From assembly GCA_001548435.1 (NCBI GenBank), contig AP017308.1, positions 5,217,030 to 5,281,029 of the forward strand: a stretch of DNA of 64,000 nucleotides, written 5' to 3'. Below are positions 1 to 64,000 of this stretch, one piece after another. Source of the stretch: Leptolyngbya sp. NIES-3755. GTDB taxonomy: Bacteria; Cyanobacteriota; Cyanobacteriia; Leptolyngbyales; Leptolyngbyaceae. The notes beneath the pieces are model-generated. The model was given only the letters and a program-made list of their open reading frames with translations, was not told the DNA's origin and searched no databases. The translations under genes and the position numbers were made by a program. How positions within the stretch are numbered: position 1 is the first letter of the stretch; every line of letters begins with the position of its first letter.

Positions 1-92
1 GAGGAAAAGGCACTTTGAACTCTAACACAAGACCCAAAGCGCAATCTCTGTCGAAAGAAGAATCAAGAATCGTTCTGAAAACGTAATTTTTT

Positions 93-521
93 ATGGCTCA
101 TCGTAATCCCGCTCCCACCGTTGACATCATCATCGAACTCCTCGATCGACCCAATCGCCCGATCGTGTTAATCGAACGCCTGAATCCACCCCACGGATGG
201 GCAATCCCCGGCGGCTTCATTGATTACGGCAATTCAGCAGAAAAGACGGCACATCTTGAAGCACAAGAAGAAACCGGACTCGAAATCGAACTGGTAGATC
301 TGCTCGGTGTGTATTCTGATCCAAACCGAGACGAGCGCCAGCACACGATGAGTATTGCTTACATTGCAACCGCGAAAGGGGAACCGAAAGCAGGCGACGA
401 TGCGAAAAATGTTCGGGTGATTCACACTTGGGAGATTCCTGAGAATTTATGTTTTGATCACGATCGCATTTTGCACGATTATTTACAGTACAGAAATTAT
501 GGAATGCGTCCAAGAGTATGA
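93..521 (+). CDS. Nudix hydrolase
   Basis: 142-residue single-domain Nudix protein, expected to hydrolyse a nucleoside-diphosphate-linked substrate; the substrate cannot be told from sequence. The Nudix segment lies at about residues 41-66. It keeps the metal-binding QEETG core, but it departs from the family consensus: the usual Arg of the REUxEE block is Leu (HLEAQEETG) and the upstream Glu is not at the standard spacing. The stop codon overlaps the start of the downstream RidA gene by 4 nt (ATGA), so the two are probably translationally coupled. Together they could form a small metabolite-damage-repair pair, which is inference. Start chosen at the first ATG of the frame. Confidence 0.88.
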
Positions 522-904
522 AGAAAGTGATTCGGACTGATGCGGCTCCTGCTCCAGTAGGACCTTACAATCAAGCGATCGTGGCTCAAGGGTTGGTGTT
601 TGTGGCGGGACAGATTTCGCTTGATCCAGCGACAGGTGAAATTGTTGGAGCAGGGGATGTTGTGGCTCAAACAGAACGGGCGTTGACGAGCATGAGAGCG
701 ATTTTGGAAGCGGCGGGATCATCGATGTCGAATGTAGTCAAGACGACGGTATTTTTGAAGGATATTAATGATTTTGCGGCGATGAATGGGGTTTATGCGA
801 AGTACTTTGAGGAAGAGACTGCGCCTGCTCGGATTTGTGTGGAGGTGGGACGATTGCCAAAAGATTTGTTAGTTGAGATTGATTGTATTGCGACTGTGGG
901 TTAA
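518..904 (+). CDS. ridA: RidA/YjgF/UK114 family reactive-intermediate deaminase
   Basis: 128 residues, the normal length for RidA, which forms a trimer and hydrolyses reactive enamine/imine intermediates from PLP enzymes such as threonine dehydratase. The N-terminal [11 protein letters not shown] segment and the C-terminal block with [14 protein letters not shown] are diagnostic; the Arg in PARICVEV corresponds to the substrate-carboxylate-binding arginine of active RidA. It starts inside the stop codon of the Nudix gene (4-nt overlap). A short GGGAGAAGGGA / TCCCTCTCC dyad follows the stop codon and may be a weak terminator. Confidence 0.93.
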
Positions 905-977
905 GCCCTCATTTTCAGGGAGAAGGGAGCTAGAATCTTGTTCCCTCTCCGCTCAGAGCTATTTTAATGAGTGCCAA

Positions 978-1661
978 TCAATTTTGAAGTAACTGTCGAT
1001 CGATCAAGTTTCTCTGAATCGCGATCACCGCAGCTTGAGTTCGATCGTGTACTTCTAACTTTTGCAAAATGGTGTGAACATGAACTCGTACCGTTCCGGG
1101 TGCAATGTACAGCTTTTGAGCAATTTCCTGATTGGTTTTGCCATCTGCAATCAGCGCGAGGATTTCCTGTTCTCGTCGAGTGAGAGCAGAAGTTAATTTA
1201 TCTGAATCACTTGCGGATGTAACCTTGGAATTACTTTCAAAAGCAGCCCGAATTTCAGTCGTAGCAGCAGAATCCCACCAAGATGCTCCCGCCGCAACGG
1301 ATTGAATGGCGAGAATCAAAGTCTGAGACGGCGCACCTTTGAGGCAATAGCCTTGTACTCCAGCTTCGATGATTCGGTTGATCAATGTTTTTTGTGTATG
1401 CGAAGTGAGAACTAGAATGGGCAGATCTGGAGATAACTGCCGAATCTGGCGACAGGCATCGACTCCACCCAGTCCTGGTAGACCGATATCTAAAACGACA
1501 ATGTTCAGCAAGTGGGATTTGACAATTTCGATCGCAGTTTCTCCGTCTTCTGCTTCTGCCACAACTTCTAATCCCGGTTCTCGCTCTAGTCGCACTCGCA
1601 AGCCGAGACGAAACAGTTCATCGTCTTCAACGAGAAGAATTTTGAGGGGTGGAGATGCCAT
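978..1661 (-). CDS. NarL/FixJ-type response regulator
   Basis: 227 residues from the ATG at 1661. The receiver domain (about 1-125) has the acidic pocket VEDD (12-14) and phospho-acceptor Asp58 in VVLDIGLPG. The C-terminal LuxR-type helix-turn-helix (about 160-222) contains LTRREQEILALIADG, NQEIAQKL and GTVRVHVHTIL. The in-frame extension to 1712 would overlap the upstream kinase gene, so I chose the ATG that follows the kinase stop by one base. It is co-transcribed with the kinase and the pair faces away from the kdp operon, so it could be a kdp regulator replacing the usual KdpE; that is inference from position only. Confidence 0.9.
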   Translation of the reverse strand: MASPPLKILLVEDDELFRLGLRVRLEREPGLEVVAEAEDGETAIEIVKSHLLNIVVLDIGLPGLGGVDACRQIRQLSPDLPILVLTSHTQKTLINRIIEAGVQGYCLKGAPSQTLILAIQSVAAGASWWDSAATTEIRAAFESNSKVTSASDSDKLTSALTRREQEILALIADGKTNQEIAQKLYIAPGTVRVHVHTILQKLEVHDRTQAAVIAIQRNLIDRQLLQN

Positions 1662-1662
1662 C

Positions 1663-2757
1663 TTACGCAGAATGGAGAGGATGATACGGGAGCGTTGGCA
1701 GCCGAAAGGCAAAAATTGCCCCAGTTGGATGCCGATTCTCTGCCCAAATTGTACCGCTATGTGCCTCTACAATCTGACGAGACAGATAAAGCCCCAAGCC
1801 TGACCCTTTTGCTTGTCGATCGCTTTGTCCCTGATAAAACCGTTCAAACAGATGCGGGATCTCGTTCAGTTTGACTCCTGCTCCATGATCTTTTACCTTG
1901 ACCGTTTGGTAAGAAGAGCCTGCTTCTAGAACAATCTCAACCTTTTCTCCACGCGGTGAATGGTTAATTGCATTCGCGAGTAAATTTGCTACGACTCGTT
2001 GAAGTTGTAGAGTATCCCCGTTTACCCAAAGGAACTGGCGAAAGTCGGACGCGCCATAATGAAGAGAAATGTGTATCCGACGACTCGCTGCCAAGTCTGT
2101 CATGGTTGCTTTCACTTCTTCTGCAACTCCTACCAAATCGACTGGAGCCAGATTCAGCCGTAGTCCCTCGTTATCATTGCGGTAGACATCTAACAGGGTT
2201 TCAACCATTTCCAAGGTGGTTCGATGACTCCGCATCATGGTTGCTAAAACAGTCTGTTGAGTGGGTTCGACATCGCCAAAGCTGCCTCTTTGAAGTGCTT
2301 TTAGCGTCTCAATTGCTCCGAGTAGTGGAGTTTTCAGATCGTGAGTCAAGGCTGAAGCAAAATCCTCTCGAATGTGAGCTAACTCTTCCTGTGCTTCTAG
2401 TTTGGCTTGCTGCTGGAGTACTGTTTGCTGATATAACCGATTACGATCGCTAAGCACACCCGTGACGATCAGTGCCAATGTTGCGATGACTCGATTTGCG
2501 ATCGTCGGAGCTTCGACGATTTCAATTCCTGGAAACCAGACGTTGATCAAAGTCAGAATACAAGCGACGAGCGTAGCCTGGAAGGTTGTTTTGCGGCTTA
2601 AATGAGTACTTGCTAACAGAATGGGACCGATGTAGAGATAGCCAAACACATAATCGGGCGGCGTTAAGAATTCCAGAGTGAGAACGACTGCAAACAATCC
2701 CACGACTAGCCAGACTGTTCTCAAATCTGAATGAAAATTGCGTTGAAATTGCAGCAT
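1663..2757 (-). CDS. Membrane sensor histidine kinase
   Basis: 364 residues. The N-terminal third (about 14-103) is hydrophobic with about four membrane passes and little extracytoplasmic loop, resembling the DUF4118/KdpD-type membrane domain. A coiled linker follows, then a HisKA domain with the phospho-acceptor His139 in SALTHDLKTP and an HATPase domain with N box (NLLANAINHSP), G1 (KDHGAGV) and G2 (GSGLGLYLSRQIV). The partner regulator starts one base after its stop. It diverges from kdpA across 287 bp. Since KdpD in this operon has no kinase domain, this kinase is a plausible signalling partner (inference). Confidence 0.9.
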   Translation of the reverse strand: MLQFQRNFHSDLRTVWLVVGLFAVVLTLEFLTPPDYVFGYLYIGPILLASTHLSRKTTFQATLVACILTLINVWFPGIEIVEAPTIANRVIATLALIVTGVLSDRNRLYQQTVLQQQAKLEAQEELAHIREDFASALTHDLKTPLLGAIETLKALQRGSFGDVEPTQQTVLATMMRSHRTTLEMVETLLDVYRNDNEGLRLNLAPVDLVGVAEEVKATMTDLAASRRIHISLHYGASDFRQFLWVNGDTLQLQRVVANLLANAINHSPRGEKVEIVLEAGSSYQTVKVKDHGAGVKLNEIPHLFERFYQGQSDRQAKGSGLGLYLSRQIVEAHSGTIWAENRHPTGAIFAFRLPTLPYHPLHSA

Positions 2758-3044
2758 TTGGTTCTGAAATAAGAGGGACGACTCTTTCGTTCGTCTCCTA
2801 GAAGTTTAGCGAGTTTCAGGTTGAATCACCGGAAAATTTGATTGAGTTTGCGGCATAGACACCAATTTTATAGTCCTAGATATAGATCCGATCTAAACAC
2901 TCCCGCTTACGGACTATATCAGTGATCTAAAAAACTGAATAAACGTCGCCCTATACCTTGTCATGGTTGAATCTGGGCATCAGTATGAATAAACGTTAGT
3001 CAAACGACTAATGAAATCACTCCATCATTCGTATCGATAAACTT
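2758..3044. promoter_or_regulatory. Divergent kdp/kinase intergenic region with two dyads
   Basis: Non-coding region between the sensor kinase gene and kdpA, so it must hold both promoters. It contains a perfect 8-bp inverted repeat TATAGTCC (2869-2876) / GGACTATA (2911-2918) separated by 34 bp, and a compact dyad TTAGTC / GACTAA at 2996-3011 just upstream of kdpA. The decamer GAATAAACGT occurs twice, near 2936 and 2987. These are candidate binding sites for the divergent regulator or loop-forming elements. No start site is assigned. Confidence 0.45.
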
Positions 3045-4745
3045 ATGCTGCAAGGATGGATTCAAATTACGTTAACACTGCTGATTGTATTGGTAATCAC
3101 GCCAGTCTTCGGTCGCTATATAGCGCGGGTATTTATGGAACAACGGACTCTGCTTGATCCAGTTCTCAATCCTGTGGAGCGCATTCTGTTTTCGCTGAGT
3201 GGAGTTCGAGCAGGTGAAGAGATGACAGGCTGGCAATATGCCCGATCCGTGTTGTACAGCAACCTAGCAATGTTGGTATTGATCTACTTGATCTTCATGC
3301 TTCAGGGAACATTACCTTTTAATCCAACAGGGTTAAGTGCGCCTTCCTGGGATCTAGCGCTGCACACTGCAATTTCTTTTGTCACGAATACCAATCAACA
3401 GCACTACTCTGGTGAGACGACCTTTAGCTATTTCAGCCAGTTTGCTGCTTTGGGCTTCATGATGTTTACTTCGGCAGCAACGGGGATCGCAGTCGCGATC
3501 GCGTTTATTCGAGGGTTAACAGGAAGACCGCTCGGAAACTTCTACAGTGATTTAACGCGATCAATTACCCGGATTTTACTACCCATTAGCTTAATCGGTG
3601 CAGTTGTGTTTATTGCGGCTGGAATGCCGGAAACGCTTGCAGGTCCAGTGACTGTCCCGACTCTGGAAAATCCGGCAGTGAGTCAAGCGATCGCACGAGG
3701 TCCAGTGGCTCACTTCGAGATTATCAAGGAACTAGGAGAAAACGGCGGCGGTTTCTTTGGAATTAACTCGGCTCATCCCTTTGAGAATCCCAACAGTTTC
3801 ACGAACTTGATTGAATTGGTCGCGATGCTCTCGATTCCGACATCATTGATCATTACCTACGGCATTTTCGCCAATAACTTAAAGCAAGCTTGGTTAGTCT
3901 ATAGCATTCCATTCGCGATTCTGATTGGATTTATTATCATTACAGCGATCGGGGAATATCAAGGCAATCCTGCGGTGAATGCACTGCTAGGAACGAATCA
4001 AGCGATTAATCTCGAAGGCAAAGAAGTTCGATTTGGTTGGGCGCAGTCTGCTTTGTTTGCTGTCTTTACAACCGCAACGATGTGTGGAGCAGTGAACAGT
4101 CTGCACGATTCCTTTATGCCGAATGGGGGCTTTGTCATGCTCTCGAATATGTTCCTACAAATCGTGTTCGGGGGACAGGGAACCGGAACCGCTTATCTGT
4201 TTGCCTACCTGATTCTGGCAGTGTTTGTTACAGGGTTGATGGTGGGACGGACTCCAGAATTTTTGGGGCGCAAAATTGAGAAGAAAGAGGTCGTGCTGGC
4301 AAGTTTTCTGATTTTGCTGGTTCACCCGATCGCGATTTTGATTCCAGCGGCGATTACGTTAGCCTTCCCTGAACAATTAGCAGGAATTAGCAATCCAGGG
4401 TTTCATGGATTGTCCCAAGTCGTCTACGAGTACGCTTCTGCTGCGGCAAACAATGGATCAGGGTTTGAAGGATTAGGGGATGCAACACTCTGGTGGAATT
4501 TGAGTGCTAGTTTTAGTTTGCTGGCAGGACGCTACGTTCCGATCGTTGCATTACTTCTTCTGGCGGATAGCATGTCTCGTAAGCAACCCGTTCCTGCAAC
4601 GGCTGGAACTCTCCGCACTGATACAGGACTGTTTACTGGTGTCACGGCTGGCGTGATTCTGATTCTGGGCGCACTGACGTTTTTCCCAGCACTTGCGTTA
4701 GGTCCAGTTGCAGAAGCGTTTCAGATTATCAAAGGAATTGGGTAG
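3045..4745 (+). CDS. kdpA: K(+)-transporting P-type ATPase subunit A
   Basis: 566 residues, normal for KdpA, the inner-membrane subunit of the high-affinity Kdp pump that binds and conducts K+. It is strongly hydrophobic with the repeated selectivity-filter-like segments of the family, including [12 protein letters not shown] (about 113-124) and [14 protein letters not shown] (about 232-245). It is the first gene of kdpA-B-F/G-C-D on the plus strand, with kdpB beginning 15 bp downstream. Kdp operons are typically induced by K+ limitation or turgor stress. Confidence 0.97.
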
Positions 4746-4760
4746 GAGTTTTGAGAACTT

Positions 4761-6902
4761 ATGAAGAACGAATCCGCTACACCTTCGCGCCCAGTTCAGG
4801 TCTCTACCAGTCGCGGCGATCGTAAACACACCCCGAAAGCGAATCTCAAAGGACTGTATCAACGAGCCATTCGAGAATCTTTTATCAAGCTAGATCCACG
4901 AATTGCGGTGCGAAATCCAGTCATGTTTGTCGTGTGGATGGGAACGATCGTGACGCTATTAGTTACCATCAATCCAAATCTGTTTGGAACCGTTCAATCA
5001 GATATTGGTCAACAGCGATCGCTCAATGGCATCATCACGTTTATTCTCTTTTTCACGGTTTTATTTGCTAATTTTGCGGAAGCGATCGCAGAAGGACGAG
5101 GAAAAGCACAAGCAGACGCTTTAAGATCAACCCGCTCCGACACGATTGCGCGTAAGATACTGCCCGACAGCAAGATTCAGGAAGTGAACTCGACCGAATT
5201 GCGCCGAGGCGATCAGGTAAAAGTGACTGCGGGAGATATGATTCCTGCCGATGGCGAAGTGATTCAGGGAATGGGTTCTGTGGATGAATCAGCCATTACC
5301 GGGGAATCTGCGCCTGTTTTGAAACAACCCGGTACAGACATTGCGAGTTCTGTCACAGGGGGGACTCGTCTACTATCGGATGAACTGATTGTGCGGATCA
5401 CGTCTGATCCGGGTCAGGGATTTATCGATCGTATGATTTCCCTCGTCGAAGGAGCCGAACGCAGCAAAACCCCGAATGAAATTGCTCTAACGGTTTTACT
5501 GGCAGTGCTGACTCAGGTGTTTCTGATTGTTGTTGCGACGACTCCCTCGATTTCTGGCTACATTGCTAGTTTCTTAGATAGTACTGTCGGAACACCAACA
5601 GGTAACAGTCTCCGCTCTGGAACCAGTATTGCCATTCTCATCTCGCTTTTGGTGGCGCTGATTCCGACTACGATCGGCGGATTGTTAAGTGCGATCGGGA
5701 TTGCAGGGATGGACCGGGTCGCTCAATTCAACGTGATTGCTACCTCTGGACGTGCTGTAGAAGCTTGCGGTGATGTCAATACGCTCGTTTTGGATAAAAC
5801 CGGGACGATTACATTGGGAAACCGTTTAGCTGATGAGTTTATTCCCGTTAATGGTCATTCCGTTGAGGAAGTTGCTCGGATTTGTTTAGCTGCCAGTCTC
5901 TTTGATGAAACCCCGGAAGGAAGATCGATCGTTCAACTCGCTCAAAGATTAGGTGCAAGATTCGATCTCAATGGGCAAGCCGCAGAAGGGATCGAATTCT
6001 CCGCCCGGACTCGCATGAGTGGAACCGATTTAGATAGCAACGAGTACCGCAAAGGAGCAGTAGACGCGATCAAAGGATTTGTGCGATCGCGTGGAGGTCA
6101 AGTTCCTACATCACTCGATCAAGCTTATGAACGAGTGTCTCGCCTTGGGGGAACACCGCTTGCTGTCTGCGAAGGCAATGATATTTACGGTGTGATTTAC
6201 CTCAAGGACATTGTAAAACCAGGATTGCGAGAACGATTTGATCAACTGCGACGCATGGGAGTAAAAACGATCATGCTAACTGGAGATAATCGCATTACGG
6301 CATCTGTAATCGCTCAAGAAGCTGGAGTCGATGATTTTATTGCCGAAGCGACTCCTGAAGACAAAATCGATGTAATTCGGGGTGAACAGTCTCAAGGTAA
6401 GCTCGTTGCGATGACCGGAGATGGAACAAATGATGCTCCCGCTCTAGCTCAAGCCAATGTGGGTGTAGCCATGAATTCCGGGACACAGGCAGCCAAAGAA
6501 GCAGCGAACATGGTGGACTTAGATTCTGATCCCACTAAACTGATCGATCTCGTGACGATCGGTAAACAATTACTGATTACTCGTGGTGCATTAACCACCT
6601 TCTCTGTTGCCAATGACATCGCCAAATACTTTGCGATCATTCCCACAATCTTTGCTGCTGCTGGAATCGGAGCGCTGAACATCATGGGCTTAAAAAGTGC
6701 CCAATCTGCGATCGTCTCTGCTCTAATTTATAACGCTGTCATCATCCCCGTTCTGATTCCTCTAGCACTGCGAGGTGTTCAGTTTCGACCGCTCACTGCC
6801 GATCAACTTCTGCAACGCAACATTTTGATTTATGGATTGGGCGGCATTATTGCGCCATTTATTGCCATTAAAGCGATCGACCTAATTCTGCCACTGTCTT
6901 AA
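4761..6902 (+). CDS. kdpB: K(+)-transporting P-type ATPase subunit B
   Basis: 713 residues, slightly longer than E. coli KdpB because of an N-terminal extension rich in basic and Ser/Thr residues. It is the catalytic P-type ATPase subunit that energises K+ uptake. Visible P-type motifs: actuator ITGES, phosphorylation motif DKTGTIT with Asp345, ATP-binding RKGAVDAI, and the hinge [12 protein letters not shown]. It sits between kdpA and the small kdpF/G-like gene with short gaps of 11-15 bp, consistent with a single transcript. Confidence 0.97.
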
Positions 6903-6913
6903 TTCTCTTAACT

Positions 6914-7174
6914 ATGAATCTCCATCCTCTAAAATCATCCCTTCCCGTCTTGGAAACAGTTTCAGAAATCTGGTTCCAATCGCGCAAACAAAAACTACCC
7001 CGGTACTTATTTCTAGCGTTATGCTTCAACCTGATTGTTGCGCCTGTGGTTTATGCTGCGAGTAGCAATGAAGTCTCCCGGACTCAAGCCTGGACATTAG
7101 GGCTACTGGGAATAGGAACCGTAGCACTTTCTATCTATCTGTTCTTTGTCATGTTTGTACCGGAGAAATTCTAA
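6914..7174 (+). CDS. Small Kdp accessory membrane protein (KdpF/KdpG-like)
   Basis: 86 residues with two predicted membrane segments (about 30-49 and 62-81). The C-terminus YLFFVMFVPEKF resembles the end of the tiny KdpF peptide that stabilises the KdpABC complex. The longer N-terminal half matches the arrangement of cyanobacterial kdp operons, which carry a gene called kdpG between kdpB and kdpC. Its stop overlaps the kdpC start by one base (TAATG), implying coupling. The role in complex stability is inferred from position and the KdpF-like tail. Confidence 0.8.
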   Translation: MNLHPLKSSLPVLETVSEIWFQSRKQKLPRYLFLALCFNLIVAPVVYAASSNEVSRTQAWTLGLLGIGTVALSIYLFFVMFVPEKF

Positions 7175-7776
7175 TGAGTGTTGTACGCGAAGCAGGTAGA
7201 GCCATTCGAGCTACCCTGGTATTCTGGGTGATTACTGCCCTTATTTACCCGTTGCTGATGGTTGCTGTTGGGCAAATTGCCTTTCCGTTTCAGGCAAATG
7301 GAAGCATTCTCACTAATGCTCAGGGTCAACCTGTCGGATCAGCTTTAATTGGACAGCCTTTTAGTAGCGATCGCTATTTTAACAGTCGTCCCAGCACAAC
7401 CAGTTACAGCACCGCTGATCCAACCAAGGATACTGCTGGTATTTTGAAAACGGGTGTGTCAGGTGCGAGTAACTTAGCTCCTTCCAATCCTGATTTGCTC
7501 AAGCGAGTTCAAGAAACAGTGGCTCAATTAAAACAGGCAGGCATTGAACCCACCGCTGATCTGATCTACACTTCTGGTTCCAGCCTTGATCCTCATATCA
7601 CTCCCGAAGCTGCCCAAGCGCAGATCGCACGAGTGGCAAGAACGCGAGGACTCCAATCGAATCAACTCGAAGCGTTGATCAATCAGAATACGGACAGTCG
7701 TTTCTTAGGCATTTTTGGTGAACCAGGAGTCAATGTCTTGAAGCTTAATCTAGCGCTGGATGCTCTTAGTCGCTAG
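7174..7776 (+). CDS. kdpC: K(+)-transporting ATPase subunit C
   Basis: 200 residues, normal for KdpC, the single-span subunit that assists ATP binding in the KdpFABC complex. It has one N-terminal membrane helix (about 12-35), then the conserved GQPFSSDRYFNSRPS block, the GASNLAPSNPDL motif and the C-terminal GVNVLKLNLALD. It is translationally coupled to the preceding small gene by a 1-nt overlap. Confidence 0.96.
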   Translation: MSVVREAGRAIRATLVFWVITALIYPLLMVAVGQIAFPFQANGSILTNAQGQPVGSALIGQPFSSDRYFNSRPSTTSYSTADPTKDTAGILKTGVSGASNLAPSNPDLLKRVQETVAQLKQAGIEPTADLIYTSGSSLDPHITPEAAQAQIARVARTRGLQSNQLEALINQNTDSRFLGIFGEPGVNVLKLNLALDALSR

Positions 7777-7820
7777 ATTATCACGACTTTCAAACTGATG
7801 TATTGCTGCTTTCTAAATCA

Positions 7821-8957
7821 ATGTACCACTCATCCAATCCCTCTCCTGATAGTTCCTACATCCGCCCTGCCCAGCGAGGAAAGCATAAAATCTTTATTGG
7901 CATGGCACCCGGTGTGGGTAAAACCTACCGAATGCTAGAAGAGGGGCATCGTCTTCGGCAAGAGGGAATGGATGTCGTCGTTGGTTTACTCGAAACCCAC
8001 AATCGGCAAGAAACAGCACAGCGCTCAGAAGGGCTAGAAGTGGTTCCTCGGCATCAAATTAACTGCACTGACATCACTTTGTCTGAAATGGACACAGATG
8101 CGATCCTTGCTCGTCAACCGCAACTGGTCTTGATTGATGAACTCGCTCATACCAATGTCCCTGGTTCTGGGCGGGAAAAACGCTATCAGGATGTAGAAGT
8201 CGTTTTGGCGGCAGGGATTGATGTCTACTCAACCGTGAACATTCAGCATTTAGAAAGCCTCAATGATTTGGTTGCTCGAATTACAGGGATTGTGGTTCGA
8301 GAACGAATTCCCGATCGCTTATTGGAAGAAGCGGATCAGGTAGTATTGATCGATGTGACCCCGGAGACGCTAGAAGAGCGCCTAAAAGACGGTAAAATCT
8401 ACGCCCCTGAGAAAGTTGATCAGTCTCTACAAAACTTCTTTCAGCGGCGTAATCTTATCGCTTTGAGAGAACTGGCACTGCGAGAGATCGCGGACAACAT
8501 TGAAGAAGATGCCCTTGAGCAAGCCTCAAATGGAATCGAAACGAATGCTCCTTATTGCAACATTCACGAACGGGTATTAGTGTGTGTCTCAACGTATCCC
8601 AATGCCATTCAACTGATTCGGCGCGGCGCTCGAATTGCTGGGTATATGCACGCTCCGTTCTATTGTTTGTTTGTGAATGATCCAGATCGGTTTCTGACAA
8701 AAGTGGAAAGCTTACACATCGAAACGTGTGAAAGGCTCTGTAAGGAGTTTGGTGGAGAATTTATTCGACTGACAGACTACGACAAAGTAAAAGCGATCGC
8801 AGAAATCGCCAGAACCTACCGCATTACTCAGATTGTGATCGGGGAGAGTCAGCGATCGAGATGGAGATTAATGCTGCGTGGCTCCCTCACTCATAAATTA
8901 TTGCGATCGCTGAAAAACATTGATGTTCACATCATTGCAACGGACAAAACAAGCTAG
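7821..8957 (+). CDS. kdpD: Truncated KdpD: sensory N-domain plus UspA domain, no kinase
   Basis: 378 residues from the ATG at 7821; an in-frame TTG at 7803 would add six residues. It contains the KdpD N-terminal domain with Walker A GMAPGVGKT (27-35) and the LIDELAHTN segment, followed by a universal-stress-type domain from about residue 245. The four membrane helices and the histidine kinase half of enterobacterial KdpD are absent, and the gene ends in normal sequence, so this is the short cyanobacterial form rather than a broken gene. It may modulate a separate kinase, possibly the divergent one at 1663-2757 (inference). Confidence 0.9.
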   Translation: MYHSSNPSPDSSYIRPAQRGKHKIFIGMAPGVGKTYRMLEEGHRLRQEGMDVVVGLLETHNRQETAQRSEGLEVVPRHQINCTDITLSEMDTDAILARQPQLVLIDELAHTNVPGSGREKRYQDVEVVLAAGIDVYSTVNIQHLESLNDLVARITGIVVRERIPDRLLEEADQVVLIDVTPETLEERLKDGKIYAPEKVDQSLQNFFQRRNLIALRELALREIADNIEEDALEQASNGIETNAPYCNIHERVLVCVSTYPNAIQLIRRGARIAGYMHAPFYCLFVNDPDRFLTKVESLHIETCERLCKEFGGEFIRLTDYDKVKAIAEIARTYRITQIVIGESQRSRWRLMLRGSLTHKLLRSLKNIDVHIIATDKTS

Positions 8958-8997
8958 AAACTCATAATTTAACCCCGATCGATCACTGCTCAAAAAT

Positions 8998-9036
8998 TGA
9001 ACAGAAACTGAACAGTGATTGAACTGGCAGGTGAAC
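8998..9036 (+). promoter_or_regulatory. Four TGAAC direct repeats phased at 11-12 bp
   Basis: TGAAC occurs at 8998-9002, 9009-9013, 9020-9024 and 9032-9036, so successive copies start 11, 11 and 12 bp apart, one turn of B-DNA. The array lies 76-114 bp upstream of the double-glycine precursor gene at 9112. One-turn direct repeats are the usual operator form of OmpR/PhoB-class regulators, which bind head-to-tail. The binding protein is unknown. Seen directly in the sequence; function is inferred. Confidence 0.55.
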
Positions 9037-9111
9037 AACCTCATCAGACAAACTATGCACAGTTGGGAAAACAAACCAACGCCAACACACAAAACCAATG
9101 AGGAAATCATT

Positions 9112-9381
9112 ATGAACCGTGTTACTGTGCAATCTGAATTGTTCGTTGAACTGTCTGATGAACAACAAGAAGTCGTCTCTGGTGGAATCAGCCTGAAAGA
9201 TTTGATCAACACGACCTTCAACTTCAATAATGAGTCGCTCGGATTCAAAGCAGATGCTCAATCAGGTCCGGGTGGCAGCACCGTGAGCCAAATCGTGACC
9301 GCTGAGAAAAGCGCGATCGACACCAGCGCTCTCAAAGACTTTCAACTGAACTTCGATCCGAAGGGCTTGATCGTCTACTAA
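9112..9381 (+). CDS. Double-glycine leader peptide (CTB-like bacteriocin/secreted peptide precursor)
   Basis: 89 residues from the ATG at 9112, preceded by GAGGAAATCATT. The leader contains SELFVELSDEQQEVV and ends in SGG at about residue 25, the cleavage signal recognised by C39 peptidases of peptide-exporting ABC transporters. The mature part (about 64 residues) contains SGPGGSTV and resembles small cyanobacterial peptides annotated as CTB-family bacteriocins; it has no cysteines, so lanthionine or disulfide chemistry is unlikely. The exporter genes follow directly. Activity as a bacteriocin is not shown by the sequence; a signalling or matrix peptide is equally possible. Confidence 0.8.
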   Translation: MNRVTVQSELFVELSDEQQEVVSGGISLKDLINTTFNFNNESLGFKADAQSGPGGSTVSQIVTAEKSAIDTSALKDFQLNFDPKGLIVY

Positions 9382-9403
9382 GTTGGTTTGATCGACGCAT
9401 CGT

Positions 9404-9437
9404 AAAGATCTCCGATCGCAGTTCATCGGAGATCTTT
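9404..9437 (+). terminator. Hairpin between precursor and exporter genes
   Basis: A perfect 13-bp stem, AAAGATCTCCGAT pairing with ATCGGAGATCTTT, with an 8-nt loop, starting 22 bp after the precursor stop codon. There is only a short T stretch, so it may act as a partial terminator or RNA stabiliser, allowing more precursor than exporter mRNA, a common arrangement in peptide-export operons. Confidence 0.65.
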
Positions 9438-9461
9438 CCTAAATCTACTCAGGAGCCTGAT

Positions 9462-10748
9462 ATGGAAGAAACCCCCATTCAAGTTCCAACCCTCAGTCAC
9501 AACGAGTTCCTACCGCGTCTGAGTCCTTGGGCGATCGCGGGTGGTGGGGTGATGCTGACGGTGTTTGGAGCAGCCATTGTGTTGTCTACAGTGCTGAAGT
9601 ATAACGTGACGGTGAAAGCGCCTGCGACGGTGCGACCTGCGGGAGATTTGCGACTGGTGCAATCTGCGATCGAGGGAACGGTGAAAGAGATCACGGTGAA
9701 AGAGAATCAGAAAGTGAAAGCGGGTGATATTGTTGCTCGGATGGATGATTCTCGATTGATGACGACAAAGAGTCAGCTTGAAGGTGATTTGCGACAGGGA
9801 AGATTGCAATTAAATCAGGTGAATGCTCAGATTCAAGCACTAGATAGTCAGATTGCAGCCGAATCGAATGTGGTCGATCGGAGTGTTCAAGCCGCAGAAG
9901 CTCAATTGAGAAGCCAGCAAAGAGTGTTCCAAGATCAGCAGTCAACTGCCGCATCGAATGTAGATGAAGCGAGAGCGGCACTGAATTTGGCACAGGATGA
10001 ATTGAGACGATTTCGACAGTTAGCAGCACAGGGAGCAGTTCCAGCACTGACCTTGAAAGCAAAAGAAGCAGCGGTTCAAGTCGCACAAGCAAAAGTCGAT
10101 CGAGCCAGTACCGCTTTGAATCCAACGGATGCTGAAATTGCCAGAGCACAGGAAGAAATTGCTCAAACTCAAGCACGAGGAGCTTCGACACTCGCAACAT
10201 TGAGACAGCAGCGAGAACAGTTATTGCAAAACCAGATTGAACTTCAGCGACAACTCGATCGCACTTCAAAAGAATTGCAGCAGGTTGAACGCAGCTTTGA
10301 TCAAAGTGTCGTTCGTGCACCGATTTCGGGAACGGTTCTGCAATTGAACTTACGCAATGCGGATCAAGTGGTGCGATCGGGAGAAGCGATCGCGTTTATT
10401 GCACCTCAAAATGCTCCGTTTGTTCTGAAAGGTCAAATCGCGGCACAGGACATCGATAAAGTGAAACCTGGACAAACCATTCAGATGCGGGTTTCAGCTT
10501 GTCCATTCCCCGATTATGGAACCTTGAACGGTGTGATCAAAACGGTTGCTCCGGATGCTCGACCTGCGATCGAGAATGCCCCTGCCACCTATGAAATCAC
10601 GATGGAGCCTGCTCAATCTTTTGTTGGAGATGAACGGCGGCAATGTCCGTTACAAGCAGGCATGGAGGGAAGTGTTGATGTGATTTCACGTCAAGAAACG
10701 GTGGTGCAATTTTTACTGAGAAAGACGCGACTGATCTCAAACCTCTAA
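9462..10748 (+). CDS. HlyD-family periplasmic adaptor (membrane fusion protein)
   Basis: 428 residues. One N-terminal membrane helix (about 21-45) is followed by a biotinyl-lipoyl half-motif with VRPAGDLRLVQSAIEGTVKEI, a long alpha-helical/coiled-coil hairpin (about 105-285, rich in Q, A and E) and the second lipoyl half with VVRAPISGTVLQLNL. It is the adaptor that links the inner-membrane ABC exporter to an outer-membrane channel in type I secretion. A good ribosome site (CAGGAGCC) precedes the ATG. The exporter gene begins 5 bp after its stop. No TolC-like gene lies in the window, so the outer channel must be encoded elsewhere. Confidence 0.94.
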   Translation: MEETPIQVPTLSHNEFLPRLSPWAIAGGGVMLTVFGAAIVLSTVLKYNVTVKAPATVRPAGDLRLVQSAIEGTVKEITVKENQKVKAGDIVARMDDSRLMTTKSQLEGDLRQGRLQLNQVNAQIQALDSQIAAESNVVDRSVQAAEAQLRSQQRVFQDQQSTAASNVDEARAALNLAQDELRRFRQLAAQGAVPALTLKAKEAAVQVAQAKVDRASTALNPTDAEIARAQEEIAQTQARGASTLATLRQQREQLLQNQIELQRQLDRTSKELQQVERSFDQSVVRAPISGTVLQLNLRNADQVVRSGEAIAFIAPQNAPFVLKGQIAAQDIDKVKPGQTIQMRVSACPFPDYGTLNGVIKTVAPDARPAIENAPATYEITMEPAQSFVGDERRQCPLQAGMEGSVDVISRQETVVQFLLRKTRLISNL

Positions 10749-10753
10749 GAACT

Positions 10754-12913
10754 ATGGTTGCTTCATTCAAACAAGGATATGCCTGTGTTTCTCAATTGAG
10801 CGAAGAAGATTGTGGAGCAGCTTGCCTCGCCTCAATTAGCAAACACTACGGACAAGTCATTAGTATTGCACGATGTCGAGAAGCCGTTGGAACAGGACAA
10901 CTCGGAACGACGCTGTTAGGGCTGAGACGCGGATTTGAAACATTGGGATTCAAAACGCGATCGGTCAAAGTTTCAGAACAAGTTCTCGATCGACTAAATG
11001 AACTACCATTGCCCGGTGTGATTCACTGGCAGGGTTATCACTGGGTGGTGTTCTACGGCAAGCGGGGACGAAAGTTCGTGATTGCTGATCCGGCTTTGGG
11101 ATTGCGCTATGTCGATCGACAAGAACTAATGTCGGCTTGGAATGGCATTATGTTGCTGTTGGAGCTTGACACGGAGACTTTTTCGCAGACGAAACCGGAT
11201 GAAAAGAGCGGGTTTGGGCGATTTTTGGCGCGGATTTTGCCGTATCGATCGCTTCTACTCAGTGCATTGCTAATCAATCTCGTATTAGGCGTTCTTTCGT
11301 TAGCGAGTCCATTCCTGCTTCAAATTCTCACCGACGATGTTTTAGTGAGACAAGATGCTCAGCTTCTTACTGTAGTCGTTGTCAGTGTGATTGTTCTGAG
11401 CTTATTTAGCGGAAGCTTACAGCTATTACAATCGACTTTGATTGCTCACTTTAGTCAAAGATTACAGTTAGGATTCGTGCTGGAATTTGGGTATAAGATT
11501 CTTAGATTACCGTTGAGCTACTACGAAACTCGCCGAAGTGGTGAGATCATCAGTCGATTGCGCGATATCAATGAAATTAATCAATTACTGTCTCAAGTGG
11601 TCGTGACCTTGCCCAGTCAGTTTTTCATCGCGCTGATTTCACTGGCTTTTATGTTGTTCTATAGCTGGAAATTAACCAGTGCAGTGATTGTAATTGGGTT
11701 TCTGATGACAGTTTCTGTTGTTCCGTTTCTTCCCACTTTGCAGAAAGCGACTCGAAATCTCTTAGTGCTTTCTTCCGAGAATCAAGGGGTGTTAGTTGAA
11801 ACCTTTAAGGGTGCTTTGGTGATGAAATCGACAAATGCGGCTCCTCAGTTCTGGGAAGAGTTGCAGAGCCGATTCGGACGATTAGCGAATCTCAACTTTA
11901 GTACCACTCAGATTGGGATTGTGACGGGCACCTTTACGCAGCAAGTTAGCAGAATTGGCAGTGTTCTACTGTTGGGATTGGGGAGCTATTTAGTCATCAA
12001 TAAAGAACTTAGTATTGGTCAATTGTTAGCATTTAATGGAATGCAGGGGAATGTTCTCGCATTCATGAGCGCGATTCTGGGATTGGTGGATGAATACTAT
12101 CGATCGCAAACCGCAGTCAGTCGCGTTTCAGAAGTAATCGATGCGACTCCAGAAGTTCAGAACCAGACACAGAAACCGTTTGCTCATCTCTCTAGTGAAG
12201 CGGATATCGTCTGTAATCGATTGAATTTCCATCATGCAGGACGAGTTGATTTGATGGAAGATTTTTCTCTGAGCTTGCCGGGTGGAACTGCGATCGCATT
12301 AATCGGTACATCGGGCTGCGGAAAAAGCACTTTAGCAAAACTAATCGCGGGACTCTACGAACCTAATTCTGGCAACATTCGGGTTGGTTACTACAACTTA
12401 CAAGATCTCTCACTCGATTGTTTACGCCAACAAGTCGTTTACGTCCCCCAAGATGCTCATTTCTGGAGTCGAACGATCGTTGAAAATTTCCGTTTAGGAA
12501 CTCCATACATTTCATTTGAACAGATTGTTAAAGCGTGTCAAATGGCTGGGGCAGATGACTTTATTAGCCAGCTACCCAACCAATATCAAACAGTGCTCGG
12601 AGAATTTGGAGCGAACCTTTCTGGAGGACAACGGCAGAGATTAGCGATCGCTCGCGGAATTGTGACTGATCCGCCTGTATTAATCCTGGACGAATCGACC
12701 GCAGGGCTTGATCCGGTCAGTGAAGCTCAAGTCCTCGATCGCTTACTCAAATCGAGACGGGGTAAAACGACCATCATGATTACGCATCGTCCGAGTGTGA
12801 TTGATCGATCGGATTGGGTGGTATTGCTCGATCGAGGTCAGGTGAAAATTCAGGGATCTCCAAGCGAACTCAGAGCTAAGTCTGGCGAACATTTGAAATT
12901 TTTATCGTATTAG
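10754..12913 (+). CDS. Peptidase-containing ABC exporter (C39 peptidase, PCAT)
   Basis: 719 residues in three parts. The N-terminal C39 peptidase (1-135) carries the oxyanion Gln14 and catalytic Cys20 in QLSEEDCGAAC, His96 in GYHWVV and Asp112 in IADP, so it should be active. A six-helix exporter domain spans about 165-440. The ATPase has Walker A GTSGCGKST (518-526), signature LSGGQRQRLAIARG (from 622) and Walker B PVLILDEST. It is expected to cleave after Gly-Gly leaders and export the mature peptides; double-glycine precursors lie on both sides (9112 and 12925). Confidence 0.95.
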   Translation: MVASFKQGYACVSQLSEEDCGAACLASISKHYGQVISIARCREAVGTGQLGTTLLGLRRGFETLGFKTRSVKVSEQVLDRLNELPLPGVIHWQGYHWVVFYGKRGRKFVIADPALGLRYVDRQELMSAWNGIMLLLELDTETFSQTKPDEKSGFGRFLARILPYRSLLLSALLINLVLGVLSLASPFLLQILTDDVLVRQDAQLLTVVVVSVIVLSLFSGSLQLLQSTLIAHFSQRLQLGFVLEFGYKILRLPLSYYETRRSGEIISRLRDINEINQLLSQVVVTLPSQFFIALISLAFMLFYSWKLTSAVIVIGFLMTVSVVPFLPTLQKATRNLLVLSSENQGVLVETFKGALVMKSTNAAPQFWEELQSRFGRLANLNFSTTQIGIVTGTFTQQVSRIGSVLLLGLGSYLVINKELSIGQLLAFNGMQGNVLAFMSAILGLVDEYYRSQTAVSRVSEVIDATPEVQNQTQKPFAHLSSEADIVCNRLNFHHAGRVDLMEDFSLSLPGGTAIALIGTSGCGKSTLAKLIAGLYEPNSGNIRVGYYNLQDLSLDCLRQQVVYVPQDAHFWSRTIVENFRLGTPYISFEQIVKACQMAGADDFISQLPNQYQTVLGEFGANLSGGQRQRLAIARGIVTDPPVLILDESTAGLDPVSEAQVLDRLLKSRRGKTTIMITHRPSVIDRSDWVVLLDRGQVKIQGSPSELRAKSGEHLKFLSY

Positions 12914-12924
12914 GAATCAAAACA

Positions 12925-13203
12925 ATGTCTGAACCGATTCATGAACTCTCAGCAGAACAAGAAGAAACCGTAACAGGAGGACTGAGAAGACAGCCCGGAC
13001 TCTTTTCTCAACAACCTGGATTCTTCTTTCAGGACACCGCGATCGATACGTTCGGTGAAAGTCAAACGAGCCTTGATACGGGAGCCGGGAAATTTGACTC
13101 TTCATCGCGAACCGGATATCGACTTCGACAAACGACATTTGCTTTCTTCGGTGATTTTAGTGCCTTGTCTCAATTGTTCAGTCTCTTTCGTCGATTTTTC
13201 TAA
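12925..13203 (+). CDS. Second double-glycine leader peptide, Phe-rich core
   Basis: 92 residues, 11 bp downstream of the exporter and 5 bp upstream of the GTPase-like gene. The short leader reads ELSAEQEETVTGG, ending in Gly-Gly at residues 18-19, so it should be a substrate of the upstream C39 exporter. The remaining 73 residues are unusual: rich in Phe, Arg, Gln and Ser, without cysteine, and ending in a hydrophobic/basic tail LFRRFF. The core shares no obvious similarity with the first precursor. I do not recognise the core family. Its place inside the operon rather than at the front suggests it may be produced at lower levels or act as a signal. Confidence 0.72.
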   Translation: MSEPIHELSAEQEETVTGGLRRQPGLFSQQPGFFFQDTAIDTFGESQTSLDTGAGKFDSSSRTGYRLRQTTFAFFGDFSALSQLFSLFRRFF

Positions 13204-13208
13204 GAACT

Positions 13209-14141
13209 ATGGTTGCTAAAACTTTCAATCTTCTCAGTATCGGTGAACGTGGGGTCGGTAAAACAGTCTTCTTAGCTGGAAGTTACACGGAATTGCAGGG
13301 AGAGTATTCTTCTGAACATCCGAAAGCGGCTTGGTTTGACTGTCAAGATCAAGAAGTTCGATCGAACATTGAAAAAATTCTGTTCCATGTTCAAAACACA
13401 GGGCTGTATCCACCGGCAACGATCAAAATTACGAACTTTAACTTTGATTTGAAGTATCAAGGCTGGTGGGGAGTAAAAACCCGCTGTAAGTTCCGCTGGT
13501 GGGATATTCCAGGAGAAGCCTGTCACATTCGTAACCCTGATTTTCAAGAGCTTGTATTGAAATCACAGGGGTGCTGTGTGTTTATTAGCGCCCCTGGATT
13601 AATTCACGATCGAGAATATGCCCAAACTCTAGCAGATTTATTTGATCAAGTCGTTGCGATCGCATCTCTGGTGAATCAGCAGCGATTGAATTATTCCTTC
13701 GCGATCGTTCTGACAAAGTGTGATTTGCTCGAATCTGGAACAGTCACACAGCTTCAAATCGAGCAAAATCTACAGCCCTTAATCACTCGACTCGATGCAC
13801 TCAAAGCCAGCTACCAGAAATTCTATTCGGCAATCCCAGTCGTCTCAATGCAAGGGACTTCGACTTTAAATGCACGAGGAGCCGCAGACCCGTTACTTTG
13901 GTTACTTGCACAGTTAAACAAACACCATCATTTTCAACCCAATCACAATCTAGCAACAGGTTTAGCTCAAACTGCACTGACACAACAGATGTTCCCATCG
14001 AATCTCCGTAAGTCAGTGGCTCTACTTGCGATCGCCAGTATTAGCCTTCTGGGCGTTGCGATCGCATTGTTATTTTCGCTGGGATTGTTTACGATGACTC
14101 CAGATCAAGTGCCCGTTAATGAGCAAAAAATACATTTCTAA
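13209..14141 (+). CDS. Membrane-anchored GTPase-like protein
   Basis: 310 residues. G1/P-loop GERGVGKT (12-19), a G3-like WWDIPGE (about 97-103) and a G4-like TKCD (about 175) mark a small GTPase fold; the G3 form DIPGE differs from the standard DxxG but keeps Asp and Gly. A C-terminal membrane helix (about 275-300) anchors it, with the GTPase on the N-terminal side. Its last base is shared with the next gene, so the two are coupled and probably act together. It resembles the diverged double-GTPase families found in NTPase-based signalling and conflict systems, by motif appearance only. The junction with the previous gene repeats 19 nt found in front of the exporter. Confidence 0.72.
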   Translation: MVAKTFNLLSIGERGVGKTVFLAGSYTELQGEYSSEHPKAAWFDCQDQEVRSNIEKILFHVQNTGLYPPATIKITNFNFDLKYQGWWGVKTRCKFRWWDIPGEACHIRNPDFQELVLKSQGCCVFISAPGLIHDREYAQTLADLFDQVVAIASLVNQQRLNYSFAIVLTKCDLLESGTVTQLQIEQNLQPLITRLDALKASYQKFYSAIPVVSMQGTSTLNARGAADPLLWLLAQLNKHHHFQPNHNLATGLAQTALTQQMFPSNLRKSVALLAIASISLLGVAIALLFSLGLFTMTPDQVPVNEQKIHF

Positions 14142-15817
14142 TGTTTCTTCTTCTAGGTCAACTGGTCTATACCAGCTTCACGAAAGTTGGATTTAAAGCA
14201 CTCAGTAGTGCTGCAATTCCCCCTGAGATTCAGCAGGCTTTCATTGATCAGATTGTTCATCAACATTGGGATGCCTACAACCCTCCTGAATCGAACTATC
14301 GGGCGGTTTACTTGTATCGAGTTTCTGAAAATCAAACCCTGTTTGGTTGGCTCTATAACGATGGAGCCGATGACTTAGGACGAAAACACATTCCCTATTT
14401 TGTCTGCTACTACTATGCAGGAGAGCTACAGCCAGAGCATTTGGATGTCATCTTCGCCTGCTTAGCAAAAGGAACAGCAACGTTTCTCGATCGACAAGTT
14501 CTCCCAGAGCAAATCGAAAGCGTCGCGATCGCCAATTACGAAACCTACGAGCCTGCCCGAATGGGGGTTTCGATTCCTCAAGAATTGCGAGATCAAACTC
14601 GTCGATCGCTCGATCAAAATAAGTTATTCAAGCTATTTGTCTCAGGCACATTTACAACCCCGATCGATTCTTATCTCGAAGAGCTTTCGCTGAAGGTTCT
14701 AGCCAATACTTCTGGAGGTCGCCACTCTGAAGTTGGATTGTTAGAACCTGCAACCTACGAAGAGATTCTGCTTGCGAAAGCAAAAACGCTTACACCTCCA
14801 GCACCCGCAATCCCGATTAAATTAGGACTTGCTTTAAGCTTCGTTTTACTACTCAGTACTGCCGCAAGTGGATTTTACCTTTGGAGAAATTTACCCAGAA
14901 CAACGCAACCTGAGAACAATTCAACGGCTCAATCTGTAACAACTCCTGAGCAACCTGCTCCGCGCTCTTTCACATTGGGAAGAACACTGAATGCTGCTCC
15001 GACTTGGGCAGTGCTTCTCGACGGACAAACTTTGATCAGTGCCAGCGAAGACTGTCAGATCAGACTTTGGAACTTAGAGACTGGAACGGTGACCCACGCA
15101 ATGTACAGCTATAGCGATACGATACGATCGCTGACGTTAACCCCTGATCGAATGCTGATCAGTGGAAGCGGCGATCGCACACTTGAGTTCTGGAATCTAA
15201 AAACCAATCAACTAGAGCAAACACTCAATCACGGCAGTCCAGTGTGGGCAGTTGCGACCAACAAAGACACGCTCTTTAGTGTTGGAGAAGATGGAAATCT
15301 TAAACTTTGGTCACTGGCGAATCGAACTTTACTCAAAACAATTCCAGCTCATCCAAATCGGATTTTCACAGTCGTTGTCAGTCCAGATGGCAAGACGATC
15401 GCAACCGGAGGAATCGATCGGACCATTAAACTCTGGAACGCTCAAACGGGTGAACTCATCAGAACAATCACCGGACACAACGATGCCGTTCGTGCTCTGG
15501 CATTTAGTCCTGATGGACAAACACTGCTAAGTGCAAGTTGGGATAAAACGATCAAACAATGGAATTGGCAGACCGGTGAACTGTTGCATACCTTTGAAGG
15601 ACATACAGCGCGAGTGGTCTCGATCGCATTTACGCCCGATGGTCAAAGATTCGTGAGTGGTAGCATTGATAACACCGTAAAGATTTGGTCGGTTCAGGAG
15701 CGCAAACTGCTTCAAACGCTGAACGACAACAAAGACTGGGTGTTATCGATCGCATCCGATGGCGATCGCATTGTGAGTGGCGGTAAAGATCAAACCCTTC
15801 GGATTTGGAAGAACTAA
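14141..15817 (+). CDS. WD40-repeat membrane protein with GTPase-partner-like N-domain
   Basis: 558 residues. The N-terminal domain (1-215) opens with QLVYTSFTKVGFKALSSA, reminiscent of GTPase-associated N-domains encoded beside diverged GTPases. A membrane helix lies at about 225-248, then a Ser/Thr/Pro linker, then about seven WD40 repeats (285-558) with typical DGQTLLSASWDKTIKQW blades, forming a propeller. It starts on the last base of the GTPase gene. The sensible model is a GTPase plus a propeller scaffold in one membrane complex linked to peptide secretion; that is inference from coupling and operon position. Confidence 0.78.
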   Translation: MFLLLGQLVYTSFTKVGFKALSSAAIPPEIQQAFIDQIVHQHWDAYNPPESNYRAVYLYRVSENQTLFGWLYNDGADDLGRKHIPYFVCYYYAGELQPEHLDVIFACLAKGTATFLDRQVLPEQIESVAIANYETYEPARMGVSIPQELRDQTRRSLDQNKLFKLFVSGTFTTPIDSYLEELSLKVLANTSGGRHSEVGLLEPATYEEILLAKAKTLTPPAPAIPIKLGLALSFVLLLSTAASGFYLWRNLPRTTQPENNSTAQSVTTPEQPAPRSFTLGRTLNAAPTWAVLLDGQTLISASEDCQIRLWNLETGTVTHAMYSYSDTIRSLTLTPDRMLISGSGDRTLEFWNLKTNQLEQTLNHGSPVWAVATNKDTLFSVGEDGNLKLWSLANRTLLKTIPAHPNRIFTVVVSPDGKTIATGGIDRTIKLWNAQTGELIRTITGHNDAVRALAFSPDGQTLLSASWDKTIKQWNWQTGELLHTFEGHTARVVSIAFTPDGQRFVSGSIDNTVKIWSVQERKLLQTLNDNKDWVLSIASDGDRIVSGGKDQTLRIWKN

Positions 15818-15860
15818 GTTTCTCTATAATTCAGAATGTGAATTCTGAGGGTCGCGCCTG

Positions 15861-17117
15861 ATGCCGAATACGATCGCGTTTATTGCTCACAACACTCGCA
15901 AAGATGAAATGGTGCGGTTTGTCTCCGCTCATCAGCCCACCTTTGGACGCTATCATCTGATCGGCACAGCGCGAACCGCAGAACGAATCCAAGCCGCAAC
16001 CGGATTAGAAATCGAACAACGACTTGCTCATTCTCTCGGCGGAACCGTTCAGATTGCGGGCGAAGTGGCGAACGGCAGTATTCTTGCGGTCATTGTTTTG
16101 CTTGATCCAGATGCCGAAACTGAACCCAATTTCCTCGCCTTATTTCGGCTTTGTAACTTATACAATGTTGCGATCGCGACCAATTTATCGACCGCAGAAG
16201 CGATCGTCACTCGACTCGCAAAAACTCGCGTTGCTCACTTAATTTTCAATCCGGTTGCTGGACAAAGAGATGCGAATCAAGATCTAGCGCTGATTCAAGA
16301 ACTCTTAGATCCGCATTTAAGCCTACACATTCATCACACGACCCCAGACATTCAACCGGAAGAACTCGTGAAAGCTGCCCTCTCGAACAATGCTGACTTA
16401 GTAATTGCTTCTGGCGGAGATGGAACGGTTTCTGCCGTAGCGGGTGCATTGATTGGAACAGGAATTCCATTAGGGATCATTCCCAGAGGCACGGCAAATG
16501 CGTTTGCAATGGCGCTCGGTATTCCAGCATTGTTACCTGTTCGGAATGCTTGTCAAGTCATTCTAGCTGAACAAACTCGAAGGATTGATGCGGCTTACTG
16601 TAATGGAATTCCGATGATTTTACTAACGGGCATTGGCTACGAAGCGAATGTGGTTGAAACTGCCGATCGAGCTTTGAAAAAACAATGGGGAACATTGGCG
16701 TATCTCATGGCAGGTTGGCGCGTGATGGATCAACAGCAAGTGTTTCAGATTGAAATCGAAGCAGAAGGAGAGACCTATCAATTTGAAGCAGCCGCAATGA
16801 CGATCGCGAATGCGGCTCCACCCACTTCGATTTTGGCTCAGGGTGCGGGAGAAGTTTTAGTCGATGATGGATTGTTAGATGTGACGATCGCGACCGCAGA
16901 AAACAAGGTTCACGCCGTAACAACGATGCTAAGACTATTGGGAGCCGCAATGACACGAACGGAATTAAATCAGCAAAATGTCATTCATGGTCGTACTCGA
17001 CGATTAAAAGTAACGACCAATCCGGTTCAAAAAGTTGTGGTAGATGGGGAAGTTGTGGGCACAACACCGATCGAGGTCGAATGTATTCCAGATGGTTTGA
17101 CAGTGTTTGTGCCGTGA
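15861..17117 (+). CDS. Methylglyoxal-synthase-like domain fused to a YegS/diacylglycerol-kinase-type lipid kinase
   Basis: 418 residues. Residues 1-130 have the methylglyoxal synthase fold (TIAFIAHNTRKDE, ALFRLCNLYNVAIATNLSTA). Compared from memory with the E. coli enzyme, the catalytic Asp of the GGD motif is Thr (SLGGTVQ) and the HDPD segment is TEPN, so the domain is probably not a working synthase and may instead bind phosphate ligands. Residues 135-418 form a complete lipid-kinase catalytic region with NPVAGQRD, SGGDGTV (from 184) and IPRGTANAFA. The fusion would couple lipid phosphorylation to a metabolite sensor (inference). Confidence 0.9.
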   Translation: MPNTIAFIAHNTRKDEMVRFVSAHQPTFGRYHLIGTARTAERIQAATGLEIEQRLAHSLGGTVQIAGEVANGSILAVIVLLDPDAETEPNFLALFRLCNLYNVAIATNLSTAEAIVTRLAKTRVAHLIFNPVAGQRDANQDLALIQELLDPHLSLHIHHTTPDIQPEELVKAALSNNADLVIASGGDGTVSAVAGALIGTGIPLGIIPRGTANAFAMALGIPALLPVRNACQVILAEQTRRIDAAYCNGIPMILLTGIGYEANVVETADRALKKQWGTLAYLMAGWRVMDQQQVFQIEIEAEGETYQFEAAAMTIANAAPPTSILAQGAGEVLVDDGLLDVTIATAENKVHAVTTMLRLLGAAMTRTELNQQNVIHGRTRRLKVTTNPVQKVVVDGEVVGTTPIEVECIPDGLTVFVP

Positions 17118-17121
17118 ATCG

Positions 17122-18435
17122 CTAACTCGCTAATCTTTCCCGCTGCCAAAGAATGTCTGCAACTCGCGAAATTCCTGTTTTTAGATAGCGTCGATAGGTA
17201 CTAAATGGTAAATCTAAACATTCCGCTGCTTGTTCCTGCGTCGGTGCTGGATTCAAATAAGTTCGATGTAAGGTTCGATAAAGCTTTTCATCTCTGGGTG
17301 AAAGTTGAAGTAGCTCAGCCGCTTCTTGCAACCGCGATCGCAATACTTCAATCCGATCATCAGAAGTCGATTGTTCAATCACTAACCGCGATCGCAATAA
17401 TGGATTCTGATGCAACACATCCGGGCGAACAAAGTGACGAAACGCATCCCAAACCGCCTGATTAAACTCAGTTTGGCTCAAAGCAACTGAAGGTTCTTGA
17501 TCGGGTTCTGAAGGAGTGCGATAGTTCTGAATTCGTTGATGAAACCGATTCCACAAATCATAATTTCGCCAACGTAAATCGGAAATAATCGCTTCTCGTG
17601 CAACTGGATTGAAGACTAATCCAAAGCGCTCAGATTGAATAAATGAGAGTCCGCGTAACCATTCAAATAGTTCATGCACATCGCTTTGCTGTAATAGCTC
17701 AGACAACAATGTTTCCGTGGTTGAATCTGCGATCGCACAAGCTCCTAAAGCAATTCGATGTGTAGAACTCGGAACCTCTTCTAAAAATGTTTCTAGCAAA
17801 ATTTGAGTCACACTAAACGTTGCATTTGAGATTAAACCTGCATCCTGAATATAGAGATCTGCCATCAACAATAAAGCTAATGGATGCCCGGAGGTAAAGT
17901 TAAGAATTTCTGGTAGAGGCGGAACGGATCGTTTTTTAAGATAAAGCTGACTATCTTCAACACTGAGGTTCTGAAGTGCGATCGCATAAAACAAAGCTTG
18001 CCAACCTGGATCAGTCCGCCAAGCAGAACTCGGAGCCATTCGACTCGCTAACACGATCAAAGTTTGCTCTGGTAACTGAGGCAGAAACTCTTCCCGCAAC
18101 CAAGTTTCGATCGGTAACAATCGTTCATAACTATCAATGAACAAAACTTGTCGAGCCGAACCGATGGGGTGATAAGCCTTTAGAAAAGCTTGGGGGGAAG
18201 GGTCAAGCGTTCTGCCATCGAGATAGGTTGTCGGAATGTTCAGAGTTCGACAAAGCTGAGCAAATTGCCGAATTAACATGGTTTTGCCAATTCCGCCCAT
18301 TCCTGAGAGATGCAGCACAGAAAAAGGTAGAGTGCGGGACGCGATCGCAGCTTGAAACAATTCACATTCGGATTCACGCCCCACAAAGTTTTGATGTCTG
18401 ACAGCATTGAGCCGTTCAACTAAACGCAAGGTCAT
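17122..18435 (-). CDS. STAND-type ATPase with C-terminal helical/HTH-like end
   Basis: 437 residues. The N-terminus NFVGRESEC followed by P-loop GMGGIGKT (45-52) and the Walker-B-like VLFIDSYERL is typical of MalT/NB-ARC-like STAND NTPases. A TSGHPLALLLMADL segment (about 185) matches the winged-helix/GxP region of such proteins. The C-terminal 60 residues (AAECLDLPFSTYRRYL) look like a helix-turn-helix, so it may be a transcription regulator or signalling ATPase. Convergent with the lipid-kinase fusion (4 bp between stops). Target unknown. Confidence 0.75.
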   Translation of the reverse strand: MTLRLVERLNAVRHQNFVGRESECELFQAAIASRTLPFSVLHLSGMGGIGKTMLIRQFAQLCRTLNIPTTYLDGRTLDPSPQAFLKAYHPIGSARQVLFIDSYERLLPIETWLREEFLPQLPEQTLIVLASRMAPSSAWRTDPGWQALFYAIALQNLSVEDSQLYLKKRSVPPLPEILNFTSGHPLALLLMADLYIQDAGLISNATFSVTQILLETFLEEVPSSTHRIALGACAIADSTTETLLSELLQQSDVHELFEWLRGLSFIQSERFGLVFNPVAREAIISDLRWRNYDLWNRFHQRIQNYRTPSEPDQEPSVALSQTEFNQAVWDAFRHFVRPDVLHQNPLLRSRLVIEQSTSDDRIEVLRSRLQEAAELLQLSPRDEKLYRTLHRTYLNPAPTQEQAAECLDLPFSTYRRYLKTGISRVADILWQRERLAS

Positions 18436-18504
18436 CTGTTTACGCCTCCAGGTTGAATCGATCCGTCATCGTGTTTGGATTACGATCCCCCAGAAGTATC
18501 GGAT

Positions 18505-19902
18505 TCACTTTCCTGGTAAATTTCTTGCGGGAGTTCGTTCTCCTTTGTAGAATTTGCGCTCAAACCCATGCAGAACAAGCCAGATAGAGCCTGAAATTAA
18601 AGGCACGATAGCTGCCAAAATTGCCAATGTGAGCGAAGAAGGTTGAAACACGATCGAGATCAATGGCAACGTTGCCCAAGTGAGAATTCCGAGAATTGCG
18701 ATCGCGAATTTGAGCTTCTGAATTCGAGCTAATGCGGTTCGACAACTTGCACAATGAATCGTATGGGAAGAATATCGATCGAGCAATTCATCGATCGATC
18801 GTAGTCGTGGCAATTCTTCCCCCGGAAAAGGTTCAGCATCAAACTCATTCACCCATTTCCGCAAGCCTGAAACAAACGAATCTGCACGAGTCGGTAAGTA
18901 AAACGCTTTGGCAAAATTCGGACTACCGCCTTTTTGATCTAAGTAGCGCTCTTGATAGTGCAGAAAGATTTGATCATCTTCTAGAACTGTATTATTACCT
19001 AAATGCGAATACCACCGAGGTGTCAGTTTGATAAAAAAGCTTGGTAGCTTCGATGAAAACTTAAACGGAAATCGAGCAAATACGCGACATTCACCTTTTC
19101 TAATTGGTGTTGCATATACAACTGTGAGAGTACGACCAAATTGCTTTGAAGTCAGATCATGCCACATCAATCCGGGCGCAATAAACCGAGTCTGTTGTGA
19201 GCCTAGTGTTCCTTTGCGCGGACCTTCTTGCCAAAATCCTGTAAAGCCTTGTTTTCCAGATTCCAGAACTTCTAACTCAACTGGAGCAGCATTCGATCGA
19301 TTCCCCACCGATTTATGATGCGTAAACGGAAGATGACTCGTATCCAACACATTCTCTAACAAAGTCAACGCATCATAAGGCAAGTCGCGAAACGTATTCA
19401 AACAGACCCATTCTTGGGGTGATTCTTCCATCGGTTCAACGATCGGAATCTTGACTTGTTCAGGAGTTTGCTCACCTGGATAAACAAACAGTAATCCTTG
19501 CCGTTCTGCGGTTGCATAAGATTTCACACAGGCGCGCTTCGACTCATTCGCGATCGCTCCTTCCGGTTGTTGAGGAATACGATCGCATTTCCCATTTCCT
19601 TCAAATGCCCACCCATGATACGGACATTCGAGCAATCCATCTTCTGCAATTCTGCCTTCTGAGAGCGGTGCTAATCGATGCGGACACTGATCTTCAAACG
19701 CTCTCCAACTCTGAGCCTTCGCATCCCACCAGATCACCAGATCTTGCCCTAATAGCGTAAATTTCGTGGGCTTCGTCTTGTCTAAATCCTGAATGTAATA
19801 AACCGGATACCAAGCTTCCTTCCAATCAAATCGAGTCGGATCGGTTCCACCTGCGGGAAGTTCGGTGGCTTCAGTCGATAAGGGACGTTGATCGATCAGC
19901 AT
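18505..19902 (-). CDS. Pheophorbide-a-oxygenase-like Rieske oxygenase
   Basis: 465 residues. The Rieske [2Fe-2S] site is Cys73/His75 and Cys93/His96 (CPH and CPYHGW). The mononuclear iron site is ENVLDTSHLPFTHH (about 180-193). The C-terminus has a CxxC pair (HCASC) and two membrane helices, the layout of the PaO/Tic55/Ptc52 family. Known members oxidise tetrapyrroles or related compounds at membranes with electrons from ferredoxin; the substrate here is not known. The gene ends 69 bp from the STAND gene. An inverted repeat lies immediately upstream of its start. Confidence 0.88.
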   Translation of the reverse strand: MLIDQRPLSTEATELPAGGTDPTRFDWKEAWYPVYYIQDLDKTKPTKFTLLGQDLVIWWDAKAQSWRAFEDQCPHRLAPLSEGRIAEDGLLECPYHGWAFEGNGKCDRIPQQPEGAIANESKRACVKSYATAERQGLLFVYPGEQTPEQVKIPIVEPMEESPQEWVCLNTFRDLPYDALTLLENVLDTSHLPFTHHKSVGNRSNAAPVELEVLESGKQGFTGFWQEGPRKGTLGSQQTRFIAPGLMWHDLTSKQFGRTLTVVYATPIRKGECRVFARFPFKFSSKLPSFFIKLTPRWYSHLGNNTVLEDDQIFLHYQERYLDQKGGSPNFAKAFYLPTRADSFVSGLRKWVNEFDAEPFPGEELPRLRSIDELLDRYSSHTIHCASCRTALARIQKLKFAIAILGILTWATLPLISIVFQPSSLTLAILAAIVPLISGSIWLVLHGFERKFYKGERTPARNLPGK

Positions 19903-19906
19903 GAGA

Positions 19907-19957
19907 CAGCCCTTTGAAGATCTTCTTTACATTTCTTCATTACATTATAAAGGGCTG
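19907..19957. promoter_or_regulatory. Long-spaced 9-bp inverted repeat upstream of the Rieske oxygenase
   Basis: CAGCCCTTT (19907-19915) and AAAGGGCTG (19949-19957) form a perfect 9-bp inverted repeat with a 33-bp AT-rich spacer, beginning 5 bp upstream of the start codon at 19902 on the minus strand. It could be an operator pair or an mRNA leader hairpin that covers the ribosome site. Confidence 0.4.
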
Positions 19958-20004
19958 AATGTGAGATGAATGCCTCGATCTTTAGAGCAGCACAGTATTT
20001 TCTG

Positions 20005-21059
20005 TTAACGTTGCTGTTCGTTCAGCCAATTGGTGAGATCAGTGATCGAAGCGAAGTTTAGAAGTGCGATCGCTAATCTTCCCATTTGATCGAGCGTGAG
20101 CGTAGAAAGTCGATCGACTACTTCGCTTGGCAAGGTTCCGATCTTCTGTTCAAGCAGGAGTAAGATCAGCGATCGACGCTCTGCGTTTTGTACCTCCTGA
20201 CGCACTTCCTGGCGCACAGATTGTTCGACTTCCTGACGCACTTCTTGGCGCACAGATTGTTCGACTTCCTGACGCACTTCTTGGCGCACAGATTGTTCGA
20301 CTTCCTGACGCACTTCCTGTTCAACCCTCTGTCGCACAGCCTCTTCAGCCCTGCGCTGGAGTCGGGCTTCAGTCTCTTGTTCCCAAAGTAAAAATGCTTC
20401 AGACAGTGCCATCATTGTCTCCTGCTCAGTGCCATCAATGGCTTCACCTAAATCAATTCTAACCTTCCAACTCACCAACAATCGTAAAATATTGCTGCGT
20501 CTTGGGTGGTCTACAGGCAAAGCAAGCACTTCCCGAATTCCCGCTCCTGAGTTCGATCGCGTCCCAGGATTCTTAACCACAAAGTCTCTTCAGTTTCAGG
20601 AAGTTGATCGATCGCAACGATCGCGGTTTTCAAAATCCCAGACATAAAGTAGATACCAGGCATCCATTCCGCTTTAATCTTGCCTTCTGCCTCTTCCAGT
20701 AAAGGTCTAGAAGTGGTCGCTGCCAGAATCCAAAGCCAAGGAATTTCGTCGTCTGATAATTCCTCACATTGTGCTTTGCGGCGTTCGTCTTCCTGTACCC
20801 AAACCAGTTTCAGTAATGAAACTCTTACCTCAGTTCGAGTCGGAACATTTCGATAAGGTTCGAGCAGGCAAGGTTGCTGGACCATTCGCCCCAAAAGACC
20901 TAAATCAGTGGCTTGGACTGCATTGGGATTTGGAACAAACCAAACATCGACAAATTTAGCCTCGCCTGGGATTTCGTATTGTCGCTGGACTGTACCGATT
21001 GGAGCTAGGAACTCTTCCAAATATTGCTTGGATAACTGGTCAAATGGGTTTTGCGCCAT
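20005..21059 (-). pseudogene. Frameshifted Rpn/DUF4351-type protein
   Basis: Two adjoining reading frames together form one protein of about 350 residues. The 5' part (from the ATG at 21059, start MAQNPFDQLSKQ) has the PD-(D/E)xK nuclease-like fold seen in cyanobacterial Rpn/DUF4351 proteins and runs to a stop at 20511. The 3' part (IREVLALPVDHP onward to 20005) lies in the next frame and ends in the DUF4351-type tail (IGTLPSEVVDRLSTLTLDQMG). The breakpoint is at a G run (CCC at 20540-20542 on the plus strand); one missing G would restore a continuous T-Q-E-R-G-I-R-E-V frame. It could be a true pseudogene, phase-variable slippage or a sequencing error. Confidence 0.8.
20193..20320 (-). repeat. 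36-bp tandem repeat coding for a coiled coil
   Basis: Three near-identical 36-bp units (20193-20228, 20229-20264, 20265-20300) and a partial fourth. They encode a 12-residue VRQEVRQEVEQS unit in the helical linker of the broken gene. Copies 2 and 3 are identical, indicating recent slippage or expansion. Confidence 0.85.
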
Positions 21060-21097
21060 GAAAATATTTGCAGAAGTCAAGCACGAATTATACGGTT

Positions 21098-21538
21098 TCA
21101 ACCAGACTTCGCTGCATACTCGCGAAATCGATCGAGATCTGCTCGAATGTTCGATTGCACAAATCGATCGACCATTCCATTGTTCATAATCTGCGCCAAT
21201 AGTTCAGGAACCGCATACGCGATCGTCATTTTGACAATACTGCCTTCAGTTCCGCGATCGTAAAATCGAATGGCTCCCCGATTCGGCAAACCACTAATCG
21301 ATTCCCATTGAATAATCTGATTCGGAATGATCTTCGTCAGACGCGATTGCCAACTAAATTGCAGTCCAGCCGCGTTCAGTGTCCAGCGAGAGAGTTCTGG
21401 CTGTTCTTCAGACACCTTCACCGAAGCAATCCAGTTCATCCAATTCGGCATTTGTTCGAGATCCGACCAGAGACCCCAAACTTCGCCGATCAAGGCTTCG
21501 ACTTCAACTTGCGCCGTGTGTTCTAACCATTGAGACAT
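21098..21538 (-). CDS. SRPBCC (START/Bet v1-like) protein
   Basis: 146 residues spanning one SRPBCC fold: VEALIGEVWGLWSDLEQMPNWM at the N-terminus, a central beta-sheet with SRWTL and IQWESISG, and a long C-terminal helix (MVDRFVQSNIRADLDRFREY). These proteins bind hydrophobic ligands; bacterial members are often annotated cyclase/dehydrase. The ligand is unknown. It lies 38 bp upstream of the frameshifted gene on the same strand. Confidence 0.85.
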   Translation of the reverse strand: MSQWLEHTAQVEVEALIGEVWGLWSDLEQMPNWMNWIASVKVSEEQPELSRWTLNAAGLQFSWQSRLTKIIPNQIIQWESISGLPNRGAIRFYDRGTEGSIVKMTIAYAVPELLAQIMNNGMVDRFVQSNIRADLDRFREYAAKSG

Positions 21539-21607
21539 TTAAACAAATCCAGCAACTTTGCCTACTTAAGACAAAATGATAAAGCTGAATTGCATGGAAG
21601 TTAGGGT

Positions 21608-22474
21608 ATGGTTCAAAGTTTGATGGCGATCGCTGCATTTGTAGCAGTGGTCGGTGGAATTATTTTTGGCGTGTCACGATATGAAAAATCCAACACCAAG
21701 GAAGATTCGATCGAACGCCTGATCCAAACGCCACCTCAAGAACCTGCGATCGCAGAAACACCTATAACCGCAGCACTTGAAGAAAATCCAGAAATTTCGA
21801 TCACAGAACCTGAGTTAACCAAGAAAATTGAGGCGATTCTAAATCCACAAATTACAGAAACTCCAGAACCGGGATTGACCACAGCTACGATCGACGAAAC
21901 GCCAGAACCGAGAGAAGAACCCGCAGAAGTGATTTTGCCGCCCACGATTCAAGATCCAAAGCAAGTCACAGAAGAAGAACCGAGAGCGCAAACGATCGCG
22001 TTTACGATTCCGCCTACGATTCAAGATCCGAAACGTCCGAATGATGGCGCAGTCGAAGATTTGACTCAGGATATTCTCGCTTGGGGACAATCGAAAGATT
22101 TGAAGCATGTGTCGAAATTGGTGCAGTACACGACTCACGCTGATCCAATGGTGCGGGGAACTGTTGCGATCGCACTCGGTCAAATCGCTCGCCAGAATTC
22201 GACTCGGAGTGAAGTTGAGCGATCGATTCCGGTACTCGGAAAGTTAACGCAGGACTCGGATCTCAAGGTTCGACAGTATGCGGTTCAGGCATTGGGAGAG
22301 ATTCGATCGGAGAAAGTTTTACCGTATTTGCAAAAAGCATTGCAGAGTCCATCAGGCAGCGTGATGAAAGCGGCGAATGGAGCCATTCAGAATTTGAAAT
22401 TGCAATATGGAAAAACACCAGCAATGCAAATCGCACAGCAGATGTTAAAGAAGACTGAGAAAACCTCAATTTAG
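21608..22474 (+). CDS. HEAT-repeat membrane protein
   Basis: 288 residues. An N-terminal membrane helix (about 5-24) is followed by an acidic, proline/threonine-rich linker with the octapeptide PPTIQDPK repeated twice (near residues 112 and 137), then C-terminal HEAT-like repeats (about 165-265) with DPMVRGTVAIALGQIA and DLKVRQYAVQALGEIR. HEAT arrays in cyanobacteria often act as scaffolds or, in lyase form, with phycobilisomes; nothing here proves lyase activity. It diverges from the SRPBCC gene. Confidence 0.8.
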   Translation: MVQSLMAIAAFVAVVGGIIFGVSRYEKSNTKEDSIERLIQTPPQEPAIAETPITAALEENPEISITEPELTKKIEAILNPQITETPEPGLTTATIDETPEPREEPAEVILPPTIQDPKQVTEEEPRAQTIAFTIPPTIQDPKRPNDGAVEDLTQDILAWGQSKDLKHVSKLVQYTTHADPMVRGTVAIALGQIARQNSTRSEVERSIPVLGKLTQDSDLKVRQYAVQALGEIRSEKVLPYLQKALQSPSGSVMKAANGAIQNLKLQYGKTPAMQIAQQMLKKTEKTSI

Positions 22475-22494
22475 AATTTTAAGTTGCGACAAAC

Positions 22495-22535
22495 AAAAAG
22501 CCCATCGAAGAAACTAACATCTCTCCGGTGGGCTT
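22495..22535 (-). terminator. Intrinsic terminator (minus strand, possibly bidirectional)
   Basis: Arms GCCCATCG (22500-22507) and CGGTGGGC (22526-22533) pair with one G-T wobble. Read on the minus strand the stem is followed by TTTTTGTTT. It lies between the convergent HEAT gene and the oxoamine synthase gene and mainly serves the latter. Confidence 0.75.
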
Positions 22536-22562
22536 CGCTCTATCAATATAAAAAAGATCGCA

Positions 22563-23849
22563 CTACGCGCTAATCGTCGCGGCTTCCTCTTTGTACATCA
22601 GTTCTCGCACCTTCACCATTCCCGCCACGAGACAATCCATCTCTTCGCGAGTATGCAATGCGTTCACCGTGATCCGAATCCGAGGTTTTGAAATGAACCA
22701 GATCGGAGAAACCCAAATCCCCAATTCCATCAGTTCCCGCGCAAACATCTTCGGATTCATCTCATTTGGCAGCAAGACTGGAACGACATTCGTTTCCCCG
22801 ATCGCTTCAAATCCCTGAGCGGCTAAGCGAGATCGCAGATACCGCGTACTTTCCTGCAATCGTGATACCAATTCTGGATGCTCTTGCACAGTACGGAAAC
22901 TCTGTAACGCCGCAGCAGTCAAAGGAGGAGCCAAAGAACAAGTCCCGATCGAGGTTGGCGAACAGTTCAGTAACGGCTTCAATTCCGCCACGTTAGTACT
23001 AATTGCCGCGCCCACCGATGCGCCAAATTTTGCGAACGTTGAAAGAATCAAAGGATTAATTCCTCGATCGATCGCGTCTTGCGGCTTCAATCCAAAATGC
23101 TCGTAAATGCCACGTCCGGTCGCACCCAACGCACCTGTCGCATGGGCTTCATCCATGACTAACGTGCTATCCGGATAGTTCGACAAGATTTCGATCATCT
23201 CAGGCAGCGGTGCAATGTCGCCATCCATTGAGAAGACCGCATCCGAGACGACCATCACTCGATCGCCCGGTTGCACATAGCGCTTCAGCTTCCGCGCCAA
23301 ATCTTCGGTATTGCAGTGACGATACGCTTTTACTCGAACTCTGGGACTATAGCCGAAAAGTTTTCCCGATCGAGTTCCTGCGTGAGCCAGTGCCGACACA
23401 ATACAACCATGATTCAGCACATCGGTCATAATCAAGGTTTCGCGGGTGTGCTCGAAACCTGGAACCGGAATCGCCAGATGACAGAACGCATCCATTAACG
23501 CCTGCATTCCCATCCAGGCATTGAGAAAAAGCTGCGTATGGGGCAAATGCTTAAAGCTCGATACTTCGTCCTCAAGCTGGCGATGTAGGTCAATTCGACC
23601 ACTCAGCACAGAAGTCGAACTATTCGAGGTTCCGTACTGGAAAATGGCATCGATCGCGGCTTGTTTCACCGACTCGTTTTGGGTCAACCCCAGAACATCG
23701 TTTGTGCAAAAAGTGAGAACAGTGCGTCGATTCCCCGTTTCAGCCTCCTCAATTTCCACCATATTCCCCTGGCGTTGATGACAGAGATACTCATCCGGGT
23801 CGAGTTCACTTTCATACCAACGCCGCACGTATTCCTTAACAACTTGCAC
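22563..23849 (-). CDS. Alpha-oxoamine-synthase-family PLP enzyme (KAPA synthase/KBL-like)
   Basis: 428 residues, class I/II aminotransferase fold. Recognised motifs: TFCTNDVLGLTQ at the N-terminus, the HGCIVSAL helix with the PLP-stacking His, MDEAHATGALG with the PLP-binding Asp, and the Schiff-base Lys in STFAKFGASVGA. The family condenses an amino acid with an acyl-CoA and releases CO2; candidates are biotin (BioF-like) or sphingolipid/other oxoamine products. The lysine environment differs from the BioF consensus, so I do not assign bioF. It is a single gene with its own downstream terminator. Confidence 0.87.
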   Translation of the reverse strand: MQVVKEYVRRWYESELDPDEYLCHQRQGNMVEIEEAETGNRRTVLTFCTNDVLGLTQNESVKQAAIDAIFQYGTSNSSTSVLSGRIDLHRQLEDEVSSFKHLPHTQLFLNAWMGMQALMDAFCHLAIPVPGFEHTRETLIMTDVLNHGCIVSALAHAGTRSGKLFGYSPRVRVKAYRHCNTEDLARKLKRYVQPGDRVMVVSDAVFSMDGDIAPLPEMIEILSNYPDSTLVMDEAHATGALGATGRGIYEHFGLKPQDAIDRGINPLILSTFAKFGASVGAAISTNVAELKPLLNCSPTSIGTCSLAPPLTAAALQSFRTVQEHPELVSRLQESTRYLRSRLAAQGFEAIGETNVVPVLLPNEMNPKMFARELMELGIWVSPIWFISKPRIRITVNALHTREEMDCLVAGMVKVRELMYKEEAATISA

Positions 23850-24002
23850 AGTTTACTCCTCTCACCTGCTTGACGTTCGCGATTTTGCTTCTGACTCAAC
23901 AGTATATTTGCCGATGATGAATTTCGCGCAACAGAGCGCAATTTCTGATCGGTTTGTCTCGAAAAAAGACGTGATAACAGCTTATCAGGACTTTTTAAAA
24001 TC

Positions 24003-24038
24003 AAAAAAAAGAGCGATCGCACTCCCTAGCACGATCGC
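24003..24038 (-). terminator. Intrinsic terminator with eight-T tail (minus strand)
   Basis: GCGATCG (24013-24019) pairs with CGATCGC (24032-24038) around a 12-nt loop; on the minus strand it ends in eight T (A run at 24003-24010). The HIP1-like GCGATCG element forms the stem. A second palindrome, TCTAAGAG / CTCTTAGA (24045-24067), overlaps the stop codon of the gene it terminates. Confidence 0.8.
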
Positions 24039-24062
24039 CTTTTCTCTAAGAGTTTGCCGCTC

Positions 24063-24950
24063 TTAGATTTCTGCGACTGCCCGTTCTACGAGACGACGAG
24101 CCAGCGTTTGCGTTCCCGTGTGAGTGTAGTACTTGACGGCAACATCCAGGAATGCGCCCACGTAATCGAGCTTGTCAGCGGAAACATCGACGACTCCCCG
24201 CACTCGATCGAGTAATGTCTGCTGTGTCAAATTCCGCGAGGAGACGAAATCGCCCATCCAGCCTTTGACTGAATCGAAGCTTTGTCCAATAAAGTTCAAC
24301 TGTCCAGCCGAATCGCCTCCAGGAATCAGCGGTTTGACGCTCTTGAACGATTGATTTTTCTCCAATTCGTCTGGAGTCGTTTGGCTAATTGTGGATAAGC
24401 CTTTCTGAATGAAATCGCCACCGAGCGGGATTAAACCGTCGAAGCTGACTAAAGCTGCCATTCGCATGAGAGATTCGCCGCTATAGTCGCCTAAAGCCCC
24501 AAGGAAGTCTCCGATACTGTCTCCAGGGATGCCATTAATTTGACAAAAGGCGACGAGTTCGACAACGAGCTTGACACAGAGATCCAAACTTTGCAGTTTT
24601 TCCGGTTTTGGAGTCAGATTGCTCAAGAATCCGAGAAATGAGATGTCTTGTCCGACTTTGTTGGCGAGAGCGGCAGTTCCAAGGGCACTCGCAGCATTAT
24701 CGACGGTTTGATAGAGCCACATGGCACGTTGATAGCCTTGAGATTCATCGTTATAGAGGAAAACCGCTCGTTCTCCGATCGCCTGAATCAAACTTTCATC
24801 GGTTTCACCGGTCACAGTCCGAATCGTGTTCGTAAATCCGGTGAGATTCTGCCACTGTCCTGGAATGATGAAATCAAGCGTGTTCAGTGCTTTAACCGTA
24901 GTACCACCAGTAGGGAGTTCATCTACCAGTTCAAAAATGGGTTTACTCAT
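24063..24950 (-). CDS. Conserved cyanobacterial protein of unknown function
   Basis: 295 residues, no signal peptide and no recognised catalytic motif. It is helical, with moderately hydrophobic stretches (for example LCVKLVVELVAFCQINGIPG) and two glycine-rich loops. GGATTTTTC precedes the ATG. It is monocistronic, with a strong terminator after the stop. I do not recognise a family. Confidence 0.75.
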   Translation of the reverse strand: MSKPIFELVDELPTGGTTVKALNTLDFIIPGQWQNLTGFTNTIRTVTGETDESLIQAIGERAVFLYNDESQGYQRAMWLYQTVDNAASALGTAALANKVGQDISFLGFLSNLTPKPEKLQSLDLCVKLVVELVAFCQINGIPGDSIGDFLGALGDYSGESLMRMAALVSFDGLIPLGGDFIQKGLSTISQTTPDELEKNQSFKSVKPLIPGGDSAGQLNFIGQSFDSVKGWMGDFVSSRNLTQQTLLDRVRGVVDVSADKLDYVGAFLDVAVKYYTHTGTQTLARRLVERAVAEI

Positions 24951-25047
24951 GAAAAATCCTCTGTATGAAGCGTTTAAATTCGGGCGTGTCTGAATTTCTG
25001 TTGGGGGTCACTGTGATCGATCGAGCAACCCCCGTGACAAATACTTT

Positions 25048-25572
25048 CTACCCTTTAAGCTGTGACAATCCCTTGAGATCAAACTTAGAAAGCCACTGCT
25101 CCCGGTCTTCCTTAGTAAAAGACGGATCTCGCGACAGCACTTTCACCTGATACTTCCCGACCAAAACTCCGGTCTGGGTATTGCCCATCGTCATCGCTGG
25201 AAATCCGTTGATTTTCTCAGTCGTATTCTGATATTTCGCTGCTGCGGCTGGCAAACTCGACGTATCTGAAATCGATAACATCGCCAAATCTTTGCCGTTC
25301 TGTTTCAATTTCGCTTCGGCAAACCCTTTCTTCTCTTGAGTAAAGACGCGCTCATATCCTGATCCAGCTTTCGGGAAGTACTTGTTAAACTGACTGCCCT
25401 GAGTTGCCTCTTTCGCAACCGCAACGACTCCGGGTTTATTACTTTCCTTCTGAGCTTCTGAGAAACGAGAGGGTTCTTGCTGCTGACAGCCAGAGATAAA
25501 GAGCGCGATCGCTAACATGACGGCAACCACCGCCCGCCGCCAACTTGGTAAAGTCAATGCTTGGTGTCTCAT
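25048..25572 (-). CDS. Lipoprotein of unknown function
   Basis: 174 residues from the ATG at 25572. A twin-Arg-flanked hydrophobic helix ends in the lipobox FISGC, giving an acylated Cys near residue 30, so it is an inner- or outer-membrane lipoprotein. The remainder is a soluble domain with repeated Lys/Ala helices (KEATQGSQFNKYFPKAG) and conserved-looking NGFPAMTMGNTQTGVLVGKYQVKV beta strands. An in-frame upstream extension to 25677 lacks a signal-like start and is not used. No family recognised. Confidence 0.75.
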   Translation of the reverse strand: MRHQALTLPSWRRAVVAVMLAIALFISGCQQQEPSRFSEAQKESNKPGVVAVAKEATQGSQFNKYFPKAGSGYERVFTQEKKGFAEAKLKQNGKDLAMLSISDTSSLPAAAAKYQNTTEKINGFPAMTMGNTQTGVLVGKYQVKVLSRDPSFTKEDREQWLSKFDLKGLSQLKG

Positions 25573-25731
25573 AGGTGTACTGAAAATAAATCTTCTCGAT
25601 CGAGATGTACGACAACACCTGATCGGCAACAACTGACTTAAGTTAGAAATTGCAAAATTCAGATGTCCGTTTGTCACTGTAATTCGATTTTTATCAGATC
25701 GATCCAGTTTGCAATGAAAAAAGAAAATTCG

Positions 25732-26805
25732 TTACCGATGAATTATTTCGGGATGTTGAATCGATTGCTGATATCGATCGAACTGTTTCACAATTAATCT
25801 CTGTACTGCAATAATCGCAGGATTCACTTCAACATATCGCCGTGATGGATTCTTCAAATAGTTCTCTTGTTCGCTCTCGATCATTTCAATGTCTTGATGC
25901 AGGAACGGCAAGAATAATAAATGCAAGATCACAGGCTGCAATGGTCGGCGCACTAGGTTTATTAACCAAACAGGAACCGGAAGTCGTAAAAATAACATTG
26001 CAAACGATCGACTTTCGGTTTCAGAAATCGGTAATCGCATCAAATACAACGCCGATATGCCTTCCAGCTTATTAATGTAGTTGGGATATTGATAATCTAC
26101 TGAGATTGTTTTAGTCGTGATCCCGCCCGATTCACTCAGTCCGAGAAACTTCGTTAAAATGCCCTTATAAGAAACTTTGTATTCTGCTTTTACCGAGTCT
26201 TCTGTTTCCCGCAATTTCGTCAAAACCGGATCAAACCAGCCTTGTAAATTCTGGTGCAAATACCCATGAAACACATCCATCGTGTTTTCATTACAAATCG
26301 AGAAATGTGCTTTGAATTCAGCCCCGATCGGAACCATAAAACACTTCGGATCATCGTATTCGGGAATGTCGGGAATTGAAGTCAATTCTGCAAAAGCTCG
26401 ATCGCCTGGGAATAGCCAAATCAATCCATATTTCTCTTGAACCGGATAGCTCTGCAATTTGGCGCAAGGAAGTTTCTGCCCTTCATTCCAATAGGGAATT
26501 CCGACACACTCGCCTTTTCCATTGAACTCCCAACCGTGATAGCCACACACGATCGCATCGCCTTGAACTTTGCCTTTATCCATCGCGACCCCTTTATGGG
26601 GGCAAATATTTTCCACCGCTTGAACTTGATTTTGGGAATCGCGATAGAGTGCAACTTGTTGATTCCAGATCCGAATCGGGAGAATCTTTTCTGGTTTCAG
26701 GTCATGCGCCCATGCGACTGCATACCAGTGATTAGGATTAATTCCCACTTCGCGCACTCGATTTTGAATCGTTTGACCTTGTAGAGTAGTCGCCAATTCG
26801 AGCAT
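25732..26805 (-). CDS. Rieske 2Fe-2S aromatic-ring-hydroxylating-type oxygenase
   Basis: 357 residues from the ATG at 26805, which has AAGGAA upstream. In-frame ATGs further up (26841, 26871) fall next to or inside the terminator of the preceding ferredoxin gene and are less likely. The Rieske site is Cys68/His70 and Cys87/His90 (CPHKG, CGYHGW). The catalytic iron motif is ENTMDVFHGYLH. A hydrophobic segment near residue 280 may be membrane-associated. It is related to chlorophyllide/choline-type and phytoene-linked Rieske oxygenases only in general layout. A ferredoxin gene lies just upstream on the same strand and is a reasonable electron donor (inference). Confidence 0.88.
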   Translation of the reverse strand: MLELATTLQGQTIQNRVREVGINPNHWYAVAWAHDLKPEKILPIRIWNQQVALYRDSQNQVQAVENICPHKGVAMDKGKVQGDAIVCGYHGWEFNGKGECVGIPYWNEGQKLPCAKLQSYPVQEKYGLIWLFPGDRAFAELTSIPDIPEYDDPKCFMVPIGAEFKAHFSICNENTMDVFHGYLHQNLQGWFDPVLTKLRETEDSVKAEYKVSYKGILTKFLGLSESGGITTKTISVDYQYPNYINKLEGISALYLMRLPISETESRSFAMLFLRLPVPVWLINLVRRPLQPVILHLLFLPFLHQDIEMIESEQENYLKNPSRRYVEVNPAIIAVQRLIVKQFDRYQQSIQHPEIIHR

Positions 26806-26850
26806 CACTGCTTGTTCCTTTTTGGAATACGTGTGACTCATACTAGCAAC

Positions 26851-26877
26851 AAAAAAAAGGGCGCAAAGCAACCCTTT
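26851..26877 (-). terminator. Intrinsic terminator after the ferredoxin gene
   Basis: AAAGGG (26856-26861 on the minus strand's 3' arm as CCCTTT) pairs across a short loop with CCCTTT at 26872-26877, and the minus-strand transcript ends in eight T. It separates the ferredoxin from the Rieske gene and supports the 26805 start. Confidence 0.78.
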
Positions 26878-26902
26878 CGGAAACTATTAGATTTCAAACC
26901 AT

Positions 26903-27130
26903 TTACGTCGGTGTGGATTGTAGTTCGGGGCGTTCTTCAGGCACGATCGCGCCTTCGACCGGACAGACTTGCAGACAAATGCCGCAATCAATACAGGTCG
27001 AAAAATCAATCCAGTACCAATCGGTTCCTTTCGTATTTTTTCCAGGACCATCGTGAATGCAGGCGACCGGACACGCATCAACGCAATCCGCGACTCCTTC
27101 ACAAATATTCGTAACGATCGTATGAGACAC
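26903..27130 (-). CDS. Bacterial-type 4Fe-4S ferredoxin
   Basis: 75 residues from a GTG start at 27130, preceded by GAGAGAAG. It carries two cysteine clusters: CEGVADCVDACPVAC near residue 9 (Cys-x5-Cys-x3-Cys-Pro) and CIDCGICLQVCP near residue 42 (Cys-x2-Cys-x2-Cys-x3-Cys-Pro). The first cluster lacks the standard CxxCxxC spacing, as in 7Fe or extended 2[4Fe-4S] ferredoxins. It is a low-potential electron carrier. Upstream in-frame extension has no ribosome site. Confidence 0.9.
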   Translation of the reverse strand: MSHTIVTNICEGVADCVDACPVACIHDGPGKNTKGTDWYWIDFSTCIDCGICLQVCPVEGAIVPEERPELQSTPT

Positions 27131-27195
27131 AGTGTTCTTCTCTCTGAGCAAATCGACATCTCGGACAGTTCTATTCTCGTATATTTCCGAGTGAA

Positions 27196-27789
27196 TTACG
27201 CCTGAATCGAGGCTTCTGACTCTAGTACCCAAATCGCCCAGGCTTGCTCGTGTTTCGTAATTCGAGCCGCGTGTCCTTTGCTCGATAATCGTTCTACAAG
27301 TTCGATCGCTTGTTGTTGCTCTCGAACGGTTCTGAGATGACTGTAATATTGCCCCTCGGTGTAAATTGCCGTCATCGGTTTTGCCACATCAGGAACGCGA
27401 ATTTGACAGGGACGATACTCGTGATCTGAAGCGAGAAATTTCCACAGTTCTGAACTCATCACAGACATTCGAGCAGGACTTGATTTCACAACAGTTCTAG
27501 GTTTGTCTTCTTCGGCTTCTGATTCGTAAATCCAAATCACATCACCTTTTACGGTGCGAGTCAGTGCCACTTCGTCGCCTCGATAAACCAGTTTGGCAGC
27601 GATTTGCAGTGCTTTTTGCGAATCTTTCACCAGTCGGAAAAAACTGTAATAGCGATCGCCGAATACGATCGCTGCCATCCGTTCTTCGGAATCGGGAACG
27701 CGAACATGACAGGCGCGATATTGATCACGCGACTCTAGGATTTTGCAGCGAGACAGTTCAGCAGATGGAGCACCAGAGGGGAAGGACAT
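27196..27789 (-). CDS. Unknown protein with an internal tandem domain duplication
   Basis: 197 residues from the ATG at 27789. Two homologous halves are visible. Each has a (K/W)(I/F)L xS x-x-YR-(A/P)-C-x-(V/I)RVPD start, then MxAIxxxxxYYSxxR, then a helix with QxAxxxxxxLxxxG, and an IW(I/V)xESEA end. The family is unknown to me. It lies upstream of the ferredoxin gene on the same strand with a 65-bp gap and diverges from the next gene. Confidence 0.75.
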   Translation of the reverse strand: MSFPSGAPSAELSRCKILESRDQYRACHVRVPDSEERMAAIVFGDRYYSFFRLVKDSQKALQIAAKLVYRGDEVALTRTVKGDVIWIYESEAEEDKPRTVVKSSPARMSVMSSELWKFLASDHEYRPCQIRVPDVAKPMTAIYTEGQYYSHLRTVREQQQAIELVERLSSKGHAARITKHEQAWAIWVLESEASIQA

Positions 27790-27931
27790 AGGATTGTAAC
27801 GATTTCGATATAAATATTCTGCAAACTTCAAAATCGGCTTAGAACCGTATATTTCCCGAAAATGTCGATCGAGACGCAAACAGGACGATCGACAGCTTAT
27901 GCTAAGGGTGGTCTTGAGAGCGCAAATTCTT

Positions 27932-28312
27932 ATGCCTACTCCCTGTCACATCGTCGTCGAAGGAAATCCAGCGATCGTGTATGCCAGTCGTAACGGCGCA
28001 CCGGAAAAGATGTTGCCGATTTTAGAATCGTTTCTCGATACGTTTTGGCAAGAACGGGATGCTCTGGGTGAAACGCAAGATACACCAGAATGTTTAGTGG
28101 CTCAGGTCGTTGTCCGATTCGGGTTTGAGATTTGCGAGGATGATTTCTCGAATCTGAAAGTCGGGCTGAAATACGATCCAACTGCCGCTTATCTTTATTT
28201 CATCTCGGCAGAGCGGCAACTGAGTGTCTGGAGTCCCACGGATGAGTATCGATCGAATCCCTCTTTAGGATTGAAAGCTTGCCAGCAATTGCGAACAGTT
28301 TCGATCGGATAA
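27932..28312 (+). CDS. Hypothetical cyanobacterial protein
   Basis: 126 residues from the ATG at 27932 (MPTPCHIVVEGNPAIVYASRN). It is a small acidic alpha/beta protein with no membrane segment or known catalytic motif. It is followed 26 bp later by the Tab2-like gene on the same strand, so co-transcription is likely. Function unknown. Confidence 0.72.
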   Translation: MPTPCHIVVEGNPAIVYASRNGAPEKMLPILESFLDTFWQERDALGETQDTPECLVAQVVVRFGFEICEDDFSNLKVGLKYDPTAAYLYFISAERQLSVWSPTDEYRSNPSLGLKACQQLRTVSIG

Positions 28313-28338
28313 TTGAAGAGATGCAACCGCGCTAAATT

Positions 28339-29196
28339 ATGGCAACGATCTGGGAACTCGATTATTATTCACGTCCAATTTTGGATGAGCAAAATAAGAA
28401 AATTTGGGAAGTGCTGATTTGTGAAAGTCCAACCACGATCGGAGTTCAGCCAGAAAAGTTATTTCGATTTTCCAAATATTGTCCGAGTACAGAAGTAAAT
28501 TCGGGCTGGTTAAAAGATGCGATCGAGTCCGCGATTTCTGAGGCTGCGAATCCTCCAGACAAAATCCGCTTCTTCCGCCAAGCCATGAACAATATGATCA
28601 CAACCGCTTGCAAAGGATTGGATGTACCTGCTGTTTTAAGTCGTCGGACTCTTGCTTTAAGCGCTTGGATGCAAGATCGCTCTCAGGATGTTTACCCAAA
28701 AGAATCTGGCTATCAGCCTTCTCTAAATCCTTCGGTCGTCTTTCCAGTGCTTCCACCCCAAGTCCTACCCGAAGCGCTAGAAGGTCAGAAATGGGCATTT
28801 GCGACTTTGCCACTGGAGGCATTTCAGGACATGGGCGAATGGTCGATCGATTTCGGTGAAGCGTTCCCGTTAAGTTTGACCGAGCTTGAATCAGATGCAC
28901 CTGTTCCGGGTTTGATCATTTTCTCGAAACGTGCGACTGCAATGGCGGCTTGGATGTCGGGGTTGGAAATTGCTGCGGTGAAATACGATCCGACGATTCC
29001 GAATCGATTATTGCTGGAAACGGGAGTCAACGATCGCTGGTTTCTCACGACGTTAGATCAGAAGACGATTCCAGAAGCGCAACAATTTGAGGCGGCAAAG
29101 GCGCGATCGAACCAGGTGCATTTTCTGGCGATTCAGGAAAGCCCGGATGTCGAGGCGTTTGCGGGATTCTGGTTAATGCAGGACATCGCTCTCTAA
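28339..29196 (+). CDS. Tab2/Atab2-family RNA-binding protein
   Basis: 285 residues, full length for the family (DUF1092). It begins with the diagnostic TIWELDYYSRPILDE and contains RFFRQAMNNMITTACK, SLNPSVVFPVLPPQVLPEALEGQKWAF and the C-terminal FAGFWLMQD. In algae and plants Tab2/ATAB2 binds psaB mRNA and supports translation of photosystem subunits; the cyanobacterial protein is thought to act similarly. Its last 4 bases overlap the convergent small gene. Confidence 0.92.
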   Translation: MATIWELDYYSRPILDEQNKKIWEVLICESPTTIGVQPEKLFRFSKYCPSTEVNSGWLKDAIESAISEAANPPDKIRFFRQAMNNMITTACKGLDVPAVLSRRTLALSAWMQDRSQDVYPKESGYQPSLNPSVVFPVLPPQVLPEALEGQKWAFATLPLEAFQDMGEWSIDFGEAFPLSLTELESDAPVPGLIIFSKRATAMAAWMSGLEIAAVKYDPTIPNRLLLETGVNDRWFLTTLDQKTIPEAQQFEAAKARSNQVHFLAIQESPDVEAFAGFWLMQDIAL

Positions 29197-29405
29197 TTCT
29201 TCGTATCCCGAATGGCATCCTCAGTACGGCGATATGGATTCGTCTTAGGTTGCCAATTCGGGACAATATTCACTAGAAATTGATCGATCGAGCTTCGCGC
29301 CTGAAAGCTATACCGTCCAATCTCCGACGGCAAAAACTGATCGCCAAAGCCAGTAAACACAATACTGATCAGGAACAAAAATCCGACTGGAAGTTTAGGA
29401 CGCAT
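29193..29405 (-). CDS. Small single-span membrane protein
   Basis: 70 residues from the ATG at 29405; an alternative ATG at 29423 would add six. One N-terminal hydrophobic helix (about 5-22, VGFLFLISIVFTGFGDQFL) is followed by a polar tail rich in Asn, Arg and Thr. It overlaps the Tab2-like gene by 4 bp at the 3' ends. No family is recognised, but the segment RPKLPVGFLFLISI looks like small conserved cyanobacterial membrane proteins. Confidence 0.55.
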   Translation of the reverse strand: MRPKLPVGFLFLISIVFTGFGDQFLPSEIGRYSFQARSSIDQFLVNIVPNWQPKTNPYRRTEDAIRDTKN

Positions 29406-29453
29406 AGAAGCTGAAACTATCATGGTCTACAGTTAGTTAGCCCAAATCTTCAA

Positions 29454-30407
29454 ATGCGTCATCTTTATCCAACGATCGAGCCTTACCAGTCAGGAATGCT
29501 CCAAGTTTCCGATTTGCACACGATCTACTACGAGCAAAGTGGCAATCCAAACGGAAAGCCTGTCGTCTTTCTGCATGGTGGACCCGGTGGCGGCACGATT
29601 CCGACTTATCGACAATACTTCGATCCTGAGAAGTGGCGAATCATTCTATTCGATCAGCGGGGAGCCGGGAAAAGTACACCTCATGCAGAACTGAAGGAAA
29701 ACACGACTTGGGATTTGGTCAGCGATATTGAGAAACTACGATCGCATCTCGAAATCGATCGCTGGGTCGTATTTGGCGGCAGTTGGGGCAGTACTTTATC
29801 GCTCTCTTATAGTCAGACGCATCCCGATCGCTGTTTAGGTCTAATTTTGCGTGGAATCTTTCTACTACGACGCAAGGAAATTCTCTGGTTTTATCAAGAA
29901 GGGGCAAGCTGGATTTTCCCAGATGCTTGGGAGCAGTATTTAGAACCGATTCCAGTAGAAGAACGTGACGATTTGGTTTCAGCGTATTACCGACGATTGA
30001 CCAGTGACGATGCCGAAACTCGATCGAGGGCTGCCAAAGCCTGGTCAGTTTGGGAAGGAAGCACCAGTCGATTAGTTGTTGATCCAGATCTGCAAAGTAA
30101 ATTTTCTCAGGACGAATTTGCAGATGCGTTCGCCAGAATTGAATGCCATTACTTTATCAATCGGGGCTTTTTTGAAACCGATGACCAACTGTTGAAAAAC
30201 TGCGATCGTATTCGTCACATTCCGACCGTGATTGTGCAAGGACGATACGATGTCGTTTGTCCGATGACTTCTGCTTGGGACTTACACAAAGCCTTACCGA
30301 ATGCAGCATTTATTGTGATTCCTGACGCGGGACACTCAATGATGGAAGCCGGAATTTTGAGTGCCTTGATCGATGCTACCGATAGATTTGCAGCCGAAAC
30401 CGATTAA
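29454..30407 (+). CDS. pip: Proline iminopeptidase
   Basis: 317 residues, normal length. Alpha/beta hydrolase of peptidase family S33 that removes N-terminal proline from peptides. Visible: oxyanion loop HGGPGGG (41-47), DQRGAGKSTPHA (67-78), nucleophile Ser110 in GGSWGS, the catalytic Asp in QGRYDVVCP and the catalytic His in PDAGHSM. Monocistronic. Confidence 0.95.
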   Translation: MRHLYPTIEPYQSGMLQVSDLHTIYYEQSGNPNGKPVVFLHGGPGGGTIPTYRQYFDPEKWRIILFDQRGAGKSTPHAELKENTTWDLVSDIEKLRSHLEIDRWVVFGGSWGSTLSLSYSQTHPDRCLGLILRGIFLLRRKEILWFYQEGASWIFPDAWEQYLEPIPVEERDDLVSAYYRRLTSDDAETRSRAAKAWSVWEGSTSRLVVDPDLQSKFSQDEFADAFARIECHYFINRGFFETDDQLLKNCDRIRHIPTVIVQGRYDVVCPMTSAWDLHKALPNAAFIVIPDAGHSMMEAGILSALIDATDRFAAETD

Positions 30408-30960
<553 letters not shown>

Positions 30961-30968
30961 TCTTTCAA

Positions 30969-31004
30969 CAGAGAGACAGTCGCAATTTACGATCGTTCTC
31001 TCTG
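30969..31004 (+). other. First hairpin after petF
   Basis: CAGAGAGA (30969-30976) pairs with TCTCTCTG (30997-31004), an 8-bp perfect stem with a 20-nt loop and no T run. It probably stabilises the abundant petF mRNA 3' end rather than terminating. Confidence 0.55.
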
Positions 31005-31022
31005 TGCTAAACCACTCTTGCG

Positions 31023-31056
31023 GCAGGAATCTTTCGAGGTTCCTGCTTTGTTTTTT
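31023..31056 (+). terminator. petF intrinsic terminator
   Basis: GCAGGAA (31023-31029) pairs with TTCCTGC (31040-31046), followed by TTTGTTTTTT. Classical rho-independent terminator. Confidence 0.88.
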
Positions 31057-31128
31057 CCAGTCCGTTGGTAGGTTGAATTGCCTAAGCGTTTGCATTACCG
31101 TTTCAGTGTGGTGCTTGTTGCTTGACCC

Positions 31129-33279
31129 ATGAAACGATCGCTATCTCGGCAATTAAACTTCGGCTTTGCTGCAACCCTAATCTTGTTATTGCTCAATGCG
31201 GTAATTTCTTATCGCAATATTTTAAGACTCGCTGAAAATGAGCAATCTATCAATCAGAGCTATCAAACGATCGCGAATTTGGAAACCACACTTTCGACGT
31301 TAAAAGATGCAGAAACCGGACAGCGTGGCTATTTACTCACCGGACAAGATCGATATTTAGAACCGTACAATCGTGCGATCGCATCGATCAATCAGCGTGT
31401 TCAAACGCTTAAACAATCTGAAGCGATCGAGCCTCAACAACTTCAAAGACTCGAACAATTAATCACAGATAAATTCGCAGAATTAGATCAAACGATTCAA
31501 GTCCGACGCACTGAAGGATCGAATGCCGCGCTACAAATTGTCCGGCTCGATCGCGGTAAGCAAATTATGGATGAGATTCGGCAACAAATTAGTGCGATCG
31601 AAGCTCAGAAATCCCAACAATTACAACAGCGAACCCGCGAATCCCAGCGCAATTTAAACACTACCTTACTGACATTTACCTTAGTCACAGGAACCAGCTT
31701 TGCATTACTCGGACTGATTAGCAGCGGATTCAAACGCTACGAAATCGAGCAAAACCGGTCGGAACGAGCCTTAAAAGAACGAGAAGAACGATTGCAACTC
31801 TTCGTGAAATATGCGCCTGTGAGTGTGGCAATGTTCGATCGATCAATGCGTTACATTGCCGTCAGTCAGCGATGGATTGATGACTATCACCTGAAATCGA
31901 TCGAGTCGGTGCTAGGACAATCCCACTATGCTCTGTTTCCGAACCTGCCGGAACGATGGAAAACACTTCATCAACGAGGACTCAACGGGGAAAGCATCAA
32001 GAATGAGAGCGATCGCTATGTATTACCCGATGGAACCGAACAATTTCTACGCTGGGAAATACAACCGTGGTGGGGTGGCAACACCGCTGTTCATGGGATT
32101 CTAATTTTTGTTGAAGACATTACATTTCAGAAACAGATTGAAGCTGAACTCCGAGAAAGTGAAGAACAGTTTAGAGCCACATTCAATCAAGCGGCAGTGG
32201 GTATTGCCCATGTTTCTCCAACCGGAACCTGGCTACGCACGAATCAAAAAATCTGTGAAATCGTGGGCTATTCTTCTGAGGAATTACGTCAACTGACATT
32301 TCAAGACATTACTCACCCAGATGACTTAGACCTTGATCTAAACTATGTCCAGCAAATGTTAGCAGGTAAGATTCAAACCTATTCGATGGAGAAACGCTAC
32401 ATTTGCAAAGACCGATCGATCGTTTGGATCAATCTCACCGTGTCACTGGTACGCGAGCCGAATGGCAGCCCAAAATACTTCATTTCCGTGATCGAGGATA
32501 TTGACGATCGCAAAAAAACCGAGTTCGCACTACAACAACTCAACGAAACATTAGAGCAGCGCATTGAACAACGAACAGCACAGCTTACGGAGATCAATCA
32601 AGAACTAGAAGCCTTTACCTACACGGTTTCTCACGATTTACGTGCGCCGTTACGAATCATGCAGGGATTTTCTCAAGCCTTAGAAGAAGACTATAACGAT
32701 CGACTTGATTCAGTTGCAACTTCGTACATCCAAAACATTGGTGAAAGTGCGGTGCAAATGGATACGCTGATTCATGATTTGCTGTCCTACAGTCGTTTGA
32801 GCCGCACACAGATTCAACTTCAGCCGATCGATCTCAATGATGCGATCGCGGCTGCACTCCAACAATTAAACGCCACGATTCAGGAACGAAATGCGACCGT
32901 CGATGTTTCCCCGAATTTACCGAGTGTTATGGCACACCGATCGACGCTAATTCAAGTCATGGTGAACTTAATTAGCAACGGAATTAAATTTGTTGAACCT
33001 GGAACCCAGCCGATCATAAAAATTTCTGCTCACATCAAAGAGAATTCGGTACGCTTATCATTTAAAGACAATGGAATCGGCATTGCTAGCCAATACCACG
33101 ATCGCATCTTCGGCGTATTCGAGCGACTGCACGGAGTAGAATCGTTTCCTGGAACGGGCATTGGGCTTGCCATTGTTCGCAAAGGCATCGATCGCATGAG
33201 TGGAACCATCGGGTTAGAGTCAAAACCGGGTGAGGGTAGCCAGTTCTGGATTTCATTGCCGCTTGCCCAGTCCCCCTAA
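31129..33279 (+). CDS. CHASE3-PAS-PAS sensor histidine kinase
   Basis: 716 residues. A first membrane helix (about 10-30), a CHASE3 extracytoplasmic domain with TLKDAETGQRGYLLTG, a second helix (about 180-200), two PAS domains (about 220-340 and 345-465, the second with a PAC motif), a coiled linker, HisKA with His502 in TVSHDLRAPL, and HATPase with NLISNGIKF, DNGIGI and GTGIGLAIV. The linker/HisKA is of the phytochrome-like type. Two receiver-only genes follow within 8 and 3 bp, so this is a phosphorelay module. The signal is unknown. Confidence 0.93.
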   Translation: MKRSLSRQLNFGFAATLILLLLNAVISYRNILRLAENEQSINQSYQTIANLETTLSTLKDAETGQRGYLLTGQDRYLEPYNRAIASINQRVQTLKQSEAIEPQQLQRLEQLITDKFAELDQTIQVRRTEGSNAALQIVRLDRGKQIMDEIRQQISAIEAQKSQQLQQRTRESQRNLNTTLLTFTLVTGTSFALLGLISSGFKRYEIEQNRSERALKEREERLQLFVKYAPVSVAMFDRSMRYIAVSQRWIDDYHLKSIESVLGQSHYALFPNLPERWKTLHQRGLNGESIKNESDRYVLPDGTEQFLRWEIQPWWGGNTAVHGILIFVEDITFQKQIEAELRESEEQFRATFNQAAVGIAHVSPTGTWLRTNQKICEIVGYSSEELRQLTFQDITHPDDLDLDLNYVQQMLAGKIQTYSMEKRYICKDRSIVWINLTVSLVREPNGSPKYFISVIEDIDDRKKTEFALQQLNETLEQRIEQRTAQLTEINQELEAFTYTVSHDLRAPLRIMQGFSQALEEDYNDRLDSVATSYIQNIGESAVQMDTLIHDLLSYSRLSRTQIQLQPIDLNDAIAAALQQLNATIQERNATVDVSPNLPSVMAHRSTLIQVMVNLISNGIKFVEPGTQPIIKISAHIKENSVRLSFKDNGIGIASQYHDRIFGVFERLHGVESFPGTGIGLAIVRKGIDRMSGTIGLESKPGEGSQFWISLPLAQSP

Positions 33280-33287
33280 CCTAACGC

Positions 33288-33878
33288 ATGACACCGCTTC
33301 GCATCCTTCTCATTGATGACAATCCAGGCGATCGCGCTTTAGCTCTCCGCGCCCTCAAACCTGTATTCCCATTGCTCGAAGCGATCGAAATTCTCGATCA
33401 AGGCAGTCTAAATCGAGCGATTCGCGAGAAAAACTTTGACCTCGTGATTACCGATTTCCAGATTCGTTGGACAACCGGAATCGATGTCTTACTGGCAGTC
33501 AAAGAACGCGACCCGAATATGCCCGTGATTATGTTTACCGATACAGGAACCGAGGAAATTGCCGTGGAAGCGATGAAACTTGGACTAGATGACTATATTT
33601 TGAAGCGCCAAGATCGTTATACTCAGCTACCGGGAGCCGTGATTCGCGCCCTCAACGCAGCCAAAACCCATACTGAACTCGCCAAATATCGCAGTTTTCG
33701 CTTCGATGAATTGCACACCGCTTTACAGCAGATTGAATCGATCAGTTCTCGTCTGCTTCAGGATCAATCCCAGTCTAATTCGCTCCAAACTGACTTGCAG
33801 CAAATCTACGGGAATGCTCAACAAGCCATCCAGCTATTGCAAACGCTGGCTACCCTTTCTACCGACTCGATCGCCTAA
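33288..33878 (+). CDS. Receiver-domain response regulator with helical tail
   Basis: 196 residues. The receiver (1-125) has the acidic pair in LLIDDNPGD, phospho-acceptor Asp56 in VITDFQ and the conserved Lys in YILKRQ. The C-terminal 70 residues are a helical, Gln-rich region (LLQDQSQSNSLQTDLQQIY), perhaps a dimerisation or phosphotransfer-contact segment; there is no DNA-binding domain. It sits between the kinase and a second receiver. Confidence 0.9.
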   Translation: MTPLRILLIDDNPGDRALALRALKPVFPLLEAIEILDQGSLNRAIREKNFDLVITDFQIRWTTGIDVLLAVKERDPNMPVIMFTDTGTEEIAVEAMKLGLDDYILKRQDRYTQLPGAVIRALNAAKTHTELAKYRSFRFDELHTALQQIESISSRLLQDQSQSNSLQTDLQQIYGNAQQAIQLLQTLATLSTDSIA

Positions 33879-33881
33879 CCT

Positions 33882-34325
33882 ATGGACACGCCCCCGATTC
33901 TGCTCGTCGAAGATAATCCAAAAGATGTTGTTCTGATTCACCGCGCCTTTCGCAAAGCACAAATTACGGCTCCGGTACAAGCGGTGAGTGATGGCGAAAA
34001 AGCGATCGCCTATTTATCTGGTGAAGCGCCTTATGACGATCGTGCTCAGTATCCGCTCCCCACGTTAATTTTGCTCGACTTGAAATTGCCACGTCGATCG
34101 GGAACAGAAGTTCTTGCTTGGTTGCGTCAACAACCGGGATTAAAACGAATTCCAGTTGTCATTCTCACGACTTCAAGAGAAGAAATCGACGTGAATCAAA
34201 GCTACGATTTAGGCGTGAATGCTTACATGGTTAAGCCTGTGAGCTTCGACAATTTAGTCAGCATTTTAGAAACATTGAATGTGCATTGGTTAATGTTGAA
34301 TGAAAAGCCTCAAATTGTGATTTAA
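33882..34325 (+). CDS. Single-domain response regulator (Rcp1-like)
   Basis: 147 residues, receiver only. LLVEDNPKD, the 20-residue insertion around YDDRAQYPLPTL, Asp66 in LILLDLKLPRRSG, and VKP at the end are typical of Rcp1-type regulators paired with phytochrome-like kinases. Third gene of the phosphorelay cluster. Its last 4 bases overlap the convergent tetR gene. Confidence 0.92.
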   Translation: MDTPPILLVEDNPKDVVLIHRAFRKAQITAPVQAVSDGEKAIAYLSGEAPYDDRAQYPLPTLILLDLKLPRRSGTEVLAWLRQQPGLKRIPVVILTTSREEIDVNQSYDLGVNAYMVKPVSFDNLVSILETLNVHWLMLNEKPQIVI

Positions 34326-34951
34326 TTCAACTCGAAATAGTGTCGAAGATAGCTTAGAATCAGCAGCTTAGTTTCTGCGACCAGTTCTTGACGAAACTCT
34401 TGATCACGTTCAAGCGAGAGCCATAAAAGCTCAGTAATTGTTTTAGTAATCACCAGCGAAATTCGCTCGCATTTAGCGATCGACAACTCAGAATTTCGAC
34501 TGTGAAAAAATCGAGCAAATTCATCAACGACTTGATATTCAACTGTATCGATTTGCTCGATCGCGCTCCAAGTGATCGTTTCTAATAACTGCTCAAACAC
34601 TGCACGAGATCCAGGATAGTCCGTATAGAACCGATCAAACACATTCACCAAGCGATCGACATAACCGACTAACGGCATTGTGACTGTTTCTGTTGTGTGC
34701 AATTCGAGAAATTTCTGATACTGAGTTTCCAAATACCGAATTGCCAACGCTCTCAAAATCGCTTCTTTATCTGGGAAAAATTGATAAAGCGAACCCACAG
34801 AAATTTCTGCACGAGCCGCGATCGTTCTTGTTGTGGTCGCTTCATATCCAAGTTCAACAAACAGTTGCTCGGACACATCCAAAATTTGCTTAACCCGTTC
34901 CTGACTACGACTTTGCTGAGGTTGCCGTCGCATCCGATGACTTTGAGACAT
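34322..34951 (-). CDS. TetR-family repressor
   Basis: 209 residues from the ATG at 34951. The N-terminal HTH (about 15-60) reads ILDVSEQLFVELGYEATTTRTIAARAEISVGSLYQFFPDKEA, the standard TetR signature split across helices 1-4. The C-terminal ligand-binding domain is all-helical with no recognised ligand. It diverges from the amine oxidase gene at 35021 across 69 bp that hold two operator-like dyads, so it probably represses that gene and itself (inference). Confidence 0.9.
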   Translation of the reverse strand: MSQSHRMRRQPQQSRSQERVKQILDVSEQLFVELGYEATTTRTIAARAEISVGSLYQFFPDKEAILRALAIRYLETQYQKFLELHTTETVTMPLVGYVDRLVNVFDRFYTDYPGSRAVFEQLLETITWSAIEQIDTVEYQVVDEFARFFHSRNSELSIAKCERISLVITKTITELLWLSLERDQEFRQELVAETKLLILSYLRHYFELN

Positions 34952-34971
34952 GATTTGACTTGACAAAACGT

Positions 34972-35008
34972 GAACGCTATTCGTATTTTGAATATGTGAA
35001 CAGTGTTC
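34972..35008. promoter_or_regulatory. Tandem TetR operator candidates
   Basis: GAACAGTGTTC at 34998-35008 is a palindrome with GAAC/GTTC arms, and GAACGCTATTC at 34972-34982 is a weaker copy with GAA/TTC arms. Their starts are 26 bp apart, between the divergent tetR and amine oxidase starts. Arm symmetry and position fit TetR-family dimers. Confidence 0.5.
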
Positions 35009-35020
35009 GGATTATAGCTT

Positions 35021-36424
35021 ATGGCAACGCTCACTCGTCGATCGCTCCTTTCTCTTCCCTTTGCGATTCCGTTTTTCAGCAGAATGATCAAGCCTACACC
35101 CGCTCAAATTTCTTCTGAGCAAACGCACTATGACACGATCATTATTGGTGCAGGTGCAGCAGGACTAGCAGCGGCTCGATCACTACAAGATGCAAATCGA
35201 TCCGTTTTGATTTTGGAAGCCCGCGATCGCATCGGTGGCAGAGTTCAGACAAACTATGATTTCGCGCCCCATCCGGTTGAATGCGGTGCGGAGTACATTC
35301 ACGGCGAAAACGTTCTGACCTGGAAATGGGTGCGACGTTTCGGATTGAAAACGCTCCCTGTGTTCGCTCAGGACAAAAACCAATTTATGTATGTCAATCA
35401 GAAGCTACTTCCATTTAGTCAATGGTCTACTTTACCCGGAATGGAAATGCTCGATTTGATGAATGACTCTTCGATCGATGAGTTACTAACCCAATGGACG
35501 AACAGCAAAAAACCGGATATTAGTCTGGCACAGCTTCTTTCTGCTCAGCAAATCTTCTTATCACCAGACATTCATCGAATTGTGAATCATTTTCTCAGTG
35601 GTGCTTATGCAGCAAACCTTGATCAACTGGGAGTATATGGATTAGTCGAGCTAACAAATGAGGGAGATGGCGATCATAATTTCCGACTCAAAGAAGGCTA
35701 CTCTCATTTTTTCGATCGATTTGCCACAGGTTTAAAGATTCAAACTTCAACTCCAGTAAAAAAGATCCGTTGGAGTGCAACAGGCGCAACGGTTGAAACT
35801 GAGACAAATCAAACTTACACAGCAAAACAAATAATCATCACTTTGCCACTGGCTTTATTGCAATCAGAAGCCGTGGAATTTGAACCCAAGCTACCCGACA
35901 CCAAACTCAGCGCGATTCATGGTCTCGGTTCAGGACACATCACAAAACTCATCCTGAAATTTGATCAGCCGTTTTGGTCAAACCAACTCGAACTTTGCTC
36001 GACAACGCTCGATTCTCAGATGTGGTGGCGACCCGGCTGGAAACGTAACAATGAAGCACCGATTCTCACTGCATTCACTGGCGCAGATGGAGCCGATCGA
36101 CTAAGCAAACTGGGACGAGAAAAAACAATTCAACTTGGATTAAGCGATCTAGAGCAAATGTTTGATGTGCAATTACGCGATCGATTAATCGATGCCCTGT
36201 TTGTTGATTGGCAATCTGATCCCTACTCAAAAATGGCTTATTCCTATGTTCCGGTAAACGGTGTGGGATTGCGATCGCAACTCGCGCAACCTATCGATCG
36301 AGTTCTCTTCTTTGCAGGTGAAGCCACCCATCCCACTCGTGCCGCAACCGTTCATGGTGCATTTGAAAGCGGCATCAGAGCCGCCGAAGAAATTTTGTCA
36401 ATAAAAAACTCCCGAATCTCATGA
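35021..36424 (+). CDS. Tat-exported flavin amine oxidase
   Basis: 467 residues. The N-terminus TRRSLLSLPFAIPFF is a twin-arginine signal. The FAD-binding motif IIIGAGAAGLAAARS is at about 40-54, followed by EARDRIGGRVQT. The C-terminal FAD/substrate end is FAGEATHPTRAATVHGAFESG. Overall it is like MAO/LAAO/polyamine oxidases, so it should oxidise an amine in the periplasm, yielding H2O2 and ammonia; the substrate is unknown. It diverges from tetR. Its last codons carry the infB-operon terminator of the opposite strand. Confidence 0.9.
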   Translation: MATLTRRSLLSLPFAIPFFSRMIKPTPAQISSEQTHYDTIIIGAGAAGLAAARSLQDANRSVLILEARDRIGGRVQTNYDFAPHPVECGAEYIHGENVLTWKWVRRFGLKTLPVFAQDKNQFMYVNQKLLPFSQWSTLPGMEMLDLMNDSSIDELLTQWTNSKKPDISLAQLLSAQQIFLSPDIHRIVNHFLSGAYAANLDQLGVYGLVELTNEGDGDHNFRLKEGYSHFFDRFATGLKIQTSTPVKKIRWSATGATVETETNQTYTAKQIIITLPLALLQSEAVEFEPKLPDTKLSAIHGLGSGHITKLILKFDQPFWSNQLELCSTTLDSQMWWRPGWKRNNEAPILTAFTGADGADRLSKLGREKTIQLGLSDLEQMFDVQLRDRLIDALFVDWQSDPYSKMAYSYVPVNGVGLRSQLAQPIDRVLFFAGEATHPTRAATVHGAFESGIRAAEEILSIKNSRIS

Positions 36425-36432
36425 TCCGGGAG
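36403..36432 (-). terminator. Terminator of the rimP-nusA-ylxR-infB operon, inside the amine oxidase 3' end
   Basis: CTCCCG (36409-36414) and CGGGAG (36427-36432) with a 12-nt loop; on the minus strand it ends in six T (A run 36403-36408). The stop codon of the plus-strand amine oxidase lies in the loop. It is 115 nt downstream of the infB stop codon. Confidence 0.8.
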
Positions 36433-36546
36433 CCATTCAATCACTTGACACATTCCACGCCTAAGCACACGTGGAACCTTAGGCTCAGACAGCGATCGCA
36501 GGCATAGCCCGTCTTACATCACCTAATCTAAATGCCCACCTATCAT

Positions 36547-39500
36547 CTATCGGGCAAGCGTTCTCCGCTTCGTGACCATCTTGTAAGCCTCGATGGTGTC
36601 ACCTTCAACCCAATCCTTGAAGTCATCCAAGCCGATACCGCACTCGTAACCCGAATTCACTTCCCGTGCATCCTCTCTCATCCGCTTCAGCGAATCCAAG
36701 TTGCCAGAGTGAATCAGCTTACCGCCACGATGAATCCGCACTTTGCAGTTCCGGATGAGCTTACCAGACTGCACATAACAGCCCGCAACCGCTCCACGTC
36801 CCACTGGGAACACTGCCCGAACTTCCGCCTGTCCGAGTCCTTCCTCGACCAGTTCCGGTTCCAGCAGACCTTCCATCGCGCCTTCGATATCATCCAACAG
36901 GTTGTAAATGATGTTGTAGTCACGTACATCTACGCCTGCTCGATCGGCAGCCTGACGCGCACCCGGAGCCAACGTGGTATTGAATCCGATAATCACCGCA
37001 TCACTCGCCGCCGCAAGATCGACATCTGTTTCAGAAATCTCACCTGGAGCCGAGAACAAGACGCGCACCTGGACTTCGTTCTGTGGCAACTGGCTCAATG
37101 CACCCAGAATTGCCTCGATCGAACCCTGCACATCCGCTTTCAGCACGAGATTCAATTCCTTGAGTTCGCCTTCTTGCGCCTTCGCAGACAGCGTATTCAA
37201 ACTCACTCGACGCGAAGACATTGCTGCCAACAGTCGAGAAGTCCGCTGTTCATCTGCCCGATCCGATGCGACCGATCGCGCTTCTTTCTCTTCGGTAAAG
37301 ACTTGGAACTCGTCCCCGGCTGCCGGAACATCCGCCAAACCAAGCACCTCGACCGCAAACGATGGACTCGCGATTTGAACGCGCTGTCCTCGATCGTCTA
37401 CCATCGCCCGCACTTTACCGAGCGCTGATCCTGCGACTAGAACATCCCCAACTTTGAGTGTTCCATTCTGAATCAGCAAGGTCGCGACAGGTCCCTTCGC
37501 CTTATCCAAATGCGCTTCAATCACGGTTCCCCGTGCAGGTCGATCTGGATTTGCATTCAGATCTTCGACTTCCGAGACCAGCAGAATCATTTCCAGCAGC
37601 GTGTCGAGATTGTCACCCGTCAACGCACTCACCGGAACCATGATCGTGTCACCACCCCATTCTTCTGGCACAAGGCTGTACTCAGTCAACTCTTGCTTGA
37701 CTCGATCGGGTTGTGCCCCTTCTTTGTCAACCTTGTTGATCGCCACAATAATTGGCACTTCTGCCGCTCTCGCATGGCTGATCGCTTCAATTGTCTGAGG
37801 TCGAACCCCATCATCCGCAGCGACGACCAAGATTGCCACGTCGGTGACTCGTGCTCCACGTGCTCTCATCGCGGTAAACGCTTCGTGACCTGGAGTATCC
37901 AAGAACACGACTTGCTGCATTTGACCGTTATGTTCCACATCGACGTGGTATGCCCCAATATGCTGAGTGATTCCACCCGCTTCTCCGGCTGCCACTTTCG
38001 TCTTACGAATCGAGTCAAGCAGCGTCGTCTTACCGTGATCAACGTGACCCATGATGGTGACGACTGGAGGACGACGAATCAGGTGATCCAGGTCATCCGC
38101 ATCCACCATCTCAGTGACTTTCCTAGCAGCGGCTTCTTTCGTGCCAACTTCCACCAGAATGCCGTACTCTTCAGCAACCATCGTCGCCGTTTCCACATCC
38201 AGCATTTGCGTGATGGTGGCAGCGATGCCCTTCATAAAGAGCTTCGTGATAATTTCGGTCGGAGAAACGACGAGCAGATTGGACAACTCTTGAACGGTGA
38301 GTCCGCCCGTGAGCGTAATGATTTCTGGACGTTCTGCTTTTTCGGAATCGTTGCGATTATTGCGTCGATCGCGGTAGTTATTCCGCTTACGCTGAGTCGG
38401 AGCCGAAGTTGCCACAGGTCGAACTTGCTGCTGTCCAGGTAAACCTTTCGGTTTTGCAGGACGAGCAAGGGACAAGCTGACTTGAGCCTGACTCACTGCT
38501 CCTTCTTCATCTTCGTTGAGCAGATCGAGATCGTCATCATCATCCTCCTGAATCCGAGGACCGCGACGCTTGCCTTTGCCGAGCTTCGCTGCCTTCTCGG
38601 AGGATTCTTGCACTTCGTCTTCTTCATCTTCCCAAACTTTGGTACGACGTTTTGGCGGAGTGGGCTTGTTTAATGTCAGATCAGGCGTGGTCGCGATCGC
38701 ATCGGGCATCGTCGGTTTGACTGGGCGCGATCGCAATACGGGAGTCGTGCCGTCTTCGGTTGCTGTCTCATCTTGAGCCGATTTCGGTCGTCGCAGTTCA
38801 ACGATTTGTTGAGGTCTGGGAGCCGCTTCTCCTGGTTTTCCAGGTGCGCCAGGACGCTTGTTGATCGAAGGGCGTTGCGGTCGATCAGGTCTAGCATCAC
38901 GCGACGGTTGCCGATTGTCCGTCTGCTCTGGAGTTGCAGGCTTGTCGCGCTTCAGGACAGGCTTGCTCACTGTGGAAGCAGGACGAGCAGGCGGTGATGG
39001 ACGCGAAGGAGAGGATTGCAGCGTCGGTTCAGGTTTTAGAGCAGCTTCAACCTTTGCCACTTTCGGAGTTACGGTTGGTTCAACTGGCTCCGAAACGGGT
39101 TCGACATCGGGTTGAGATTCAGCCTCAACGGGAGTCGATCGCTCTGGAGTTGGAGTCGGACGCGAGGGACGCGGAGGCTCAGGGGATTTTGCCGCCGGAG
39201 ACTGGGCTGCCGGGGAAGACTGAGGGGGCTGAGGAGTGCGAAGATCGGAGGATTCCTTTTCGGCAGTCGATCGCGTAATCGGACGACGAATTTCTAAGAT
39301 TTGCTGTTTCTTCTGAATATTCAAGGGCGTTTTCTTTCTTGATTCAACAGATTGGGGGGCAGTTGGGCGGGTAGAGGCACTTCGAGTCGGTTGACTGGCA
39401 GCGTACTTTTCAGCGGTAGCGCGAATTTGTTGCGCTTCGGTTTCCGTGATCGTGCTGCTGTGGCTCTTGACCGCGATATTTAATTGTTCGCAAATTGCGA

Positions 39501-39567
39501 GAATGTCTCGGTTGTCTAAGTTCAATTCTTTGGATAGCTCGTAAATTCTGACTTTGCCGTTGTTCAT
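36547..39567 (-). CDS. infB: Translation initiation factor IF-2
   Basis: 1006 residues, the long cyanobacterial form. The N-terminal IF2_N helix ([19 protein letters not shown]) is followed by a 350-residue Pro/Ala/Arg-rich disordered linker, a second IF2_N-like segment, then the G domain with GHVDHGKTT (from about 507), DTPGHEAFT and NKVDKE, and the C-terminal tRNA-binding domains. It delivers fMet-tRNA to the 30S subunit. Last gene of the operon. Confidence 0.97.
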
Positions 39568-39980
39568 CCACTCTTCCCTCGTGCGATTCTGATGTTACAT
39601 AGTGACCTTCTGTTTTGACTAAAACGACAGGTTAGATTGGGTTATGGCAGGATTTCTACCTTGGTAATCTCGAAGAAGATGTTACCCCCTTGGTTGAATA
39701 GTAGCTTAGAAATGTGGGTGTCGATGTCTCGATCAACAATTTTGCTCTAAAAATAGCGCCGCAAAGTGTTCGCGGTGGGTGTGAAATCGTGGCTGTTGCA
39801 TTACTCTCCCTTGGTATCATGCCTGAGTTGCTCTGGAACAATAGAACTGAAGAGAGGATACAGATAACATCTCAGAGCAAGGGACGAAATATCTCCTACG
39901 ACAGTACGGAATTAAGTAATGGAAGCCTGAGCGATCGACGGCGTTTAACTGAAAGTCGCTCGACCAAATTGACACTGGAT
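39568..39980. other. Intergenic region between ylxR and infB
   Basis: 413 bp in which I see no coding frame with a ribosome site. It contains an inverted repeat TTGCTCTG (39828-39835) / CAGAGCAA (39873-39880) with a 37-nt spacer. The length is unusual for an operon-internal gap and may hold a second infB promoter or leader. Confidence 0.4.
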
Positions 39981-40259
39981 CTAGTATAGCTCAGGTTGGG
40001 TGAGCGAAGAAATCTCTGCCTGTTTTTGCTTCAAGATTTGATAAATACTGAGTGGAACGGTCGCTTTCAGGGCGCGACTGAGGCGATCTTTTTTCTGGGC
40101 GGTTTGAATGCAGTTGGGGGTGGGGCAGAGGTAGGCGGAGCGTCCCATGCCTTGATCGATCGAGATTTCATGAGACGGAAAAAGCCGCACCACTCGAAGG
40201 AATTCTTCTTTGGGTGCGACTTTGCGACAACTGAGACAGCGACGAAGATTCGAGGGCAT
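39981..40259 (-). CDS. ylxR: YlxR-family (DUF448) RNA-binding protein
   Basis: 92 residues, normal for YlxR. The N-terminal RRCLSCRKVAPKEEFLRVVR and GMGRSAYLCPTPNCI are diagnostic. YlxR (RnpM in Firmicutes) lies between nusA and infB in many bacteria and has been reported to modulate RNase P. It is encoded 38 bp after nusA here. Confidence 0.93.
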   Translation of the reverse strand: MPSNLRRCLSCRKVAPKEEFLRVVRLFPSHEISIDQGMGRSAYLCPTPNCIQTAQKKDRLSRALKATVPLSIYQILKQKQAEISSLTQPELY

Positions 40260-40297
40260 AGGGTAGAAGAAATTTTTGTTAAGTCTACCCTATCTCC

Positions 40298-41578
40298 TTA
40301 AACCTCCTGTTCTTCGAGTTCTGGCTCTGGAGTCGTTACGGTTTCCTCTTCTTCGTACTCTTCCTCGTCTTCGTATTCATCGACTGGCGGCTGAGATTGG
40401 CGACGAGCTTCGATCACTTCTGCAATCTTCTGAGATTCCGCATCAGCATCGTATTTACGGCTGTCTTTGATGTCGATTTTCCATCCAGTGAGGCGGGCAG
40501 CGAGACGGACGTTTTGACCTTCTTTACCGATCGCTAAACTCAGTTGATCTTCTCCAACAAGAACGTGCGCTTGACGACCTTCGGGATCAACCAGGCGGAC
40601 CTCATCCACTCGCGCAGGACTCAAGGCATTCGCGATATAAGTTGCGGGATCGGGTGACCAGCGAATCACGTCGATTTTCTCTCCCCGCAGTTCATTCACT
40701 ACGGCTTGAATTCGAGAGCCACGCGCACCGATACAAGCTCCAACGGGATCAACATCACGTTCTAAAGTGTCTACCGCAATTTTGGTTCGAGGTCCAACGT
40801 GACGAGAAGGCGGATTTGCTTCACGGGCGACCGCTACGATCCGCACGACATCATCTTGGATTTCAGGAACTTCGTTCTCGAATAGATAAACGACTAAACC
40901 TGCATCGGCTCTGGATACGAGCAATTGAGGACCGCGATGAGAACCTTCACTCACTTTCTTTAAATAAACTCGGAAAGTCGCATTCGCTCGATAGTTATCG
41001 TTCGGGAGTTGATCGCGTTTGAGCAATTCAGCTTCGACTTCAGGCTGACCGAATCCGCTGACGACCGCCATGATCACTGACTGCCGCTCGAATCGGAGAA
41101 CTCGCGCTTGTAAAATCGTACCTTCTAAATCTTGGAATTCTTCCTGAATCAGTTTGCGCTGTTGATCCCGCAGTTTTTGAGCCAGAACTTGTTTGGTTTG
41201 AATCGCTGCCATACGCCCGAAATCGCCTTGATCTGGGGTCACATCTAAGACGACCGTATCGCCTGTTTGAGCTTCAGCAGCGACTTCTTGGACCTCGGTT
41301 AGAGAAATTTGGTGATCTAGGTTGCTGACTTCTTCAACGATCGTTTTCGTTGCCAACACTCGAAAGCCTTCTTCTTCGACATCGAGTTCTACTTCAAAAT
41401 TGTCGAAATATTCTTCGTCGAAGCCATCACCATCAATCTTTTGAGTCCGGCGGAATCGCTCGTAACCTTTCATTAAGGCTTCTTTGAGAGCGGCTTGGAC
41501 TGCGTGTTTGGGCAAATTGCGTTCACGGCTGATGCCGTCGATCATGTCTTTGAGTCCGGGCAGAGCGACCATTGACAT
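40298..41578 (-). CDS. nusA: Transcription termination/antitermination factor NusA
   Basis: 426 residues, without the C-terminal acidic repeats of E. coli NusA. N-terminal RNA-polymerase-binding domain with KHAVQAALKEALMKGYERF, then S1 (about 140-215) and KH domains (DPVGACIGARGSRIQAVVNEL, SLAIGKEGQNVRLAARL). The last 40 residues are very acidic and variable. GGAG lies 9 nt before the ATG at 41578; a second ATG two codons in is possible. Confidence 0.96.
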   Translation of the reverse strand: MSMVALPGLKDMIDGISRERNLPKHAVQAALKEALMKGYERFRRTQKIDGDGFDEEYFDNFEVELDVEEEGFRVLATKTIVEEVSNLDHQISLTEVQEVAAEAQTGDTVVLDVTPDQGDFGRMAAIQTKQVLAQKLRDQQRKLIQEEFQDLEGTILQARVLRFERQSVIMAVVSGFGQPEVEAELLKRDQLPNDNYRANATFRVYLKKVSEGSHRGPQLLVSRADAGLVVYLFENEVPEIQDDVVRIVAVAREANPPSRHVGPRTKIAVDTLERDVDPVGACIGARGSRIQAVVNELRGEKIDVIRWSPDPATYIANALSPARVDEVRLVDPEGRQAHVLVGEDQLSLAIGKEGQNVRLAARLTGWKIDIKDSRKYDADAESQKIAEVIEARRQSQPPVDEYEDEEEYEEEETVTTPEPELEEQEV

Positions 41579-41614
41579 AGAGAAATCTCCGTAGTTATTG
41601 AGTTGTCAAGAAAA

Positions 41615-42073
41615 TCAGTCTTCGCTTTCGGTCAGTTGAACGCTGGCAACGATCGATCTTGGTAGCGCGATCGTGCGTCCTTTTTTGCTGATGTAGACGT
41701 TTTCTTCGTCCCGTCGAATCAGCTTTCCTTCCCAATAAATGTGACCTTGAAAGGGTTCAGAAGTCGTGACCATCGCGGGAAAGCCTCGGAACGAGATGAA
41801 TTCTCGATCGCTGGTCAGGATTTTAGAAATTCCAGGACTAGAGACTTCCAACACGTACTGATCCGGCAGCAATTCATCTAAAAGCGGCTCCAAGGCGCGA
41901 CTCATTCGTTCACAGTCATCGAGTCCTGTATCTTCCTGCTTGTTTCGCACATCGATCCGCAACACGGGCGGATTTTGATTGGTCTGAAACACGGCATGAA
42001 CGACTTCTAGATCGATCGACTCCGCCACTGGAGCCGCCATTTCTAAAATTTGAGGAATCAAAGGATGCGCCAT
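41615..42073 (-). CDS. rimP: Ribosome maturation factor RimP
   Basis: 152 residues, normal for RimP, which aids 30S maturation. Recognised by VLRIDVRNKQEDTGLDDCERMSRALEPLLDE with YVLEVSSPGI and the C-terminal SH3-like half. First gene of rimP-nusA-ylxR-infB, 36 bp before nusA. Confidence 0.95.
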   Translation of the reverse strand: MAHPLIPQILEMAAPVAESIDLEVVHAVFQTNQNPPVLRIDVRNKQEDTGLDDCERMSRALEPLLDELLPDQYVLEVSSPGISKILTSDREFISFRGFPAMVTTSEPFQGHIYWEGKLIRRDEENVYISKKGRTIALPRSIVASVQLTESED

Positions 42074-42092
42074 CGAACAACTTCTCCAAATA

Positions 42093-42142
42093 AAAAAAGT
42101 GGGACAATCCGCCCACTTCTCATGAAACGACTGATTTCATGG
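42093..42142 (-). promoter_or_regulatory. Two-hairpin leader (attenuator) before rimP
   Basis: On the minus strand a dyad CATGAAA / TTTCATG (42122-42142) is followed at once by a terminator-like hairpin AAGTGGG / CCCACTT (42098-42119) with a T run (A run 42093-42099). The rimP start is only 20 nt further, too close for a separate promoter, so transcripts from upstream must pass it. NusA itself is a termination factor, so autoregulated attenuation is plausible (inference); the hairpin could also end the upstream porin transcript. Confidence 0.55.
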
Positions 42143-42202
42143 AGTTCGGTCAAACAGAAATACTGTTCTTCCTTTGCCAATTTTAGCGAAAAATTTCAGG
42201 AT

Positions 42203-42223
42203 GGCTCGGTTTTTTCGTGAGCC
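42203..42223 (-). terminator. Hairpin after the porin gene
   Basis: GGCTC (42203-42207) and GAGCC (42219-42223) form a short stem 12 bp past the porin stop codon, with AATTTTT further on. A weak terminator. Confidence 0.45.
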
Positions 42224-42234
42224 ACCCTTGAGAT

Positions 42235-44025
42235 TTAGAACGTGAAGGTCGATCGAATCACAGGCACGATCGCAGTATCGTTCGCGCTCAGTCCTTCAGG
42301 ATTGAAGATCGCAAACACGCCCGGAGTGATGCTGAGATTGTCATTCACACGGAAGTTAAAGAAGCCTTCAATTTGATAAGGCGTTCTATCTTCCGGGTTG
42401 AACGCAATCCCGCCTGTGCTTACCCGTTTAAGCGGTTGACCGAAGATAATTCCCGCCGAATTGCCCTTCTTGAACAAGTCGGTGACATAAAGCCCAACCA
42501 GCCAGGAATCAAAGTTGGTACGAGCATCGACATCGACCAAATTCGAGAAGATGTACGAGTAGGAGCCTGCCAGGGTGATATTCGGCGACAGTTGGAAGGA
42601 AGCTGATGCACCAAGGGTATTTAGGCGAATTCCTTCATCGAGTGCGGTTGCAAACGGAACACCCGTTAATGCGATCGCGCCAATATCTGAACTGCTCAAG
42701 CCCGTTCCCAAAATGTTGATTTGGTGATAGCTGTTCGCATAGTTCAGCCCGATGTTAAACGCAGGAGAGGGTTTGATCGTCACTTGTGCCGCTGCGACGT
42801 AACTTCCGCCACCGATCCCCGCACCCAGGGGAGTTCCACCCGCGAGACCTCGGTTTCCAGGAATGTTCGCGTTCACAGAACCGTAAAGGGCACGAATGTC
42901 GATCGCATCCGAAAGATTGAAGATTACACCCGCTGCCGCTGCGAGTCCGGTTTGGGAAGTCCCACCTGAAACCCGTTGAGCCGCAGGAAGCGAGGCGAAC
43001 CGAGAGAGCGCTCCTTGTCCTTCACTTGCCCAAGGCAAAATCGAGGGGAAAGCGTCGGAAACTTCTGCATTGGTTCCCGCGAACGCAGTAAAGCGATCGG
43101 CAACTGGGAAAATGTACAGGAGCTTGTAAACGGTTGCGCTGTTTCCTGCTCCTCTCGCCGTTAAAGTCGAAGGATCAACGGTTGGAAACTGAGGCTCATA
43201 AGCAAGTCTGAGATTGCTTGAAGAGCCAAACACTGGATCAGCCAGTCCCAAGGTTTGAGCAAGGCTGGAACCGCTACCGACTAAACCGCTGGCTCCAAAA
43301 TTCTGAGATTGAATCCCAGTGATCAGCAAATCTCTTCCAGTAAAGCTCGTGTTGAAGTTCAATCGAACGCGGTTGTTGAAAACGGTATTCGCATCCGATC
43401 CAGCGGGAGAACCACCGTATGCACCAGCGACACTGAAGATTGCTTCCCCTTGAAGTTTCGTCGTGGTCGAGAACTGCTGTCTCTCCAAGGTGGTTGTGCG
43501 GGCTTCGAGCGCATCCACACGTCCTCGAATTGTTGCCAACTCTGCTGCGAACTGCTCTTGCAGCTTTTGTAGGGTTGCCAGGTCTTCTTTTTTAACCAAA
43601 TCAGCGGTTGAGGCTGCAATGAGTTCGTTCACGCGATCGAGACAAGCATTCAAACCAGCCGCGAACTCGAAACGAGTCAGAGCGCGATTGCCCCGATAAG
43701 TACGATCGGGATAACCTGCGATACAGCCGTAGCGTTCAACCAGGGATTGGAGTGCTTGGAACGCCCAGTCAGTCGGGCGAACATCGGAAAGCTGAGACAC
43801 CGAAGTGACTTGTCCCATTGAACTCGTCGAACCATTGCTCAACTGAGCGACCGACGGAAGTTGGCTCATCGTGGGACTGGGTTGAGCCGTCACGCCTGCT
43901 GATGGAGGCATCGTTGGCTGGGCGGGTTCTGAAGCGATCGCACTCGTGGCAATCAAGCTGAGAGAACCTGCAAACAGGCTAATCAATCCGAACTGTCCAT
44001 TGAATTTGAATAGATTCACAGTCAT
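42235..44025 (-). CDS. SLH-domain carbohydrate/iron-type outer-membrane porin (OprB family)
   Basis: 596 residues from the ATG at 44025. A signal peptide (about 1-35) is followed by an SLH domain (TDWAFQALQSLVERYGCIAG with RALTRFEFAAGL), a coiled coil (about 145-185) with DALEARTTTLERQQ, and a C-terminal beta-barrel of OprB type ending in the aromatic residue of STFTF. Typical of the abundant cyanobacterial porins annotated iron uptake porin; the SLH domain binds pyruvylated cell wall glycan. Single gene. Confidence 0.93.
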   Translation of the reverse strand: MTVNLFKFNGQFGLISLFAGSLSLIATSAIASEPAQPTMPPSAGVTAQPSPTMSQLPSVAQLSNGSTSSMGQVTSVSQLSDVRPTDWAFQALQSLVERYGCIAGYPDRTYRGNRALTRFEFAAGLNACLDRVNELIAASTADLVKKEDLATLQKLQEQFAAELATIRGRVDALEARTTTLERQQFSTTTKLQGEAIFSVAGAYGGSPAGSDANTVFNNRVRLNFNTSFTGRDLLITGIQSQNFGASGLVGSGSSLAQTLGLADPVFGSSSNLRLAYEPQFPTVDPSTLTARGAGNSATVYKLLYIFPVADRFTAFAGTNAEVSDAFPSILPWASEGQGALSRFASLPAAQRVSGGTSQTGLAAAAGVIFNLSDAIDIRALYGSVNANIPGNRGLAGGTPLGAGIGGGSYVAAAQVTIKPSPAFNIGLNYANSYHQINILGTGLSSSDIGAIALTGVPFATALDEGIRLNTLGASASFQLSPNITLAGSYSYIFSNLVDVDARTNFDSWLVGLYVTDLFKKGNSAGIIFGQPLKRVSTGGIAFNPEDRTPYQIEGFFNFRVNDNLSITPGVFAIFNPEGLSANDTAIVPVIRSTFTF

Positions 44026-44297
44026 AACCTCACCACGCAAAATAAATCCGAATAATTAACCGTGCCCGAAGCAAACGATTTGCAAGCGCAGTTCATTATT
44101 CTCAACGCTAAGCTTTTAAGGTGTGCGAACGGAATAGGAGTGCCTTCGGAATTTCTCGCGTGTTTAGATAGAGCGAGACTTATAGCTGTTGAATTCTTAA
44201 TCAGATTAATTAATGTTACGGATTGAATTCGAGAGAATTTGCCCGAAATTTCAAAATCATAGTAAGATTGAAAGCTGTGTCGAATTAGAGCAAACCC

Positions 44298-44495
44298 ATG
44301 CCGAAGCTGAAAACCCGTAAATCTGCACAAAAGCGTTTTAAAGCAACTGGTGGTGGCAAGATCCAGCGCCGTCGCACTCATGGAAATCACTTGCTGTTTC
44401 ACAAGAGTATGAGCCGTCGTCGTCGAATTGCAGGCGGAGACTTGGTGAACGAACGGGATGAAGCGAATGTTCGGTTGATGATGCCTTACCTCTGA
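44298..44495 (+). CDS. rpmI: 50S ribosomal protein L35
   Basis: 65 residues, normal. Starts [20 protein letters not shown] and has [16 protein letters not shown]. Followed by rplT 61 bp downstream, the usual pair. The 257 bp upstream, shared with the divergent porin gene, hold no other gene; an L20-responsive leader is possible but I could not identify one. Confidence 0.97.
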
Positions 44496-44556
44496 TAATG
44501 CTTTATTTGGGGGTTAGACACGCTTTACATCAAATTTAGTTAAGGATAGTTGAAAC

Positions 44557-44907
44557 ATGGCACGGGTGAAGCGCGGCAATGTGGCTCGGAAACGCCGCAA
44601 GAAGATTTTGAAACTCGCGAAGGGCTTTCGTGGCTCTCATTCTCGGTTGTTCCGCACAGCGAATCAGCAGGTGATGAAAGCGCTGCGGAATGCGTATCGC
44701 GATCGTCGTAAGAAGAAACGTGATTTCCGCCGTTTGTGGATCACTCGGATCAACGCGGCTGCACGTCAACAAGGAATTAGCTACAGCCAACTGATCGGCA
44801 AGCTGAAGAAAGCAGATATCGTGATCAACCGTAAGATGCTGGCTCAATTGGCAGTTCTCGATCCGGCTGGATTCGCGAAAGTTGTTGAGAAAGCCATTCA
44901 AGCTTAG
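44557..44907 (+). CDS. rplT: 50S ribosomal protein L20
   Basis: 116 residues, normal. Basic N-terminus [20 protein letters not shown], core [18 protein letters not shown]20 acts in early 50S assembly and often represses its own operon. The following gene begins directly at the next base after its stop codon. Confidence 0.97.
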
Positions 44908-45678
44908 ATGAAACAGCGATTCGTCGCATTTTTGATTCTGATGGGGATGCAATTGATTGTGTCCCCTTCTTTGTTTGCAGCGGATTTAAGAACGATCGCA
45001 CAACGAAATAAGCTAATCGTGGCAGTCAAAGACAACGTTCGACCGCTCGGATTTCGAGATGCTCAGGGCAAGTTACAAGGCTTTGAAATCGAGATTGCAC
45101 AGCGATTGGCACAAGAGTTATTTGGACGATCAATTCCGATCGAGTTTCGACCTGTTACGAATCGCGATCGACTTAACGTGGTTGTGGATGAAAAAGTCGA
45201 TTTCGCGATCGCTCGTGTCACGGTAAATTCTTCTCGCGCTCGAATCGTGGCATTTAGCGAACCGTATTATCTAGATGGAACGGGGATTATTACCAAAAAT
45301 TCTGCGATTCAAACTCAGCGAGATTTAGCGAATCAGACGATCGCGGTTTTGAATAATTCCAGTACGATCGCGGCTCTTCGCTTTCAATTTCCTCAAGTCA
45401 AACTCGTTGGTGTGGATTCTTATCAAGCGGGCAAGCAATTGATCGAATCTGGGCAAGCCATTGGATTTGCGGGCGATGTGAGCGTTCTAACGGGCTGGAC
45501 GCAAGACTTTCCAGAGTATCGAATTTTGCCATTTCGGATTGCAGCGGAACCGTTAGCGATCGTCTTTCCCAAGGGACTCGAATCGGATGAATTGCGACGT
45601 GCTGTGGATCAAATTTTGCGGCGGTGGAAAGCTGAAGGGTGGTTACAACAGCGGGCTACCTATTGGGGTCTTCCTTGA
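44908..45678 (+). CDS. Periplasmic amino-acid-type solute-binding protein
   Basis: 256 residues. Signal peptide 1-24 ending at LFAAD. SBP_bac_3 fold with KLIVAVKDNVRPLGFRD, GFEIEIAQRLAQEL, DFAIARVTVNSSRARIVAFSEPYY. It starts with zero spacing after the rplT stop codon, so its translation may depend on rplT, an odd partner for a transporter protein. No permease or ATPase genes are adjacent; it may act as an orphan binding protein. Confidence 0.88.
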   Translation: MKQRFVAFLILMGMQLIVSPSLFAADLRTIAQRNKLIVAVKDNVRPLGFRDAQGKLQGFEIEIAQRLAQELFGRSIPIEFRPVTNRDRLNVVVDEKVDFAIARVTVNSSRARIVAFSEPYYLDGTGIITKNSAIQTQRDLANQTIAVLNNSSTIAALRFQFPQVKLVGVDSYQAGKQLIESGQAIGFAGDVSVLTGWTQDFPEYRILPFRIAAEPLAIVFPKGLESDELRRAVDQILRRWKAEGWLQQRATYWGLP

Positions 45679-45723
45679 GATACGCTGGGACATGGACTTA
45701 AAATTCGCGATCGACAAAACCTT

Positions 45724-46254
45724 ATGGACAGCGTAGCCTCCCCTATTCTTTACATTTCCTTACTCCTGGTCTTGCTCAGTAGTGCCGCTTTCTTCGTCGC
45801 TCGGCAAGTCCTCAAAACTCGCCGGGTCGAAAGTGCTCTGTCTCGCCTACAAAGCAAACTCAACAAAGAGAAAGGAACCGCAGAAGAGTATTACGAACTC
45901 GGTAGCATTCTGCTCGACAAACGACTATTTTCTCAGGCGATCAACCAGTTCCAGAAAGCGATCAAGCTCGAAACGCTCGAAGGTCAGGATCTCGCAGCCG
46001 TGTACAACGCGATGGGATTTGCCTATTTTGCTCAAGAACAGTTCGATTTGGCAATTCGGCAGTACAAAGAGGCGATCAAACTGATGCCGGAGTATGTGAC
46101 CGCTTTGAATAATTTGGGACATGCTTATGAACGTAAGCAGTTAGCGGCTCAAGCTTTGGAGTTCTATGATCAAGCGCTAGAAATTGAACCTACCAATCAG
46201 ACCGCTAAACGACGGGCAGAAGCATTAAGAAAGCGCTTGGTTCCGTCAACGTAG
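45724..46254 (+). CDS. Membrane-anchored TPR protein (Ycf37-like layout)
   Basis: 176 residues. One N-terminal membrane helix (about 6-24) followed by about three TPR repeats (50-165; AEEYYELGSILLDKRLFSQAI, AAVYNAMGFAYFAQEQFDLAI, VTALNNLGHAYERKQLAAQAL). The layout matches the photosystem I assembly factor Ycf37, which is suggestive but not proof. Confidence 0.82.
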   Translation: MDSVASPILYISLLLVLLSSAAFFVARQVLKTRRVESALSRLQSKLNKEKGTAEEYYELGSILLDKRLFSQAINQFQKAIKLETLEGQDLAAVYNAMGFAYFAQEQFDLAIRQYKEAIKLMPEYVTALNNLGHAYERKQLAAQALEFYDQALEIEPTNQTAKRRAEALRKRLVPST

Positions 46255-46271
46255 AAGTGAATAGAAAGCAT

Positions 46272-46308
46272 AAAGAGGGCGATCGACAAATTCTCGATCG
46301 CCCTCTTT
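46272..46308. terminator. Bidirectional terminator
   Basis: A 15-bp perfect stem, AAAGAGGGCGATCGA with TCGATCGCCCTCTTT, around a 7-nt loop, between the convergent TPR gene and the FecR-domain gene. It continues as TTTGTTTTG on the plus strand; the minus side has TTTATGCTTT. Confidence 0.88.
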
Positions 46309-46322
46309 GTTTTGTGCCCACC

Positions 46323-48401
46323 TTACGGAGTATAAAGAACCGGGGGCACTGAGGGTTGAGGTCCAGGTGCGGGCGGTTGCTCTACCGGAGGAGTTGGTAC
46401 TGGAGTGGGTTGCGGGGGTTGCTCTACCGGAGGAGTCGGTACAGGTTGTGGAGGCACTACGGGGGGAGTGGGTACGGGTTGCACTGGAGGCGTTGGCGGT
46501 TGCTCCACTGGAGGGGTGGGAGGAGACGGCTGAACGGGGGGAGCGGGCGGAGGTGCGATCGGTTGTACCGGAGGTTGGGTCGAGGTATCGACCGGTGTAA
46601 TTACGGGGGGTGCTGGAGCAGGGGGAGCAGGTTGCACAGGGGGAGCGGGCAACGGCTCTACCGGAGGCGGAGTAACTTGCGCTGGCGGAGTAGAGCCTGA
46701 AGGCTGCTCTTGAATCGCAGGGCGCGATGGCTCAAGCTCGATGAGTTGACGTGTGGGAGCGGTGGGCGGTTGTCCCGTGTTCTGTGGTGCTGGAGTCGGA
46801 GATGGATTTGCAGAGGGTGTTGGGATGGTGGGTGTGGGAGCAGGAGATGTGGTGGGTGTAGAAGTTGTAGGAGATGTGCTGGGTGTAGGGGCAACAGGTG
46901 TAGGAGTAGCAGCGGGATTGACTGGGGTATTTGTGGTCGGGTTGGGGTTGGGGTTGGGAGAGGGAACAACGGTCGGAGCTGGAGCGGTAGAAGCGCCAGG
47001 GGTCGGAGTGACTTCAATGGGGGTGCTACTTGAATTGGTGGGGGTTGTTGCGCCGCTGGAAGGTGTGGTGGCGGTGGGCGTTGTGGAAGGAGTTGTCGTT
47101 CCTGAATTGCTTGGCGTTGTGCTACCGCTTGGAGTCGTTACACCAGAGGTTGCAGGTGTTGTACCTGTTGAAGTTGAATTAGTCCCAGTGGCAGTGTTGG
47201 GAGTGGTTGTCGAGTTACTAGGAGTCGTTGTCGAATTACTGGGAGTCGTTGTTGTAGTGCCAGAATTCGGTGTTGAGTTGCTAGGAGTGGTTGAAGTGCC
47301 AGGGTTCGGTGTTGTCGAAGTGCCAGGATTTGTTGGAGTACCGGAAGTCGTTGAAGTGCCCGAATTTGTCCCAGGATTTGTTGTAGTGCCCGAATTTGTT
47401 CCAGGATTTGTTGTTGTAGTGCCCGAATTCGTATTCGTTTCGGTATTCCCTGTCGTGTCGGTTTTCACCGCACCGTTTGGGGCATCGCGCTCATTGACTT
47501 GCCCACCACCTGTCGTCGAGTTACCGCCAGACGTGGTTCCACCCGTTGTGTTCGTTCCAGAGGCGGGCTTAGTTTCAGCCGTTGTCGTGTTCGTTTGAGG
47601 GCTTGAGTTCTGAGTAGGGGTGGCTACAGGAGTCTCTGTGGTTGGAGAAAGCTGCACCATTCTGGGATTCTCGATCACGGGTCCAGTGAGTGGCTTTTGT
47701 TCCCGTAGAGCTTGAGATGTTTCAGCTTGTACGGCGGCAATTCCTGGTTCTGCACTGGGTTGGGATTCTCGACGCTGCAAATCTAGACCGCGGACAATAT
47801 CGCTGGTTTCGTAGAAGCGGTGCATGTCGAAATTGAACAGACGAATCCCTAGAGGATCAACGATCGCCATTTGTCCCGCTTCTAGAGGTAGTTTGCGTCC
47901 TGTAGTGTTGTCGATGATTTCCATCGGTCCATTGGGATTGTTCGTCAATGCACCGACGACAGTAGTTTCGGTCTGCTCATCGTAGCGAACGAAGAGGGCT
48001 GATCCTCGGACTCCAGCGGAAGCGTTCGGAGTATCGATCGTCGTTCTGCCCTGTCCCGGTTTGATTAGTAGCAGTACTGTTCCGTTTTTGAGACGGAAAT
48101 TCCGTGTTCCTGGCACAAATCGGAAGGTTGCCATTTCGCCCACTCGTGCCCAAGAGCCATCATTGAAGCGCAAACCGACTCGCGAGGATCTTGCTGTGAC
48201 GAGCGCATCATCGGGGCGCATAATTTCTGACAAAATTGCATCGCGCTCGGATTGTCCCCTCGGTACGAATCGAACTTGTCTTACAATCTCCCGGATTTCG
48301 GCGGAAGTGATGGGAGTAAGGGCATGGGCGGCACTAGCGACCAGGATGGCACTCACTCCTAGCGCCAGAGATGGGATTGCAAGGAACCAATTGCGGGACA
48401 T
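46323..48401 (-). CDS. FecR-domain protein with long Thr/Pro low-complexity tail
   Basis: 692 residues. Signal peptide (about 1-27). A FecR-like beta domain follows (about 40-180) with SRVGLRFNDGSWARVGEMATFRF and TPNASAGVRGSALFV. Residues 270-460 are Thr/Asn/Gly/Ser-rich NPGTNSGTTT-type repeats, and residues 500-692 are Pro/Val-rich PPVEQPPTPPVQP repeats. The tail is likely extracytoplasmic and extended, spanning periplasm or cell wall. It diverges from a predicted beta-barrel gene across 300 bp. The family is known in cyanobacteria but its function is not. Confidence 0.85.
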   Translation of the reverse strand: MSRNWFLAIPSLALGVSAILVASAAHALTPITSAEIREIVRQVRFVPRGQSERDAILSEIMRPDDALVTARSSRVGLRFNDGSWARVGEMATFRFVPGTRNFRLKNGTVLLLIKPGQGRTTIDTPNASAGVRGSALFVRYDEQTETTVVGALTNNPNGPMEIIDNTTGRKLPLEAGQMAIVDPLGIRLFNFDMHRFYETSDIVRGLDLQRRESQPSAEPGIAAVQAETSQALREQKPLTGPVIENPRMVQLSPTTETPVATPTQNSSPQTNTTTAETKPASGTNTTGGTTSGGNSTTGGGQVNERDAPNGAVKTDTTGNTETNTNSGTTTTNPGTNSGTTTNPGTNSGTSTTSGTPTNPGTSTTPNPGTSTTPSNSTPNSGTTTTTPSNSTTTPSNSTTTPNTATGTNSTSTGTTPATSGVTTPSGSTTPSNSGTTTPSTTPTATTPSSGATTPTNSSSTPIEVTPTPGASTAPAPTVVPSPNPNPNPTTNTPVNPAATPTPVAPTPSTSPTTSTPTTSPAPTPTIPTPSANPSPTPAPQNTGQPPTAPTRQLIELEPSRPAIQEQPSGSTPPAQVTPPPVEPLPAPPVQPAPPAPAPPVITPVDTSTQPPVQPIAPPPAPPVQPSPPTPPVEQPPTPPVQPVPTPPVVPPQPVPTPPVEQPPQPTPVPTPPVEQPPAPGPQPSVPPVLYTP

Positions 48402-48701
48402 AGACGCTCCAAGAACAAAAGGACAGAAAGCGCGGGGCGCGATCAGAGGGGGGTCAGCCTAGAAACAAGTTCAACCCAGTTCTACTCGTGTGAGATGATT
48501 AAGTGAAATTACAGAAATAAGTCTTCATGAATACTTTACACGCGAACGGAGAAGCTTAAGAAATTTCGACTTGAGCTTTAACGAGACTTCATATAAATCT
48601 CAGTGAAGATACTAGCATCGATCGTATATGCAACAGTTGTTGAAGTTGTCCGGAATCTATCCGTCAAAGTGCTGAAATTAGTTTGAGAGTGTGGATGCTG
48701 A
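48402..48701. promoter_or_regulatory. Divergent promoter region
   Basis: 300 bp between the FecR-domain gene and the beta-barrel gene. AAGCTTAAG (48552-48560) and CTTGAGCTT (48570-48578) form a dyad with one G-T pair. I see no gene. Confidence 0.4.
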
Positions 48702-50192
48702 GTGGTGGACGGGAAGATTGTGAAACGATTGGCTTTTCGAGAGTTTAGCGATGCGATGCCACAGATTTCGCCTTTAGCACGTTTCCGTAGTGTAAGGCTA
48801 CCGTGGATATTACATTACAAATTATTGGGTCAAGTAGGGTGCTGGTTTATCCTGAGTTTTACGAGTAAAGCTTTGTGTATTCCTATACACTCTGAAACTT
48901 TATCTTCAGGAAAATCCGAGTCTGAAGCTCGATCGATAGAACCGCGATCACAGACTGAAAAAGCAGATGAAAGGTTCCTGATCCCGCGATCAAATCTAGA
49001 GAGTTTCTCTCGTCAGGCAAAAGACTTGGCATTCGATGAGGAAAATTTCGCGATCGAGTCGATCCCAAGTCCAGCCGCTTTCCTTCCAGACGCATTGGAT
49101 TCGATGAGCACAACTCAAAAACAACTACCGAGATCAGTTGAGTCTCCAGTTTTACCGCCTAGTCGATGTTGGCGATCGATTTCCAAGGATTGTGCCTATC
49201 GTCCAGGAAACGTTCAGGTCACGCAGCAAACGGAGCCACCACCAGAATCAAGACGAGATTCGGAACTTGGAGATCTGCGCCTCAGTCCGATCCCAGATTC
49301 AGAATTGGGGATTTTGAGTCTTCAACCGATTCAAACTGATCCGCCTGTTGGAGCCGCTGATCCTGAATTAGGAACGCTGAGAATTCAAGAGCGGACCACT
49401 CCACAACCCCCGATCGTGCTGCCGCAAAGTCCTCGGCAACCGACCGCTTATTTATTGGCACGAGCAGATTACTTTAAATCGTCGAATGTCTTTTCCGATA
49501 TTGATCCCGTCGATGATGGTTTGTTTAGAACGGGATTGACCTTTTTCTATGCGCCGCCGATTGGACCTCGAACATTTTTAATTACGTCGATCGATGCCAA
49601 TCTGATTCGATATACCCAACTCGGACGGTATCGAGACATTAATGGGGATACTCGATCGCTGAATTACGATGAGTTGCGGTTTCGGGCAGGCGTGTTTCAT
49701 CGGATTACCCCTCGCTTGTCGGCGGAACTCGGTTGGAGTAATCAGAAATTGTTTACGTCTGATCGAGGATTGACGCAGGTTTTCGGAGGTCGAGAGTTTT
49801 TTGGCGATAATTCGATTCGGTTTGAGTTGAGTCGCCAAGACAAGCTGTCACCCAGACTTTCATTGAATACGTATTATCAATTCCGATGGAGTATTGCCAA
49901 TCCGAACGATCGCAGTCGGATTCTGAATACCTTTATTGCAACGTTGGGATACAACATTTCACAGAGATTTCAAACCGCGATCGATTATCAGTTCTCTTGG
50001 TCGCATTTCACGCAGCAAGAACGGGATGATCTCTATCATCAGTTGATCGGGCGCGTGACTTACAATTTCACTCCGCGAACTCAAGCGAATATTTTTGCGG
50101 GATACAGCTTTGGGAACTCCAGCGATCGACGGATTGATTTCGACAGTTTTATCTTCGGTGTGGGATTAGTCTTTAGTGTGCCGCTGTTCTAA
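48702..50192 (+). CDS. Predicted outer-membrane beta-barrel protein
   Basis: 496 residues from a GTG at 48702; the start is uncertain (alternatives GTG 48720, ATG 48756). A hydrophobic segment (about 38-60) may be a signal. A disordered middle carries repeats of the SELGxLxLxPI type (DSELGDLRLSPIPDSELG). The last 250 residues are alternating aromatic/polar strands (LLARADYFKSSNVFSD, RFRAGVFHRITPRLSAELGW) ending in VFSVPLF, typical of a barrel with a C-terminal aromatic residue. Pairing with the divergent FecR-domain gene suggests related envelope roles (inference). Confidence 0.72.
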   Translation: MVDGKIVKRLAFREFSDAMPQISPLARFRSVRLPWILHYKLLGQVGCWFILSFTSKALCIPIHSETLSSGKSESEARSIEPRSQTEKADERFLIPRSNLESFSRQAKDLAFDEENFAIESIPSPAAFLPDALDSMSTTQKQLPRSVESPVLPPSRCWRSISKDCAYRPGNVQVTQQTEPPPESRRDSELGDLRLSPIPDSELGILSLQPIQTDPPVGAADPELGTLRIQERTTPQPPIVLPQSPRQPTAYLLARADYFKSSNVFSDIDPVDDGLFRTGLTFFYAPPIGPRTFLITSIDANLIRYTQLGRYRDINGDTRSLNYDELRFRAGVFHRITPRLSAELGWSNQKLFTSDRGLTQVFGGREFFGDNSIRFELSRQDKLSPRLSLNTYYQFRWSIANPNDRSRILNTFIATLGYNISQRFQTAIDYQFSWSHFTQQERDDLYHQLIGRVTYNFTPRTQANIFAGYSFGNSSDRRIDFDSFIFGVGLVFSVPLF

Positions 50193-50989
50193 ACCAGATA
50201 CGAACACCAGTCACTCCAACTTCCCGGATAGAGTTTGGCATGAGCGATCCCCGAATCGGCAAGTGACAATAAATTGACGCAAGCCGTTACACCAGAGCCG
50301 CAGTAGACAAGAATTTCATCTTTTAATTCGAGATCTGACCAGTCTTGGGATTTGAGAAAACCACGATCGTCGGTCGCAGCTTGCCAAGGAAAATTAATTG
50401 CGCCTGGAATGTGACCTGCGATCGGATCAATTGGCTCACGTTCTCCGCGAAATCGTTCTGCTTCTCGCGAATCGATTAAGACAATATTGGGTGAATCTTT
50501 CTTGGCTTTAACCGTTTCGATATCAACAATCCAATCGGTGCGAATTTGAGGCGTGAAGTTTCCAGACTTGGATGGAGGCTCGATCGTTGTGATGGGATAA
50601 CTTGAGTTCTTCCAATTCGTAAAGCCACCGTCAAGAACTTTTACGCGATCGTGTCCCAAATAGCGAAGTAACCACCAGAATCGTGCAGCAAATCCAAACC
50701 GCGAATCATCGTATGCGATCACTAGAGTAGAAGGCGTGATCCCCATTGCGGAAAGTTTGGCAGAAAGTCGATCGGGGTCAGGTAAAGGATGCCGTCCGCC
50801 ATGTTTTTGAACTGGACTGGAAAGATCTTGATTCAGATCAAAATAGTAAGCGCCTGGAATGTGTTCCACTTCGTATTGTTGCCGTCCGAGTTCAGGTTGC
50901 ATTAGGGCGAAACGACAATCTGCGATCGCAATATCGGGATCATTTAGATGTTCAGCTAACCAAGCGGGATCGATTGCAACTTCGGGCAT
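50189..50989 (-). CDS. sseA: Thiosulfate/3-mercaptopyruvate sulfurtransferase
   Basis: 266 residues with two rhodanese domains. The active-site loop in the second is CGSGVTAC, the form typical of 3-mercaptopyruvate sulfurtransferase (CG[S/D]GVT) rather than rhodanese (CRxGVT). The first domain contains ADCRFALMQPELGRQQYEVEH and GAYYFDLNQDLS. It overlaps the convergent barrel gene by 4 bp. Confidence 0.92.
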   Translation of the reverse strand: MPEVAIDPAWLAEHLNDPDIAIADCRFALMQPELGRQQYEVEHIPGAYYFDLNQDLSSPVQKHGGRHPLPDPDRLSAKLSAMGITPSTLVIAYDDSRFGFAARFWWLLRYLGHDRVKVLDGGFTNWKNSSYPITTIEPPSKSGNFTPQIRTDWIVDIETVKAKKDSPNIVLIDSREAERFRGEREPIDPIAGHIPGAINFPWQAATDDRGFLKSQDWSDLELKDEILVYCGSGVTACVNLLSLADSGIAHAKLYPGSWSDWCSYLV

Positions 50990-51097
50990 AGTTTAACGTT
51001 CGAGCGATTTTCAGATCCTACCTTTGGAAAGACGGCGATCGCGGGTAATTACAAGAGAATAATGATGAACCGTTAAAACAATTGATAGAGAAATCCT

Positions 51098-51277
51098 ATG
51101 AGTTTTTTACGTTTAGTATTCGCGATCGTACTTCCGCCCGTGGCAGTCTTTATGACTTCGGGAGTTAGCTCTGCATTATTCGTGAGCATTTTGTTAACGC
51201 TAATTGGTTGGGTTCCGGGTGTCATTCATGCCCTTTGGTATCTGCAAAAAACAGATGAGCGTCGCGGCGCTTACTAA
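51098..51277 (+). CDS. Pmp3/UPF0057 (YqaE-like) small membrane protein
   Basis: 59 residues. MSFLRLVFAIVLPPVAVF, then a second hydrophobic helix ALFVSILLTLIGWVPGVIHALWYL, the two-helix Pmp3 signature with the LPPxxVF and GWxPGxIHAxW motifs. Pmp3 proteins are linked to membrane potential and salt or cold stress. The 3' end is followed by a strong terminator. Confidence 0.88.
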   Translation: MSFLRLVFAIVLPPVAVFMTSGVSSALFVSILLTLIGWVPGVIHALWYLQKTDERRGAY

Positions 51278-51294
51278 TTAGGATTTAAATTAGG

Positions 51295-51333
51295 AAACCG
51301 CTCGATCGTAATCATGTGATCGAGCGGTTTTTT
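51295..51333 (+). terminator. Strong intrinsic terminator
   Basis: AAACCGCTCGATC (51295-51307) pairs with GATCGAGCGGTTT (51318-51330), with T to 51333. A 13-bp stem and 10-nt loop. It may also serve the convergent gene on the minus strand. Confidence 0.88.
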
Positions 51334-51354
51334 GCTAATGCAGTCCAGTGAATC

Positions 51355-51864
51355 TTAGTTATTCGGAGTCTTGACAGTTTTCGCCATTTCAAGATACGAA
51401 TTCATATTCGCACCAGGACGACGACGAGTATTCGTGGGTTTCGGAACTAGGTACTCAGTCGCAAAGCTCGTCGTCGGTTGAGGAAGATTCAGCGTTGTTG
51501 CTGGAACTGGCGGTTTTGCTCCATTGGGTGAACCATTCGTTTCAGCCTTTTCAGCCGTAACAGGTTCAACCTTAGTCGCTTTCGCCTTGACCGATTTCAC
51601 CGCAGTCTTCGCAGTTGCCTCGGTTGTTACAGCAGCTTCTTTGACCTCTTCAGTGACAGACTCAGCCGCAGAACTGACAGTTGCTTTGACAGCCGCAACC
51701 GCTGATTTCGCGTCTTCTTTGAGTTCTTCGGCTTTCGCGACAGCTTTCGCGGGCAGAGGTTCAGCTTCCATGTAGTAACCAGACTTGTTGCCACCGAGAA
51801 TTCCTCCAATGAAGGAGAAAATGCCGCTAAAGAGTTTTTTAATTAAGTTAAAGACACCGCCCAT
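51355..51864 (-). CDS. Alanine/lysine-rich conserved cyanobacterial protein
   Basis: 169 residues. The N-terminus GVFNLIKKLFSGIFSFIGGI is an amphipathic/hydrophobic helix with KSGYYME following. A middle AVAKAEELKEDAKSAVAAV repeat is LEA-like and helical, and the end is polar. It is likely membrane-associated through the N-terminus. AGGAGT precedes the ATG. Function unknown. Confidence 0.75.
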   Translation of the reverse strand: MGGVFNLIKKLFSGIFSFIGGILGGNKSGYYMEAEPLPAKAVAKAEELKEDAKSAVAAVKATVSSAAESVTEEVKEAAVTTEATAKTAVKSVKAKATKVEPVTAEKAETNGSPNGAKPPVPATTLNLPQPTTSFATEYLVPKPTNTRRRPGANMNSYLEMAKTVKTPNN

Positions 51865-51997
51865 TGACCAATACTCCTGGGTTTTGCTGAATCGTTATGC
51901 TCGATCGCTCATCAATACGGACAAGCTCGTGAAAAGTAGTCGTTAACACGATTATCCGCCCGCGATGGAACTAGATGCAAGCTGATCCCAGATCTTT

Positions 51998-52711
51998 TTA
52001 TGGCGAGTAGCGTCGATCGCGATTTGAGAAGAGTCCAAGTAACGGTCCCAAAATGGCTCCAAAGACGAATCCGCCTGCGTGTGCCCAGTATGCGACTCCA
52101 CCTTGCTCCATTCCAATATTGGCAGGAACGTTCAAGCTGGCAAATCCATAAAAGGCTTGCTGAATAAACCAAACGCCAAGATACGCCCAAGCGGGAATTC
52201 GGAAGGGGAAAAAGATAAATGGCGGAATGATCGTTGTGACTGCGGCTCCAGGGAATTTCAAAATATATGCGCCCATTACGCCCGCGATCGCGCCACTGGC
52301 TCCAAGCGATGGAATATTCGAGTTCGCTGAGAAAAACCACTGCGTCAAGGCAGCCAACATTCCACAAGCAATATAGAAAATCAAAAATCGAATGTGTCCT
52401 AACCGATCTTCGACGTTGTTTCCGAAGATCCAGAGGAATAACATGTTTCCTGCAATGTGAGCAAATCCACCATGAAGAAACTGAGAAGTAATCAGTGTGA
52501 CCCATTCTGGAAACGGTTGGAATCGCAGTGGCTCACCGAGAAAACTGGCGGTTAGCTGACGTGGGACAACTGCCCAAGTGTAGAAGAAGTTTTCTAGCTC
52601 AGGCGGCGTGAGTGATAACTGATAAATAAAGACTAGAACGTTGACCGCAATGATTCCATAAGTGACGTATGGAGTGATACGGGTTGGATTGTCGTCGCTG
52701 ACCGGAAACAC
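51998..52711 (-). CDS. Rhomboid-family intramembrane serine protease
   Basis: 237 residues from a GTG start. Six or seven membrane segments; the helix with HIAGNMLFLWIFGNNVED, the catalytic Ser in SLGASGAIAGVMGAY and the catalytic His in WAHAGGFVFGAI are all present, so it should be active. It cleaves membrane proteins near or within the bilayer; the substrate is unknown. It diverges from hisA. Confidence 0.92.
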   Translation of the reverse strand: MFPVSDDNPTRITPYVTYGIIAVNVLVFIYQLSLTPPELENFFYTWAVVPRQLTASFLGEPLRFQPFPEWVTLITSQFLHGGFAHIAGNMLFLWIFGNNVEDRLGHIRFLIFYIACGMLAALTQWFFSANSNIPSLGASGAIAGVMGAYILKFPGAAVTTIIPPFIFFPFRIPAWAYLGVWFIQQAFYGFASLNVPANIGMEQGGVAYWAHAGGFVFGAILGPLLGLFSNRDRRYSP

Positions 52712-52828
52712 AATTTAGCCCCAATAATAATTTTAGTTTGAAGAATAACTGATTTTCTCGATCGATGTCTGTTGATCTGGAGACAGATCTGTGTCTAGGA
52801 TTTGTTTGCTCGTACATGAGGCAAATCA

Positions 52829-53602
52829 ATGGAAGTGATTCCCGCGATCGATCTACTCGATGGCAAATGTGTTCGGCTGTATCAAGGTGATTACAATCAG
52901 TCGCAAGTGTTTAATGATGATCCCGTTGCAGTCGCGAAACAATGGGAAGCTCAAGGGGCGACTCGATTACATCTGGTGGATTTGGATGGCGCAAAGGTGG
53001 GACATCCGGTGAATTTGGATGTGATTCGATCGATTGTGGAAGCGCTTGAGATCCCGGTTGAAGTTGGGGGAGGATTACGCGATCGAGATGCAGTCGCGGC
53101 ATTACTTTCGACAGGTGTGAGGTGGGCAATTCTTGGAACAGTTGCGGTTGAAAAGCCTGAATTGGTGGCGCAACTATGCGGTGAATTTCCGGGGCAGATT
53201 ATTGTCGGAATTGATGCACGAAATGGGAAAGTCGCGACGAAAGGATGGCTTGAGACTTCGGAAGTGTTAGCGACTGATTTGGCAGAGCGAATGGCGCAAT
53301 TGGGAGCAGCGGCAATTATTTACACGGATATTCATCGAGATGGAACGATGCAGGGTCCGAATTTGGAAGCCTTGAGGGATTTGGCATCGATCGCGGCAAT
53401 TCCAGTGATTGCTTCGGGTGGCGTGAGTTCATTAACAGATTTATTGAGTTTGTTAGCATTAGAGCCGCAAGGAGTGACGGGAGCGATCGTTGGAAAGGCA
53501 CTGTACACCGGAGATGTTTCACTTCAAGAAGCAGTTCGGGCAGTCGGTCAAGGACGATGGCAAGATATTCCGCCTGATTTTGGTTCATCTGCATTCGCAT
53601 AG
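52829..53602 (+). CDS. hisA: Phosphoribosylformimino-5-aminoimidazole carboxamide ribotide isomerase
   Basis: 257 residues, TIM barrel. [20 protein letters not shown] with the catalytic Asp, VEVGGGLRD, and the second catalytic Asp in [14 protein letters not shown]. Histidine biosynthesis. A small basic ORF starts 9 bp after its stop. Confidence 0.97.
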
Positions 53603-53611
53603 GAGAAAACA

Positions 53612-53755
53612 ATGGGTAGTCATAAGAAAAAACTGGCAAAGAAGATCGCGAAGAAGGTCGTTCATAAACTGAAGAAAAAACTTCCGAAAAAGATTGCGAA
53701 ACAGTTAGCCAAAGATTCTGCAAAGCGGCAAATTGCAGCGGTTTTAAACCGATAA
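53612..53755 (+). CDS. Lysine-rich 47-residue peptide
   Basis: 47 residues (53612 ATG to 53755), preceded by AGGAGAAAACA, a good ribosome site, and 9 bp after hisA. Composition is extreme: about one third Lys, with amphipathic repeats KKIAKKVVHKLKKKLPKK and a C-terminal DSAKRQIAAVLNR. It would carry a strong positive charge, suggesting a nucleic-acid- or membrane-binding peptide. No family recognised. Co-transcribed with hisA by position. Confidence 0.62.
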   Translation: MGSHKKKLAKKIAKKVVHKLKKKLPKKIAKQLAKDSAKRQIAAVLNR

Positions 53756-53998
53756 AGTGTGAGATTTTAGAAAGATGTTTGTAGAGTAATCGTTCATTGC
53801 GCTTACCCGCCCCGGAATAGAATTCAGGGCTAACAGAACGAAGTCCACTAAAAGGGACTGGAGAGCGAATGTCGATCGATTTGTAATTCGGTTTTAACAA
53901 GTTTCGCAACTCCGAATTTTATCTGAGGCGAGATCAAAACGAAGTGACAGAACTTTGCAAACGATTTCTAAAATCACTCTAAAAATTGGGAGTTTCTG

Positions 53999-55564
53999 AT
54001 GAAGAAGCAAACTGCGCGGAAACGGTTTCGCTGGTCTCTTCCAAGGTTCGTCGTCCTTTGTTGTGCCCTTTTGCTTCTGGTTCGCCCGATCGTATTCGCG
54101 ATTTCTGTTTCTGCCACTTCGCCACCTGTTGAAGCAAAACCAACAGAAGCCAAACCCGCAGAAGAATCAAAACCTCCTGAACTCACAGAGCGTGAGAAGA
54201 AACTGATTGAAGCCGATCGATTATTCAAAGCAGGGGATAAAGCGGGAGCCGAAAAACTTTACCGCGAAGTGAAACCTGCTTTTACAGGAGTGACTGAAGC
54301 AACAGTTCAAGAAGTTATCACTGATCCTGAAAAGCTCTCACCTGGGGGTCAAGTTTACTGGCGTGAATCAGAAGCGGGACTCGCTCAGAACTTGGAAAGT
54401 CGAATTTTTGTACCTTTAGAATTGCTCGTGAAGAACTATCCGCAGTTCGTTCCAGGACAGTTGCGATATGCGGAAGCGCTTGAGAAATATGGCAAGAAAG
54501 AGCAAGCCTTAACCGTTCTAGAAAAAGCTGCGACTCAGTTTCCAAGTCAGCCTGAATTGATCAAAGCGAAAGTTGCGGCTTATGCGAAGAATGAGAAATG
54601 GATTGAAGCATCGATCGCATCTCGACAATTTGCCTTACTCAACCCGGATCATCCTCAATCTGCTGAATTCGCCAAGCTTGCAGATGACTATCAAGACCGT
54701 TATCAAAGACAATTACGTGCCCGATTGCGCGGAAATTTGATTGGCGGCATTCTCACAGGTGCGATCGGGTATGCGCTAACTGGAAGTTTATTTGGTCCAC
54801 TCACCGCAGTTCAAAACACCGCATTGCTACTTCGTGGAGAGTCCGCAGTTGGCGATCGAGTCAAGCGTCAAGCTCAACGACAACTTGATCTCGTCGAGGA
54901 TAAAGAAGTCAATGACTATGTGAATGGATTGGGTCAGAAGCTTGCAACTGCGGCAGGACGAAAGGAATTTAAGTACGAATTTTATGTGATTCTTGATGAC
55001 AAGTTGAATGCGTTTGCGCTTCCGGGTGGGAAAGTCTTTATCAATGCAGGCGCGATCGAGAAAGCGAATTCTGAAGCGGAACTGGCTGGACTGCTCGGAC
55101 ATGAAATCTCTCACGCAGTGCTATCCCACAGTTTTCAATTGATCACAGAAGGAACATTAACTGCAAACATCACTCAGTTCATTCCTTATGTCGGTGGATT
55201 GCTCACGGACATCTCTACTTTGAGCTATAGCCGCGAGATGGAACGCCAAGCTGATGTTCTCGGAACTCGCTTACTCGCATCAACAAACTATGCTTCAGAT
55301 GGTTTGTACAATCTAATGGTCACTCTGCAAAAACAAGAAGAAAAGGAACAGCGAAATCGTCCTCCAGCTTGGTTAGCTTCGCATCCATTACCAAATGATC
55401 GAGTGAGCTATCTACAAGAACTGATTACGACGACCGGATATAATCGCTATGCGTTTGAAGGAATTGAACAGCATAGAGCGATTCAAACTAAGGTGAGTCA
55501 GTTGTTGAAAGAGCATAAAGCGCGGGAAGACAAGAAAGACGATCGACAAAATCGCAATGAGTAA
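53999..55564 (+). CDS. M48-family zinc metalloprotease with TPR region
   Basis: 521 residues. N-terminal membrane helix (about 17-38), a Pro/Glu/Lys-rich linker, a TPR-like region (about 75-240), then the peptidase domain with HEISH (368-372) as the zinc site and a third ligand Glu in SREMERQAD. Related to BepA/LoiP-like M48 proteases that act in the envelope. Its 3' end overlaps the next gene by 8 bp. Confidence 0.92.
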   Translation: MKKQTARKRFRWSLPRFVVLCCALLLLVRPIVFAISVSATSPPVEAKPTEAKPAEESKPPELTEREKKLIEADRLFKAGDKAGAEKLYREVKPAFTGVTEATVQEVITDPEKLSPGGQVYWRESEAGLAQNLESRIFVPLELLVKNYPQFVPGQLRYAEALEKYGKKEQALTVLEKAATQFPSQPELIKAKVAAYAKNEKWIEASIASRQFALLNPDHPQSAEFAKLADDYQDRYQRQLRARLRGNLIGGILTGAIGYALTGSLFGPLTAVQNTALLLRGESAVGDRVKRQAQRQLDLVEDKEVNDYVNGLGQKLATAAGRKEFKYEFYVILDDKLNAFALPGGKVFINAGAIEKANSEAELAGLLGHEISHAVLSHSFQLITEGTLTANITQFIPYVGGLLTDISTLSYSREMERQADVLGTRLLASTNYASDGLYNLMVTLQKQEEKEQRNRPPAWLASHPLPNDRVSYLQELITTTGYNRYAFEGIEQHRAIQTKVSQLLKEHKAREDKKDDRQNRNE

Positions 55565-55892
55565 TCAAACGAGTCGCATTGTCGCTTATCTGAGCGGAGG
55601 TATCGCGTTTGTTGCCTCCGTTTTGATCTATTTGACCTATGTTTATCAGCTTGGATTTCCAGATGGATTTATTACTGAATTAGGACGTGCACAAAGAGAG
55701 CTTGCCTATCGATTCATTGGAATCAGTGCTGGTTTGGGAACGTATTTCATTTACTTAGGGGCGATCGCTGCTCGAAGGTCGATTCAGAAGAAATTAGCGA
55801 TCGCGGTTTTCTTGTATGTGATTTGTGCGATCGCCATTTCGATGATTGATTACTATTACCGTTTAAATCTCCCAAACAGCACAGGTGGCTAA
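55557..55892 (+). CDS. Small three-helix membrane protein
   Basis: 111 residues with hydrophobic segments at about 9-30, 54-72 and 78-98. It starts inside the protease gene (8-bp overlap), implying coupling and possibly a partner role in the envelope. No family recognised. Confidence 0.75.
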   Translation: MSNQTSRIVAYLSGGIAFVASVLIYLTYVYQLGFPDGFITELGRAQRELAYRFIGISAGLGTYFIYLGAIAARRSIQKKLAIAVFLYVICAIAISMIDYYYRLNLPNSTGG

Positions 55893-55898
55893 AAACAA

Positions 55899-55922
55899 AC
55901 CCCTAACATTACTGCCAGGGGT
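55899..55922. terminator. Short terminator between convergent genes
   Basis: ACCCCT (55899-55904) pairs with AGGGGT (55917-55922); the minus strand continues as TTGTTTTTA. Confidence 0.5.
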
Positions 55923-55928
55923 CTAACT

Positions 55929-56303
55929 CTAATTGAGTGCGGCTTGCTCCTCTTGCGTCGTCTTTTTCCGAGCGGGACGTTTGCGCTTACTCTTACGAAT
56001 CCCGCCTGCAATCTCATATTCAGGACTGTCTTTGCCAAACTCCAGAGCAATTCCAAGCAGCATTCGCTCGTTCAGTTCTTTCAGTTCTTTTTCAGCTTCC
56101 TCCATTGCAACACGATCGGCATTGAGCATGGACAAGGTGGAATTATAGATTTCAATCCGATTGCGCGTTTTCTCAACCAGGCTTGCATAAGCTTGAACTG
56201 ATAAGCCTTTACCTAAATCTAAACTTGAATTGATGCTTTTGATAGCAGACAAGCGATTTTGAGCTTTTTCCAGATGAGTTGAAGACCGTTTTCCAATCGG
56301 CAT
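55929..56303 (-). CDS. Hypothetical coiled-coil protein
   Basis: 124 residues. Basic, with LDLGKGLSVQAYASLVEKTRN, a central coiled coil (AMEEAEKELKELNERML) and a Lys/Arg-rich tail KSKRKRPARKK. It resembles conserved cyanobacterial proteins of unknown function and may bind nucleic acid through the tail. Confidence 0.72.
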   Translation of the reverse strand: MPIGKRSSTHLEKAQNRLSAIKSINSSLDLGKGLSVQAYASLVEKTRNRIEIYNSTLSMLNADRVAMEEAEKELKELNERMLLGIALEFGKDSPEYEIAGGIRKSKRKRPARKKTTQEEQAALN

Positions 56304-56444
56304 AAGTAGAACACCTCTACAATTTTGGGTTGAACAGACTCAACGTTCCTCAATCAGTCGAGAGGTGTTCGATTTTGCTTGTCAATCTATCAATTCTTAA
56401 TCTGTAAAGCCCAAATGTGAATTTGCTATCAAGGATTTCGTCGC

Positions 56445-56583
56445 TCAACTCGATTCAGCAATTCCAAAACTCGATTCAGTAATTCCAAAACTAAATTACG
56501 CGATTCCTCAACTCGATTCAGCAATTCCAAAACTAAATTACGCAATTCCGAAATCAAATCACGAAATTGCTCAACTTGATTCT
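56445..56583 (-). repeat. 21-bp tandem repeats coding leucine heptads; rest of gap non-coding
   Basis: Six 21-bp units (56445-56465, 56466-56486, 56487-56507, 56508-56528, 56529-56549, 56550-56570) and a partial seventh, in the 355-bp gap 56304-56658. Read on the minus strand they stay open from 56581 to a stop at 56429 and encode repeated ELLNRVL/ELRNLVL heptads, a coiled coil. There is no ATG in this open stretch (only TTG), so this is more likely the relic of a larger coiled-coil gene than a functional ORF. The rest of the gap shows nothing else. Confidence 0.7.
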
Positions 56584-56658
56584 AGATGTGGTGCATCAAG
56601 TTTTAGATGTTAGAAACTTAAATGGGGAGTTTGTCGATCGACAAGAGGAATCGCAAAG

Positions 56659-56949
56659 ATGGAAAAGACACTGATTGATTATCTTGAAGCGGTCAACGAT
56701 CGAGAAACGTTTATCGAGTTTGTTCGGGCATTAATTCGCGATCGAGAAGCACCCGTTTTGAAAGAACAGCAAGCCCCTGAATCGCAAAGAGGATATGGAT
56801 CGTTTGGCTGGCAGAATTGTTCGATCGAGTCTTATTTCGAGGCGGCGTTGGCTTGCGTTGAGGCTCATGCGGATCGAGACGACATTTTGAAAGAACCGAC
56901 TTGGCGATCGTTTGCTGAGTTTCTTTATGTTGGCAAGATTTATGAATGA
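56659..56949 (+). CDS. DUF7660-like small protein
   Basis: 96 residues. The pattern TLIDYLEAVNDRETFIEFVRALIRD, then SIESYFEAALACVEAH and the ending PTWRSFAEFLYVGKIYE matches the DUF7660-type family, recognised by eye. It lies 33 bp upstream of the restriction-modification gene on the same strand and starts the accessory region. Function unknown; an immunity or regulatory role is possible. Confidence 0.68.
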   Translation: MEKTLIDYLEAVNDRETFIEFVRALIRDREAPVLKEQQAPESQRGYGSFGWQNCSIESYFEAALACVEAHADRDDILKEPTWRSFAEFLYVGKIYE

Positions 56950-56982
56950 GAACATCATGCAGAGCGTATCGATCGCAGTAGA

Positions 56983-59493
56983 ATGAACGGCATGACGACG
57001 TTTCTCACCGACTCAACAGACATCACAAGAATTCATCTCTCTTCAAGACTAGATTTGAAGCAGCAAAGTGAATTGGGACAGTTTTTGACACCTGCGTCGA
57101 TCGCTCGTCTCATGGCAGGGCAATTTAGCCATCCAACAAATCACATCCATCTTCTAGATCCTGGAGCAGGCATCGGAACTTTGACGGCTGCATTCGTGGA
57201 ACGGCTGTTGAGCGCTCCTCATCAAATTAAAAGCTGTCAAATTACAGCCTATGAAGTTGAAACTGCATTTCTATCGTCGCTAAATCAATGTTTAACAGAA
57301 TGTTGTTTGGCTTTAGAGGATAGAGGAATCCGCGCACATTATTCTTTACATGAAAGAAGTTTTATAGAAGCTATTGCTGAGACAACTTTACCTCTATTTT
57401 CTGCACCTCATGTTGGATTTACTCATGCAATCCTGAATCCTCCTTACAAAAAGATTAACAGTCAGTCGATCGAGAGAAAAATTCTTTCAAGTCTTGGAAT
57501 TGAAACCGTTAATTTCTACAGCGCATTTGTGTGGCTCGCGATGCAGCAGCTTGCAGAGAATGGTGAGATTGTTGCAATTACTCCCAGAAGTTTCTGTAAC
57601 GGCACATATTTTCGCCCTTTTCGTAAAGCCTTTTTGGAGAGCATGAGTATTAAAAGGATTCACATTTTTGAAAGTCGATCGACTGTTTTTGCAGAAAACG
57701 CAGTCCTACAAGAAAACGTTATTTTTCATGCTACTAAGACAAAGCATAAGCCTGAAACGATAGAAATCACGAGCAATTCTAAAGATGGAATAGATACAAT
57801 CTCAGAGCTAAGAAATGTTCATTATCAAGAGATTGTTAAACTTGATGATCCTGAGAAGTATATTCATATCACGACAAACGTTTTGGATGATGCTCTGAGG
57901 ACGCAGATTGATCAATTTCCATCTACTTTGGAACAACTTGGATTAGAAGTATCAACAGGTCCGGTGGTGGATTTTCGGCTTAAATCCGCTTTGCGAACTT
58001 GTTTGAATGATCAAAATGTTCCATTGATTTACCCAGAATCGCTAAAAGCAGGGAAAGTGCAATTTCCGCCGAGTAAGCCTCGAAAGTCGATCGCGATCGA
58101 ACACAACTCAGAAACCAGCAAATGGCTAATTCAACCAGGATGGTATGTATTAATTAAACGGTTCTCAGCAAAAGAGGAGAAACGGCGTATCGTTGCGGCA
58201 GTCTGTTCTCCAATGGATGTATCCGCGTTCTCGCAAGCGAATGGCAAAGCCATCGGGATTGAGAATCATCTAAATTACTATCATGCGAAAGGCAAAGGGA
58301 TGAATCCTGATCTTGCAAGAGGTTTAGCCGCCTTTCTAAATTCAACTTTGTTCGATACTTTCTTCCGACAATTCAGTGGACATACACAAGTAAATGCAAC
58401 TGATTTACGACGAGTAAAATATCCCTGCAAAGATGACTTAATTCAATTAGGAAAACAAATTAGTGATTCTTATTTTGATCAAGACCAACTCGATACTCTT
58501 GTCCACAAATCTCTATCCGTTATGAGTGAAGCAACCCGCGCAGTGCAAGCAAGTAGACGAATTGAAGAAGCACTGGCAATCTTGAAAGAGATTTCGGCTC
58601 CAAGAGAACAACAAAATGAGCGATCGGCACTTTGTTTACTTGCATTAGCAGACATTCAACCTGATACGCCTTGGAATCAAGCCACTGCACCAAGACGCAG
58701 AATCACAGAAATGATGGATTGGTTTCGAGAACATTATGGAAAACAGTACGCGCCCAATACCCGCGAAACCGTTCGACGACAGACGATGCACCAGTTTGTG
58801 CAAATGGGTATGGTCGTTGAGAATCCTGATCGACCCGATCGACCAATTAACAGTCCAAAATGGTGCTACCAACTTCATCAACAAGCATTATCACTTCTAC
58901 AATCCTACGGTTCTGAACAATGGGAAGAAGCACGTCGAAACTATGCGATTTCAGTGACAAATCTATTGCAAAGCAGAAATCGAGACATTCCGATGATTCC
59001 TGTAACTTTGCCGAATGGTCAAGCGATCGAGCTTTCATCTGATGGACAAAACGTATTAATCAAACAGATTCTAGAAAACTTCTGTCCTAGATTCACGCCT
59101 GGAGGTGTGGTTCTCTATGTGGGTGATGCTGGGGACAAGTTCATCATCAACGAAACTCAAAAATTTCGAGAAATTGGAGTCGAGTTAGACCCGCATGGAA
59201 AAATGCCAGATGTTGTGATTGATTATGAACAGCAAGACTGGCCTGTTTTGATTGAAGCTGTGACCAGTCACGGTCCTGTCAATTTGAAACGACATAATGA
59301 ACTGAAGAAACTTTTTCGATCGAGTCGTAAGGGCTTAGTATTCGTGACTGCTTTCCCAAGTCGTAAGGAAATGACTCGATATCTCGCTGAGATTTCTTGG
59401 GAAACCGAAGTTTGGGTCGCAGATCAGCCCGATCACATGATTCATTTTAATGGCGAGAGGTTTTTGGGACCTTATAGCGATCGTAACAAGTGA
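56983..59493 (+). CDS. Single-chain restriction-modification enzyme: N6-adenine methyltransferase plus BsuBI/PstI-type endonuclease
   Basis: 836 residues. The N-terminal two thirds is a gamma-type adenine methyltransferase: QSELGQFLTPASIA, SAM motif DPGAGIG (59-65), catalytic NPPY (152-155), followed by a target-recognition region (about 250-500). The C-terminal 200 residues match the BsuBI/PstI endonuclease: FCPRFTPGGVVLYVGDAGDK, with catalytic-type residues Asp743 (PDVVID) and Glu758 (LIEAVTSHGPV), and a WETEVWVADQPDHMIHFNG end. BsuBI and PstI cut CTGCAG, and are usually separate from their methylase; here one chain carries both. Whether it has that specificity is inference. AT-rich relative to the flanks. 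Confidence 0.85.
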   Translation: MNGMTTFLTDSTDITRIHLSSRLDLKQQSELGQFLTPASIARLMAGQFSHPTNHIHLLDPGAGIGTLTAAFVERLLSAPHQIKSCQITAYEVETAFLSSLNQCLTECCLALEDRGIRAHYSLHERSFIEAIAETTLPLFSAPHVGFTHAILNPPYKKINSQSIERKILSSLGIETVNFYSAFVWLAMQQLAENGEIVAITPRSFCNGTYFRPFRKAFLESMSIKRIHIFESRSTVFAENAVLQENVIFHATKTKHKPETIEITSNSKDGIDTISELRNVHYQEIVKLDDPEKYIHITTNVLDDALRTQIDQFPSTLEQLGLEVSTGPVVDFRLKSALRTCLNDQNVPLIYPESLKAGKVQFPPSKPRKSIAIEHNSETSKWLIQPGWYVLIKRFSAKEEKRRIVAAVCSPMDVSAFSQANGKAIGIENHLNYYHAKGKGMNPDLARGLAAFLNSTLFDTFFRQFSGHTQVNATDLRRVKYPCKDDLIQLGKQISDSYFDQDQLDTLVHKSLSVMSEATRAVQASRRIEEALAILKEISAPREQQNERSALCLLALADIQPDTPWNQATAPRRRITEMMDWFREHYGKQYAPNTRETVRRQTMHQFVQMGMVVENPDRPDRPINSPKWCYQLHQQALSLLQSYGSEQWEEARRNYAISVTNLLQSRNRDIPMIPVTLPNGQAIELSSDGQNVLIKQILENFCPRFTPGGVVLYVGDAGDKFIINETQKFREIGVELDPHGKMPDVVIDYEQQDWPVLIEAVTSHGPVNLKRHNELKKLFRSSRKGLVFVTAFPSRKEMTRYLAEISWETEVWVADQPDHMIHFNGERFLGPYSDRNK

Positions 59494-59581
59494 AAAAACA
59501 ATTAGAATCGTTGGCATTATTTTTATTCGATTCACCGGAACTCATGCCGAATACGACAAAGTAGACGCGGAAACGATCTAA
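59489..59581 (+). pseudogene. 3' remnant of a HigB-type toxin gene
   Basis: In the frame ending at the TAA at 59579-59581 the residues read RIVGIIFIRFTGTHAEYDKVDAETI, the conserved C-terminus of HigB (RelE superfold) toxins; only the last ~25 residues are present. The region upstream is the end of the restriction gene, so the toxin's N-terminal part has been lost. Directly followed by an intact HigA. Confidence 0.7.
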
Positions 59582-59594
59582 GCGAGGTTAATTT

Positions 59595-59972
59595 GTGGAT
59601 ATTCGACCGATCAAGACTGAAGCTGACTATCAAGAAGCTCTGAAAGAGATCGAATCACTCTTTGATGCGGCTCCAAATACTCCTGAGTGCGATCGATTAG
59701 AGATTCTCAGTACCCTAGTCGATTCTTATGAGAAGACTCACTTTCCGATCGAACTTCCTGATCCAATTGAGGCGATTCAATACTATATGGATACTCGTGG
59801 ATGGTCGCGCCGTGACTTAGAGCCATGTTTGGGAAGCCGCGCAAGAGTCTCTGAGATTTTGTCTCGCAAACGCTCTTTAACACTAGAGATGATTCGGAAA
59901 CTGAATCAAGAGTTAGGAATCCCCGCTGAGATTCTGATTCAGCCTTATGAGTCGATGCAAGCTTCTGCTTAA
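59595..59972 (+). CDS. higA: HigA-like antitoxin (XRE helix-turn-helix)
   Basis: 125 residues from a GTG start with GCGAGG upstream. N-terminal helical part DIRPIKTEADYQEALKEIESL and C-terminal HTH (about 70-115) with RDLEPCLGSRARVSEILSRKR. Typical HigA with the long N-terminal extension. The partner toxin gene upstream is only a remnant, so this antitoxin is orphaned, at least locally. Confidence 0.85.
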   Translation: MDIRPIKTEADYQEALKEIESLFDAAPNTPECDRLEILSTLVDSYEKTHFPIELPDPIEAIQYYMDTRGWSRRDLEPCLGSRARVSEILSRKRSLTLEMIRKLNQELGIPAEILIQPYESMQASA

Positions 59973-59976
59973 GAAT

Positions 59977-60049
59977 AAGTTCATCAACGAAACTCAAAAA
60001 TGGAGATGACTCGATATCTCACTGGGATTTCTTGGGAAATGAAAGTTTG
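59977..60049 (+). pseudogene. Deleted copy of the endonuclease 3' end
   Basis: Bases 59977-60004 closely match the restriction gene near 59137-59167 and bases 60005-60049 match 59370-59412, with several substitutions, one 3-bp deletion and a missing internal stretch of about 200 bp. The fragment has no open frame. It shows that this copy once stood downstream of higA. Confidence 0.75.
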
Positions 60050-60069
60050 AAAGTTGAGTTACCTAAACC

Positions 60070-61080
60070 ATGATTGTAGATATTCCAACAGGCGATGATT
60101 TCAAAGCATCTGGTATTGATCTCCTTAACTTAGGATGGGGAATACTTGTAGATTTGTTACAGAAAATTGAGGATGCTCAAAACTTTTATGAGTGGAATAT
60201 CTGCAACGAAAGCGGCGAAGATAAGGAAGACAAAGATGAGGCACTTTCTCAAGCGACTGCGAAGTATTGGGAGAAAGCACAGCGACCGTTAAGCACTGCA
60301 CTCTCTCTCATCCAGCAAGGCACTGAATTTCTACTTAAAGGTCACATCGCTGACATTAGCCCTTATCTACTCATTTCAGGAGAGCCAAGCAGTTATCCCA
60401 AAAAATCTCACGAACGCGACATACGTTTTAGTGAATTCAAAACGATTGACGCTCAGGATTTGATTAGACTGTACAACACTGTTTCACATTCATCTAAGCG
60501 CTTGCCAGAAAGCTTTCAACGCAAATTTGAAGACCTTAGAAGCAAGCGAAATATAGTTATGCACACAGTGGATTCAAATTTAAGTTTAAGTATCAAAGAT
60601 TTGTTTATTTCAATTTTGGAGATTCATCATTATCTTTCATCAGAACTATGGGTTGAAACTCGAAGAAGCTTTATAAAAAATCAGCCTATGTCGGTAATGG
60701 CTGACAACCTGGAGCTATATGAATATGACAAATTTGATCGGGTTATTTATGAGTTGAACCTTGAAGTTAGTCTTGTGATGAAGCTACTACAATCTTCCGA
60801 AACCCAGAAGTTCTTCAAATTTCAAAAGAGGCAGAGGAGTTATATTTGTCCAAATTGTTACTCAGAAGCTTTTGAAGAAACTTATGTAGAAGCTGGAGCA
60901 GAAATGCCTGCACTAGCTCAGCTCTTTCCGAATGAGCCAAATAGTACTTCTGTTTGGTGTGCTGTCTGCAACGAAGTTAGCAAAGTGGCACGAGAAGATT
61001 GCCGTGATACTGATTGTCTGGGAAATGTAATTGATGAATCTTATGGAATTTGCCTTACTTGTGGAGCAAGCATAGATTAA
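60070..61080 (+). CDS. HEPN-type predicted RNase with zinc-ribbon C-terminus
   Basis: 336 residues. Helical N-terminal part with the HEPN catalytic signature R-N-x3-H as RNIVMH (160-165), preceded by STALSLIQQGTEFLLKGHI, matching HEPN-like folds that contain RxxxxH RNase sites. The C-terminus has two CxxC pairs (CPNC at 260-263 and CAVC at 297-300) and further cysteines ending with CLTC, a likely zinc ribbon. It sits 20 bp after the endonuclease relic in the AT-rich accessory region, as expected of a defence gene. No assigned family name; RNase activity is inferred from the motif. Confidence 0.72.
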   Translation: MIVDIPTGDDFKASGIDLLNLGWGILVDLLQKIEDAQNFYEWNICNESGEDKEDKDEALSQATAKYWEKAQRPLSTALSLIQQGTEFLLKGHIADISPYLLISGEPSSYPKKSHERDIRFSEFKTIDAQDLIRLYNTVSHSSKRLPESFQRKFEDLRSKRNIVMHTVDSNLSLSIKDLFISILEIHHYLSSELWVETRRSFIKNQPMSVMADNLELYEYDKFDRVIYELNLEVSLVMKLLQSSETQKFFKFQKRQRSYICPNCYSEAFEETYVEAGAEMPALAQLFPNEPNSTSVWCAVCNEVSKVAREDCRDTDCLGNVIDESYGICLTCGASID

Positions 61081-61175
61081 TCGACGCAACACTTAAGCTG
61101 ATTTCATTAGAAATTGAGCATGAAATCTGCCAGCAATTAACTAATAACTGCTCTGTTAAATTTTAAGCCCCCTCT

Positions 61176-62279
61176 TCAACTCCCCGACCCCAACGAGAAA
61201 TCCGAAAAGCTCAACTCATTAATCTTGTTCCACTGATAAACCTGATCGCGAAACTGCTTCCACTGCCCATACACCTGCTTAAACGTATTATTCTTCGCCG
61301 CATTCCCCTCGTACAGTTCAAACGAAGCCTTCTGAGCCGCCTGCATAATCTCTTTACTGTACGGAGTCAACTGCGTCCCGCCTACAATTAGACGAGCGAT
61401 CGCTTCTCGATTTAGCGCATCATACTGCGCCAACATATTCACATTCGCCTCAAACGCCGCCGTTTTGAACACTTCCTGATACTCTTTCGGCAACTTCCGC
61501 CACGCATTCAAATTAATCTGCGTTTCCAACGTCGGACCCGGTTCCCACCAGCCAGGGTAATAGTAAAACTTCGCCGCTTTATGCAAACCGAGCTTTTCAT
61601 CATCATACGGACCCACCCATTCCGCCGCATCGATCGCGCCTCGATCCAACGCCAAATAAATCTCGCCGCCCGGAAGCACCTGCACATTCACGCCCAACCT
61701 GGACATCACTTCGCCACCGAGACCGGGAATTCGCATCTTTAAGCCTTTGAGATCGGCGATCGAGTTCACCCGCCGCTTAAACCAGCCGCCCATCTGCACC
61801 CCAGTATTACCCGCCGGAAAGTTAATAATATTGAAATCCGAGTACAGCTTTTGCATCGCGTCGAGTCCGCCCCCGTGATACAGCCAAGCATTTTGCTGTT
61901 GAGCATTCAGCCCAAACGGAACCGCACAGCCAAACGCTAACGCTGGATTTTTCCCGGTGTAATAGTAACTCGCGGTATGTCCACATTCGACTGTGCCATT
62001 CTGCACCGCATCTAACACTTGCAATCCCGGCACAATTTCCCCAGCGGCAAACGGCTGAATCACAAATCGTCCATCGGTCATTTCTGAAATGCGCCGACAC
62101 ACCGTTTCCGCCCCGCCAAAAATCGTCTCTAGTGATTTGGGCCAACTGGTTGCCATGCGCCATCTCACCGACGGTAAAGCCGTTCCCGCCGTTGCCACAC
62201 CCCGTTTACGAATCGTACAAGCCGTTAAGCTGCTACCGGATGCGATCGCGCTTCCCAAGACAAAAATTCTACGCTTCAT
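61176..62279 (-). CDS. TRAP-type periplasmic solute-binding protein (DctP family)
   Basis: 367 residues from the ATG at 62279 (a GTG one codon earlier is possible). The N-terminus [20 protein letters not shown] is an RR-type signal with a lipobox Cys, so a lipoprotein. DctP fold with [38 protein letters not shown] and [19 protein letters not shown]. Known relatives bind keto acids or dicarboxylates; no TRAP membrane subunits are in the window. It lies downstream of hicA on the same strand. Confidence 0.9.
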
Positions 62280-62306
62280 CACTGTTGCCCACTCGTATCG
62301 AAAATC

Positions 62307-62675
62307 TTACCGAGCAACGGGGACAGATTTTCGGTGTGGTTTGTTTTTCTTAGTGGGGGGTGGGGAAATCAGCAGCGGTAGATAACCCTGAAACAAAGCA
62401 CAAAAATCTGTAGCATCTGCTCTACTGTGTTTTAGTCCGCAATCTACGAGCTGCTTGGCGGCAACAAATTCTTCTACGGTTAATCCAGCAGTGCGAATCA
62501 AACTTCGCAAAGTTCCCTTCGCTACTTCACGGTGATCAGGAATCGAAAGCGTGACCATCTCTTCGTCCTTCGTCATAATAATGTGGCTGCCCGTCTGCCG
62601 CACAGCTTCCCACCCCAACGATTCAAAGACGCGCACAACTTCTCGCCCACTCATAACAGGTAAAGCAGAACCCAT
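62307..62675 (-). CDS. hicA: HicA-type mRNA interferase toxin with unusual C-terminal extension
   Basis: 122 residues, whereas typical HicA has about 60-80. The core (about 8-75) contains SGREVVRVFESLGWEAVRQTGSH with the catalytic His31, TLSIPDHREVAKGTLRSLIRTAGL and EEFVAA. The extra 45 residues (from about 76) are non-homologous and basic at the end. Its start shares one base with the hicB stop codon. The usual order is hicA first; here hicB precedes. Confidence 0.85.
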   Translation of the reverse strand: MGSALPVMSGREVVRVFESLGWEAVRQTGSHIIMTKDEEMVTLSIPDHREVAKGTLRSLIRTAGLTVEEFVAAKQLVDCGLKHSRADATDFCALFQGYLPLLISPPPTKKNKPHRKSVPVAR

Positions 62676-62881
62676 TAGGCGACGACCTCAACCTGATGCG
62701 TTTCTACAGTCAGCGGCATTCCACGCTCTGCCCGAACCTGTAGACACGCAGCGATCGCATCTTTGATATTCTCAAGAGCTTCCTGTTTCGTCTGACCCTG
62801 ACTTACACATCCGGGAATACTGGGACACTCCACAACCCAGACTCCATCCTCATCCCGATCAAGCGTTACGCTAAACTTCAT
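62675..62881 (-). CDS. hicB: HicB-type antitoxin
   Basis: 68 residues, a partial-RNase-H-fold HicB: FSVTLDRDEDGVWVVECPSIPGCVSQGQTKQEALENIKDAIAACL. It lacks a C-terminal DNA-binding domain, the short form. Coupled to hicA by a 1-nt overlap. It neutralises HicA. Confidence 0.9.
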   Translation of the reverse strand: MKFSVTLDRDEDGVWVVECPSIPGCVSQGQTKQEALENIKDAIAACLQVRAERGMPLTVETHQVEVVA

Positions 62882-63016
62882 AACACGCTTCCTTAACCAA
62901 AAATGTCGCTTTTGCCATTTTAACTGCTTGTCGCTTGATGCCTTTTCAAAAAGCCCGTTTATAATTCAAGTCCGCTTCAACTGGGGTTGCTACCCTGCTT
63001 TACAGTTCATATCGCT

Positions 63017-64000
63017 TCATTTGTCGCACCGAGACCCATAACGCGCTTGCTCAACGACTTGACGAATCGCATCAATGACTTGCTCTGGCTCATCTAACTG
63101 AATCGCATGACCGCTTTGCTCCACAATGACTTGAACGCCTTGGGGTGACTCACGGGCTAAATCTGCATCTAATGCCTGCATCGATTCAATCAATTCCAGA
63201 GATGCCCCAAAGTCGGGCTTTCCAGAGGATAAGACTCGCAAAGGAATATTTGGAAAGGAACAAGCACCACGGACTTTCTCAATCTGTTGCAAGCTCGTTG
63301 GAAAGCCAGCAGATTCTTGACCCAGTGTTTGCCAAAACTGAGTTCTTGCATAGATAGACTTGGCAGCAAATTGCAGGTCGGGGCGAAGTTTTTTGAATAG
63401 CCCTGCGGCTAAGGGTAATCGATCTAACGTAACCAACAACCGAAACAAGCCAATTCTCGCTGCGATCGGTAAGACGTGAATTGCCAACCAATCAAATTGC
63501 TGATTCAGCTTGACCATATCTGGAGGCATTGATTCGTACATTCGCTCGTGTGCAACAGAGACTAAAACCATTCCCGCAACTTCTTCTGGATATTGATAGG
63601 CAAACAATCGAACAAAGATGCCACTCAAGGACATTCCAACAAGAACATAGGGCGGTGCAATTCCAGCATTCTGTAAAAGTTGGCGTAAGTCATCGACAAT
63701 GTGTTGAGCCGTGCGCGGATTTGCACTTAAATCACTCCACCCATATCCCGCACGATCATAAGTGACGATTTGCGTGAATTTGGCGATTTCAGGTTGAACG
63801 AGTTGCCAATCGAGATGAGTGGCTCCCTGCCCACTTTCAATCACGACGGTCGGCTGTCCTGCTCCCATCGCTTGGTAATGTAGGCGATTTCCATGCACCT
63901 CGATCATTTTTCCAGGTGGTAAAAATTTACGACGATCGCGCCGGGTCGCAAGCGTTTGATAAATTGCGCCGAATCCAACGACTCCAACGAATAACCCAAA
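63017..64000 (-). CDS. Alpha/beta hydrolase, 5' end outside the window
   Basis: The frame stays open from the window edge (64000) to a stop at 63017; 327 residues are seen, with an internal ATG at 63907. Upstream residues form a membrane helix LFVGVVGFGAIYQTL then RRKFLPPGKMIEVHGNRLHY, the usual N-terminus of this family. Catalytic features: oxyanion-side GQGATHLDW, nucleophile GMSLSG, and the His in EQSGHAIQLDEPE. The substrate is unknown. Confidence 0.85.
   Translation of the reverse strand, partial: FGLFVGVVGFGAIYQTLATRRDRRKFLPPGKMIEVHGNRLHYQAMGAGQPTVVIESGQGATHLDWQLVQPEIAKFTQIVTYDRAGYGWSDLSANPRTAQHIVDDLRQLLQNAGIAPPYVLVGMSLSGIFVRLFAYQYPEEVAGMVLVSVAHERMYESMPPDMVKLNQQFDWLAIHVLPIAARIGLFRLLVTLDRLPLAAGLFKKLRPDLQFAAKSIYARTQFWQTLGQESAGFPTSLQQIEKVRGACSFPNIPLRVLSSGKPDFGASLELIESMQALDADLARESPQGVQVIVEQSGHAIQLDEPEQVIDAIRQVVEQARYGSRCDK

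Follow-up and report, generated by a model that had tools for sequence, protein, structure and literature searches.

Why should an operon for the export of small peptides end in a GTPase and a membrane WD40 protein? The question is raised by a locus of Leptolyngbya sp. NIES-3755 (assembly GCA_001548435.1, contig AP017308.1), which lies at positions 9112-15817 of the window, the stretch of 64,000 nt that was analysed. Six genes stand there head-to-tail on the + strand. The first four encode double-glycine precursor 1, an HlyD-type adaptor, a C39 exporter and precursor 2; the last two encode a membrane-anchored GTPase and a WD40 protein with a predicted membrane helix. Control of bacterial peptide exporters is generally regarded as transcriptional; a recurrent G-protein module on an exporter suggests switch-like control of secretion. 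The answer we favour, giving it about even chances, is that the last two genes encode a G-protein switch at the membrane, whose outside sensor can be exchanged and which governs the export operon.

The anatomy of the operon is well supported. Precursor 1 (9112..9381) is a protein of 89 residues, with a 25-residue leader ending in ...EQQEVVSGG and a 64-residue core that begins with I, and its score with the NCBIfam model NF038167 ('CTB family bacteriocin') is 68.5 bits, against a cut-off of 32. Precursor 2 (12925..13203; 92 residues, ...EETVTGG followed by L) reaches 26.3 bits with this model, below the cut-off; among its relatives, 9 of 10 match weakly and 0 of 10 exceed it. The slot that it fills is kept behind this exporter type. 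Within an exporter clade of 32 loci, the 26 that were inspected, picked for showing such a peptide (L071, L074-L076, L078 and L084 lie outside this inspection), have a leader ending in GG, AG or SG, and the slot is filled in loci both with and without the GTPase/WD40 pair. The adaptor (9462..10748) matches HlyD_3 at 65.6 bits (cut-off 22.2), and the C39-peptidase ABC exporter (10754..12913) matches Peptidase_C39 at 110.9 bits, with ABC_membrane and ABC_tran likewise over their cut-offs. Among the 25 matches listed, no NCBIfam model exceeded its cut-off for HlyD, and no NCBIfam exporter model did so for the C39-ABC protein. With a precursor over the NF038167 cut-off and a C39-ABC fusion with HlyD adjoining, the locus shows both traits looked for in a CTB-family GG-peptide export operon. 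For these families it is established that the C39 peptidase cuts after Gly-Gly and that the ABC transporter and HlyD move the peptides out.

The GTPase (13209..14141) carries the motifs GERGVGKT, DIPGE and TKCD and one transmembrane (TM) segment predicted from hydropathy (residues ~270-288, 14016-14072), with a short tail past it. Residues K18, T19, D99, P101, G102, E103, C171 and D172 are invariant in 18/18 family members; these include the conserved Glu of the Walker B region looked for in a DO-GTPase/GAP1 system. Judged by profile matches, the protein is probably a distant relative of DO-GTPase2 (PF19993): the window protein scores 18.0 bits (E 0.0024; cut-off 27), 14 of the 18 family members reach E<=1, and among the 10 members whose scores were inspected two exceed the cut-off (L040, 39.7; L029, 27.8) and eight fall below it. 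Sub-threshold matches were also seen with the Ras model (window protein, 13.6 bits, cut-off 21.6) and with Gtr1/RagA (L040, 20.7 bits, cut-off 22). No PDB sequence matched the GTPase profile at E<=0.1, a plasmid search found no relatives on plasmids, and an AlphaFold model built from 7 sequences was unusable (pLDDT 36).

The gene of the WD40 protein (14141-15817) can be divided into three parts. These encode an N-terminal domain, here called WDN (residues 1-172, 14141..14656), a predicted TM helix (residues ~223-246, 14807..14878; hydropathy 1.89/1.73) and a beta-propeller of seven WD40 stretches (residues ~303-556, 15047..15808; PF00400, 198.2 bits). The propeller is predicted to lie outside the inner membrane, given the single TM and the PBP domain found at the same position in locus L060. 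A Gbeta-like role, in which the WD40 propeller would touch the GTPase, was considered and rejected because, with the TM as predicted, the propeller would lie across the membrane from the GTPase.

The fold of WDN was approached through an AlphaFold model (7 sequences; pLDDT 65 overall, better at residues 1-110 and 141-170). At this confidence, the model has the strand order b-b-a-b-b-b-a and no N-terminal helix, as described for longin domains in section 11 of PMC10933270. VIA-align comparison gave Z scores of 7.0 for TagF, 6.8 for C9orf72-SMCR8, 6.7 for the Loki Roadblock-Longin protein, 6.3 for FLCN and 6.0 for the Lst4 longin, all below 8, where the tool warns that a match may be a common arrangement. 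Of the 50 matches listed, 36 are to members of complexes with a regulatory role for GTPases or membrane traffic, with the same proteins often recurring (we assume that 5x6u, 5x6v and the KICSTOR chains belong here), three are to TagF (with 2qnu, presumably TagF) and 11 to others; a bacteriophytochrome, an esterase and designed proteins are among the matches too. Foldseek gave a single match at E<=0.001, again TagF (E 3.8e-4), whose TM-scores are low (0.33/0.24); from E 0.03 onward, unrelated folds appear. In sequence searches, WDN had no PDB match at E<=1, profile comparison with the Roadblock set gave nothing, and none of 13 partner domains had a TagF model among its listed matches; Pfam contains a TagF model. 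WDN is probably longin-like, its nearest structures being TagF and the longin/Roadblock regulators of Rag/Rab GTPases, with modest scores. The preliminary description had likened this domain to GTPase-associated proteins, but a likeness to the known domains of this kind (GAP1) is not supported. GAP1 models were absent from the listed matches of all 13 partner domains (limit E 10, with filters that remove most matches >0.1), four unrelated families appeared at E 0.05-0.1 with one member each, and GAP1-N2 (PF20013) was found in 0/146 cyanobacterial genomes. The likeness that was found is structural and of longin type.

Homologous partners differ in what follows WDN. Of 19 partner proteins, 10 have a TM, namely eight with WD40, one with caspase and WD40 (L028; caspase 53.6 bits) and one with PBP_like_2 (L060, 111 bits); the remaining nine have none. 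A Roadblock/LC7 domain follows WDN in 8/19, all homologous partners and not the window protein. In full-length proteins, Robl_LC7 exceeds the Pfam cut-off in L027 (27.3) and L040 (25.6), lies below it in six others and is not matched in L064; when the domains are cut out, 8/9 reach E<=0.5, at up to 31.2 bits. The Roadblock domain also matches PDB sequences, the best being 7f8m (E 1.2e-6), and Streptomyces CvnB5, 3leq, is found at E 2e-4. In the three full-length, exporter-linked cases in which the partner is TM-less (L024, L025 and L027), it is the GTPase that carries TPRs, located past its TM segment.

Recurrence in other lineages confirms that the gene set is not a product of chance. The six genes and the one-base overlap of the last two had been proposed from the window, and the coordinates, motifs and profile matches bear them out. 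Among 19 close GTPase loci, a partner gene adjoins in 14, on the same strand in 14/14 and with one GTPase gene per pair locus. GTPase loci without an adjoining partner (5/19; L035-L039) and partner loci without an adjoining GTPase (5/19; L060-L064) stand outside the pair counts; the distant GTPase matches L011, L041-L044 and L046, and L045, which is histidine-kinase-like, stand outside all of them. At the level of genomes, the close GTPase family occurs in at least 9 of 292 and the partner domain in at least 12 of them, which include all nine (Fisher 6e-15, uncorrected for kinship); scoring was limited to 7 candidates per genome for the GTPase and 10 for WDN, so both counts are possibly low. 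These results support the GTPase and the WD40-type protein as a real unit, as had been suggested.

In nine of the 14 cases the pair follows a CTB-type exporter and a precursor-2-type peptide, in the window's own family, LEGE 13415, Acaryochloris and genome G101 (the L023 contig is short, with the exporter end alone visible). The GTPase comes first in the window, L023 and L029-L031, and the partner first in Acaryochloris (L024-L027). The other five pairs have no exporter alongside. The preliminary description held that the linkage would be accidental if pairs occurred mainly without the exporter; by a narrow margin, they occur mainly with it. CTB precursors are also commoner where the partner domain is present (6/12 vs 34/292 genomes; Fisher 9e-4), and in the genomes of family f6 (G080, G133 and G237), which have both the GTPase and the partner domain, no close CTB exporter is present.

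The association can also be viewed from the exporter. A search of 35 genomes, chosen because CTB precursors or parts of the pair were present, gave 68 matches above 850 bits. The exporter tree has 68 rows, made up of 64 of these matches and four Acaryochloris loci; one match each in G005, G064, G103 and G191 lies outside it. All eight pair-linked exporters in the tree fall within one supported clade of 32 rows, spanning its first split, and the pair label needs 3 changes (shuffled mean 7.7; 0/500 shuffles as low). No pair is present at 60/68 related exporter loci, or at 24/32 in the same clade; the contigs of L085 and L090 stop shortly past the exporter, and neither genome gave a GTPase or WDN match. 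The exporter label changes four times in the GTPase tree and three times in the partner tree (5/500 shuffles as low), so the association has been gained or lost more than once. Since five pairs lie off exporters and 60/68 related exporter loci are pairless, the pair is a portable accessory of the exporter.

A mechanism that would connect these observations can be outlined as follows. The operon would export GG-leader peptides, and its last two genes would supply a membrane-bound G-protein switch. The GTPase would lie inside, held by its C-terminal helix. There the longin-like domain of the partner would regulate it, and the partner's helix would carry the sensor, in the window the WD40 propeller, beyond the inner membrane. 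Candidate outside signals include the exported peptide, the state of the cell envelope or a neighbour's product. Such a signal could alter the hold of the longin domain on the GTPase, and the GTP/GDP state would then license or damp the neighbouring exporter, more probably through contact between proteins than through transcription. What is observed is the gene set with its recurrence, the pairing and the exchange of domains. The membrane helices, the topology and the longin fold are predicted, and we infer the contact between GTPase and partner, the control of the exporter and the identity of the signal. A more specific version, which we put forward tentatively and with more doubt than confidence, is a bacterial counterpart of the Rag-longin/Roadblock systems. 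Here, a propeller, TPR or binding-protein sensor would set the GTP state of the DO-GTPase-like protein via the longin/Roadblock regulator, and that protein would directly gate the exporter, with an outside cue or the peptide licensing secretion. Of the three roles first suggested for the pair, namely that it gates, senses or protects against the peptides, the first two remain a reasonable reading, helped by the longin/Roadblock relationship.

The pair could alternatively be a conflict-system switch, a divergent DO-GTPase/GAP1 relative that senses invasion or envelope damage and triggers effectors, be they secreted CTB peptides or, in L028, a caspase. This would account for the DO-GTPase2 similarity (with L040 and L029 over the cut-off) and for the Glu after the G3 motif, a DO-GTPase feature according to passages of Kaur et al. 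2020 (PMC7159879); a partner that is mostly downstream, with TM segments and variable C-terminal domains including a caspase, also fits the logic set out in those passages. However, the 13 partner domains gave no listed match to a GAP1 model, GAP1-N2 was not found in the 146 genomes, each pair locus has a single GTPase gene, the GTPase has no PADLOC match, and the only one of the WD40 protein (HEAT-ARM_XIII, 92.6 bits) falls inside its WD40 repeats. We consider this reading unlikely. Rather less probable is a portable signalling pair with an unrelated job, carried behind exporters by chance or by insertion-prone loci. The five pairs found elsewhere and the label changes in both trees can be cited for it, but a chance landing behind one exporter type in several lineages, with differing order and architecture, has a rough probability of 6e-6 to 2e-11 (independence and target sizes assumed), and the exporter label is clustered in the trees. 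In addition, the GTPase and WD40 genes of the window overlap by one base (stop TAA 14139-14141, start ATG 14141-14143) and the gap from precursor 2 to the GTPase is 5 bp (that from exporter to precursor 2 is 11 bp), and this overlap and 5-bp gap suggest coupled translation.

Protection, the third of the suggested roles, fares worst. Immunity genes commonly encode membrane proteins at the end of bacteriocin-type operons, and the window pair, two membrane proteins ending such an operon, could in principle shield the producer from its own exported peptides. Yet most related exporter loci (60/68) do without the pair, 5/14 pairs have no exporter beside them, and pairs or their parts occur in genomes without a close one. 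To our knowledge, a GTPase with exchangeable sensors would also be an unusual design for immunity. CTB-like peptides need not even be toxic, given that C39-exported GG-peptides of Synechococcus elongatus function in biofilm formation, as reported in part of PMC4997328. Immunity is thus improbable.

Several known systems resemble the favoured G-protein switch in part. DO-GTPase/GAP1 systems, as presented in passages of Kaur et al. 2020 (PMC7159879), likewise pair a second gene with a TRAFAC-type GTPase that has Glu after G3, and they share the membrane segments and the variety of C-terminal domains; unlike them, the window-type partner has no GAP1 model match, no second GTPase adjoins and a peptide exporter is linked. 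Conservons (CvnA-D) and MglA/MglB combine a small GTPase with a Roadblock-type regulator, and conservons add a membrane sensor. However, by the models that match, the GTPase of the pair is DO-GTPase2-like and not MglA-like, its regulator has an extra, probably longin-like domain, and its sensor is WD40, TPR or PBP, in contrast to the histidine-kinase-like protein of conservons. For one Streptomyces GTPase/Roadblock/membrane module, cvn8, an excerpt of PMC8510531 states that gene deletions raise expression of the adjacent lanthipeptide cluster. The eukaryotic Rag GTPase-Ragulator-FLCN/FNIP system and Asgard Roadblock-Longin proteins likewise unite longin and Roadblock folds with GTPases at a membrane, whereas the pair is bacterial, has two genes and places its sensor past the membrane, and the relation to WDN is at fold level only, with a modest score. 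TagF, the best fold match of WDN, is a cytoplasmic regulator of a secretion system, said in part of PMC5995506 to repress type VI secretion after translation, acting through Fha; its TM-score to WDN is low and no sequence relation was found. Cyanobacterial exporters of GG-peptides (CTB, EbfG) have the same precursors, HlyD and C39-ABC transporter, and differ in that the pair is an add-on; neither 'GTPase' nor 'WD40' occurs in the main text of the cyanobacterial survey PMC3140520.

If exporter control by the pair is borne out, DO-GTPase-type proteins, whose outputs are unexplained, would gain a measurable one, namely peptides in the medium. Longin/Roadblock regulation of GTPases, so far mostly from eukaryotes, Asgard archaea, Myxococcus and Streptomyces, would be extended to cyanobacterial secretion with exchangeable sensors. 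A membrane GTPase and a partner resembling human small-GTPase regulators in an export operon hint at a sensor-driven G-protein switch as a possible bacterial means of controlling peptide secretion.

Some smaller features of the layout can be added. The gap between precursor 1 and HlyD has a computed 13-bp hairpin (9404..9437); the fold of 9380-9461 has -24.4 kcal/mol and z -1.82, with 13/200 shuffles equally good. It has no T run, and so is not a canonical terminator, and it is absent from the terminator-scan list; an attenuator or mRNA stabiliser is possible, on evidence that is suggestive only. The promoter scan (7 sites seen vs 10.1 expected), which had no + strand site within 12900-14150, and the terminator scan (2 vs 8.1) were uninformative. 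A downstream lipid kinase gene (15861-17117) was left out of the unit because, among pair loci, it stands beside the pair in L023 only. At L029, the GTPase starts ~280 bp after precursor 2, unlike the 5 bp of the window.

The window lies within a 6.76-Mb assembly of 4 contigs (genome G000; G000:C1:5217030-5281029), and the six genes of the operon are present at exactly the coordinates claimed for them in the preliminary description, 9112-15817. All are on the plus strand. A CTB-family bacteriocin precursor (precursor 1, 9112-9381; NCBIfam 68.5 bits, cut-off 32) is followed by an HlyD gene (9462-10748), a C39-ABC exporter (10754-12913), a second precursor (precursor 2, 12925-13203; 26.3 bits against the CTB cut-off of 32), the GTPase (13209-14141) and the WD40 protein, here called the partner (14141-15817). 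The overlap proposed for the last two is borne out, as the GTPase stop and the WD40 start have one base in common. Directly upstream, at 7174-8957, are a gene that we take to be KdpC-like and then a short, presumably KdpD-like protein. A P-loop ATPase near the pair (17122-18435, minus strand) shares one similarity cluster with a longer one near the pair of genome G289 (locus L029, 13178-15334, plus strand); both have what we take to be a STAND look.

Across all 18 GTPases compared there is no variation in the P-loop, in DxPGE or in the CD of G4, and a helix is predicted near the C-terminal third in 16 of them (exceptions L038 and L040). The DO-GTPase2 model matches 14 of the 18 at E<=1; among 10 members scored, L029 and L040 pass the Pfam cut-off and the window GTPase falls below it. 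Gtr1/RagA matches L040 below threshold as well. TPR models match 6 of the 18, and in GTPases viewed singly (L024, L028, L035) the TPRs follow the predicted helix. A distant GTPase of genome G103 (L042:8176-9357), adjoining a WD40-matching gene (6556-8148), scores 47.6 bits for DO-GTPase1 and 34.7 for DO-GTPase2, over both cut-offs of 27, and therefore DO-GTPases proper occur in cyanobacteria too.

The N-terminal domain of the partner (residues 1-172, which we call WDN) is conserved, with 27 invariant columns in 13 sequences. Nothing in Pfam matches it significantly (lowest E 0.05; four unrelated families, each hit by one member), and the PDB holds no sequence match. An AlphaFold model built from 7 sequences (pLDDT 65) has the order strand-strand-helix-strand-strand-strand-helix. 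At E<=0.001 Foldseek matches this model to TagF only (9t0n, 3.8e-4, TM 0.33/0.24); next come TagF in 6iz8 (four chains) and FNIP2/FLCN (6ulg, E 0.011), and from E 0.03 onward the list takes in unrelated folds, EspG3, fluorescent proteins and SecB among them. Re-examination of Foldseek's list with VIA-align gave Z scores of 7.0 for TagF, 6.8 for C9orf72-SMCR8, 6.7 for a Lokiarchaeal Roadblock-Longin protein, 6.3 for FLCN and 6.0 for the Lst4 longin. By our own classing, 36 of the best 50 rows belong to regulatory complexes of GTPases or of membrane traffic, with many repeats of the same proteins and a few rows placed there presumptively; the rest are 3 TagF rows and 11 others, including a designed protein, a cephalosporin esterase and several phytochrome rows. 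Since every Z is below 8, we regard a longin-like fold for WDN as probable, not proven. Asgard work describes the longin as a Roadblock fold minus its N-terminal helix (PMC10933270), which is the order of the WDN model.

What follows WDN can be exchanged. Among 19 partners, TM+WD40 is found in 8 (window, L023, L029-L034; class assigned by similarity to the full window protein), caspase+TM+WD40 in 1 (L028), a predicted TM with PBP_like_2 in 1 (L060:3628-5460; 111 bits) and Roadblock/LC7 in 8 (L024-L027, L040, L061-L063; two over cut-off), and L064 has a region that aligns to the Roadblock/LC7 group with no Pfam match. In the Acaryochloris partner of L028 (9374-12508), which adjoins a TPR-type GTPase, the caspase domain lies between WDN and TM-WD40. 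A TM is predicted in all 10 WD40, caspase+WD40 and PBP_like_2 partners and in none of the other 9. Through its PBP_like_2, the regulator of L060 may sense a ligand outside, and a periplasmic-binding domain where other partners have the WD40 propeller supports an outside location for this position. Where an exporter-linked partner has neither TM nor sensor (L024, L025, L027), the GTPase carries TPRs beyond its own TM; L026 was left out here, its GTPase being cut by a contig end. Each complete exporter-linked pair therefore has a candidate outside-facing domain in one protein or the other.

A GTPase match at E<=0.001 was found in 16 of 292 genomes of the phylum. With profile searches, in which the best 7 (GTPase) or 10 (WDN) candidates per genome were scored, the GTPase is found in at least 10 of 292 at E<=1e-12 (9 of the close family and 1, G155, distant) and WDN in at least 12; all 9 close-family genomes are among the 12 (Fisher 6e-15, kinship uncorrected). 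Further contigs added 6 loci, 1 from Pseudanabaenaceae LEGE 13415 and 5 from Acaryochloris. The partner adjoins on the same strand in 14 of 19 close GTPase loci (window, L023-L034, L040) and is missing beside the GTPase in 5 (L035-L039); these 14 pairs and 5 loci without an adjoining GTPase (L060-L064) make up the 19 partner loci. At L037 (7354-10021; G133) a GTPase relative adjoins a protein kinase of Ser/Thr type (Pkinase 152.3 bits), not a WDN protein, and the TPR-type GTPases of L035 (at 8085) and L036 (at 9211), from two genera, have in common a divergently transcribed neighbour of ~500 aa.

The linkage to peptide export put forward earlier holds for 9 of the 14 pairs (window, L023, L024-L027, L029-L031), which lie directly behind HlyD, a C39 exporter and a precursor-2-type peptide. 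Several CTB precursors often lie upstream as well, and the L023 contig carries just the exporter's end. It does not extend to the other 5 (L028, L032, L033, L034, L040), which have no adjoining exporter; the L040 contig is 6.6 kb, and its genome lacks a close exporter. Among 68 related exporter loci, 60 are without the pair. In a midpoint-rooted tree of these 68 (L023 was too short to include), all 8 pair-linked exporters fall inside one supported 32-row clade, whose first split leaves four Acaryochloris loci on one branch and, on the other, the window, G289, the two G101 loci (along with L065, which has no pair) and another 23 rows lacking the pair. The pair label needs 3 changes on this tree, against a mean of 7.7 for shuffled labels, and none of 500 shuffles came as low. 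The exporter label needs 4 on the GTPase tree and 3 on the WDN tree, a count reached in either case by 5 of 500 shuffles. The pair was either present early and then lost or recruited repeatedly, and under both histories its association with the exporter is optional, not accidental. In G024, G042 and G191, where the pair lies away from exporters, members of the 32-row exporter clade are found elsewhere in the genome (L078, L071, L075), and the pair could thus act in trans. The GTPase and/or partner also occur, with no close exporter, in genomes of family f6 (including G080, G133 and G237). CTB precursors are commoner in partner genomes (6 of 12 versus 34 of 292; Fisher 9e-4).

Our preferred interpretation is that the pair forms a G-protein switch at the membrane, in which the regulator is longin-like, alone or with Roadblock, and the outside sensor is exchangeable. 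By analogy with Roadblock-GTPase, cvn8 and TagF systems, the job of the pair would most likely be to tune how active the neighbouring exporter is, whether through contact or through transcription. Roadblock proteins act as regulators of GTPases in bacteria (MglB; CvnB, PMC4316618), deleting any gene of Streptomyces cvn8 raises expression of the adjacent lanthipeptide cluster (PMC8510531), and TagF, the best fold match of the WDN model, binds Fha and represses type VI secretion (PMC5995506). The exported peptides may serve in signalling or in the matrix as readily as in killing, because a Nodularia CTB operon is up under phosphate limitation (PMC9846622) and biofilm formation in Synechococcus elongatus is driven by GG-peptides leaving via a C39 transporter (PMC4997328). 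Titles and abstract openings among the open-access matches listed, a scope mostly outside the subscription literature, held no combination of exporter and GTPase/WD40-type genes, and 'GTPase' and 'WD40' are absent from the main text of a 2011 survey of cyanobacterial bacteriocin clusters (PMC3140520). We file the export operon as a known type and the attached pair as a new form of bacterial G-protein module.

Two further CTB precursor arrays lie elsewhere in G000, at G000:C1:2935241-2936187 (3 matches) and 3000481-3001570 (4 matches). The only close exporters found in this genome are that of the operon and one at 5392296 (54% identical), and the peptides of both arrays may therefore leave in trans. 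In Acaryochloris (L024-L027) the peptide encoded behind the exporter has a leader with AG, not GG, at its end. Many of L091-L111 belong to another CTB-type exporter group, with the order C39-HlyD and then up to 3 conserved genes; this accessory set (~219, 230 and 300-640 aa) differs from the pair.
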